Of a stretch of DNA of 32,897 nucleotides, positions 1-32,897 are shown one piece after another. A model generated the notes under the pieces. It searched no databases and had not been told where the DNA came from. It saw nothing but the letters and a program-made list of their open reading frames with translations. The translations under genes and the position numbers were made by a program. The DNA comes from Ruminococcus sp. (GTDB lineage Bacteria; Bacillota; Clostridia; Oscillospirales; Ruminococcaceae). The number at the start of each line of letters is the position of its first letter. Position 1 is the first letter of the stretch. Where the stretch lies: assembly GCA_017624895.1 (NCBI GenBank), contig JAGAMB010000003.1, positions 1 through 32,897 of the forward strand. Reading direction: 5' to 3'.

Positions 1-822
1 AGTAGTGGTAGTAGTGGTAGTAGTTGTTGTTGTTGTTGTTGGGGTAGTTGTGGGACTTGTGCTTGTGGTGAAATTTGTTAAATCTACAGTAAATGTTTTT
101 GAAGTGGGATTTCCGTTTACATCTTCCGCAAATATCGTATAAGTGCCGCTTTCGGAAATATCAATATTTACACCTGTACATTCGGAATATGTTTTGTTTG
201 CTACTGTAATATTACTAAGCTCATTTGATGTTATATATGCTGTAACCTTATCGCCCTGATTGTAATTATCAGGTATAGGAATTACAACATCAAGCTGCGG
301 GGGAGTTGTGTCCGAGGAATCATAAGGTGAGCTGACATCTTTTATTGTCATAATGAAATCGGCGGTTACGCCGGTTGACGCGTTGACATAACACGTATAT
401 TCGCCGTTTTTGGGAAATACCATAAGGCATTTATCCAGTTGAGCGGGCTGAAAATCAAGTATTTCAGGAGCAATATATGAACCGTCATCGTTGTAAAGGA
501 AGCAGATGATGCTGGTTATGATGTCGTCTGAGGGAGTATTTACAGAGGAGTTGTTTGTCATACTGAAACGCTCGTTATCAACCTTGGCATACATATCGTA
601 GGCTACCTTATGATAGCCATATTTAGAAGATTCAGGTCGGTTTATAACGTACATATAATGTGTACGCATCGAGGAATAGCTCTTGTTATTAGTGATGATC
701 GAAGCTGTTGATTGTGTAATGGGAGCTTCAGCTGCGGCTGCCTTTGCGCTTAATGAAACGGGGAGCGCTGCGGTCATTGTTCCGCATAGCAGCAGACTGA
801 GCATTTTTTTAAAAATATTCAT
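1..822 (-). CDS. Secreted protein, tandem paralogue of next gene, 3' end cut by window edge
   Basis: The frame is open from ATG at 822-820 to the left edge (274 codons, no stop), so the gene is partial. GGAGG lies 3 bases upstream of the ATG. The N-terminus is a typical signal peptide (MNIFKKMLSLLLCGTMTAAL...), followed by a region that aligns along its whole length with the product at 1062-2039: shared segments include THYMY, VTADFI, SPYD.SD.TPP.LD and a late TFTVD. The last visible part is an almost pure threonine linker of about 20 residues, where the paralogue instead has a short Pro/Thr linker and a dockerin. By inference a dockerin follows outside the window. The shared N-terminal region has no function I recognise; a carbohydrate- or cell-surface-binding module is possible but unproven. 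Confidence 0.85.
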   Translation of the reverse strand, partial: MNIFKKMLSLLLCGTMTAALPVSLSAKAAAAEAPITQSTASIITNNKSYSSMRTHYMYVINRPESSKYGYHKVAYDMYAKVDNERFSMTNNSSVNTPSDDIITSIICFLYNDDGSYIAPEILDFQPAQLDKCLMVFPKNGEYTCYVNASTGVTADFIMTIKDVSSPYDSSDTTPPQLDVVIPIPDNYNQGDKVTAYITSNELSNITVANKTYSECTGVNIDISESGTYTIFAEDVNGNPTSKTFTVDLTNFTTSTSPTTTPTTTTTTTTTTTTT

Positions 823-929
823 ATGGCCTCCATAGAGTCTACTTTTTCCGCACATATTGATGCAGTAGGTGATTGTAATATATTCTGCGGATTGTTGGTA
901 ATTCGCTTTTATATTATAAATACAAGATA

Positions 930-958
930 ATTATATCATTTTTTGCGGATAAAGTCAA
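930..958 (-). promoter_or_regulatory. Promoter of the edge dockerin-type gene
   Basis: On the minus strand TTGACT (958-953), a 17-base spacer and TATAAT (935-930) form a near-consensus housekeeping promoter about 110 bases before the ATG at 822. The paralogue has a very similar promoter, with the same TTTTTGTTGACT context. Confidence 0.8.
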
Positions 959-1061
959 CAAAAAATAAGATTTTCCACAAAATTTTTCTGTGTATATTAT
1001 GAACTTGTGAAATTTTATGTCAAGTATTTGATGGCAAGATTTAGTTAGGGGAGCTGAGTTA

Positions 1062-2039
1062 TCATTGCATTACGGGAAGTGAGGAGATAACCCTCGATTG
1101 AAACTGCTGAATTGTAATGGCATCTCTTACTGTTACACCGCTGCCCGGATTGTAACAGTCAGCATTTAAAGCAGCCTGTGGTGATAGTGCGTATTTATCA
1201 GGGTTTCCGATACTCTGGAATACAGCAGCTGCATCGGACAGAGTAACCTGACCGTCCATATTGGAATCGCCGTAAAGAGAGGCGGCAGGCGGAGGATCTG
1301 TTGGCGTTGTCGCTTTGCTTATGATATCTACAGTAAAGGTTGAAGAAGTATAATTTCCATTTATATCAACAGCATTGACTGTGTAAACTCCGTCAGAGGA
1401 TATCGGGAAATTCAGACCATTGCACATATAATGGTTTTTGCCGCAAATTTCAATATTGCAAAGCTCGTTTGCCTGAATATTTATATATATATCCTTGCCC
1501 TCAACATAGTCTGAAGCGTCGGGAATGTAGATATCTAATTCAGGTGGAGTTTTATCGGATGGATCGTAAGGGCTTTTGACGGTTTTGACTGAAATTATAA
1601 AATCTGCTGTAACATCTGTTGAAGCGTACACATAGCAGCAGTAATCACCGTTTACAGGAAAAGAAAGATTGAGGTGATCAAGCTGAGCAGGTTCAAAGTC
1701 TATAATGTCAGCTGTTACATATGATCCGTCGCCATTATCTATCCATGCAGCAACATCTGTTATAATCTCAGATGTTTCCTGATAAATTTTGGGTTCTTCA
1801 TTAAAGAAAAATTTTTCAGAGTCAACCTTTACATACATATCGTAAATAGCTTTGTTTTTGGCGGCTGCTGTTGCCGAGCTATTGGGCTGATACATATAAT
1901 GAGTTTTCAGATTGCCTGATTTTTTCAATGCATCTGATATTTTTCCTGTCTGTACCGCACAAGCTGCTGAGTTAAGCGGTGCAGACGCTGTAAATATTCC
2001 ACAGATTATTACAGTCAAAGAGTTTTTAAATGTTTTCAT
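1062..2039 (-). CDS. Secreted dockerin-containing protein of unknown function
   Basis: 325 residues. A signal peptide (MKTFKNSLTVIICGIFTASA) is followed by a region of about 215 residues homologous to the neighbouring gene at 1-822, a Pro/Thr linker (about 244-251) and a C-terminal dockerin (about 256-318). The first dockerin repeat has a canonical calcium loop, DSNMDGQVTLSD. The second (NADCYNPGSGVTVRDA) is irregular, with an extra residue in the loop. Dockerins bind cohesins and would place the protein in a cellulosome-like complex at the cell surface. No catalytic motif is visible in the N-terminal region. GGAGG lies 4 bases before the ATG, and each paralogue has its own promoter, so this is a tandem duplication rather than one operon. 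Confidence 0.85.
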   Translation of the reverse strand: MKTFKNSLTVIICGIFTASAPLNSAACAVQTGKISDALKKSGNLKTHYMYQPNSSATAAAKNKAIYDMYVKVDSEKFFFNEEPKIYQETSEIITDVAAWIDNGDGSYVTADIIDFEPAQLDHLNLSFPVNGDYCCYVYASTDVTADFIISVKTVKSPYDPSDKTPPELDIYIPDASDYVEGKDIYINIQANELCNIEICGKNHYMCNGLNFPISSDGVYTVNAVDINGNYTSSTFTVDIISKATTPTDPPPAASLYGDSNMDGQVTLSDAAAVFQSIGNPDKYALSPQAALNADCYNPGSGVTVRDAITIQQFQSRVISSLPVMQ

Positions 2040-2128
2040 AAATCCTCCAAATGGAGCAAATGCTCTGATATATATTCGCTATATACCTATATTTACTTGG
2101 TAAATAACTTCTGATTATCTTAATTACT

Positions 2129-2156
2129 ATTATAGCATTAATAAGAAAAAAGTCAA
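2129..2156 (-). promoter_or_regulatory. Promoter of the dockerin gene at 1062-2039
   Basis: Minus strand TTGACT (2156-2151), 16-base spacer, TATAAT (2134-2129), about 90 bases before the ATG. The -35 box lies inside the 3' arm of the inverted repeat at 2149-2193. Confidence 0.75.
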
Positions 2157-2193
2157 CAAAAACTGTTTGTTAACAGTGTTTTTTGTTGACTTT
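2149..2193 (-). terminator. AT-rich inverted repeat, possible terminator overlapping a promoter
   Basis: Arms 2149-2167 and 2172-2193 are complementary (core AAAGTCAACAAAAA / TTTTTTGTTGACTTT plus CTGTT/AACAG, with a 3-base bulge). On the minus strand the hairpin is followed by a T run, so it could end transcription of the acyltransferase gene. Its 3' arm contains the -35 box of the next promoter. The stem is AT-rich and may be a weak terminator. Confidence 0.5.
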
Positions 2194-2276
2194 GTATATT
2201 TCAATGTTTTTTTTTAGTGAATATGGCTAATGCACATACTCGGATAATCGTTTTGTTATTGCGGCAGGTGAATATT

Positions 2277-3380
2277 TTATGAATTAGTGTTGTTTGTAAC
2301 TTTGTTTGCACCTTTCAGTTTGGAAACTGCAAGTTCTACAAGCACCCAGAAATATTTAACTATAAGATAAAGAACGAAGCCTGCAATAATTGATATGGAG
2401 AAAACGGCGAAATTTTTCATAAATGGAGAATTATTTGCCATTTTGGGGAGTATTCTTCCGCCCAGCCATTCCTGAACGCAGTACAGCTCAAGACTGAACA
2501 GTCCGAAGAATGAGAAGAATTTTGCAATGCCGTTACCAATAATATTGATCTTAGGGATACTGCTCAGCATATCGAGAAGCTTTGCGATTACAAATGGGTA
2601 GGAAACAGCAATAAGCAGATTTGGAAGGAAGCAGTTGGAAGTGGGAACGATAAACCCAACACCTATAAAATTAGCTAAATATGCGAAATAAAGACCTGCG
2701 GCAAGAATAACAGCTAATGAAAGCCATGTTGTTTTTGAAAAAGCGTCTTTCTTTGTTTTTGAGAGATACCCTGCGTGTATGCCGAATAAAAATACAGGTA
2801 TTCTGTTGAAAAATCCCCATAAATCAGCTCTTAGACTATTACGGCAGTAAAGGGCGATTCCAAGCCATAGTATAAACATTGCTCCCGTGAAAAGAGTTTT
2901 ATCCGATGCTTTTTCATATATCTTATAATATAGCGGAAAAAGAAGATAAAAAGTAAGTATCGCAGGAACAAACCATAAAAATGAATACATATTCGTCTGA
3001 TAGAAATTTACACAGAAGATATTTTTCCAGAATACAGTTGTTTCCCATTTCTCTGTTATAAAGCGGATAAGTCCGACGATAAAGAATGGCAGGAATACTC
3101 TTTTTAGTCGGCGGTAGTAGAAGGTCAGGATATTGCTTTTCCCTATGGCGTAGACAAGTCCCATACCGGATAAAAACAAGAAAATATCAACTCCACAGAA
3201 GCCTATACGTTTTATATAGGACTCGATTTCTGCGGCTTTCCCCGGCTCAGTTATCGTCATCTGCCATTCGTGGAAGAAAAGGATCCACAGGGCTGCCATA
3301 CCCATGATGGCGCTGCGGTATTTTGTAAGTAGCTCAAAGCCATTCTTTTTCACCGCTGTTTCTTTTTTTTCATTACTCAT
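2277..3380 (-). CDS. Membrane acyltransferase (acyltransferase family 3)
   Basis: 367 residues from ATG at 3380-3378, preceded by AGAGGTGA. A longer in-frame start at 3455 is rejected because it lies in the -35 box of a good promoter. The protein is highly hydrophobic with about ten membrane segments and shows the layout of the OafA/WecH/NodX acyltransferase-3 family: an early histidine in a membrane context (WILFFHEWQ), then VDIFLFLSGMGL and an arginine-rich loop FYYRRLKRVFLPFF. Such enzymes move acetyl or other acyl groups from the cytoplasm onto surface polysaccharide, peptidoglycan or small molecules. The acceptor cannot be read from the sequence. The gene is transcribed alone. Confidence 0.85.
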   Translation of the reverse strand: MSNEKKETAVKKNGFELLTKYRSAIMGMAALWILFFHEWQMTITEPGKAAEIESYIKRIGFCGVDIFLFLSGMGLVYAIGKSNILTFYYRRLKRVFLPFFIVGLIRFITEKWETTVFWKNIFCVNFYQTNMYSFLWFVPAILTFYLLFPLYYKIYEKASDKTLFTGAMFILWLGIALYCRNSLRADLWGFFNRIPVFLFGIHAGYLSKTKKDAFSKTTWLSLAVILAAGLYFAYLANFIGVGFIVPTSNCFLPNLLIAVSYPFVIAKLLDMLSSIPKINIIGNGIAKFFSFFGLFSLELYCVQEWLGGRILPKMANNSPFMKNFAVFSISIIAGFVLYLIVKYFWVLVELAVSKLKGANKVTNNTNS

Positions 3381-3426
3381 ATAAATCACCTCTGTTTTTT
3401 TGCGGATGAACCGTAAGCATTTTTTA

Positions 3427-3455
3427 ATTATATCATAAATGCATGGCTTTGTCAA
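3427..3455 (-). promoter_or_regulatory. Promoter of the acyltransferase gene
   Basis: Minus strand TTGACA (3455-3450), 17-base spacer, TATAAT (3432-3427). It fixes the start of the downstream gene at 3380. Confidence 0.85.
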
Positions 3456-3489
3456 ACATCGTATTTTTTTGATTTAGCTGTAAATAATA

Positions 3490-3522
3490 GTTTCAAGACA
3501 TTATTTGTCTGGCAGCTGAAAC
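3490..3522 (+). other. Small nested hairpin before the 58-residue ORF
   Basis: GTTTCA (3490-3495) can pair with TGAAAC (3517-3522), enclosing AGACA/TGTCT (3496-3500 / 3506-3510). It lies just before the ribosome site at 3533-3539 and may be a leader hairpin or an operator. No consensus promoter was found for this gene. Confidence 0.4.
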
Positions 3523-3545
3523 CATTGTCTGAAAGGAGTACAGTT

Positions 3546-3722
3546 ATGAATGAAAGAAGCATACCCATAGGCGATCCTGATAAAAATGATATGGAGTACG
3601 TGTGTCCTGCGGCTTCATGGGGAGATATGACGGGACTTATCCCTGCAAATAATTCTTCTGAAACTATTTCTGAGAATTACGATGAGCTTTATCCTTATCT
3701 TCCGAAAGCACAAAAATATTGA
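3546..3722 (+). CDS. Small acidic protein of unknown function, 58 residues
   Basis: ATG at 3546 follows AAAGGAGT by 6 bases, a clear ribosome site; an in-frame start at 3525 lacks one. The product begins MNERSIPIGDPDKNDMEY, has a central segment CPAASWGDMTGLIP and ends in YDELYPYLPKAQKY. It has one cysteine, no signal peptide and no membrane segment. I do not recognise the family. The tyrosine- and proline-rich end and small size faintly recall spore-coat peptides such as CotJA, but the CotJA signature and a CotJB neighbour are absent. It stands alone between a divergent acyltransferase and two hairpins. Confidence 0.65.
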   Translation: MNERSIPIGDPDKNDMEYVCPAASWGDMTGLIPANNSSETISENYDELYPYLPKAQKY

Positions 3723-3726
3723 CGCT

Positions 3727-3774
3727 ATACCAATCCCTTAAACAACAGTCTACTAACATTTTAGGGATTGGTAT
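3727..3774 (+). repeat. Inverted repeat with loop motif shared with 24181-24213
   Basis: ATACCAATCCCT pairs with AGGGATTGGTAT over 12 bases, and 15 of 16 positions match when the stem is extended. The loop holds GTCTACTAACATTTTA. A near-copy (GTCTGCTAACATTTTA followed by an AGGGTTAGTAT-like tail) occurs 20 kb away after glmS. It sits 4 bases after the stop of the 58-residue ORF and could act as its transcript end, but has no T run. Confidence 0.6.
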
Positions 3775-3785
3775 TAAGCTTACAG

Positions 3786-3822
3786 AACCGCGTGTATTAT
3801 TTCGTTGATATACGCGGTTTTG
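3786..3822 (+). terminator. Rho-independent terminator
   Basis: AACCGCGTGTAT (3786-3797) pairs with ATATACGCGGTT (3808-3819) over 12 bases with one G-U pair, followed by TTTTG. It ends the small-ORF transcript. The rest of 3723-4071 is AT-rich; the only promoter-like match is an extended -10 TGGTATGAT at 3914-3922 with a poor -35, which may drive the LacI-type operon. Confidence 0.65.
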
Positions 3823-4071
3823 TCGTTATTTTGTATAATATCAACTGTAAATCTTGTTGAAACTATCGAAATTAACAAAAATTTAAAAAACACTTTTTTT
3901 TTTACTTAAAATATGGTATGATTTAAGGGGGTATTATTGCTCTCCAAATTATATTTGACGTTCACTATAATTCTTCAAGAGTTAGTTGGCGGAGCAATAA
4001 AACCGGAAACTGAACAGAATTTTGCTATAGTCGGCAAAATCGGTGAATTAATTATATAGAAGGTGTTATAT

Positions 4072-5091
4072 ATGAAAAATGGTGTGCGTATGCTTGATAT
4101 TGCCGAAAAATTAGGCGTAAGCGTTGTAACGGTGTCAAATGCTCTTGCAGGCAGGGACGGCGTAAGTGAACAGGTAAGACAGCTGATCTGCAAAACAGCT
4201 GAGGAGATGGGTTATAAGCCGTCAAATACGGGAGGTAAAAAGAAATCGGAGCTTCCTAAAATCGGCAAAAGTGTTGCGATACTTACTTCTGAGCGTTTTA
4301 TTGGTTCTATGGGTACATTTTACTGGGAGCTTACAGCAAATATTTCAAACAAGCTTTCAGCTGTAAATGTTGTTATGCTGTATGAGAGTATAACAAGAGA
4401 AAATGAAAAGAATATCGTGCTGCCTCCTACCGTTACAGAGGGCAGGGTTGACGGCGCCATCGTTATCGGACAGCTCAGCCGCGAGTATGCTATGGCTCTC
4501 AGCAAGATAGATATGCCGCTTCTTTTTGTTGATTTCTACGTAAGCCGCTGTAATGTGGATTCTGTAAACTCCGACAGCTATCACGGCGGATATATGGTAA
4601 CTGATTATCTTGTAGAAAGAGGACATAAGAATATCGGATTTGTAGGCTCACTTAACACAACAAGCAGCATTAATGACCGTTATCTCGGATATAGAAAATG
4701 CCTTATGGAGAATAATCTTACTTATAATGAAGAATGGATTCTTGAGGATCGTGACGAACTGGGAATACTCTTTGACAATATAGATTTCCCTGACGATATG
4801 CCTACCGCCTTTGTGTGCAACAGCGATGAAACTGCTTTCAGGATAATTGCAGCACTTAAATCAAAGGGTGTACGCGTTCCTGAGGATATTTCCGTAGTTG
4901 GATACGACAATTATACAGTTTCAAATATATGTATCCCTGCCATTACAACAGTTGAGGTCGATCTTATGAAAATGGCGGCTGAGTCTGTTGACCTTATGCT
5001 GAAAAAGCTTGAAAATCCTGGATATTCTGAGGGCAGACGCATAATCAGCGGCAGACTTATTGAGAAAAACAGCGTTCTTGACATCAGATAA
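4072..5091 (+). CDS. LacI/GalR-family transcription regulator
   Basis: 339 residues. ATG at 4072 is preceded by GAAGGTG; a GTG at 4063 lies inside that ribosome site and is rejected. The N-terminal helix-turn-helix is canonical (MLDIAEKLGVSVVTVSNALA), with the hinge region ending in MGYKPS. The rest is a periplasmic-binding-protein-like sugar sensor (VDGAIVIGQ, NIGFVGS, PEDISVVGYDN, ISGRLIEKNS). Members bind palindromic operators and respond to a sugar or nucleotide ligand. The regulator is the first gene of an operon in which its TAA shares one base with the ATG of the DUF5662 gene, followed by a GH3 glycosidase, so the ligand is probably linked to the sugar that enzyme releases. That link is inference. 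Confidence 0.9.
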   Translation: MKNGVRMLDIAEKLGVSVVTVSNALAGRDGVSEQVRQLICKTAEEMGYKPSNTGGKKKSELPKIGKSVAILTSERFIGSMGTFYWELTANISNKLSAVNVVMLYESITRENEKNIVLPPTVTEGRVDGAIVIGQLSREYAMALSKIDMPLLFVDFYVSRCNVDSVNSDSYHGGYMVTDYLVERGHKNIGFVGSLNTTSSINDRYLGYRKCLMENNLTYNEEWILEDRDELGILFDNIDFPDDMPTAFVCNSDETAFRIIAALKSKGVRVPEDISVVGYDNYTVSNICIPAITTVEVDLMKMAAESVDLMLKKLENPGYSEGRRIISGRLIEKNSVLDIR

Positions 5092-5663
5092 TGGAGTTTG
5101 ATATTTTGTTGATTCGTAATTTTTTTGGTCATCTTGGTACTGTTATGCGTCATAGGCATATGGTGATGAAGCATTGCTTCAAGGCAGGTATAATCCGACG
5201 GGGACTTCTTCACGATTTATCAAAATTTTCACCGACTGAGTTTATAGCAGGGGTGAAATACTATCAGGGAAACCGAAGTCCTAACGAGCGTGAAAGAGAA
5301 ATCAGCGGCTATTCAAGGGCTTGGCTTCATCACAAGGGAAGAAACCGTCACCATTTTGAATACTGGACGGATTATTCAATTAAAACAGGCAGATTAACTC
5401 CTGTGTGTATGCCTGATGTGTATATTTATGAGATGTTCTGTGATCGTGTTGCAGCATCAAAAATTTACAAAAAAGAGGCTTATAATGACAGATGTCCTCT
5501 TGAGTATTTCCTCAACGGAAAGGGTACAAGATTTATTGATCCGAATACATCTGAAAAGCTTGAATTTCTCCTGACACTTCTTGCCGAAAAAGGGGAAGAA
5601 GAAGCTTTTGGCTATATTAGGCAATATTCAAGAAAAAACAAAATAAGAAGTGGAAAGAAATGA
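5091..5663 (+). CDS. DUF5662 family protein
   Basis: 190 residues, starting in the TAATG overlap with the regulator and ending in an ATGA overlap with the next gene, so translation is probably coupled. The sequence is rich in conserved histidines and acids: RHRHMVMKHC near residue 20, GLLHDLSKFS near 40, and LHHKGRNRHHFEYW near 80. This pattern suggests a metal-binding helical protein related in style to HD hydrolases, and it matches what I know as DUF5662. No signal peptide is present. The biochemical role is unknown. The context suggests a cytoplasmic partner to glycan use or recycling. Confidence 0.75.
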   Translation: MEFDILLIRNFFGHLGTVMRHRHMVMKHCFKAGIIRRGLLHDLSKFSPTEFIAGVKYYQGNRSPNEREREISGYSRAWLHHKGRNRHHFEYWTDYSIKTGRLTPVCMPDVYIYEMFCDRVAASKIYKKEAYNDRCPLEYFLNGKGTRFIDPNTSEKLEFLLTLLAEKGEEEAFGYIRQYSRKNKIRSGKK

Positions 5664-6907
5664 GGGAGAATGTATTGAAAAAGTTACTTTTGCCTGTACT
5701 GTTTTTATCATTGCTGTTAAGCGGCTGCAAAGAGGAGGAGCCTATAGAGCTTTCCCCTGTAAGTGTCCCTTCTGTAGAGGAGTCTGAAGCTGCTGAGGTT
5801 ACAGAGGCTGAAACTACCGAAGCGGCTACAGAAGCACCAACGGAGGTGGAAAAAATGTCTCCGAAGGTGGAACGTACATTGCGGAAAATGAGCCTTCACG
5901 AAAAGGTGTGCCAGATGTTTATTGCAGTCCCTGAAAAAACAACATATTATTATGACAGCCTTACATATGTTGACGATTGGTTCAAAAACTGTTATACCGA
6001 ATATCCCATAGGCGGTTTTATATATTTTGAAGCGAATATTTCCTATGACCAGCAGCTCCGCGATTTGTTAAGCAAGTCACAGGAAATGGCTCTTGACAAT
6101 AACGGCATAGGTCTGTTTCAGACTGTTGACGAGGAGGGCGGAGCAATAACAAGAGTGCAGAAAATGCTCTGGACAACTCCTGTTGAAAATATGAGTCACT
6201 ATGGAAAGCTTAACGATTACAGCACAACATATGAGGCAGGCAGAACAATCGGCGGATATCTTGCTGATTACGGCTTTAATGTGAATTTTGCTCCTGTTGC
6301 CGATGTAAATCTCAGCGAAACAAATGAGCTGGGAAACAGAATTTTCAGCAGTGATCCGATTGTAGTTTCGGATATGTGTACAGCAATGATAAAGGGCTTG
6401 AAATCTCAGAAGATAGCCACTACATTAAAGCATTTCCCCGGCTTGGGAGCAGGTACAGGAGATACTCATTACAACACAGTTGAAATTGACAGAACGCTCG
6501 AACAGCTTGAACTTGCGGAATTTCCTGCATTTTACGGCGGAATTGCAGCCGGAACAGATTTTGTAATGGTAGGTCATCAGATAACTACAGCTTCCGGAGA
6601 TAATCTCCCCGGAGATTTATCACCTGTAGTTGTTAACGAATGGCTGAGGGAAAAACTTGATTATGAGGGGATAGTTATAACTGACTCTCAGGCAATGGGA
6701 GCTATTGCCAACACATACACAAGCGATGAAGCTGCAATAATGTCTATTAAGGCAGGAGTTGATGTGATCCTTATGCCATATGATCTGAGGGCAGCAGTTG
6801 ACGGAGTTGAAGCGGCTGTTAAATCAGGAGAAATTACCGAGGAACGTATAGATGAAAGTGTTATCCGTATCCTCGAAAAGAAAAAAGATATGGGATTACT
6901 CGATTGA
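5660..6907 (+). CDS. Lipoprotein glycoside hydrolase family 3 (NagZ-like beta-N-acetylhexosaminidase)
   Basis: 415 residues. A lipoprotein signal ends in the lipobox LLSGC (Cys23), followed by a Glu/Thr/Ala-rich tether to about residue 65. The GH3 barrel then shows GGFIYFE, QTVDEEGG, KHFPG (257-261) and a D-T-H triad (Asp268, His270), the loop dyad that acts as the unusual general acid/base in NagZ-type enzymes. The likely nucleophile is Asp342 in VITDSQAMG. There is only the barrel domain, as in bacillary NagZ cores. Expected action: release of beta-linked N-acetylhexosamine from muropeptides or chitin-type oligosaccharides at the outer face of the membrane. It is the third gene of the LacI-DUF5662 operon (ATGA overlap), closed by a terminator. 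Confidence 0.88.
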   Translation: MRENVLKKLLLPVLFLSLLLSGCKEEEPIELSPVSVPSVEESEAAEVTEAETTEAATEAPTEVEKMSPKVERTLRKMSLHEKVCQMFIAVPEKTTYYYDSLTYVDDWFKNCYTEYPIGGFIYFEANISYDQQLRDLLSKSQEMALDNNGIGLFQTVDEEGGAITRVQKMLWTTPVENMSHYGKLNDYSTTYEAGRTIGGYLADYGFNVNFAPVADVNLSETNELGNRIFSSDPIVVSDMCTAMIKGLKSQKIATTLKHFPGLGAGTGDTHYNTVEIDRTLEQLELAEFPAFYGGIAAGTDFVMVGHQITTASGDNLPGDLSPVVVNEWLREKLDYEGIVITDSQAMGAIANTYTSDEAAIMSIKAGVDVILMPYDLRAAVDGVEAAVKSGEITEERIDESVIRILEKKKDMGLLD

Positions 6908-6914
6908 TAAAAAC

Positions 6915-6943
6915 AAAACGCACGGAGCAAATCCGTGCGTTTT
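6915..6943. terminator. Bidirectional rho-independent terminator
   Basis: AAAACGCACGGA (6915-6926) and TCCGTGCGTTTT (6932-6943) form a perfect 12-base stem with loop GCAAA. T or A runs on both sides serve the GH3 gene on plus and the convergent thrH-like gene on minus. Confidence 0.9.
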
Positions 6944-6961
6944 ATGATATTTTTGATATAA

Positions 6962-7573
6962 TTAATCCTTAATAGCCTCTTTAATAGCCGCAAGAAGCTC
7001 GTCGTATGTTTCAAATGCAGGGAACTGTGGGTAATCCTTTTTGATCTGCTCTGTGCTTCTGAAAAGGAATCCTGCCTTGCTTGCCTGAATCATACCAAGG
7101 TCGTTGAAGCTGTCACCGCTGGCAATTGTTTCGTAGCCGATTGACTGGAGAGCCTTTACAGTTGTGAGCTTTGACTTTTCGCATCTCATCTTAAAGCCTG
7201 TGATTTCGCCATTTTCAGCAACTTCAAGAGTGTTGCAGAAGATAGTGGGCAGACCAAGCTTAGCCATAAGGGGAGCAGCAAACTGTGTGAAAGTATCGCT
7301 GATAATGATAGTCTGACAGATTGAACGAAGCTCGTCAAGAAACTCCTTAGCACCGGGCATTGGGTCAATCTTTGCGATTGTTTCCTGAATTTCTTTAAGT
7401 CCAAGACCATGCTCCTTTAAAATGTTGATACGATAATTCATAAGCTTATCGTAATCAGGCTCGTCACGAGTAGTCTTTTTCAGTTCGGGAATACCTGTTG
7501 CTTCAGCAAAAGCAATCCATATTTCAGGTACAAGTACGCCTTCAAGATCTAAACAAGTGATATACATTGACAT
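6962..7573 (-). CDS. thrH: ThrH-like phosphoserine phosphatase / homoserine phosphotransferase
   Basis: 203 residues from ATG at 7573-7571, with GGAGG 8 bases upstream; an ATG at 7588 overlaps that GGAGG and is rejected. It is a HAD-superfamily enzyme with the ThrH signature start CLDLEGVLVPEIW (motif I nucleophile Asp9), LKEHGL, PMPGAKEF, IIISDTF (motif II serine), a lysine region and GDSFNDLGM (motif IV). The family dephosphorylates phosphoserine and can transfer the phosphate to homoserine, linking serine and threonine synthesis. It is a single gene with its own promoter, convergent with the GH3 operon and divergent from the LRR gene. The second activity depends on the specific protein and cannot be confirmed here. 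Confidence 0.88.
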   Translation of the reverse strand: MSMYITCLDLEGVLVPEIWIAFAEATGIPELKKTTRDEPDYDKLMNYRINILKEHGLGLKEIQETIAKIDPMPGAKEFLDELRSICQTIIISDTFTQFAAPLMAKLGLPTIFCNTLEVAENGEITGFKMRCEKSKLTTVKALQSIGYETIASGDSFNDLGMIQASKAGFLFRSTEQIKKDYPQFPAFETYDELLAAIKEAIKD

Positions 7574-7607
7574 AGTTAATTCCTCCATAGATTTTTTTAC
7601 CTTTTTT

Positions 7608-7636
7608 ATTATACATCATTTTTTCTGATTTGTAAA
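7608..7636 (-). promoter_or_regulatory. Promoter of thrH-like gene
   Basis: Minus strand TTTACA (7636-7631), 17-base spacer, TATAAT (7613-7608), about 35 bases before the start. Confidence 0.75.
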
Positions 7637-7660
7637 GCGAATTTTATGATATATTTTTTA

Positions 7661-7689
7661 TTGACAAACGTTTAATTTTGGTGTATAAT
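7661..7689 (+). promoter_or_regulatory. Promoter of the LRR-dockerin gene
   Basis: TTGACA (7661-7666), 17-base spacer, TATAAT (7684-7689). The expected transcript start near 7696 lies after the ATG at 7691, so translation must begin downstream. It is back to back with the thrH promoter. Confidence 0.85.
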
Positions 7690-7717
7690 AATGAAAAATA
7701 TGAAAGGGCTGATTGAG

Positions 7718-8887
7718 TTGAATAAATTAAAGAAAATGGCGGTTGTTGTTATAGCTATAGCTGCTTTGGGTGGTATTGTACAGATTCCGATTTCACCTAA
7801 TAGAGAATTTCAAACATATGCCGCAGAACTTACGTATTATGAGTACGGTGATTGGTTGTATTCTGTTTTAAGTGACGGAAATGTGTGTATAACACAATAT
7901 GACGGAAATGATGAAGTTGTAACCGTTCCCTCACAGATAAACGGAAGAACTGTTGTGGAAATCGGACAAGGCGGTTTACAAGGCTTATCCTTTGAACCTG
8001 ATGCAAAAAGGGAGATTATATTACCGAATACAATCAGAAAAATCGGAAACGGAGCGTTCTCAGGCTTAAAAAAGGTAGAGAAAATTAATATCCCCGATAG
8101 TGTTAAGGAAATCGGTATTCGTGCTTTTGCTGAATGTTTAAGCCTTAAATCCATTAATCTCAATAAGGTTGAAAAACTTGGATTTGGTGTTTTTGAGGGA
8201 AGTTCGGCATTAGAGCAGATAACTATTCCTGGAACAATCAAAACCATTCCTGAACGGGCTTTTCACAAGTGTACAGGTCTTAAATCGTTGGTAATCAACA
8301 GCGGAGTAACTACCATAGAAAAAGAAGCTGCTTTAAATGCTCCTGCTCTTGAAAGAATTGTAATTCCTGATAGTGTTACAAGCATTGGCGAATATGCTTT
8401 CTGTTATTCACGTGAATACCATGAGGTAAATGAAGGAAGTTATGTGGGTTATTATGAATATACACTTAATGCTGATAATCTCAAAGAATACGTTTCCGGC
8501 AGAGATTCAGCCGCTGAAAAATACGGCATTGACAATGGAATAATCAAGGTTTTTGAGGGCGAACTTTCCACTGAGATTAAGCTGCCAATAAACCCAATTA
8601 TTCCTGATATTATTTTTTCAAAAGGTGATATTGACCTGAATGATTCTGTAGACTCATCTGACGCATCTGCTGTTCTTGCTGAATATTCCGCAGTTCAGAC
8701 AGGGTGTGAAAGCAAATTTACCGCGTCACAGAAAGCAGCCGCTGATGTAAACAATGACGGAGTTGTTGATTCTTCTGATGCCTCTGAAATCCTCCGTTAT
8801 TATGCGGAAGCATCAACGGGAAAAACGCCTACATGGGGGTATGTTGCTGATATACCCACAAAATTTGGCAAAATCACAAGTTCTTGA
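7718..8887 (+). CDS. Secreted leucine-rich-repeat (BspA-like) protein with dockerin
   Basis: Probable TTG start at 7718 (389 residues), 9 bases after AAAGGG. ATG at 7691 is ruled out by the promoter position, and ATG at 7700 has no ribosome site. Signal peptide: a lysine cluster then MAVVVIAIAALGG. The middle carries about five to six LRR_5/BspA repeats of the form I.IPDSVKEIG..AF..C..L, spanning roughly residues 75-230. A dockerin follows (about 305-370) with two calcium loops, DIDLNDSVDSSD and DVNNDGVVDSSD. About 20 residues follow the dockerin. BspA-type repeats mediate protein or host binding; the dockerin would attach this non-catalytic module to a cohesin scaffold. The gene is monocistronic, with a weak AT-rich hairpin at 8905-8921. 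Confidence 0.87.
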   Translation: MNKLKKMAVVVIAIAALGGIVQIPISPNREFQTYAAELTYYEYGDWLYSVLSDGNVCITQYDGNDEVVTVPSQINGRTVVEIGQGGLQGLSFEPDAKREIILPNTIRKIGNGAFSGLKKVEKINIPDSVKEIGIRAFAECLSLKSINLNKVEKLGFGVFEGSSALEQITIPGTIKTIPERAFHKCTGLKSLVINSGVTTIEKEAALNAPALERIVIPDSVTSIGEYAFCYSREYHEVNEGSYVGYYEYTLNADNLKEYVSGRDSAAEKYGIDNGIIKVFEGELSTEIKLPINPIIPDIIFSKGDIDLNDSVDSSDASAVLAEYSAVQTGCESKFTASQKAAADVNNDGVVDSSDASEILRYYAEASTGKTPTWGYVADIPTKFGKITSS

Positions 8888-8904
8888 AGATGATTCTAAA
8901 AGTG

Positions 8905-8921
8905 AAAATTCTGTGAATTTT
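8905..8921 (+). terminator. Weak AT-rich hairpin after LRR gene
   Basis: AAAATTC and GAATTTT form a 7-base stem with loop TGT, followed by T then GAAAA. It is probably a leaky terminator. Nothing stronger is visible before the next promoter at 8933. Confidence 0.35.
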
Positions 8922-8932
8922 TGAAAAAACTA

Positions 8933-8960
8933 TTGACATTCTGGTTATATGTGTTATAAT
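8933..8960 (+). promoter_or_regulatory. Promoter of the wall-anchored surface protein
   Basis: TTGACA (8933-8938), 16-base spacer, TATAAT (8955-8960). An inverted repeat directly follows at the expected start site. Confidence 0.85.
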
Positions 8961-8961
8961 G

Positions 8962-8988
8962 ATGGTATATACGATGTGTATATACCAT
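8962..8988 (+). promoter_or_regulatory. Perfect 11-base inverted repeat at the transcript start
   Basis: ATGGTATATAC (8962-8972), GATGT, GTATATACCAT (8978-8988). Covering the expected +1, it could be a repressor operator. If transcribed it would be a 5' stabilising hairpin. Confidence 0.6.
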
Positions 8989-9028
8989 TGGTCAATTTAC
9001 ATTTAACACAATCAGGAGGTCATAATTA

Positions 9029-9946
9029 ATGAAGTCATTCAGAAAAATCACAGCTTGGGCTATGGCTCTTGCAATTTCATCAACAGCAACAGCTGTAACA
9101 GCATTTGCAGAGGGTACAGAGGCAACTGAGCCTGCAACAACAGTAGCAGAGGTTGTTGAGCCTACTACAGTTGCTGTAACAGAGGCACCTACACAAGTAC
9201 CTACAGAAGCACCTGTTGTTTCACCTGTATTAAGCGGAAATTTTGGCACAGCAGCAATTACTGTTAATACTGCAACTAATGAGGTTTCCTTAAAAGATAC
9301 AGCTACAGGTATGTCAGCTGAGCTTAAGGGCAGCACGATCAATTTTGATGGTTCTGTTATTCAGACGATCAATATTACAGATACTTCTATGACAGCAGAG
9401 CAGGAACAGCTTTTTGGTGCTTTAGCTAAAGTTGCAATGAGCGTAAAGGTTGATACAGTTAATTTCTCTGATAATGTTACAGAGGTAAAGAGCCTTGCAA
9501 TTACCGGTTCATTAGCTGAAAATGTGAAAATCACATTTGGTAAGAATATCAAGACAATTGCTTCTGATATTCTTGAAGATTCAACTGCAAATGTAACAAT
9601 TTACGGCTATAAGGGCACAGCAGCTGAAACTTTTGCGGCAGATAATCGTGTAACTTTCGTAGCACTCGATGCAGAAGCACCTGTGCAGACAACAGCAGTA
9701 GTTACAACAGTTGCTCCTTCAACAGAAACAACTGTGGCTGCTACAGAGGCAGCAACTACAGCAAAGGCAACTGCAAAGAAAACAACAGCAACTAAAAAGG
9801 TTACAACAAAGAAAGCTGCAACTACAACAGCAAAGGCATCCGATTCACCTAAGACAGGTGATGCAGGTGTTGGTGCAGTTGCAGGTATACTCGCACTTTC
9901 AGCAGTAACAGGTGCAATTGCTTTCAGAAAGAAAGATAATGAATAA
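9029..9946 (+). CDS. Sortase-anchored surface protein, Thr/Lys-rich stalk
   Basis: 305 residues, ATG preceded by AGGAGG. Order of parts: signal peptide (MKSFRKITAWAMALAISSTA), a Thr/Glu/Pro-rich stretch to about residue 65, a central region (about 70-210) ending in TIYGYKGTAAETFA, which resembles the last turn of BspA/LRR_5 proteins, then a Thr/Ala/Lys-rich stalk and a C-terminal wall-sorting signal: SPKTGD, a hydrophobic helix and RKKDNE. SPKTG fits the (S/P)PxTG variant recognised by some clostridial class B sortases rather than LPxTG. No sortase gene lies in the window. Its context next to the LRR-dockerin gene suggests cell-surface adhesion. No enzymatic motif is visible. Confidence 0.83.
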   Translation: MKSFRKITAWAMALAISSTATAVTAFAEGTEATEPATTVAEVVEPTTVAVTEAPTQVPTEAPVVSPVLSGNFGTAAITVNTATNEVSLKDTATGMSAELKGSTINFDGSVIQTINITDTSMTAEQEQLFGALAKVAMSVKVDTVNFSDNVTEVKSLAITGSLAENVKITFGKNIKTIASDILEDSTANVTIYGYKGTAAETFAADNRVTFVALDAEAPVQTTAVVTTVAPSTETTVAATEAATTAKATAKKTTATKKVTTKKAATTTAKASDSPKTGDAGVGAVAGILALSAVTGAIAFRKKDNE

Positions 9947-9950
9947 TATT

Positions 9951-9979
9951 AAATCCCCGTCGTGATGGCGGGGATTTTT
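9951..9979. terminator. Bidirectional terminator between surface protein and rmuC
   Basis: AAATCCCCG (9951-9959) pairs with CGGGGATTT (9969-9977), followed by TT. It lies between convergent genes ending at 9946 and 9981. Confidence 0.85.
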
Positions 9980-9980
9980 G

Positions 9981-11249
9981 TTATTTATCGTCGTTTTTAA
10001 AATCTAACCCCACATTTTTCAAAGTGCGGTTAATAGCATTTGTTCTTGTGCCGATAAGATTTTCAAGGTCTTTATCAGCCATTCTCAGGCGATTTCTCGC
10101 GGATTCAAGCACAGTTTCAAAGTTGGCAAACTCTGATTTGGCTTCTTCGAGAATTTTCCACACTTCGCCGCTTTTCTTCTGAATGGCAAGGGTGCGGAAG
10201 CCTATTTGCAGGCTGTTGAGCATAGCCGCCATAGTTGATGGACCAGCAATATTTATGCGGAAATCGCGCTGTAAAATCTCCACCAGTCCCATATTAACAA
10301 CCTCGGCATAAAGTCCCTCGAAGGGCAGGAACATTACAGCGAAATCGGTAGTATACGGCGGTTTTACGTACTTTGCGCGGATACTTCTTGCACAGCGTTT
10401 CATCTCCGTTTCAAGGGCAGAACGTGCAGCTTTAAGATCTGCGGCATTGCCGTTTTCGTAAGCCGCTGTAATTTTGGCGTATGTATCTCCGGGGAATTTG
10501 GAGTCTATGGGCAGGTATACACAACCCTCGTCGCTGCCGGGCAGTTTTACAGCAAAATCCACACGTTCCGAAGAAGTGGGGATAACCGCAATCTGCTCTG
10601 CGTACTGTTCGGGAGCGAGAATTTCCGCAAGTATTGCGCCGAGCTGAATTTCTCCCATAATTCCGCGTGTCTTTACATTGGAGAGGACTTTTTTCAAATC
10701 TGATACGCCTGAAGCAACGGCTTTCATTTCGCCAAGTCCCTCATAGACCTCGGTGAGCCGCTTATTTACTGATTCAAAGGACTGAGAAATGCGGTCATTC
10801 AGCGTCTTTTGCAGCTTTTCGCTGACAGTATTGTTGATTTTGTCAAGGCTCACGCTGTTTTCACGGCGGAGCTTTTCCATACTCTCGGAATTGGCGGTAA
10901 TCAGCTTTTCAAGGCTTTCGCGATTATCGCGGTCAAGGATTTTCATATCCGCTTCAATTTTTTCAAGAGCTTCAACAGCTTTTTTCTGCTGTGCCTCGTT
11001 GGAACGGCGCAATTCTCCTCCTAAATTGTTGACCTGATACACAAGGGATTCATTCATACGGACAAGCTGTTCCAGCATGAGTCTGTTCTGATTTTCAGCA
11101 GTTTTTCCAAGTATATCAATCTTTTTCTGTATTTCGGAAAATTCTTTTTTTCCTGTGCCTCTTGTTTTTACCATTTTTATAAGGAGCATAATGGCAAAAA
11201 TCAGAAGTGCGATATTAATTACCGCAAGAATAGTTAAGAGTATATCCAT
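9981..11249 (-). CDS. rmuC: RmuC family DNA recombination protein
   Basis: 422 residues from ATG at 11249-11247, preceded by GGAAGG; an upstream in-frame TTG at 11285 lacks a ribosome site. A membrane anchor occupies about residues 1-25, a long coiled coil about 40-190, and the RmuC core about 200-400 (TRGIMGEIQLGAIL, LPIDSKFPGDTY, AVMFLPFEGLYAEV, NIAGPSTMAAML). RmuC proteins limit recombination at inverted repeats; the core is related to nuclease folds, though the exact reaction is unsettled. It lies downstream of the YhfC-like gene on the same strand with a 78-base gap containing a GC-rich hairpin, so it may be partly co-transcribed. Confidence 0.9.
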   Translation of the reverse strand: MDILLTILAVINIALLIFAIMLLIKMVKTRGTGKKEFSEIQKKIDILGKTAENQNRLMLEQLVRMNESLVYQVNNLGGELRRSNEAQQKKAVEALEKIEADMKILDRDNRESLEKLITANSESMEKLRRENSVSLDKINNTVSEKLQKTLNDRISQSFESVNKRLTEVYEGLGEMKAVASGVSDLKKVLSNVKTRGIMGEIQLGAILAEILAPEQYAEQIAVIPTSSERVDFAVKLPGSDEGCVYLPIDSKFPGDTYAKITAAYENGNAADLKAARSALETEMKRCARSIRAKYVKPPYTTDFAVMFLPFEGLYAEVVNMGLVEILQRDFRINIAGPSTMAAMLNSLQIGFRTLAIQKKSGEVWKILEEAKSEFANFETVLESARNRLRMADKDLENLIGTRTNAINRTLKNVGLDFKNDDK

Positions 11250-11296
11250 AATAGCCTTCCAATATTTTTTAATAGGGGTTTCCAATAGACAATTTC

Positions 11297-11316
11297 GGCG
11301 GGAGCAAGCCCCCGCC
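11297..11316 (-). other. GC-rich hairpin between yhfC-like gene and rmuC
   Basis: GGCGGG (11297-11302) pairs with CCCGCC (11311-11316) with an 8-base loop. No T run follows on the minus strand, so a processing or attenuating role is more likely than termination. Confidence 0.5.
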
Positions 11317-11327
11317 CTGCAAAATAT

Positions 11328-11999
11328 TCAATTATTAATCTTTTCTGAATCAAAAGGTGCCATTTGTTCATATAGCTTTGATGTCACAATAAACATTATC
11401 GTTACTTCAATAAGTGCAAAAATGATATCAGCACCGACAGGTAAAAATGTATTTGCAAAATTAGTGAACATATGAAGAAAAACTGCTATAGGCAGATATA
11501 TTTTCGCCTTACCGTTACGCACAGCCCGGAACATCAGCACAGACATAAGGATATGCCACAAAGTTCCGATAATTGTTGCAGGACAGCTTAAAAACAGATG
11601 TGACATTGGAATAGACAAATCAGCGGCTTTATCTGTAGCAATAAGATTGAGAGTGGCAAAACCGGAACCAACGCTCTCAAAAAATCCGTGTCCTATGCCG
11701 TAAAACACCGCGTCTTCACGGCGGTCAAAGTTTTTCAGAACATAGGCGAATGCAATAAATCTGCATCCCTCCTCCAGTACGGAGGTTAAAAATGATTGCT
11801 GAGTAAAATTTACAAGAAAGTCACTTTTATCAAATCCGCTGCGGATTGCACCTCGTATTAATGTGACAAGGAGTATCAAGCCAAGTCCTGCCAAAAGTGG
11901 AGTAAATCGGGTATTTGTCCTTTTTCTCCACAGGTATATCAGGATAAACGGAAGGGCAAGCTTTATGCCGCCTGCTATAAGCAGTATGACATTTCCCAT
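11328..11999 (-). CDS. YhfC-like intramembrane metalloprotease family protein
   Basis: 223 residues with about seven membrane helices. Conserved polar motifs sit inside them: LEEGCRFIAF, GIGHGFFES and HMFTNF, the glutamate/histidine pattern of the YhfC/PrsW-like membrane protease group. The substrate is unknown. The ATG shares one base with the TAA of the upstream acyl-CoA synthetase-like gene, so the two are probably translationally coupled. The pairing with a lipid-activating enzyme suggests a membrane-linked role, which is inference. Assignment to YhfC is by motif pattern and length and could be one family off. Confidence 0.75.
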   Translation of the reverse strand: MGNVILLIAGGIKLALPFILIYLWRKRTNTRFTPLLAGLGLILLVTLIRGAIRSGFDKSDFLVNFTQQSFLTSVLEEGCRFIAFAYVLKNFDRREDAVFYGIGHGFFESVGSGFATLNLIATDKAADLSIPMSHLFLSCPATIIGTLWHILMSVLMFRAVRNGKAKIYLPIAVFLHMFTNFANTFLPVGADIIFALIEVTIMFIVTSKLYEQMAPFDSEKINN

Positions 12000-13633
12000 T
12001 AATTCTTAATCTGTGAAGCTACAAGACTTTCACCGCAGTAAATCTCACGAAGCTTCGGTTTTTCAATCTTGCCTGTGGGATTTCTCGGAACATCGGCAAA
12101 AATAATCTTATGAGGACGCTTATATCTCGGCATTTTCTGGCTGAATGTGTTAATATCCTCCTCTGTGCAGGTCATACCGTCCTTTATGGAAATAATAGCT
12201 GCTGCAATTTCACCTAAACGCTTGTCAGGAAGTCCGATAACTGCAACGTCCTTTACAGCAGGGTGCGAACGGAGGAAGTCTTCAATCTGTACAGGGTAGA
12301 GGTTTTCACCGCCGCTTATGATAACGTCTTTTTTGCGGTCAACAAGGAAGATGAAGCCGTCCTCGTCCTCCTGTGCCATATCGCCTGTAAGAAGCCAGCC
12401 GTCTTTGAGAGTATCAGCTGTAGCCTTTTCATCGCGGTAGTAGCAGGTCATAACTCCGGGGCCTTTAACATAAAGCTCGCCTACCTGACCACGCTCAACA
12501 GCGTTACCGTTTTCGTCGGCAATTTTTGTTTCCCAACCGAAGCCGGCTTTACCGATAGCGCCGACCTTATGGATATTTTCAACACCGAGATGTACACAGC
12601 CGGGGCCTATGGATTCACTTAAACCATAGTTCGTGTCATACTGGTGTGTGGGGAATTTCTCTTTCCAGCGCGCAATAAGTGACGGAGGAACAGGCTGTGC
12701 GCCGATGTGCATAAGTCTCCAGGGGGAGAGGTCGTATTCGCTGAGATTTATTTCTCCGCGGTCGATAGCGTCAAGAATATCCTGCGCCCACGGAACGAGA
12801 AGCCATACAATAGAGCAGCCCTCATTTGAAGCTGTTTCAATAATCGACTTGGGTTTTACGCCTTTGAGAAGTACAGCCTTACTTCCTGACTGTAAGCTGC
12901 CGAACCAGTGCATTTTAGCGCCTGTGTGATAGAGTGGGGGAATGCAGAGGAATACGTCATCGCGGCTCTGACCGTGGTGGTTTTGCTCAACCTTTGCGGA
13001 ATGAACAAGGCTTTCGTGATTGTGCAGAATAGCCTTTGGGAAGCCGGTAGTTCCCGATGAGAAGTATATAGCCGCATTGTCCGCATCTGTAAGAGTAATT
13101 TCGGGAGCTATACTGGAGCAGTTTGCAACATTGCTGTCGTAATGTTCAGCGAAAGAGGGGCAGCCCTCGCCAACGTAGAAAAGGAGGCGGTTTTTGCTGA
13201 TTTCTCCTGCAATTTCCTCAACTCTGCCTATGAACTCCGGACCAAACATAAGTATATCAACCTCGGCAAGGTCGAGGCAGTATTTGATTTCATCGGCTGT
13301 ATAGCGGAAATTCAGCGGAACAGCCAGCGCGCCTGCTTTAAGGATTCCGAAATAAATAGGCAGCCATTCAAGGCAGTTCATCAGAAGGATACCCACCTTA
13401 TCGCCTTTCTGAACGCCTCTTTCCAGGAGCATATTTGCGAAGCGGTTTGCCTTTTCGTTAAAAACCGACCATGTGATTTCGCGGCGGTATGGGCTTTCGG
13501 GAGCAGGCTCAATGAGGTTATATTCTTTCCATGTAACACGGCGATTTTCGGTAATTTCAGGGTTTACCTCAACCAGAGCGATATCATTTCCGTATAAATT
13601 TGCGTTTCTTTCAAGTAATTCTGTAATAGGCAT
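11999..13633 (-). CDS. AMP-forming acyl-CoA synthetase-like ligase
   Basis: 544 residues from ATG at 13633-13631, after AAAGGA; a longer frame to 13723 would cross the promoter. Class I adenylate-forming enzyme: P-loop IYFSSGTTGFPKA, YGLSE motif, GWLLTGD, KDVIISGGENLYP hinge and the C-terminal catalytic lysine in PTGKIEK. It activates a carboxylic acid as acyl-AMP and usually passes it to CoA; the chain length cannot be read. The N-terminus holds two similar segments (VTWKEYN and ITWSVFNEKANR), the second being the usual family start, so this enzyme has a short extra leader. It is first gene of a transcript with the YhfC-like protease. Confidence 0.88.
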   Translation of the reverse strand: MPITELLERNANLYGNDIALVEVNPEITENRRVTWKEYNLIEPAPESPYRREITWSVFNEKANRFANMLLERGVQKGDKVGILLMNCLEWLPIYFGILKAGALAVPLNFRYTADEIKYCLDLAEVDILMFGPEFIGRVEEIAGEISKNRLLFYVGEGCPSFAEHYDSNVANCSSIAPEITLTDADNAAIYFSSGTTGFPKAILHNHESLVHSAKVEQNHHGQSRDDVFLCIPPLYHTGAKMHWFGSLQSGSKAVLLKGVKPKSIIETASNEGCSIVWLLVPWAQDILDAIDRGEINLSEYDLSPWRLMHIGAQPVPPSLIARWKEKFPTHQYDTNYGLSESIGPGCVHLGVENIHKVGAIGKAGFGWETKIADENGNAVERGQVGELYVKGPGVMTCYYRDEKATADTLKDGWLLTGDMAQEDEDGFIFLVDRKKDVIISGGENLYPVQIEDFLRSHPAVKDVAVIGLPDKRLGEIAAAIISIKDGMTCTEEDINTFSQKMPRYKRPHKIIFADVPRNPTGKIEKPKLREIYCGESLVASQIKN

Positions 13634-13667
13634 TATAATTTTCCTTTCAATAAGTATACTATATATT

Positions 13668-13696
13668 ATTTTACCACAAAAAAGCGTAAAAGTAAA
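13668..13696 (-). promoter_or_regulatory. Promoter of the ligase-yhfC operon
   Basis: Minus strand TTTACT (13696-13691), 17-base spacer, TAAAAT (13673-13668), 35 bases before the ATG. Confidence 0.7.
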
Positions 13697-13766
13697 TAGG
13701 TTGCAGCGTGTCATTTTCGACAAAAAACGGCTTTGGGAATTGGCGGTTTTGCCGATAAAACTTTTA

Positions 13767-13795
13767 TTGAAATATTCAAAAGGTTGTGCTATAAT
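13767..13795 (+). promoter_or_regulatory. Promoter of the TIGR04076 gene
   Basis: TTGAAA (13767-13772), 17-base spacer, TATAAT (13790-13795), 32 bases before the ATG. Confidence 0.75.
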
Positions 13796-13827
13796 AATTA
13801 TGTTAATATTATCTAAGGGGGCATATT

Positions 13828-14181
13828 ATGAAGAAATGGTATGATGAAGAATATGAATTTGTTATTGAAGTAACGGGATTTCTTAATAGTGATAAAACTG
13901 AACATTATTGCCGCAATGGAGAGGAAATAGGCGATAAATATGTATGTACATATGGCTGTCCTGTTAATAAAGACGGACAGGGTATTTGTTCAAAGTGTAT
14001 GATGATTATGTTTCCTGTTATGGAGTCTGTCAGAAGCGGTGGAGATTTAATGAATATAGGCGGAGACAGCCCATATACAAAAGATATAGTATGTCCTGAC
14101 GGCTGTGTGATGTTCAGGCTGACTGCCAGACCTCTCGGAAATGAAAATTTTCACAAAGGCGGATTCTGGGGTAAAGAGTAA
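13828..14181 (+). CDS. TIGR04076 family cysteine-rich small protein
   Basis: 117 residues, ATG preceded by AAGGGGG. The cysteines are arranged as YVCTYGCP, GICSKCMMIMFP and IVCPDGCVMF, with an N-terminal strand YEFVIEVTG. This layout matches the small TIGR04076 family found in anaerobes, whose function is unknown; the cysteines suggest metal or redox chemistry. No signal peptide. It stands alone, convergent with the rubrerythrin gene. The next gene over being a redox protein hints at a shared setting but not a shared operon. Confidence 0.7.
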   Translation: MKKWYDEEYEFVIEVTGFLNSDKTEHYCRNGEEIGDKYVCTYGCPVNKDGQGICSKCMMIMFPVMESVRSGGDLMNIGGDSPYTKDIVCPDGCVMFRLTARPLGNENFHKGGFWGKE

Positions 14182-14188
14182 AAATGAA

Positions 14189-14225
14189 ATCGGGTGCGGC
14201 TATTTTCAAAATAACCACACCCGAT
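14189..14225 (-). terminator. Terminator between TIGR04076 and rubrerythrin genes
   Basis: ATCGGGTG (14189-14196) pairs with CACCCGAT (14218-14225), with an inner GG.TATTTT/AAAATA.CC stem. On the minus strand it is followed by TTTCATTTTTA, so it mainly ends the rubrerythrin transcript. Confidence 0.8.
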
Positions 14226-14258
14226 AATTCTTAATTCTTCATTCTTAATTCTTAATTA
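14226..14258. repeat. Short AATTCTT tandem repeat
   Basis: About four and a half imperfect 7-base units (AATTCTT, AATTCTTC, ATTCTT, AATTCTT, AATT) lie between the terminator and, overlapping, the TAA stop of the rubrerythrin gene. Simple-sequence arrays of this type are common in intergenic DNA; no function is implied. Confidence 0.6.
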
Positions 14259-14939
14259 ACCAAAGTATCTCTTGAGAAGTCCCTCGAATGCCTTGCCGTG
14301 TCTTGCTTCGTCCTTAGCCATTTCATGCACTGTATCGTGGATAGCGTCGAGGTTAAGCTCCTTTGCTCTCTTAGCAAGATCCAGCTTGCCCTGTGTAGCG
14401 CCGTGTTCAGCAGCAACTCTTGCTGTGAGGTTCTCCTTTGTAGAGGGAGATACAACCTCACCAAGAAGCTCAGCGAACTTAGCAGCGTGTTCAGCTTCCT
14501 CAAAAGCAGCCTTTTCCCAGTAAAGACCGATTTCGGGATAACCCTCTCTGTGAGCAACGCGAGCCATAGCAAGGTACATACCAACCTCAGTACACTCACC
14601 TGCAAAATTTGCTCTGAGTCCTTCAAGGATCTCCTCGTCAGTTACAGCCTTAGCAACGCCTACTTCGTGTTCGCAAGCGAATACGAGATTTCCCTCATCC
14701 TTCTTCTCGATGAACTTCTCACCGGGAACGCCGCACTGTGGGCATTTATCGGGAGCAGATGTACCCTCGTGAACATAGCCGCAAACTGGGCATACGTACT
14801 TGGAAACAGTAGCCTCAGCAGGTGCCTCAGCCTTTTCCTCAACGAAATCGGAAGCGGGAACACCGCAGAGAGGACAAACTTCGGGAGCAGCGTCGCCTTC
14901 GTGAACATAACCGCAAACTGAACATACATATTTAGCCAT
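14256..14939 (-). CDS. Rubrerythrin with two N-terminal rubredoxin-like domains
   Basis: 227 residues from ATG at 14939-14937, with GGAGG 8 bases upstream. Two copies of a short rubredoxin-like iron site come first: [10 protein letters not shown]...CPLCGVP (about 6-31) and [10 protein letters not shown]...CPQCGVP (about 50-75), joined by an Ala/Glu linker. A ferritin-like diiron four-helix domain follows, with ligand regions [28 protein letters not shown] and [11 protein letters not shown]. Having rubredoxin before the diiron domain is the reverse-rubrerythrin order. Such proteins reduce peroxide and oxygen in anaerobes; two electron-transfer sites may speed NAD(P)H or rubredoxin-linked reduction. 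It lies 49 bases downstream of the NrdD-like gene and is probably co-transcribed. Confidence 0.92.
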
Positions 14940-14988
14940 AATAAAGACCTCCAAAAATTAAATTTATATTTTTGCTTGTTTAAGCATA

Positions 14989-15252
14989 CTATACTGTGTG
15001 TTTGATTCTCTCTCGTTCTTCGGCGCGTTTGCCGTTGTTGAATCGGTCGAGAGTGCCGACGAGATAGCCTGTAATACGGCGAACTCTGTCAAAAGGAATG
15101 TCGGCAAATTCAAATTTAAGGTCAGCGTAATCGCCATCAAGGGAAACTGTCATTTCCTTAATTATTCTATCGGGATATTTTTCAGCTCCATAGGCAAGAT
15201 AAGCGTTGATTTCCTGTTGTGATATTTTTTCTCCGATAACATTGACTTTCAT
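14989..15252 (-). CDS. Stand-alone NrdD glycyl-radical-region-like protein
   Basis: 87 residues, ATG preceded by AGGAGGT. The C-terminal half (residues 56-85, RVRRITGYLVGTLDRFNNGK onward to RIKH) resembles the end of class III anaerobic ribonucleotide reductase NrdD, which has an RV.GYL glycyl-radical motif followed by FN.GK..E...R.KH. Gly62 is the candidate radical glycine. The N-terminal half (IGEKISQQEINAYLAYG, DGDYADL) is not recognised, and the protein has no cysteine, so the zinc site that precedes the motif in full NrdD is missing. Many databases label such proteins as anaerobic reductase from this similarity alone. A role as a replaceable radical domain, like YfiD/GrcA for pyruvate formate-lyase, is an inference. 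It is upstream of rubrerythrin and divergent from a Crp/Fnr gene. Confidence 0.75.
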   Translation of the reverse strand: MKVNVIGEKISQQEINAYLAYGAEKYPDRIIKEMTVSLDGDYADLKFEFADIPFDRVRRITGYLVGTLDRFNNGKRAEERERIKHTV

Positions 15253-15355
15253 AGAAATGTACCTCCTGAATACGTTATAATCAACAAAAAATACAAGAGA
15301 TTATTCCGCGGTATTATCTCGGTGTACAAATATTTTGAATTGGGAAAGAATTTCC

Positions 15356-15384
15356 TTGACCTTTTCTGTAATATATTGTATCAT
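15356..15384 (+). promoter_or_regulatory. Promoter of the Crp/Fnr-type gene
   Basis: TTGACC (15356-15361), 17-base spacer, TATCAT (15379-15384). It lies within the longest open frame, which supports the downstream TTG start at 15433. Confidence 0.75.
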
Positions 15385-15402
15385 AGTATTCAAGAAAAAT
15401 CT

Positions 15403-15416
15403 GTTGCAATTGCAAC
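15403..15416 (+). promoter_or_regulatory. Perfect palindrome GTTGCAATTGCAAC in the leader
   Basis: A 14-base perfect dyad lies about 12 bases after the expected transcript start and just before AAGGAGGG. It is the kind of symmetric site a Crp/Fnr dimer could bind, so autoregulation is likely but unproven. Confidence 0.6.
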
Positions 15417-15432
15417 AAGGAGGGAATTTTTT

Positions 15433-16104
15433 TTGCCGGAACATAATATACTTTTTAAAGGAATTGACGACTATGATTGCCAGAGAATGTACAAGTGCTT
15501 TAACATGGAAGTAAAAAAATTCAGAGCAGGCAGCTGTATAAGCGACTATTCAAATCAAGGTGATAAAATTGGTATAATAGTAAAAGGTAGTGCAGATGTT
15601 GTGCGCTATGATGTGAACGGTGTGCGTACAATAATAGAAACACTCGGAGAACAAGGGATTTTCGGGGAGTATTTTACGTATCCGCTGTCGGGCAGAAATT
15701 ATATTGAGGTGGTGGCAGGAAAGGACTGCGAAATACTCTATGTACGCCGTTCAGAGCTGTTAAAACGCTGTGAAAATGCCTGTTCCTGCCATTCAAAGGT
15801 AGTTGAGAATATGCTGGAGCTTATGACAGAAAAGGCGGTATCACTAAGTGAGCGTGTGGAAGTACTGAGTCAGCGGACGATTGAAAGCAAGCTTATCAGT
15901 TTTCTGAAAATTACCGAGGATAAAACCGTTAAGGGTAAAACTCCGCAGATACCATTTTCCACAACGGTACTTTCGGATTATCTCTGTGTAAACCGCAGCG
16001 CATTGCAAAGGGAGATAGCAAAGCTGAAAAAATCGGGAGTTCTTACCATCTCAAAGCGTAAATTCAAGCTGAAAATCAATCCTGAAAATGAATTTGACAT
16101 ATAA
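15433..16104 (+). CDS. Crp/Fnr-family transcription regulator
   Basis: 223 residues from a TTG at 15433, 8 bases after AAGGAGGG; a GTG at 15322 is rejected because it precedes the promoter and lacks a ribosome site. A cyclic-nucleotide-binding-like fold (IGIIVKGSADVV, GEQGIFGEYF) leads to a long dimer helix (ENMLELMTEKAVSLSERVEV) and a C-terminal winged helix (VLSDYLCVNRSALQREIAKL). There is no N-terminal cysteine cluster, so it is not a classic iron-sulphur Fnr. A C-x3-C-x-C group before the dimer helix (CENACSC) could sense redox. The ligand is unknown. It is divergent from the NrdD-like/rubrerythrin genes, its most likely targets besides itself. Confidence 0.88.
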   Translation: MPEHNILFKGIDDYDCQRMYKCFNMEVKKFRAGSCISDYSNQGDKIGIIVKGSADVVRYDVNGVRTIIETLGEQGIFGEYFTYPLSGRNYIEVVAGKDCEILYVRRSELLKRCENACSCHSKVVENMLELMTEKAVSLSERVEVLSQRTIESKLISFLKITEDKTVKGKTPQIPFSTTVLSDYLCVNRSALQREIAKLKKSGVLTISKRKFKLKINPENEFDI

Positions 16105-16122
16105 ATAAAAATATGGTATAAT
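16094..16122 (+). promoter_or_regulatory. Promoter of uppP
   Basis: TTGACA (16094-16099), 17-base spacer, TATAAT (16117-16122). It overlaps the last codons of the Crp/Fnr gene, so uppP is transcribed independently, with a leader of about 70 bases. Confidence 0.85.
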
Positions 16123-16196
16123 CATATGTGATTTTGTATGGACGCGGTGTGCCGTGTTTTCAGGGAATCTATTCAGACGGAAAGGAAACAATATTT

Positions 16197-17078
16197 ATGG
16201 TCTTGGAATTTATAAAATCGCTTATCCTCGGTATAGTGGAGGGAATTACAGAATGGCTGCCAGTCAGCAGTACGGGACATCTCATACTCGTTGACGAGTT
16301 TCTTAAACTGAAAGTCAGCGATGATCCGACGATTAACGAGGACTTCCTCAGTATGTTCAATGTTGTAATACAGCTTGGAGCGATTATGGCGGTAGTAATA
16401 ATCTTCTGGAAAAAACTGTTCCCATTCGGCAAAAAGGACAACGCACAGCCACTGAAAAAAGATGGCTTCGGCGCATACGTAAAGATGGATATTATGCAGA
16501 TGTGGTTCAAGGTACTTGTTGCCTGCCTGCCTGCTGCGGTTATCGGACTTCTTTTTGACGAGGTTTTTGAGAGATTGTTCTATAATCCGTGGGTTATCGC
16601 CATTGCCCTGATAGTTTTCGGTATAGCATTCATTATAATCGAAAACCGCAACAAAGAAGCTGTTTCGAAGGTTAACAGCATTAGCGAGCTTACATATAAA
16701 TCAGCGCTCATAATCGGCGCATTTCAGCTTATAGCGGCAATTTTTCCCGGTACATCACGTTCAGGCTCAACAATTGTCGGCTCACTTCTCATTGGCGTAT
16801 CAAGAACAGTTGCAGCGGAGTTCACATTCTTCCTTGCAGTTCCGGTAATGTTTGGTGCAAGCCTTTTAAAGCTTCTGAAATATGACGGCGGATTTACAGG
16901 AACACAGCTTGGCATACTTGCAGTTGGTATGATTTCAGCATTTGCAGTATCAATTTTTGTTATCAAGTTCCTTATGGACTACATCAAAAAGCACGATTTC
17001 AAGGCATTCGGTTGGTACAGAATAATCCTCGGTATACTTGTTATCGGATATTTTGGTATTAATGCTATTATAAAGTAA
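16197..17078 (+). CDS. uppP: Undecaprenyl-diphosphatase UppP (BacA)
   Basis: 293 residues from ATG at 16197 after AAAGGA; an in-frame ATG at 16128 falls near the transcript start. The protein is polytopic with both family signatures: EGITEWLPVSSTGH (residues 15-28, catalytic glutamates and His28) and PGTSRSGST with the catalytic arginine. It removes a phosphate from undecaprenyl diphosphate to recycle the lipid carrier for peptidoglycan and other wall polymers; overexpression is known to raise bacitracin resistance. A cytoplasmic loop insertion (about residues 80-100) is rich in lysine and glycine. The gene is monocistronic and closed by a strong terminator. Confidence 0.95.
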   Translation: MVLEFIKSLILGIVEGITEWLPVSSTGHLILVDEFLKLKVSDDPTINEDFLSMFNVVIQLGAIMAVVIIFWKKLFPFGKKDNAQPLKKDGFGAYVKMDIMQMWFKVLVACLPAAVIGLLFDEVFERLFYNPWVIAIALIVFGIAFIIIENRNKEAVSKVNSISELTYKSALIIGAFQLIAAIFPGTSRSGSTIVGSLLIGVSRTVAAEFTFFLAVPVMFGASLLKLLKYDGGFTGTQLGILAVGMISAFAVSIFVIKFLMDYIKKHDFKAFGWYRIILGILVIGYFGINAIIK

Positions 17079-17084
17079 AATTAC

Positions 17085-17116
17085 GGCGGTCGTTCCTGTG
17101 AATGACCGCCATTTTT
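17085..17116 (+). terminator. Terminator of uppP
   Basis: GGCGGTC (17085-17091) pairs with GACCGCC (17104-17110), with inner TTC/GAA pairs, followed by ATTTTT. Confidence 0.9.
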
Positions 17117-17157
17117 GCGGTATATTATCCGTTTATTGCTGAATTTGTGAAAAACTC

Positions 17158-17186
17158 TTGATTTATTTTGTGGAATTTGTTATAAT
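17158..17186 (+). promoter_or_regulatory. Promoter of the inverted GH3 operon
   Basis: TTGATT (17158-17163), 17-base spacer, TATAAT (17181-17186), 33 bases before the ATG. Confidence 0.8.
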
Positions 17187-17219
17187 AAATCTATCTTATT
17201 TATTTGTGAGGATAGACAG

Positions 17220-19997
17220 ATGAAAAAAACACTTGACTGGAATAAATATCTTGAAACAGCGGTTGAAACCGTTGCAGAGGGTATTGTTATGCTGAAAAAC
17301 AATAACTCCGCGCTGCCGCTGAAAAAAGATGAAATCATATCCGTTTTCGGACGTATACAGCTCCACTACTATAAAAGCGGAACGGGTTCGGGCGGAATGG
17401 TAAACGTTTCACGGGTTGTAGGGATTACCGACGGACTTCTTGAAAGCGGTGTAAAGCTCAATGAAGAATTGCTGGATATATACAAAAAATGGGACAGCGA
17501 AAATCCATATGACTTAGGCACAGGCTGGGGAGGAGAGCCGTGGTCGCAAAAGGAAATGCCTCTCGACGATGAAACTGTAAAAAATGCCGCTGAAAAAGGC
17601 AGTACAGCCGTTGTTATAATTGGCAGAACAGCAGGTGAGGAGCAGGAGGTTACACTTACTGAGGGTTCATATTATCTTACGGATCTTGAGAGAGATATGC
17701 TGAAAAAAGTCCGCGATAATTTTGAAAAAGTGGTTGTGCTTCTCAATGTGGGCGGACTTATTGATATTGAGTATATCGAAAAAATCGGCGTTGACGCTCT
17801 CCTTTATGTATGGCAGGGCGGTATGGTCGGCGGCACAGGAACAGCTGCCGTTCTTACAGGCAATGTATCGCCATCCGGTAAGCTGCCTGATACAATTGCC
17901 TATTCAATTGAAGATTACCCTTCCCATCCATATTTCGGGGATTTGAACAGCAACCGCTACGTTGAGGATATATATGTGGGATATCGCTATTTCGATACAT
18001 TTGCTCCCGAAAAGGTGCGTTATCCTTTTGGCTTCGGCTTATCCTACACTACCTTTGAAATTGTGGCTGAAAAGGCTGAAACTTTATTCAATGACGATAA
18101 ATATGGTGTGCGGTATGAAGTAACCGTCACAAATACAGGAAATTACAGCGGCAAGGAAGTTGTTATGCTGTATGTTCAGCTTCCGCAGGGCAATCTCGGT
18201 CATCCGAAAAAAATTCTTTGCGGCTTTGAAAAGACAAGAATTCTTGCTTCGAATGAGTCACAGACGTTGGTAATAGATGTATGGCTCAATGATATCGCTG
18301 TTTATGATGACAGCGGAGTTACTGGCAATAAAAAGTGCTGGGTTCTTGAAAAGGGCGATTATAATTTCTTTATTGAAAGGGCAGAAAAGATATACGGACA
18401 TACTATATCTGTTGATAAAACGACAGTTGTTGAAAAATGCCGTCAGGCACTCGCTCCTGTTGAGCAGTTTGAACGTATGAAGCCTCTGTACACCGAAAAG
18501 GGAGTAAAAATCGGCTTTGAGCCTGTTCCACTCAGCGAAATTGACGAACCTGCAAGACGTATGGCACAGCTCCCTGATGAAATTCCATACACAGGGGATA
18601 AGGGCATTAAACTTGCTGATGTATACTATGGAAAAAATACCCTTGATGAGTTTATTGCACAGCTTTCCGATGAGGAGCTTTCCTGCATTATCCGCGGCGA
18701 GGGTATGGGAAGTCCGCGAGTTACGGCAGGTACAGCCTCTGCTTTCGGCGGAGTTGCGGATTGTCTTACAAAATACGGCATACCTGCGGTATGCTGCGCG
18801 GACGGTCCTTCGGGTATGCGTCTTGATTGCGGAACAAAGGCATTCAGCCTGCCGAATGGTACAATGATTGCTTCAACGTTCAATAAGGAGCTTGCAGAAA
18901 GGCTCTTTGAATTTATGGGACTTGAAATGGCGGTAAATAAGGTGGATTGTCTGCTCGGACCGGGTATGAATATCCACCGTCACCCACTCAACGGCAGAAA
19001 CTTTGAGTATTTCTCGGAGGATCCCTATCTCACTGGAATGATGGCTGCGGCTGAATTGCGCGGACTTCACACATCGGGGGTTACAGGCACAATAAAACAT
19101 TTCTGCGGAAACAATCAGGAAACAAACCGCCATTTTATTGATACTGTGGCATCTGAAAGAGCGCTCCGTGAGATATATCTGAAAGGCTTTGAAATCGCTG
19201 TAAAGCAGGGAAGTGCCGATAGTATAATGACAACCTATGGCAAAGTCAACGGCGTTTGGACAGCTGGAAATTACGATCTTAACACAATAATTCTCCGCGA
19301 TGAATGGGGCTTTGAGGGTATCAGCATGACCGACTGGTGGGCTAATATCAACCGTCGCGGAAATGCTCCCGATAAAAGGGATTTTGCAGCTATGGCAATG
19401 GCTCAGAACGATCTGTATATGGTATGTGCAGATGGCGGCAAAAACGGTGATAACACGCTGGAAAGTCTTTCAAACGGTGATTTGCTGAGATGTGAGATAC
19501 AGCGCAATGCAAAGAATATATGCGGCTTTATTCTCGGCACAAATGCATTTAAAAGGACTGTCGGTGAATGTGATGAGGTGGAAATCATCAATCGCTCTGC
19601 TGATGAAATGCCATCGGAGGAGCCTGTTGTATTCTATGAGGTCAATGAAAACTTTACGCTTGACCTTGGCGGTGTGAAATCAAAAAAGGGAAAAAGCTAT
19701 AGCTTTGCACTTGCGTTGAATTATCCCGGATGGTATAATGTTACAATTACAGCTTCGTCAGAACAGGGAGAGCTTGCACAAATCCCGCTGACTATATTCA
19801 CAATGGGAACAGCAAATGCTATGTTTACTTGGAACGGTACCGGAGGAAAGCCTGTTTCGTTTACAAAGGAAATACCGTTTTTCTCCCATTTTACAGCTGT
19901 ACGCCTTTATTTTGCACAAAGCGGACTTGACCTTATAAGTATCAGTTTTGAAAAGACTTCAAGAAATGACCGACCTGCTGAGGGAGGAGAAATGTAA
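17220..19997 (+). CDS. Domain-inverted glycoside hydrolase family 3 (beta-glucosidase type)
   Basis: 925 residues, ATG after GAGGA. The domain order is swapped relative to ordinary GH3 enzymes. The alpha/beta sandwich comes first (VAEGIVMLKNNNSALPL at about 18, then YPFGFGLSYTTFE at about 270), a fibronectin-like domain follows (about 290-390), and the catalytic barrel is C-terminal (about 480-745: ADGPSGMRLD, LLGPGMNIHRHPLNGRNFEY, GTIKHFCGNNQE, TTYGKVNG). The likely nucleophile is Asp705 in GISMTDWW. This order is known from rumen Ruminococcus beta-glucosidases. There is no signal peptide, so it probably cleaves imported cello- or other beta-oligosaccharides. The last 130 residues form an extra beta-rich tail. 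Its TAA shares one base with the next ATG. Confidence 0.92.
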   Translation: MKKTLDWNKYLETAVETVAEGIVMLKNNNSALPLKKDEIISVFGRIQLHYYKSGTGSGGMVNVSRVVGITDGLLESGVKLNEELLDIYKKWDSENPYDLGTGWGGEPWSQKEMPLDDETVKNAAEKGSTAVVIIGRTAGEEQEVTLTEGSYYLTDLERDMLKKVRDNFEKVVVLLNVGGLIDIEYIEKIGVDALLYVWQGGMVGGTGTAAVLTGNVSPSGKLPDTIAYSIEDYPSHPYFGDLNSNRYVEDIYVGYRYFDTFAPEKVRYPFGFGLSYTTFEIVAEKAETLFNDDKYGVRYEVTVTNTGNYSGKEVVMLYVQLPQGNLGHPKKILCGFEKTRILASNESQTLVIDVWLNDIAVYDDSGVTGNKKCWVLEKGDYNFFIERAEKIYGHTISVDKTTVVEKCRQALAPVEQFERMKPLYTEKGVKIGFEPVPLSEIDEPARRMAQLPDEIPYTGDKGIKLADVYYGKNTLDEFIAQLSDEELSCIIRGEGMGSPRVTAGTASAFGGVADCLTKYGIPAVCCADGPSGMRLDCGTKAFSLPNGTMIASTFNKELAERLFEFMGLEMAVNKVDCLLGPGMNIHRHPLNGRNFEYFSEDPYLTGMMAAAELRGLHTSGVTGTIKHFCGNNQETNRHFIDTVASERALREIYLKGFEIAVKQGSADSIMTTYGKVNGVWTAGNYDLNTIILRDEWGFEGISMTDWWANINRRGNAPDKRDFAAMAMAQNDLYMVCADGGKNGDNTLESLSNGDLLRCEIQRNAKNICGFILGTNAFKRTVGECDEVEIINRSADEMPSEEPVVFYEVNENFTLDLGGVKSKKGKSYSFALALNYPGWYNVTITASSEQGELAQIPLTIFTMGTANAMFTWNGTGGKPVSFTKEIPFFSHFTAVRLYFAQSGLDLISISFEKTSRNDRPAEGGEM

Positions 19998-20347
19998 TGA
20001 ATATACAGATATTCGGCACAAAAAAGTGCTTTGATACAAAAAAGGCTGAGCGTTATTTCAAGGAACGCGGAATAAAGTTTCAGCTTATTGATATGAAGGA
20101 AAAAGGTATGAGCAAAGGTGAATTTACCTCGGTTATTCAGTCAGTCGGCGGAATTGACAGCCTTATAAATGAAAATGCAAAGGATAAGAATACCCTGACG
20201 CTTATGAAATATTTATTGGAAAGTGACCGTGAGGAAAAGCTTTTCGAAAATCAGCAGCTTATTAAGACGCCTGTGGTGCGCTGCGGTAAAAAAGCGGCTG
20301 TGGGATATTGCCCTGAAATCTGGGAAGAATGGATTTCTGAAAAATGA
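19997..20347 (+). CDS. ArsC/Spx-family thioredoxin-fold protein
   Basis: 116 residues, ATG overlapping the TAA of the GH3 gene by one base, with GGGAGGAG upstream. Arsenate-reductase-like fold: IFGTKKCFDTKKAERYF with one N-terminal cysteine (Cys11), a middle helical region and the family's TPVVR segment followed by GYCPEIWEEW. Related proteins include ArsC (glutaredoxin-linked), YffB and Spx. The single Cys11 without a CxxC partner, together with the TPVVR arginine, suits a YffB/ArsC-like reductase. No arsenic gene is nearby, so a true arsenate role is unlikely. Coupling to a glycosidase has no obvious logic beyond shared expression. Confidence 0.85.
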   Translation: MNIQIFGTKKCFDTKKAERYFKERGIKFQLIDMKEKGMSKGEFTSVIQSVGGIDSLINENAKDKNTLTLMKYLLESDREEKLFENQQLIKTPVVRCGKKAAVGYCPEIWEEWISEK

Positions 20348-20348
20348 C

Positions 20349-20377
20349 TTGCATTGTTTAAAAAAATATGTTATAAT
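20349..20377 (+). promoter_or_regulatory. Promoter of the SPFH/zinc-ribbon gene
   Basis: TTGCAT (20349-20354), 17-base spacer, TATAAT (20372-20377). Two inverted repeats follow in the leader. Confidence 0.75.
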
Positions 20378-20406
20378 TATCATATCGGTGCTATCCGAAT
20401 ATGATA
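20378..20406 (+). promoter_or_regulatory. Inverted repeat over the transcript start of the SPFH gene
   Basis: TATCATATCGG (20378-20388) pairs with CCG-A-ATATGATA (20395-20406), all 11 positions with one bulged A. It touches the -10 box and spans +1, so it may be an operator. A second stem (20423-20432 with 20451-20460, 10 pairs including one G-U) lies further along the leader. Confidence 0.55.
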
Positions 20407-20492
20407 TAGATTTTCAACATGACAGTTCTGAAGTCGATATAACGGAGAATTTCAGAGCTGGCTGATAAGTTGAAACGAAAGGAGTTTTTATT

Positions 20493-21866
20493 ATGGGACT
20501 TATTAAAGCAGTATTTACAGGCGTTGGCTCAACTCTTGCCGATACTTGGAAGGAATTTTTCTGCTGCGAGGCTATGCCTTCCGATGTGCTTGTTGCCAAG
20601 GGAGTTAAAAAAACAAGTAAGAAATCTTCGAACACAAAGGGTAATGAAAATATCATCACCAACGGCAGCGTTATAGTTGTTCACGAAGGTCAGGCTATGA
20701 TCATTGTTGATCAGGGACAAATTGTTGAAATATGTGCGCTTCCCGGTGAGTATACTTATGATATGTCAACAGAGCCAAGTATATTTGAGGGCGGGCTTAC
20801 TGGTATTAAGGAAACTTTCAAGACTATGGGCAAGCGTATCACATTTGGCGGCGATGCTGCTCATGACCAGAGAATATACTATATTAACTTAAAGGAGATC
20901 ACAGATAATAAATTCGGCACACCTACTCCTGTGCCTTTCAGAGTGAATTATCAGGATATAGGCAGAAGCTTTACAGTAGGACTTCGCTGCAACGGTGTAT
21001 ACTCCTACAGAATTGCAGATCCTATGGTATTCTTCACTAACGTAAGCGGAAATGTTTCAAACGTCTACAGCAGAAGCACCATTGATAATATGCTTCACGA
21101 TGAGTTTATGGCTCGTCTTTCTGACGCGTTCACAAAGCTTTCCGATACGATGAGATACGATGAGCTTCCTCAGAATAATCTGGCTATAACAAAGACTATG
21201 AAGGAAATCTTCAAGACAGAGTGGCTGGAAAACCGTGGTATTGAAATTATGAGCGTAGCTATAAGATCAGTTTCAATTCCCAAAGAAGATGAGGATCGTA
21301 TTAAGAAATACGAGGATATTTCATGGAATACAAATCCTCTCAATGCCGCTGCAAAGGCTGTTGAGGCACAGAATGACGCTATAGTTGCGGCTGCTAAAAA
21401 TGCAGGCGGTGCAGCTATGGGTATGTTCGGTATGAATATGGCTCAGCAGGTGGGCGGAATGAACGCTCAGAGCCTTTACAATATAGCTTCACAGCAGCAG
21501 GCAGCTGAACCGGCAGGCGGCTGGACTTGCTCCTGCGGCACATCAAATACAGGAAAATTCTGTGCAAACTGCGGCAGCCAGAAGCCTGCGCCGGCAGGAA
21601 GCTGGAAATGCTCATGCGGAAGTGAAAATACAAGCAAATTCTGCGCAAACTGCGGTCTGCCCAAGCCTTCAGAAAACGGTTGGACTTGTTCCTGCGGAGC
21701 TGTGAACAAGGGAAAATTCTGTGCGGAGTGCGGAAGTCCTAAGCCAGCAGGGGCGCTTCTTTACAAGTGTGACAAGTGCGGCTGGGAGCCTGCTGATCCG
21801 AAAAATCCTCCGAAATTCTGTGCTGAGTGCGGCGATCCTTTTGGCGACGAAGATGCAGTAAAATAA
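20493..21866 (+). CDS. SPFH-domain protein with four C-terminal zinc ribbons (YdjI-like)
   Basis: 457 residues, ATG after AAAGGAG. An SPFH/band-7-like domain of the bacterial YdjI / virion-core-protein group covers about residues 30-280 (GSVIVVHEGQAMIIVDQGQI, FTVGLRCNGVYSYRI, KTEWLENRGIEIMSVAIRSV). An Ala/Met/Gln-rich linker leads to three near-identical ribbons of the pattern W.CSCG..N..KFC..CG..KP and a fourth of the type YKCDKCGW...FCAECG. In Bacillus the related YdjI-type proteins work with phage-shock-like membrane-stress modules. No PspA or YdjF homologue is seen next to it. It is likely a membrane-stress scaffold assembled as oligomers, with the ribbons recruiting partners. Confidence 0.88.
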   Translation: MGLIKAVFTGVGSTLADTWKEFFCCEAMPSDVLVAKGVKKTSKKSSNTKGNENIITNGSVIVVHEGQAMIIVDQGQIVEICALPGEYTYDMSTEPSIFEGGLTGIKETFKTMGKRITFGGDAAHDQRIYYINLKEITDNKFGTPTPVPFRVNYQDIGRSFTVGLRCNGVYSYRIADPMVFFTNVSGNVSNVYSRSTIDNMLHDEFMARLSDAFTKLSDTMRYDELPQNNLAITKTMKEIFKTEWLENRGIEIMSVAIRSVSIPKEDEDRIKKYEDISWNTNPLNAAAKAVEAQNDAIVAAAKNAGGAAMGMFGMNMAQQVGGMNAQSLYNIASQQQAAEPAGGWTCSCGTSNTGKFCANCGSQKPAPAGSWKCSCGSENTSKFCANCGLPKPSENGWTCSCGAVNKGKFCAECGSPKPAGALLYKCDKCGWEPADPKNPPKFCAECGDPFGDEDAVK

Positions 21867-21890
21867 CTAAAGAGGTTCTTTGAAATTATA

Positions 21891-21926
21891 AAAAATGCAA
21901 GCGGCAAAAAAACGCTTGCATTTTTT
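21891..21926 (+). terminator. Terminator of the SPFH gene, overlapping a promoter
   Basis: AAAAATGCAAGCG (21891-21903) and CGCTTGCATTTTT (21913-21925) form a perfect 13-base stem followed by T. The 3' arm contains the TTGCAT -35 box of the next promoter. Confidence 0.9.
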
Positions 21927-21944
21927 GGACTTTTATGATATAAT
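21916..21944 (+). promoter_or_regulatory. Upstream glmS promoter (before element A)
   Basis: TTGCAT (21916-21921), 17-base spacer, TATAAT (21939-21944). Transcription would start near 21951, just before the inverted-repeat element at 21960. Confidence 0.7.
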
Positions 21945-21959
21945 ATAAAAGTATATTGT

Positions 21960-22126
21960 GGGAATCTCTAAAAACTACCCTCACGGCAAAATTTCTATAA
22001 CGAAAATCATTTACTGTGTGCCGAACCTTGCAATACATCAAGTATTACTGTGACTTGTCGCCTTGTAACCGGTATTTGTCATATGTGTGTGAAATTCTGC
22101 TTGTATTACGGTTTTTAGAGAACCCC
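21960..22126 (+). repeat. Inverted-repeat element A (glmS leader), 167 bp
   Basis: Starts GGGAATCTCTAAAAAC and ends GTTTTTAGAGAACCCC, complementary except at two positions near the tips. The interior is homologous over its whole length to element C at 28693 (shared blocks CATTTACTG, CCTTGCAATAC, GTATTACTG, TTGTCGCCTTGTAAC, ATTTGTCATAT). No clear target duplication is visible. It could be a MITE, or a long leader hairpin when read from the promoter at 21916. The rest of the gene-free stretch 21867-22287 is the terminator before it and a second promoter after it. Confidence 0.8.
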
Positions 22127-22197
22127 TTATTTAATCGGTTTAATATTTGGATACTAATTTTTAAGGTAATATTGCACAGAGCTTGTGCGGTGTTGTC

Positions 22198-22226
22198 TTG
22201 AATGACTATCGACAGACTGCTATAAA
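22198..22226 (+). promoter_or_regulatory. Downstream glmS promoter (after element A)
   Basis: TTGAAT (22198-22203), 17-base spacer, TATAAA (22221-22226), 61 bases before the ATG at 22288. No glmS ribozyme core was recognised between here and the start codon. Confidence 0.6.
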
Positions 22227-22287
22227 TATAAAGCTGTAATGCTAAATTTTAGGCGATTTGATATCGTCTGCAAAACGGAGGCTAACT

Positions 22288-24126
22288 ATGTGCGGAATTG
22301 TTGGATTTACGGGAGATCGTCAGGCTGCGCCTATTCTTCTTGACGGACTTTCAAAACTTGAATACAGAGGATATGACTCGGCAGGTATTGCTGTTCGTAA
22401 CGGCTCAGATGATGTTACGGTTGTTAAAGCAAAGGGAAAGCTTAATGTGCTTAAAAAAATGACTAACGATGGTGAGGCTGTAAGCGGAAATTGCGGTATT
22501 GGTCACACACGCTGGGCTACTCACGGCGAACCCTCAACTGTTAATGCTCACCCCCATTCCAGTGATGATAATAATGTTGTTGCTGTACATAACGGAATTA
22601 TCGAGAATTATCAGGAACTGAGGGCTAAGCTTACAAAAAGAGGATATTCTTTTAATTCTCAGACAGATACTGAGGTTGCTGTAAAACTTATTGATTATTA
22701 CTTCAAAAAGTATGGTCAGGGACCTGTTGATTCTATTGCAAGAGCTATGATTCGTATAAGAGGTTCATATGCGCTCTGTGTTATGTTCAGCGATTTCCCC
22801 GGCGAAATATACACAGCTCGTAAGGATAGCCCTATGATTATCGGTATCACAGGCGGAGAAACATACGTGGCATCTGACGTTCCTGCTGTTTTAAAGTATA
22901 CAAGAAATGTGTATTACATCGGCAATATGGAGATTGCTAAGCTTACAAAGGGCAATGCGGTGTTCTATAATATTGACCGCGAGGAGATCCAGAAGGATCT
23001 TGTTGAAATCAAGTGGGACGCTGAGGCGGCTGAAAAGGGCGGCTATGAGCATTTTATGCTCAAGGAAATTCACGAGCAGCCTAAGGTTATCAAGGATACT
23101 ATTAATTCTGTTGTAAAGAATGGCAGAATTGATTTCGGAGAACATGGACTTACCGAGGATGAAATGAAAGAAATTCAGCAGATCTACATTGTAGCCTGCG
23201 GTTCTGCATATCACGTTGGTATGGCTGTACAGTACGTTATTGAGGAGTTTTCTTCAATCGCTGTACGCGTTGAGCTTGCTTCTGAGTTCCGCTACAGAAA
23301 GATGAAGCTTGCTAAGAACAGCCTTGTTATTATTATAAGCCAGTCGGGTGAAACTGCCGACAGCCTTGCGGCGCTGAGAATGTCCAAGGAGGCAGGCGTA
23401 AAGACTTTTGGCATCGTTAATGTTGTAGGCTCGTCTATCGCAAGAGAAGCTGACAGCGTATTCTATACTCTTGCAGGTCCTGAGATTTCAGTTGCTACAA
23501 CAAAGGCATACAGCACACAGCTTATTGCAGGTTATCTCCTTGCGATGCAGTTTGCTTTTGCAAGAGGCGAGATGGAGCAGGAGGTTTATGATAAGCTTCT
23601 TGAGGAAATAAATACAATTCCCGGAAAAATAGAAAAGATTCTTGAGGATAAGGAGCGTATTCAGTGGTATGCAAACAAGCTTGCCGGTTGTAAGGATGCA
23701 TTCTTTATCGGCAGAGGAATTGATTATGCTATCGGACTTGAGGGAAGTCTTAAAATGAAGGAAATCAGCTATATTCACTCCGAGGCATACGCTGCAGGAG
23801 AGCTGAAGCACGGACCTATAAGTCTTATTGAGGATAAAATTCCTGTTATCGGAATCCTTACACAGCCTGATCTTTATGAAAAGACAGTAAGCAATATGGT
23901 TGAGGTAAAGAGCCGCGGCGCGTCACTTATGGGACTTACAACATATGGTAACTACAATATGGAGGATCTTGCTGATTTCACAGTATATATTCCTCAGACT
24001 GATCCTCATTTCGCAGGAAGTCTTTCTGTTGTGCCACTCCAGCTTCTTGGATATTATGTATCTGTTGCAAAGGGCTATGATGTAGATAAGCCGAGAAATC
24101 TTGCAAAGAGCGTAACAGTTGAATAA
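22288..24126 (+). CDS. glmS: Glutamine-fructose-6-phosphate aminotransferase (isomerizing)
   Basis: 612 residues from ATG at 22288, after GGAGG; an upstream in-frame start at 22258 is rejected because Cys must follow the initiator Met. N-terminal glutamine amidotransferase domain with nucleophile Cys2 (MCGIVGFTGD), then GHTRWATHGEP and HNGIIENY. Two SIS sugar-binding domains follow (ACGSAYHVGM, SQSGETADSL, GRGIDYAIGLEGSLKMKEIS), and the family C-terminus PRNLAKSVTVE. It makes glucosamine-6-phosphate from fructose-6-phosphate and glutamine, the first step to UDP-GlcNAc and peptidoglycan. It is monocistronic with a terminator. Element A sits in its upstream region. Confidence 0.97.
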   Translation: MCGIVGFTGDRQAAPILLDGLSKLEYRGYDSAGIAVRNGSDDVTVVKAKGKLNVLKKMTNDGEAVSGNCGIGHTRWATHGEPSTVNAHPHSSDDNNVVAVHNGIIENYQELRAKLTKRGYSFNSQTDTEVAVKLIDYYFKKYGQGPVDSIARAMIRIRGSYALCVMFSDFPGEIYTARKDSPMIIGITGGETYVASDVPAVLKYTRNVYYIGNMEIAKLTKGNAVFYNIDREEIQKDLVEIKWDAEAAEKGGYEHFMLKEIHEQPKVIKDTINSVVKNGRIDFGEHGLTEDEMKEIQQIYIVACGSAYHVGMAVQYVIEEFSSIAVRVELASEFRYRKMKLAKNSLVIIISQSGETADSLAALRMSKEAGVKTFGIVNVVGSSIAREADSVFYTLAGPEISVATTKAYSTQLIAGYLLAMQFAFARGEMEQEVYDKLLEEINTIPGKIEKILEDKERIQWYANKLAGCKDAFFIGRGIDYAIGLEGSLKMKEISYIHSEAYAAGELKHGPISLIEDKIPVIGILTQPDLYEKTVSNMVEVKSRGASLMGLTTYGNYNMEDLADFTVYIPQTDPHFAGSLSVVPLQLLGYYVSVAKGYDVDKPRNLAKSVTVE

Positions 24127-24138
24127 TTAAGCGTTATT

Positions 24139-24165
24139 TCGGGCGGATATTTTCCGCCCGATTTT
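24139..24165 (+). terminator. Terminator of glmS
   Basis: TCGGGCGG (24139-24146) pairs with CCGCCCGA (24154-24161), followed by TTTT. Confidence 0.9.
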
Positions 24166-24180
24166 GCGTTAAAAGCTAAT

Positions 24181-24213
24181 AATCCCTGTCTGCTAACATT
24201 TTAAGGGTTAGTA
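24181..24213 (+). repeat. Copy of the GTCTRCTAACATTTTA motif
   Basis: AATCCCTGTCTGCTAACATTTTAAGGGTTAGTA matches the loop and right arm of the inverted repeat at 3727-3774 (15 of 16 bases in the core). The left arm is eroded, so the stem is lost. It lies between the glmS terminator and the next promoter. Confidence 0.5.
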
Positions 24214-24224
24214 TAAAAATTCTG

Positions 24225-24253
24225 TTGACTTATTTCTTGTTTTGTGGTAAAAT
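24225..24253 (+). promoter_or_regulatory. Promoter of the PH-domain gene
   Basis: TTGACT (24225-24230), 17-base spacer, TAAAAT (24248-24253). Confidence 0.8.
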
Positions 24254-24295
24254 AGTATAAGGAAAGTTATTTCCAAAGCCGAAAGGAGAATTGTT

Positions 24296-24706
24296 ATGGC
24301 TAAAAATGAAATAGATTACGTATGGACTGATAAAAAGCGTACACTTTTTGGTCTGCCCCTGTCCTTTACAAGATATTACCTTACACGTACAAAGTTTATT
24401 ACCCGTGCAGGTCTTATCAATGTAGAGGAGGACGAAATAGACCTTTACAAAATCATTGATAAAAGCGTAAAGCGCCCGTTTTTTCAGAGATTATTCGGCT
24501 GCGGAACTATAATTATTCATAGTAAGGATGCTGATACTCCCACAAAGGAAGTAAAAAGCATAAAGAGCGTCCGTCAGGTTTCAAATCTCATAGACAAGCA
24601 TATGAACAATATGCGTGACAGATATGGCATACGCGGTCGTGATATGGTTGGAGTTATACCCGGTGATATTGCTGATGATGTTTCTGTTGATTCCGACCTT
24701 TTCTAA
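24296..24706 (+). CDS. Bacterial PH-domain (DUF304-like) protein
   Basis: 136 residues, ATG after AAAGGAG. A basic N-terminal part with YYLTRTKFITRAGLINVEEDE, then LYKIIDKSVKRPFFQRLFGCGTIIIHSK, matches the bacterial PH2 (DUF304) layout: a strand pair, the RPFFQRLFG signature, and a strand that continues into VKSIKSVRQVSNLIDKHM. No membrane helices are present, unlike many family members. It is a small cytoplasmic or membrane-associated adaptor; the binding partner is unknown. The next gene (FkbM) follows 31 bases later and is probably co-transcribed. Confidence 0.8.
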   Translation: MAKNEIDYVWTDKKRTLFGLPLSFTRYYLTRTKFITRAGLINVEEDEIDLYKIIDKSVKRPFFQRLFGCGTIIIHSKDADTPTKEVKSIKSVRQVSNLIDKHMNNMRDRYGIRGRDMVGVIPGDIADDVSVDSDLF

Positions 24707-24737
24707 TATTATCATTTTTTCGGAGTAGTAGTAGAAT

Positions 24738-25802
24738 ATGATTTCCTTTATAAAAGAAAAAGAATCCGCATGGGATAAACTCAAAGCGGAAAAAAGACCA
24801 ATATATATTTACGGAATGGGCGATGGAGCCTTGAAAATTATGTCTGTATTCCGCAAAAGAGGCATACAGCTTAAAGGTATTTTTGCCAGCGACGATTTTG
24901 TAAGAGGCCATTCCTTTGAGGGCTATAAGGTTCATAAGCTCTCCGATGTCGAGGAAATGGAGGATGATTTTGTTGTTGTTCTTGCATTTGCGGCAGGCTA
25001 TCAGTCAATAGTTGACAGAATCCACGAAATTGCAAAAAAGCATACCCTCTATGTTCCCGATGTTCCCGTAACAGGCGGCGGATTGTTTACCTATGAGTAT
25101 TGTATGCAGAATGCGGAAAAGCTTCAGGAGGTCTATGACAGTCTTGCTGACGACTATTCTCGCAAAGTTTACGCAAATATTATCAATTTCAAGATAAGTG
25201 GTGATATAAGCTATCTTGATGCTGTTACAACTCCGAAATCGGAGATATACCGTGAAATTATCAAGCCTCATATGAGTGAAAACTATGTTGATCTTGGAGC
25301 TTACAACGGTGATACTATCCGTGAGGTGTTAGAGTTTACCCATGGCAGATATGCAGGTATTTACGCTGTTGAGCCTGATAAGAAAAATTATAAGAAGCTT
25401 ATGAAATTCGTTGATGGAATGAAGTGCGTTTATACGTATAATTCTGCGGCTTGGTGCATTGATACGGAGCTTCCTTTTGCGGCAAAGGCAGGACGTCAGT
25501 CTGCTATATCTGCGGAGTCGGATAATCTTATTTCCGCGCGTTCTGTTGACAGTATTCTCGGACGCAAGGCGGCTACTATTATAAAAATGGATGTTGAAGG
25601 TTTTGAGCGTGAGGCTATATGGGGGGCTGCGCAGACTATTGCCCGTTATTCCCCGAAGCTTATGATATCCCTTTATCATCGTAATGAGGATATTTTTGAG
25701 CTGCCTTTGCTTATAAAAATGCTTAATCCAAATTATAAGCTGTATATTCGTCATCAGCTTTATATCCCGGCATGGGAAACAAATTTATATGCAACGCTGT
25801 GA
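24738..25802 (+). CDS. FkbM-family methyltransferase with N-terminal nucleotide-fold extension
   Basis: 354 residues. ATG at 24738; the only ribosome-like site, GGAG, is 12 bases upstream, so expression may be modest. The N-terminal 100 residues form a Rossmann-like segment (RPIYIYGMGDGALKIM, VVVLAFAAGYQ) like those found in some sugar-modifying enzymes. The C-terminal half is the FkbM SAM-dependent methyltransferase: YVDLGAYNGDTIRE (SAM loop), AVEPDKKNYK and IIKMDVEGFEREAIWGA. FkbM enzymes O-methylate sugars or polyketides. In this setting a surface glycan is the more likely substrate, but nothing nearby proves it. A strong terminator follows. Confidence 0.85.
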   Translation: MISFIKEKESAWDKLKAEKRPIYIYGMGDGALKIMSVFRKRGIQLKGIFASDDFVRGHSFEGYKVHKLSDVEEMEDDFVVVLAFAAGYQSIVDRIHEIAKKHTLYVPDVPVTGGGLFTYEYCMQNAEKLQEVYDSLADDYSRKVYANIINFKISGDISYLDAVTTPKSEIYREIIKPHMSENYVDLGAYNGDTIREVLEFTHGRYAGIYAVEPDKKNYKKLMKFVDGMKCVYTYNSAAWCIDTELPFAAKAGRQSAISAESDNLISARSVDSILGRKAATIIKMDVEGFEREAIWGAAQTIARYSPKLMISLYHRNEDIFELPLLIKMLNPNYKLYIRHQLYIPAWETNLYATL

Positions 25803-25833
25803 TGCGATATACTCAAACAGTTTTTAACCACTA

Positions 25834-25890
25834 AATAAAGGTGGTCAAGATGGTCGTTTTTGTGTTTGACCACCTTGACCACCTTATTTT
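25834..25890 (+). terminator. Strong terminator after the FkbM gene
   Basis: AAGGTGGTCAAGATGGTC pairs with GACCACCTTGACCACCTT at 17 of 18 positions (25838-25855 / 25868-25885), followed by ATTTTG. Confidence 0.9.
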
Positions 25891-25920
25891 GTAATGCTTG
25901 TGAAAAATTTTTTTATACTG

Positions 25921-25949
25921 TTGCAAATTTACGGAAAATGTAGTATAAT
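25921..25949 (+). promoter_or_regulatory. Promoter of asnB, directly before element B
   Basis: TTGCAA (25921-25926), 17-base spacer, TATAAT (25944-25949). The start site would fall at about 25956, the first base of element B. No promoter is seen between element B and asnB. Confidence 0.8.
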
Positions 25950-25956
25950 ATATAGT

Positions 25957-26114
25957 GGGCATCTCTAAAAACCCCTTTTGAGAAAAAATAGCTATGCACG
26001 ACATCTGCTTCGTCAACCTCCCTTGGAGTGCGACAGCACGCCTTCGGAAGTTTTCCTTGCAGCTGTCATACCTATCTGTTTTTTCTTTAATCAAACGAGT
26101 TTTTAGAGATGCCC
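25957..26114 (+). repeat. Inverted-repeat element B (asnB leader), 158 bp
   Basis: Perfect terminal repeats GGGCATCTCTAAAAAC and GTTTTTAGAGATGCCC differing only at the inner edge, flanked by TAGT on both sides. The interior is unrelated to elements A and C; on the minus strand it holds a short open stretch in a frame that continues past the element end. Together with the terminator and promoter it fills the gene-free stretch 25803-26145. Confidence 0.85.
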
Positions 26115-26145
26115 TAGTGATAAAATTTGATATGAGGTACTTTCT

Positions 26146-28002
26146 ATGTGCGGAATTGTAGGCTTCACTAACAAAATAAACAACTCAAACAAGGTTATCG
26201 TCGATATGATGGATAAAATTCGTCACAGAGGCCCTGATGCTGAGGGCAGCTATATTGACAGCGATATCGTTCTTGGGCATCGCCGGCTGAGTATTATTGA
26301 CGTAAGCTCATCAGGCGACCAGCCAATTTTCAACGAGGACGGTTCTCTCGTTATCGTTTTCAATGGTGAGATTTACAATTACCGCGAAATCCGCCAAAAG
26401 CTCATAAATGCCGGTCACATTTTTAAGACTAATACAGATACAGAGGTGCTTATCCACGGCTATGAGGAATACGGCGAGAAGCTTCTCAATATGCTCCGCG
26501 GTATGTTCTCCTTTGTTATCTGGGACAAAAATAAAAAGGAGCTTTTCGGCGCGAGGGATTTTTTTGGCATCAAGCCGATGTACTACGCAATAATGGGGAA
26601 AACTTTTATGTTCGGATCCGAGATAAAGAGCTTTCTCCCTCATCCGGATTTCAAAAAGGAGCTTAATACAACAGCTCTTGAAAATTATCTCACATTCCAG
26701 TATTCACCTGCAAGTGAAACTTTTTTCAAGAATGTGTATAAGCTTATGCCTGCACATTATTTCATCTTAAAGGACGGTAAATTGCAGATAAAGCGTTATT
26801 GGGATGTGAATTTCAACGCCGATGAAAAGCCTGCTCTTGAAGATTGGGTACAGCGTATTTCGGAAACTTTTAAGGATTCCGTAAATGCCCATAAAATAGC
26901 CGATGTTGAAGTTGGCTCATTCCTGTCAAGCGGAGTTGATTCAAGCTATGCGGCTGCTGTAGCCGAGGTAGACAAGACCTTTACAGTAGGCTTCGGCAAT
27001 GACGAGAAATACAATGAGATCGGCTGGGCAGAGGAGTTCTCCAAAGCTATCGGCAAGGAAAATACAAGCAAGGTGATAACTCCCGAAGAATACTGGGGCA
27101 GCCTTGAAAAGATACAGTATCATATGGATGAACCTCTTGCGGATCCATCAGCGGTTGCGCTTTATTTCGTGTGCAATATCGCCTCTGAAAAGCTGAAAGT
27201 GGTGCTTTCGGGAGAGGGTGCTGATGAAATATTCGGAGGATACAACGTCTATAGCGATCCTGATGGCACACTTTACGATAAGCTGCCTATGTCGCTTCGT
27301 AAGAGTATCGGAAGCATAGCGGAGAAACTCCCTGCAAAGCGCGGCGTTAATTTCTTTGTCCGTAAGGGTAAGACTGTTGAGGAGCGTTTTATCGGCAACG
27401 CCTATATCTTTACTCCTGAGGAGCGTAAAAATCTGCTTAAAATCACAACGGACGCTCCACATCCTATGGAGCTTACAAAGCCATACTACAGCCGAGTCAA
27501 GGGCAAGGACGATGTGACGAAAATGCAGTACCTCGACCTGCATATGTGGATGGCAGGGGATATTCTTCTTAAAGCGGATAAAATGAGTATGGCTAATTCT
27601 CTGGAGCTTCGAGTGCCTTTCCTTGATAAGGAAGTTATGGCGCTGGCGGAGAAAATTCCCACAAAATATCGTGTAACTCACCAAAACAGAACAGACGATA
27701 CAAAATATATCACGAAATATGCAATGCGTCTTGCAGCAAAAAAGGATACACCCGATGGAACGGCAAAGACAGCGGCAAAGAAAAAGCTGGGTTTCCCTGT
27801 GCCTATCAGAGTATGGCTCAAGGAGGATAAATATTATAATATTGTCCGTGAGGAGTTTGAAAGCAAGGCATCTGAAAAGTTTTTCAATAAAGAGCCGCTT
27901 ATAAAGCTTCTTGATGACCACAGAAGCGGAAAAGCTGACAACAGCCGCAGAATATGGACTGTTTTCATATTTCTTATATGGTATAAAGTGTACTTTGAAT
28001 AA
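26146..28002 (+). CDS. asnB: Asparagine synthetase (glutamine-hydrolysing)
   Basis: 618 residues; ATG at 26146 after TGAGGT, Cys following the Met. N-terminal class II glutaminase (MCGIVGFTN nucleophile Cys2, RHRGPDAEG, FNGEIYNY, TDTEVL) and C-terminal ATP-pyrophosphatase domain (FLSSGVDSSYAAAV, SGEGADEIFGGY, KADKMSMANSLELRVPFLD). The loop is SSGVDSS rather than the common SGGLDSS, a variant also seen in other clostridial AsnB. It converts aspartate to asparagine with glutamine and ATP. The HD hydrolase gene follows 16 bases later in the same transcript. Its leader carries element B. Confidence 0.95.
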   Translation: MCGIVGFTNKINNSNKVIVDMMDKIRHRGPDAEGSYIDSDIVLGHRRLSIIDVSSSGDQPIFNEDGSLVIVFNGEIYNYREIRQKLINAGHIFKTNTDTEVLIHGYEEYGEKLLNMLRGMFSFVIWDKNKKELFGARDFFGIKPMYYAIMGKTFMFGSEIKSFLPHPDFKKELNTTALENYLTFQYSPASETFFKNVYKLMPAHYFILKDGKLQIKRYWDVNFNADEKPALEDWVQRISETFKDSVNAHKIADVEVGSFLSSGVDSSYAAAVAEVDKTFTVGFGNDEKYNEIGWAEEFSKAIGKENTSKVITPEEYWGSLEKIQYHMDEPLADPSAVALYFVCNIASEKLKVVLSGEGADEIFGGYNVYSDPDGTLYDKLPMSLRKSIGSIAEKLPAKRGVNFFVRKGKTVEERFIGNAYIFTPEERKNLLKITTDAPHPMELTKPYYSRVKGKDDVTKMQYLDLHMWMAGDILLKADKMSMANSLELRVPFLDKEVMALAEKIPTKYRVTHQNRTDDTKYITKYAMRLAAKKDTPDGTAKTAAKKKLGFPVPIRVWLKEDKYYNIVREEFESKASEKFFNKEPLIKLLDDHRSGKADNSRRIWTVFIFLIWYKVYFE

Positions 28003-28017
28003 CAGAAAGGGGCAGAT

Positions 28018-28686
28018 ATGTCAAGTCTTGTAACTTATAAGTATATAAAGCAAAATCCCGATATTATGGAGTATATTCGCCGTGCTGACAAAACCCTTGA
28101 AGCAATGGGTTATACAGAGCATTCCTTCCCTCACGTTGAGCGTGTAGCGGCAACGGCGGCTATGATACTTGAAACCCTCGGCTATGACGAGCGTACTATA
28201 GAGCTTGCTAAAATAGCCTCGATTTTGCATGATATAGGCAATGTAATAAACAGAATAGACCACGCACAAAGCGGTGCAGTTATGGCGTTCCGTCTGCTTG
28301 ATAATCTCAGTATGCCTGCAGGGGAGATATGCTCCATTATTGCAGCTATCGGCAACCACGATGAGGGAACGGCACAGCCTATTGACGCTATTTCCGCAGC
28401 TATGATCATTGCCGATAAAGCCGATGTACGCCGCAGCCGTGTGCGTAATACTGACCTTACAACCTTTGACATCCACGACCGCGTAAACTATGCGGTTGAA
28501 ATGTCAAAGGTAAGCTTCAGCGAAAATGAAAAATCCTTAATACTTGAATTGCAGATAGATACAAAAATATCATCTGTAATGGAGTATTTCGAGATTTTTA
28601 TGAATCGTATGATTTTGTGTAAGCGGGCTTCGGAATTTCTTGGTCTAAAATTTGAAATGATAATCAACGGAAGTAAAATTCTGTAA
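28018..28686 (+). CDS. HD-domain phosphohydrolase
   Basis: 222 residues, ATG after AAAGGGG, 16 bases downstream of asnB. HD metal site: FPHVERV (His39), SILHDIGN (His71-Asp72), then GNHDEG and a later ADKAD, the ordered H...HD...H...D pattern of this superfamily. The domain resembles RelA/YfbR-like or cyclic-nucleotide HD hydrolases, and the substrate cannot be fixed from sequence. It has no membrane anchor or sensor domain. Being behind asnB suggests it could act on a nucleotide by-product or alarmone, which is speculation. Its last codons contain the likely pyrB promoter. Confidence 0.85.
   Translation: MSSLVTYKYIKQNPDIMEYIRRADKTLEAMGYTEHSFPHVERVAATAAMILETLGYDERTIELAKIASILHDIGNVINRIDHAQSGAVMAFRLLDNLSMPAGEICSIIAAIGNHDEGTAQPIDAISAAMIIADKADVRRSRVRNTDLTTFDIHDRVNYAVEMSKVSFSENEKSLILELQIDTKISSVMEYFEIFMNRMILCKRASEFLGLKFEMIINGSKIL
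28652..28679 (+). promoter_or_regulatory. Candidate pyrB promoter within the HD gene end
   Basis: TTGAAA (28652-28657), 16-base spacer, TAAAAT (28674-28679). The start near 28686 would be 7 bases before element C. It is weaker than the other promoters; pyrB may also be read through from asnB. Confidence 0.5.
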
Positions 28687-28692
28687 TACATA

Positions 28693-28856
28693 GGGAACCT
28701 CTAAAAACCTCCCTCACGGCGAACTTTCTATGACAAATATCATTTACTGCGTTGCCAAACCTTGCAATACACAAAGTATTACTGCGGTTTGTCGCCTTGT
28801 AACTGATATTTGTCATATACGAAATTTGGCTCGTGTTCCGGTTTTTAGAGAACCCC
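28693..28856 (+). repeat. Inverted-repeat element C (pyrB leader), 164 bp
   Basis: Starts GGGAACCTCTAAAAAC, ends GTTTTTAGAGAACCCC; homologous to element A throughout. ATACATA stands on both sides, as a target-site duplication would. Inside, ATGACAAATATCA and TGATATTTGTCAT are perfect 13-base complements, and CAAACC/GGTTTG and AATAC/GTATT nest within, so the whole element can fold as one long hairpin. Only 23 bases separate it from the pyrB start, so it is part of the mRNA leader. Confidence 0.85.
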
Positions 28857-28879
28857 ATACATAAACGGAGGTAAAAATT

Positions 28880-29962
28880 ATGCAGTCAGAATATCAGCAC
28901 CTTATTGATTTAAGTGATTACCCTGTAAGCTGGTGGACAAAGCTTATCGACCTTGGTGTGGAGATAAAGAATGATCCGCCAAAATATGCACACCAATGTG
29001 ACGGAAAAATTATGGCGACACTTTTTTATGAGCCATCCACAAGAACGCAGATGTCATTCCAGACAGCAATGCTTCGCCTTGGAGGACGTATCATCGGATT
29101 TGATAATCCTGCTAACTCCTCAGTGGCAAAGGGTGAAACAATCAAGGATACAACAAAAATTGTCAGCAGCTATGCGGATATTCTTGTAATGCGTCATCCT
29201 GTGGCAGGTGCGGCAAAGGCGGCTTCAATCAGTGCAGACTGTCCTGTAATTAACGCAGGCGACGGCGGACATCTTCACCCGACGCAGACGCTTACAGACC
29301 TGCTTACATTGAAAATTGAAAAGAATACATTATGTGGACTTACAATCGGACTTTGCGGCGATCTTATCAACGGCAGAACGGTACACTCTCTCTGCAAGGC
29401 GCTGAGTATGTTTGAGGGCAACAGATTTATATTCATATCTACACCTGAGCTGAGAATGCCTGCATATATCAAGGATATTATTACCGCCAACGGCAGTACA
29501 TTTGAAGAAGTTGACGCTCTTGACGAGGTAATCGGCAGTCTTGATGTTCTCTATATGACACGTATTCAGCAGGAGCGTTTTGCAAGCGTTGAAGAATATC
29601 TTGCACAGAAGAATACATATGTTCTTGACAGGAAGAAGATGCTTCTTGCGAAAAAAGATATGATAGTCCTACATCCTTTGCCTCGTGTTGACGAAATCAA
29701 AGTTGAGGTCGATGATGACAGCCGTGCGATGTACTTCACACAGGCAAAATATGGCGTATATGCACGAATGGCGCTTATTCTTACTATTCTGGGTGAACAG
29801 GGCGGATCTGAAACTTTAAAGGGCAAGGTATACAGCGGAGTTCGCTGTGATAACCCCAAGTGTATCACAAATCACGAGGAATATCTCCCTAAGAGTTTCC
29901 GTTTCAGCGGTGATGAAACACTCCTTGAATGTGAGTACTGTGATGAGAGAAAGTTGATATAA
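28880..29962 (+). CDS. pyrB: Aspartate carbamoyltransferase with fused PyrI-type zinc domain
   Basis: 360 residues; ATG at 28880 after GGAGG. The catalytic chain shows YEPSTRTQMSF (carbamoyl phosphate site), the SSVAKGETIKDT loop, MRHPVAGAAK, GDGGHLHPTQTLTD and HPLPRVDEI. It makes carbamoyl aspartate for pyrimidine synthesis. After the usual end at about residue 308 there is a tail of about 50 residues with Cys323-x4-Cys328-x22-Cys351-x2-Cys354, exactly the zinc-site spacing of the PyrI regulatory chain, including NPKCITNHE and CEYC. The nucleotide-binding half of PyrI is missing. Element C lies in the leader. A small membrane protein gene follows 12 bases later. Confidence 0.94.
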   Translation: MQSEYQHLIDLSDYPVSWWTKLIDLGVEIKNDPPKYAHQCDGKIMATLFYEPSTRTQMSFQTAMLRLGGRIIGFDNPANSSVAKGETIKDTTKIVSSYADILVMRHPVAGAAKAASISADCPVINAGDGGHLHPTQTLTDLLTLKIEKNTLCGLTIGLCGDLINGRTVHSLCKALSMFEGNRFIFISTPELRMPAYIKDIITANGSTFEEVDALDEVIGSLDVLYMTRIQQERFASVEEYLAQKNTYVLDRKKMLLAKKDMIVLHPLPRVDEIKVEVDDDSRAMYFTQAKYGVYARMALILTILGEQGGSETLKGKVYSGVRCDNPKCITNHEEYLPKSFRFSGDETLLECEYCDERKLI

Positions 29963-29974
29963 TAAGTATCAGAT

Positions 29975-30319
29975 ATGGAAAACAGAAAAGCAATATGTAA
30001 ATTTCTTTCCGGATATGCGCTTGTTAATGTTTTTTATCTTTCGGGTTTACTGTTGATCTCAATTTTCTACAGAATTAATCCTGAACTTCTATTTCCACGA
30101 TTTCTGGCTCTGATTCCGATTTCACTAATATTTTATTTGCTTGCAAAACTTCCGATATGTCATATTGTGTTTTATGTGATATACACATTCTTTGATATAC
30201 GTATGTCAATAAAAGAAAAATGCAGAATGAAAATTTTATTCACGGTCTTTCTTTCTGTGTCCGGTATTTTGCTGAATGTATATTGGCTGATAAACGGTAA
30301 ACTGTTTCTTATTAACTGA
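29975..30319 (+). CDS. Small membrane protein of unknown function
   Basis: 114 residues, 12 bases after pyrB, with only a weak ribosome-like site. Hydropathy suggests four membrane segments (LVNVFYLSGLLLISIF, FLALIPISLIFYLLA, CHIVFYVIYTFF and the C-terminal FTVFLSVSGILLNVYWLI) with short basic loops (SIKEKCRMK). I recognise no family. Codon use and the in-frame terminator after it support a real gene, but it may be poorly expressed. Confidence 0.55.
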   Translation: MENRKAICKFLSGYALVNVFYLSGLLLISIFYRINPELLFPRFLALIPISLIFYLLAKLPICHIVFYVIYTFFDIRMSIKEKCRMKILFTVFLSVSGILLNVYWLINGKLFLIN

Positions 30320-30327
30320 TAAAATAA

Positions 30328-30353
30328 AAATCCCCCGATATTTCGGGGGATTT
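30328..30353. terminator. Bidirectional terminator between pyrB operon and glnN
   Basis: AAATCCCCCGA (30328-30338) and TCGGGGGATTT (30343-30353) form a perfect 11-base stem with a 4-base loop, between convergent genes ending at 30319 and 30360. Confidence 0.92.
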
Positions 30354-30359
30354 CTCATT

Positions 30360-32450
30360 TTATACGTTGTAGATGATCTCGGAATAAGTAGGGATAGGCC
30401 AGCTGTCAAGAGGCATATTTACTTCCATTTCATCAGCGATTTCTCGCATAATATTCATTTCAGCAAATACATAATCGTGGTAGAATTCAGCCTGCTTCTG
30501 CACTTCATTGATTGCGCAAGCCTCAGCAATGAGCTTTTCAAGGCGGTTGATTGAATCGTAAAGTCCGTCAGTAAGCTGACTGAGCTTTTCAGCAATCTTC
30601 TTTTCTGTATTTGAAGTTATGCCGATTTCATTCTTTGTCTTGATAGAACAGCAAAGCTTGTCAAGATAGTCAAGTCCAGCAGGGAGAAGCTGTTTTCTTG
30701 CCATTTCTACCATTGTTCGTGCTTCGATACGGCGTGTCTTGGAATACTTTTCAAGGTGAATTTCAGTACGGGCTGTTACCTCGTTTCTGTTGAATATACC
30801 GTGTTTTCTGAGAATTTTCAGGTTCTTTTCATCAGTATAATGGGGCATACAATCAACAACAGATGGGTAATTCGGCAAACCTCTGCGTTCTGCTTCAAGC
30901 ACCCATTCCTTTGAATAGCCGTCGCCATTGAAGATAATGCGGCGATGCTTTTTGAGGACTTCTTTGAGTACCTTTTTAACTTCTTCTTCGAATTTTTCAC
31001 TATTCTTTACCGGTTCAAGCTTATCTGCAAACCAGCAAAGCTCCTCAGCTACAATAGTATTCAGCAGAGCGTTTGGACAGCCGATATTATCAGAAGAACC
31101 AACCATACGGAACTCAAAACGGTTACCTGTAAAAGCAAAGGGAGAAGTTCTGTTTCTGTCGGTGGAGTCTTTGGGGAATGATGGGAGCGCATTTACACCG
31201 ATTTCAAAGGATTTAGCCTCTGTCTTATACACGCCGTCCTCCTCGATAGCTTTCAGAACGGCGTCAAGCTCCTCTCCGAGAAACATAGAAATAATAGCAG
31301 GTGGAGCTTCATCAGCGCCAAGACGGTGATCGTTGCCTGCTGATGCAGCAGAAAGACGCATAAGGTCGGCATATTCATCAACACCCTTCACAAGAGCGCA
31401 GAGAATTGTAAGGAACTGGAGGTTTTCAATGGGCGTGTCACCGGGATCAAGAAGATTTTGACCGTCGTTTGTACGCATTGACCAGTTATTATGCTTACCT
31501 GAGCCGTTTACACCTTCAAAAGGCTTTTCGTGGAGGAGGCAGACAAGATTATGCTTCAATGCGATTTTTTCCATAACCTCCATAGCAAGCTCGTTCTGGT
31601 CTGCGCCAAGGTTTGATGTTGTGAATATAGGCGCCATTTCGTGCTGTGCAGGAGCAGCTTCGTTGTGCTTTGTGTGAGAGTATACGCCCAGCTTCCACAG
31701 CTCCTCGTCAAGCTCTGCCATATATGCGGCAATTCTTGGCTTGAGGTTAGCGAAGTACTGGTCGTCAAGCTCCTGGCGCTTTGGAGGCTTTGCTCCGAAA
31801 AGGGTTCTTCCTGTAAGAACAAGGTCCTTACGCTTGTCATATTTTTCTTTGTCTATAAGGAAATATTCCTGTTCTGCACCGACAGTTGATGTTACACGGG
31901 TAACGTTTTCATTACCGAATAATTTAAGGAAGCGTACAGCTGATTTGCTGAGAGCGTCCATTGAACGGAGCAGGGGAGTTTTCTTATCAAGGGTTTCGCC
32001 TGTGTATGAAACGAAAACGGTGGGGATATAGAGGCTGCCCTCTTTAACGAAGCAGTAGGAAGTAGGATCCCAGGCTGTGTATCCTCTTGCGGAGCTTGTT
32101 TGTCTGAGTCCGCCTGAGGGGAATGAGGAAGCATCGGGCTCGCCCTTAATAAGAGCCTTTCCCGAAAATTCCATAAGTGCAGTACCATTAGGGCCAACGC
32201 TGAGGAAAGAATCATGTTTTTCAGCGGTGGAGCCTGTCATAGGCTGGAACCAGTGGGTATAATGAGTTGCTCCGAGAGACAATGCCCAGTCCTTAATAGC
32301 GTTTGCTACAATGTCGGCTGTTTCGTTGTCCAGGGATTCGCCTTTTTCCATTGTATGTCTGAGATTTTTATAGACATTTTTCGGAAGCTTTGCCTTCATC
32401 ATAGTTTCATTGAAAACATTGCAGCCGAAAATCTCAGTGATATTAACCAT
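30360..32450 (-). CDS. glnN: Type III glutamine synthetase
   Basis: 696 residues, ATG preceded by AAGGAGC. The length and order match the GSIII family: an N-terminal type III domain (VFNETMMKAKLPKNVYKNL, GATHYTHWFQPMTG), STVGAEQEYFL, NEAAPAQHEMAPIF (metal and glutamate ligands), VNGSGKHNNWSM, SPFAFTGNRFEFRMVGSSDN and a helical C-terminal extension. It makes glutamine from glutamate, ammonia and ATP; GSIII is common in Bacteroides, cyanobacteria and rumen ruminococci. It is monocistronic. Its glutamine product feeds GlmS, AsnB and (through carbamoyl phosphate) PyrB encoded nearby. Confidence 0.96.
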   Translation of the reverse strand: MVNITEIFGCNVFNETMMKAKLPKNVYKNLRHTMEKGESLDNETADIVANAIKDWALSLGATHYTHWFQPMTGSTAEKHDSFLSVGPNGTALMEFSGKALIKGEPDASSFPSGGLRQTSSARGYTAWDPTSYCFVKEGSLYIPTVFVSYTGETLDKKTPLLRSMDALSKSAVRFLKLFGNENVTRVTSTVGAEQEYFLIDKEKYDKRKDLVLTGRTLFGAKPPKRQELDDQYFANLKPRIAAYMAELDEELWKLGVYSHTKHNEAAPAQHEMAPIFTTSNLGADQNELAMEVMEKIALKHNLVCLLHEKPFEGVNGSGKHNNWSMRTNDGQNLLDPGDTPIENLQFLTILCALVKGVDEYADLMRLSAASAGNDHRLGADEAPPAIISMFLGEELDAVLKAIEEDGVYKTEAKSFEIGVNALPSFPKDSTDRNRTSPFAFTGNRFEFRMVGSSDNIGCPNALLNTIVAEELCWFADKLEPVKNSEKFEEEVKKVLKEVLKKHRRIIFNGDGYSKEWVLEAERRGLPNYPSVVDCMPHYTDEKNLKILRKHGIFNRNEVTARTEIHLEKYSKTRRIEARTMVEMARKQLLPAGLDYLDKLCCSIKTKNEIGITSNTEKKIAEKLSQLTDGLYDSINRLEKLIAEACAINEVQKQAEFYHDYVFAEMNIMREIADEMEVNMPLDSWPIPTYSEIIYNV

Positions 32451-32500
32451 AAAATCTGCTCCTTAATAATAAAGTGTAACATTTATAATTATTACTGACA

Positions 32501-32520
32501 GGAATTTCAAATATAATTCC
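32501..32520 (-). promoter_or_regulatory. Inverted repeat in the glnN leader
   Basis: GGAATT (32501-32506) and AATTCC (32515-32520) are complementary with an 8-base gap, 8 bases past the -10 box. It could be an operator or a 5' hairpin. It does not resemble elements A-C. Confidence 0.4.
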
Positions 32521-32527
32521 ATAATAT

Positions 32528-32556
32528 ATTATATCATATTTCGGATTTAAGGTCAA
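32528..32556 (-). promoter_or_regulatory. Promoter of glnN
   Basis: Minus strand TTGACC (32556-32551), 17-base spacer, TATAAT (32533-32528). Its leader is about 70 bases. Confidence 0.85.
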
Positions 32557-32630
32557 TATTCCGTGAAAACAAATAGACATTAAATAATACCGCCAATATA
32601 TGAAAGAAATTATGTAATATGCTGTTGTGC

Positions 32631-32660
32631 TTGACTAATGCCGCAATTTTATGCTATAAT
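32631..32660 (+). promoter_or_regulatory. Promoter of the right-edge transcript
   Basis: TTGACT (32631-32636), 18-base spacer, TATAAT (32655-32660), reading toward the right edge, divergent from glnN. Confidence 0.75.
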
Positions 32661-32666
32661 CTTCAA

Positions 32667-32897
32667 GTCAAAAAAATTTTTAGTACCTTGTAACAACTAA
32701 AACTTTACATTACATTGCAGATTTTTCGTTCTATTGTGGTGTTTCTGTATATTGCAAATTTTGCACAAACCAAAGGGACAACCATAGGAAGGGGGAGAAG
32801 AAAAAACTGGCACAAAAGTCGGTGCGTGGTATCCACGCTGATAATTTGCCCTCCACAATATTTAACATTAGATTAAAATCTTGTTGTTTATGTAACA
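32667..32897 (+). ncRNA. Unclassified structured RNA or long leader, cut by window edge
   Basis: From the promoter at 32631 to the edge there is no open frame with a ribosome site. Nested complementary segments are present: AACAAC/GTTGTT (32692-32697 / 32883-32888), TATTGTGG/CCACAATA (32732-32739 / 32853-32860), GCAAATT/AATTTGC (32754-32760 / 32843-32849) and a tight hairpin GCGTGG-TAT-CCACGC (32824-32838). A purine-rich unpaired region AGGAAGGGGGAGAAG lies inside. I recognise no riboswitch, T-box, tmRNA or RNase P core. A 6S-like rod or a riboswitch of a gene beyond the edge are the leading options. The gene-free stretch 32451-32897 is this region plus the glnN promoter. Confidence 0.5.

Follow-up and report, generated by a model that had tools for sequence, protein, structure and literature searches.

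A stand-alone NrdD-type glycyl-radical protein in Ruminococcus, probably an exchangeable domain of class III ribonucleotide reductase

A short gene of gut Ruminococcus encodes a protein that carries, behind an N-terminal domain of its own, a tail of the kind found at the C-terminus of NrdD, the class III ribonucleotide reductase (RNR). The protein very likely works with NrdD and NrdG. We consider it probable that it is an exchangeable glycyl-radical domain of class III RNR whose main role in Ruminococcus is the repair of NrdD cut by oxygen. The gene lies in a 32,897-nucleotide stretch of a Ruminococcus sp. contig (JAGAMB010000003.1, assembly GCA_017624895.1), the whole of which is called the window here (Table 1). 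Genomes, loci and families are cited by our own numbers (G, L and f).

Table 1. The small gene, its neighbors and its candidate promoter elements in the window
Feature	Position	Strand	Basis
NrdD-type stand-alone glycyl-radical protein, 87 aa	14989..15252	minus	Pfam, NCBIfam and PDB matches; alignment
227-aa rubrerythrin carrying two rubredoxin-like modules at its N-terminus	14256..14939	minus	PF21349 (two stretches), PF02915
Crp/Fnr-type regulator	15433..16104	plus, divergent	Profile match, conserved cysteines
Palindromic operator candidate GTTGCAATTGCAACAG	15401..15416	minus	Centre 29 bases before TACAAT
-10-like TACAAT	15375..15380	minus	Fixed spacing from the palindrome

A separate gene for an NrdD-type radical tail

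The initial annotation had given the right interval for the gene and no strand; the gene lies on the minus strand, and a plus-strand reading of the same interval contains an internal stop. It starts with ATG, closely preceded by AGGAGG as ribosome-binding site. The translation contains zero cysteines and, as previously annotated, both RRITGYL, with Gly62, and RFNNGK..E...RIKH. Residues 1-52 make up the N-domain and residues 53-87 the radical tail, in which Gly62 is the presumed radical residue. The ORF is real, neither a chance frame nor a fragment: 26 congeners have a full-length copy (61-79% identity), and in one more it is cut by a contig end. The stretch R58 R59 I60 T61 G62 Y63 L64 V65 G66 is invariant in 48 aligned copies, a set that includes copies from viral contigs but not the early-stopping viral copy L162, and a host copy outside that alignment, L234, keeps the glycine in RRVTGYLAG.

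Pfam family PF13597 (NRDD) matched residues 54-85 at profile positions 533-562 of 562, scoring 28.3 bits (cut-off 26.2). The best NCBIfam match, PRK07111 (E 5.3e-11), aligned residues 50-86 with positions 708-744 of 746, and the sole PDB sequence match of the full protein was 8p23 (E 5.8e-6). All of these are NrdD-type, in agreement with the likeness to the NrdD radical segment first suggested from the motifs; the radical loop is recognized in profile comparison by both PF13597 and PRK07111. Entry 8p23 is the NrdD of Prevotella copri, whose RITGYLVG loop and following tail align gap-free with the small protein. Its glycyl-radical domain is described, in the available text of PMC11226230, as having a zinc site, a buried radical-glycine loop and a tail that crosses the surface. 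Unlike this NrdD, the small protein is the product of a separate gene and lacks the zinc cysteines, the ATP-cone and the catalytic barrel. Measured against the NrdD family as a whole, it has the radical glycine loop and the C-terminal tail; the ten-stranded barrel and the active-site and zinc cysteines are absent, and the final 533-562 of the 562 profile positions are all that is covered.

Residues 1-52 make up a separate, conserved domain that has no convincing relative by sequence. Pfam gave no match for the N-domain of the window's member, with scattered, weak matches for other members, and the best hit in a PDB sequence search had an E value of only 0.036; we therefore reject a known fold recognizable by sequence. 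A piece of NrdD was likewise rejected, since comparison gave no match.

Within the genus set, the gene is present in 28 of 36 genomes, among them that of the window (70% complete): 27 at full length and one cut by a contig end. Congeners G026 and G002, at 98-99% completeness, do not have it, and it is therefore not indispensable. Among named loci with the N-domain (the best 80 of 197 relatives), 74 of 80 have Ruminococcus in their title, R. flavefaciens in many cases. In a broader sampling, searches detected the N-domain in 31 of 295 order-level and 9 of 293 class-level genomes (the window's own genome counted in both), and the radical glycine is kept in all 19 order-level copies read.

Tail-less NrdD enzymes and detached tails

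A class-wide search reached a clostridial family, f56, in which 29 of 36 genomes have the gene. In all 29 carriers the operon order is nrdD, small gene, nrdG, with the NrdD core before and nrdG after; the gene that follows nrdG is presumably nrdR. The adjacent NrdD keeps its tail in 11 of the 29 and is tail-less in the other 18. Tail-less enzymes stop past the zinc site and lack a glycine loop, and a remnant of the pre-glycine strand is often left; one ends in FERIKRITKN, and in others up to about 30 unrelated residues follow. In 6 of the 18, about 500 bases separate the core from the small gene. Because these 18 NrdDs have lost their own tails, their radical should come in trans from the small protein, and on these sequences the simplest reading would be that the small-protein family gives its radical glycine to NrdD. 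Linkage to nrdD and nrdG in every f56 carrier and a tail-less partner in 18 of 29 are features of a subunit acting in trans. Together with the NrdD-only matches of the tail, they leave the NrdD-type partner proposed in the initial annotation well supported. The rescue role proposed alongside it is plausible. Glycyl-radical enzymes are known to be cut at the radical glycine (for pyruvate formate-lyase, PFL, in the accessible part of PMC8683613), and by extension from that scission the f56 cores would end near the presumed oxygen-cut site.

Another NrdD is encoded elsewhere in the genome in 14 of the 18 tail-less cases. In G625, G628, G632 and G636 (drafts, 88-96% complete) no NrdD besides the tail-less core was detected, and the class I/II RNR family PF02867 was not found in these four. 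Some related bacteria thus seem to depend on a detached radical tip altogether. In f56 genomes with a tailed NrdD (10 compared), the tails of NrdD and small protein are 0.976 identical within a genome versus 0.910 between genomes, and 0.952 versus 0.889 at the nucleotide level; gene conversion or recent duplication is a possible explanation for such near-identical tails.

Separation of the tail from NrdD extends to genes without the N-domain. In G038, G047, G051 and G058, tail-less NrdD cores are followed by small radical-tail ORFs that lack it, and G047 has a full NrdD besides the split version. Loci L042-L045, from the same order, hold natively split NrdDs with a small tail ORF behind the core, nrdG coming next in L042, L044 and L045. 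These tail ORFs stand alone like the small protein and sit beside a tail-less core, but they lack its N-domain and substitute for a missing tail instead of adding a second one. With natively split NrdDs a tail-less enzyme already exists in nature, and the idea of a radical domain in trans is testable without oxygen.

The tail was matched in 56 of 118 genomes of the order (62 had no match). In 42 of the 56 it lay on a frame no longer than 165 residues, 10 of these 42 having it on a long frame too, and in 14 it lay on a long frame only, a tally that includes frames cut by contig ends. Detached radical tails thus look common in the order, and many gut Clostridia may, from the 42 genomes with short-frame tails, have a two-chain class III RNR; we found no report of how common detached NrdD tails are in this order in the open-licence literature. 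L041 (4084-4371) of G042, a genome that also carries a full NrdD, shows a third type of stand-alone NrdD tail, joined to an N-terminal part that looks unrelated. The class II RNR NrdJa/NrdJb is likewise an RNR in two chains but, as far as the accessible text of PMC9669993 goes, has no glycyl radical, unlike the NrdD-type tail of the small protein. Split phage nrdD genes have been ascribed to introns or inteins, with one case left unexplained (PMC3653736, text available in part).

An oxygen-linked setting in Ruminococcus

In the window, the rubrerythrin gene follows the small gene on the same strand after 49 bases. Its start was set at an ATG with a Shine-Dalgarno sequence (the ORF listing begins at 14954), and that of the regulator at a TTG behind GGAGGG (listing from 15322). 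Of the 80 named loci (the best 80 of 197 relatives), 74 have a same-strand rubrerythrin gene 19-170 bases downstream of the small gene, 69 have a divergent Crp/Fnr gene at a distance of 99-446 bases upstream, and 66 have both. Across 71 sequences of the regulator, four cysteine positions are conserved in 71, two in 70 and one in 67; the cysteine set is of the iron-sulfur or redox sensor type, and cluster binding is putative.

The palindrome GTTGCANNTGCAAC, counted by its core TTGCNNNNGCAA, lies upstream in 69 of 81 regions (the 80 loci and the window). It occurs in none of the 11 named loci without the Crp/Fnr regulator, and the only regulator-bearing locus without it is L072, where the regulator is unusually distant (446 bases). 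In 66 of the 69 regions its centre lies exactly 29 bases before TACAAT, a spacing that we take to place it near -41.5, the position of a class II activator. In a scan of 22 genus genomes, 16 of them carriers, exact matches were found in 15 genomes and at the small-gene promoter in 14; the exact palindrome was absent from the promoter in carriers G006 and G014, and the six non-carriers had none. Six further exact matches lay elsewhere in the scanned genomes, and a reversed control pattern gave 2 matches in 36 genomes searched. In the window alone, a search allowing up to two mismatches gave three matches against 1.8 expected, not above chance; the exact one is that at the promoter. On these counts the regulator looks mostly local.

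The oxygen-damage setting noted in the initial annotation holds for Ruminococcus and is mostly missing elsewhere. Order-level loci outside the genus (n = 18, about 1.5 kb on each side) had one rubrerythrin and two Crp/Fnr genes, the latter in L168 and L180 and both divergent, and neither gene was matched in 4 class-level and 29 f56 loci. We therefore reject an oxygen setting common to the entire family, and a repair role rests on Ruminococcus.

For the partner enzyme, NrdD (TIGR02487) was matched in 57 of 60 relatives at E 1e-3 with small tails counted, and in 51 of 60 over the cut-off. An NrdD besides the small protein was found in 22 of the 28 carrier genomes. Strains with the gene and no NrdD/NrdG had been named at the outset as evidence that would weigh against the proposal. 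In six carriers neither NrdD nor an over-cut-off NrdG was found (G000, G005, G006, G014, G022 and G029; drafts, 64-95% complete, with G005 at 90%, G006 at 95% and the window's own genome also among the negatives). A full-length NrdD is present in each of the 15 carrier genomes that were traced from named loci.

NrdD retains a radical tail of its own in those Ruminococcus genomes that were read, and the small gene lies apart from nrdDG. The two tails correspond: at an N/D site, the small protein matches the NrdD of the same genome in 20 of 22 Ruminococcus genomes (Fisher p 0.0008, uncorrected for kinship), an agreement that may partly reflect kinship. Identity between the tails is 0.924 within a genome and 0.904 between genomes for amino acids, and 0.776 versus 0.751 for nucleotides, both by permutations without kinship control. 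The two tails of one genome differ at a median pS of 0.75 and pN of 0.05 (22 Ruminococcus genomes). Because synonymous sites are near saturation, recent copying is not the reason for the tail match in Ruminococcus, which argues against recent gene conversion there.

Damage to NrdD should be costly in this genus, since no class I/II RNR was found in the Ruminococcus searched: PF02867 was absent from all 14 genomes (the window's and 13 relatives), with the control detected in 11 of 14. The family appeared in one of 24 genomes searched, G058. As none of the 13 Ruminococcus relatives searched showed it, cutting of NrdD by oxygen could bring dNTP synthesis to a halt.

A proposed repair cycle and its alternatives

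We propose that oxygen would cut active NrdD at the radical glycine, upon which the Crp/Fnr regulator, its cysteines sensing oxygen or redox stress, would turn the operon on and rubrerythrin would clear peroxide. The small protein would then dock on the cut NrdD core, in which barrel and zinc site are retained, its RRITGYLVG loop would enter the NrdD active site, and NrdG would generate the radical on Gly62. dNTP synthesis could restart in this way without a new 780-residue enzyme. We infer the docking, the radical formation, the signal and the repair role itself; for Ruminococcus, where NrdD is intact, rescue is suggested by genomic context and by analogy. More broadly, we lean toward a class III RNR radical domain that acts in trans in different capacities, as an oxygen-controlled spare in Ruminococcus, as an obligate subunit for tail-less NrdD and as cargo of phages. 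If this is true, a cheap replacement tip would help to explain how strict anaerobes survive air.

The analogy is with GrcA/YfiD of E. coli and Y06I of phage T4, which are described as spare parts of PFL in the accessible text of PMC8683613. As far as that text goes, both resemble the small protein in having an N-terminal half of their own followed by a copy of the enzyme's C-terminal radical segment, in occurring in hosts and phages and in their link to oxygen damage. They differ in serving PFL, whereas the tail of the small protein is NrdD-type and its Ruminococcus operon includes rubrerythrin and faces a Crp/Fnr gene. The small protein is, like GrcA, small (87 aa, no cysteine) and stand-alone, with a radical loop and no catalytic core; it lacks the PFL-type Gly_radical domain, NRDD being the sole Pfam family up to E 1. 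No molecule named YfiD or GrcA was among the PDB matches of the protein or its N-domain. We place it outside the GrcA family and propose, by analogy, that it works as GrcA does. Spare parts had been validated only for PFL and were deemed possible for other enzymes (Andorfer et al. 2021, PMC8683613, in the available text). The open-licence literature, in the text accessible, gave no description of an NrdD spare part or stand-alone NrdD radical subunit, in keeping with the initial impression that such a rescue part is new.

An alternative hypothesis is that the small protein is a working radical subunit of NrdD and not a repair part, adding or swapping radical domains in Ruminococcus during ordinary anaerobic growth, with the linkage to rubrerythrin and the regulator serving only to time expression. 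Its membership of the nrd operon in f56, where some NrdDs have no other tail and neither rubrerythrin nor Crp/Fnr is nearby, would fit this. We nonetheless think it unlikely: in Ruminococcus the gene lies apart from nrdDG, next to rubrerythrin and to a regulator of the Crp/Fnr type that is mostly local.

It is less probable still that the protein is a regulator or decoy that, by binding to NrdG or to the active site of NrdD, would lower dNTP synthesis under stress. This possibility draws on a second gene with the N-domain, present in 30 of the 36 genus-set genomes (counted by identity, 36-47%), in which Asp replaces the radical Gly in 10 of 10 copies read, showing that the scaffold is viable without a radical. 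Against it stand the invariant radical motif in the 48 aligned glycine-bearing copies and the 18 adjoining NrdD cores without a tail of their own. The Asp-bearing paralogues (G000:C7:28104-28361, L032; L029, L031 and L034-L040) read RSADYLVN and similar and form one clade of 9 rows with 100/100 support in a 56-row tree; the gene adjoining the paralogue in the four loci shown is presumably rsmA or rsmA-like. Judging from this sister clade, the N-domain probably serves some purpose independent of the radical, and the Asp paralogue may be a regulator that shares the scaffold of the radical protein.

Service to another glycyl-radical enzyme such as PFL, for which GrcA/YfiD sets the precedent (PMC8683613, text seen in part), is very improbable: Pfam listed no match to the PFL-type Gly_radical family up to E 1, the NrdD-only listing argues against PFL as partner, and the gene lies in nrdD-gene-nrdG operons. 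A decaying nrdD fragment, as the short, tail-only likeness to NrdD might suggest, is refuted to the point of negligible probability by the protein's own conserved N-domain, the conserved operon and strong purifying selection (median dN/dS over finite pairs of 14 sequences, 0.108 for residues 1-52 and 0.032 for the tail, finite in 23 and 34 of 91 pairs, respectively, with synonymous sites near saturation).

Copies in phages

A viral collection yielded 15 loci, some of them near-duplicates; the motif is kept in 14, and one stops early. Genes of phage families adjoin several of them: tape measure and head protease in L149, portal and terminase in L155, tape measure in L160, single-strand binding protein in L158 and, by a weak match, baseplate wedge in L153. 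In a Ruminococcus prophage on a host contig (L033), the neighbors are holin and endolysin. Neither an NrdD core nor NrdG was found in the viral stretches examined. As part of the in-trans reading, phages with the small gene would need the host's only dNTP source.

Some candidate records were set aside. Phage record MT837933 (H3) has a long NrdD frame with its own tail, and the C. difficile plasmid record H15 has a whole nrdD with nrdG. MT838827 (L164) is labelled as phage and was rejected as phage evidence, as it has the same neighbor as host locus L169 (f24 genome), which we take to be the gene for S-adenosylmethionine synthetase; S-adenosylmethionine is the cofactor of NrdG.

In the 56-row tree, where columns are few, support is rough and the phage label includes the doubtful L164, phage-labelled copies require 6 label changes, at least 3 of them forced by well-supported branches. 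Judging from this tree, phages have probably acquired the small gene repeatedly. The early-stopping phage copy, at 5884-6072 of L162, ends just before the radical glycine.
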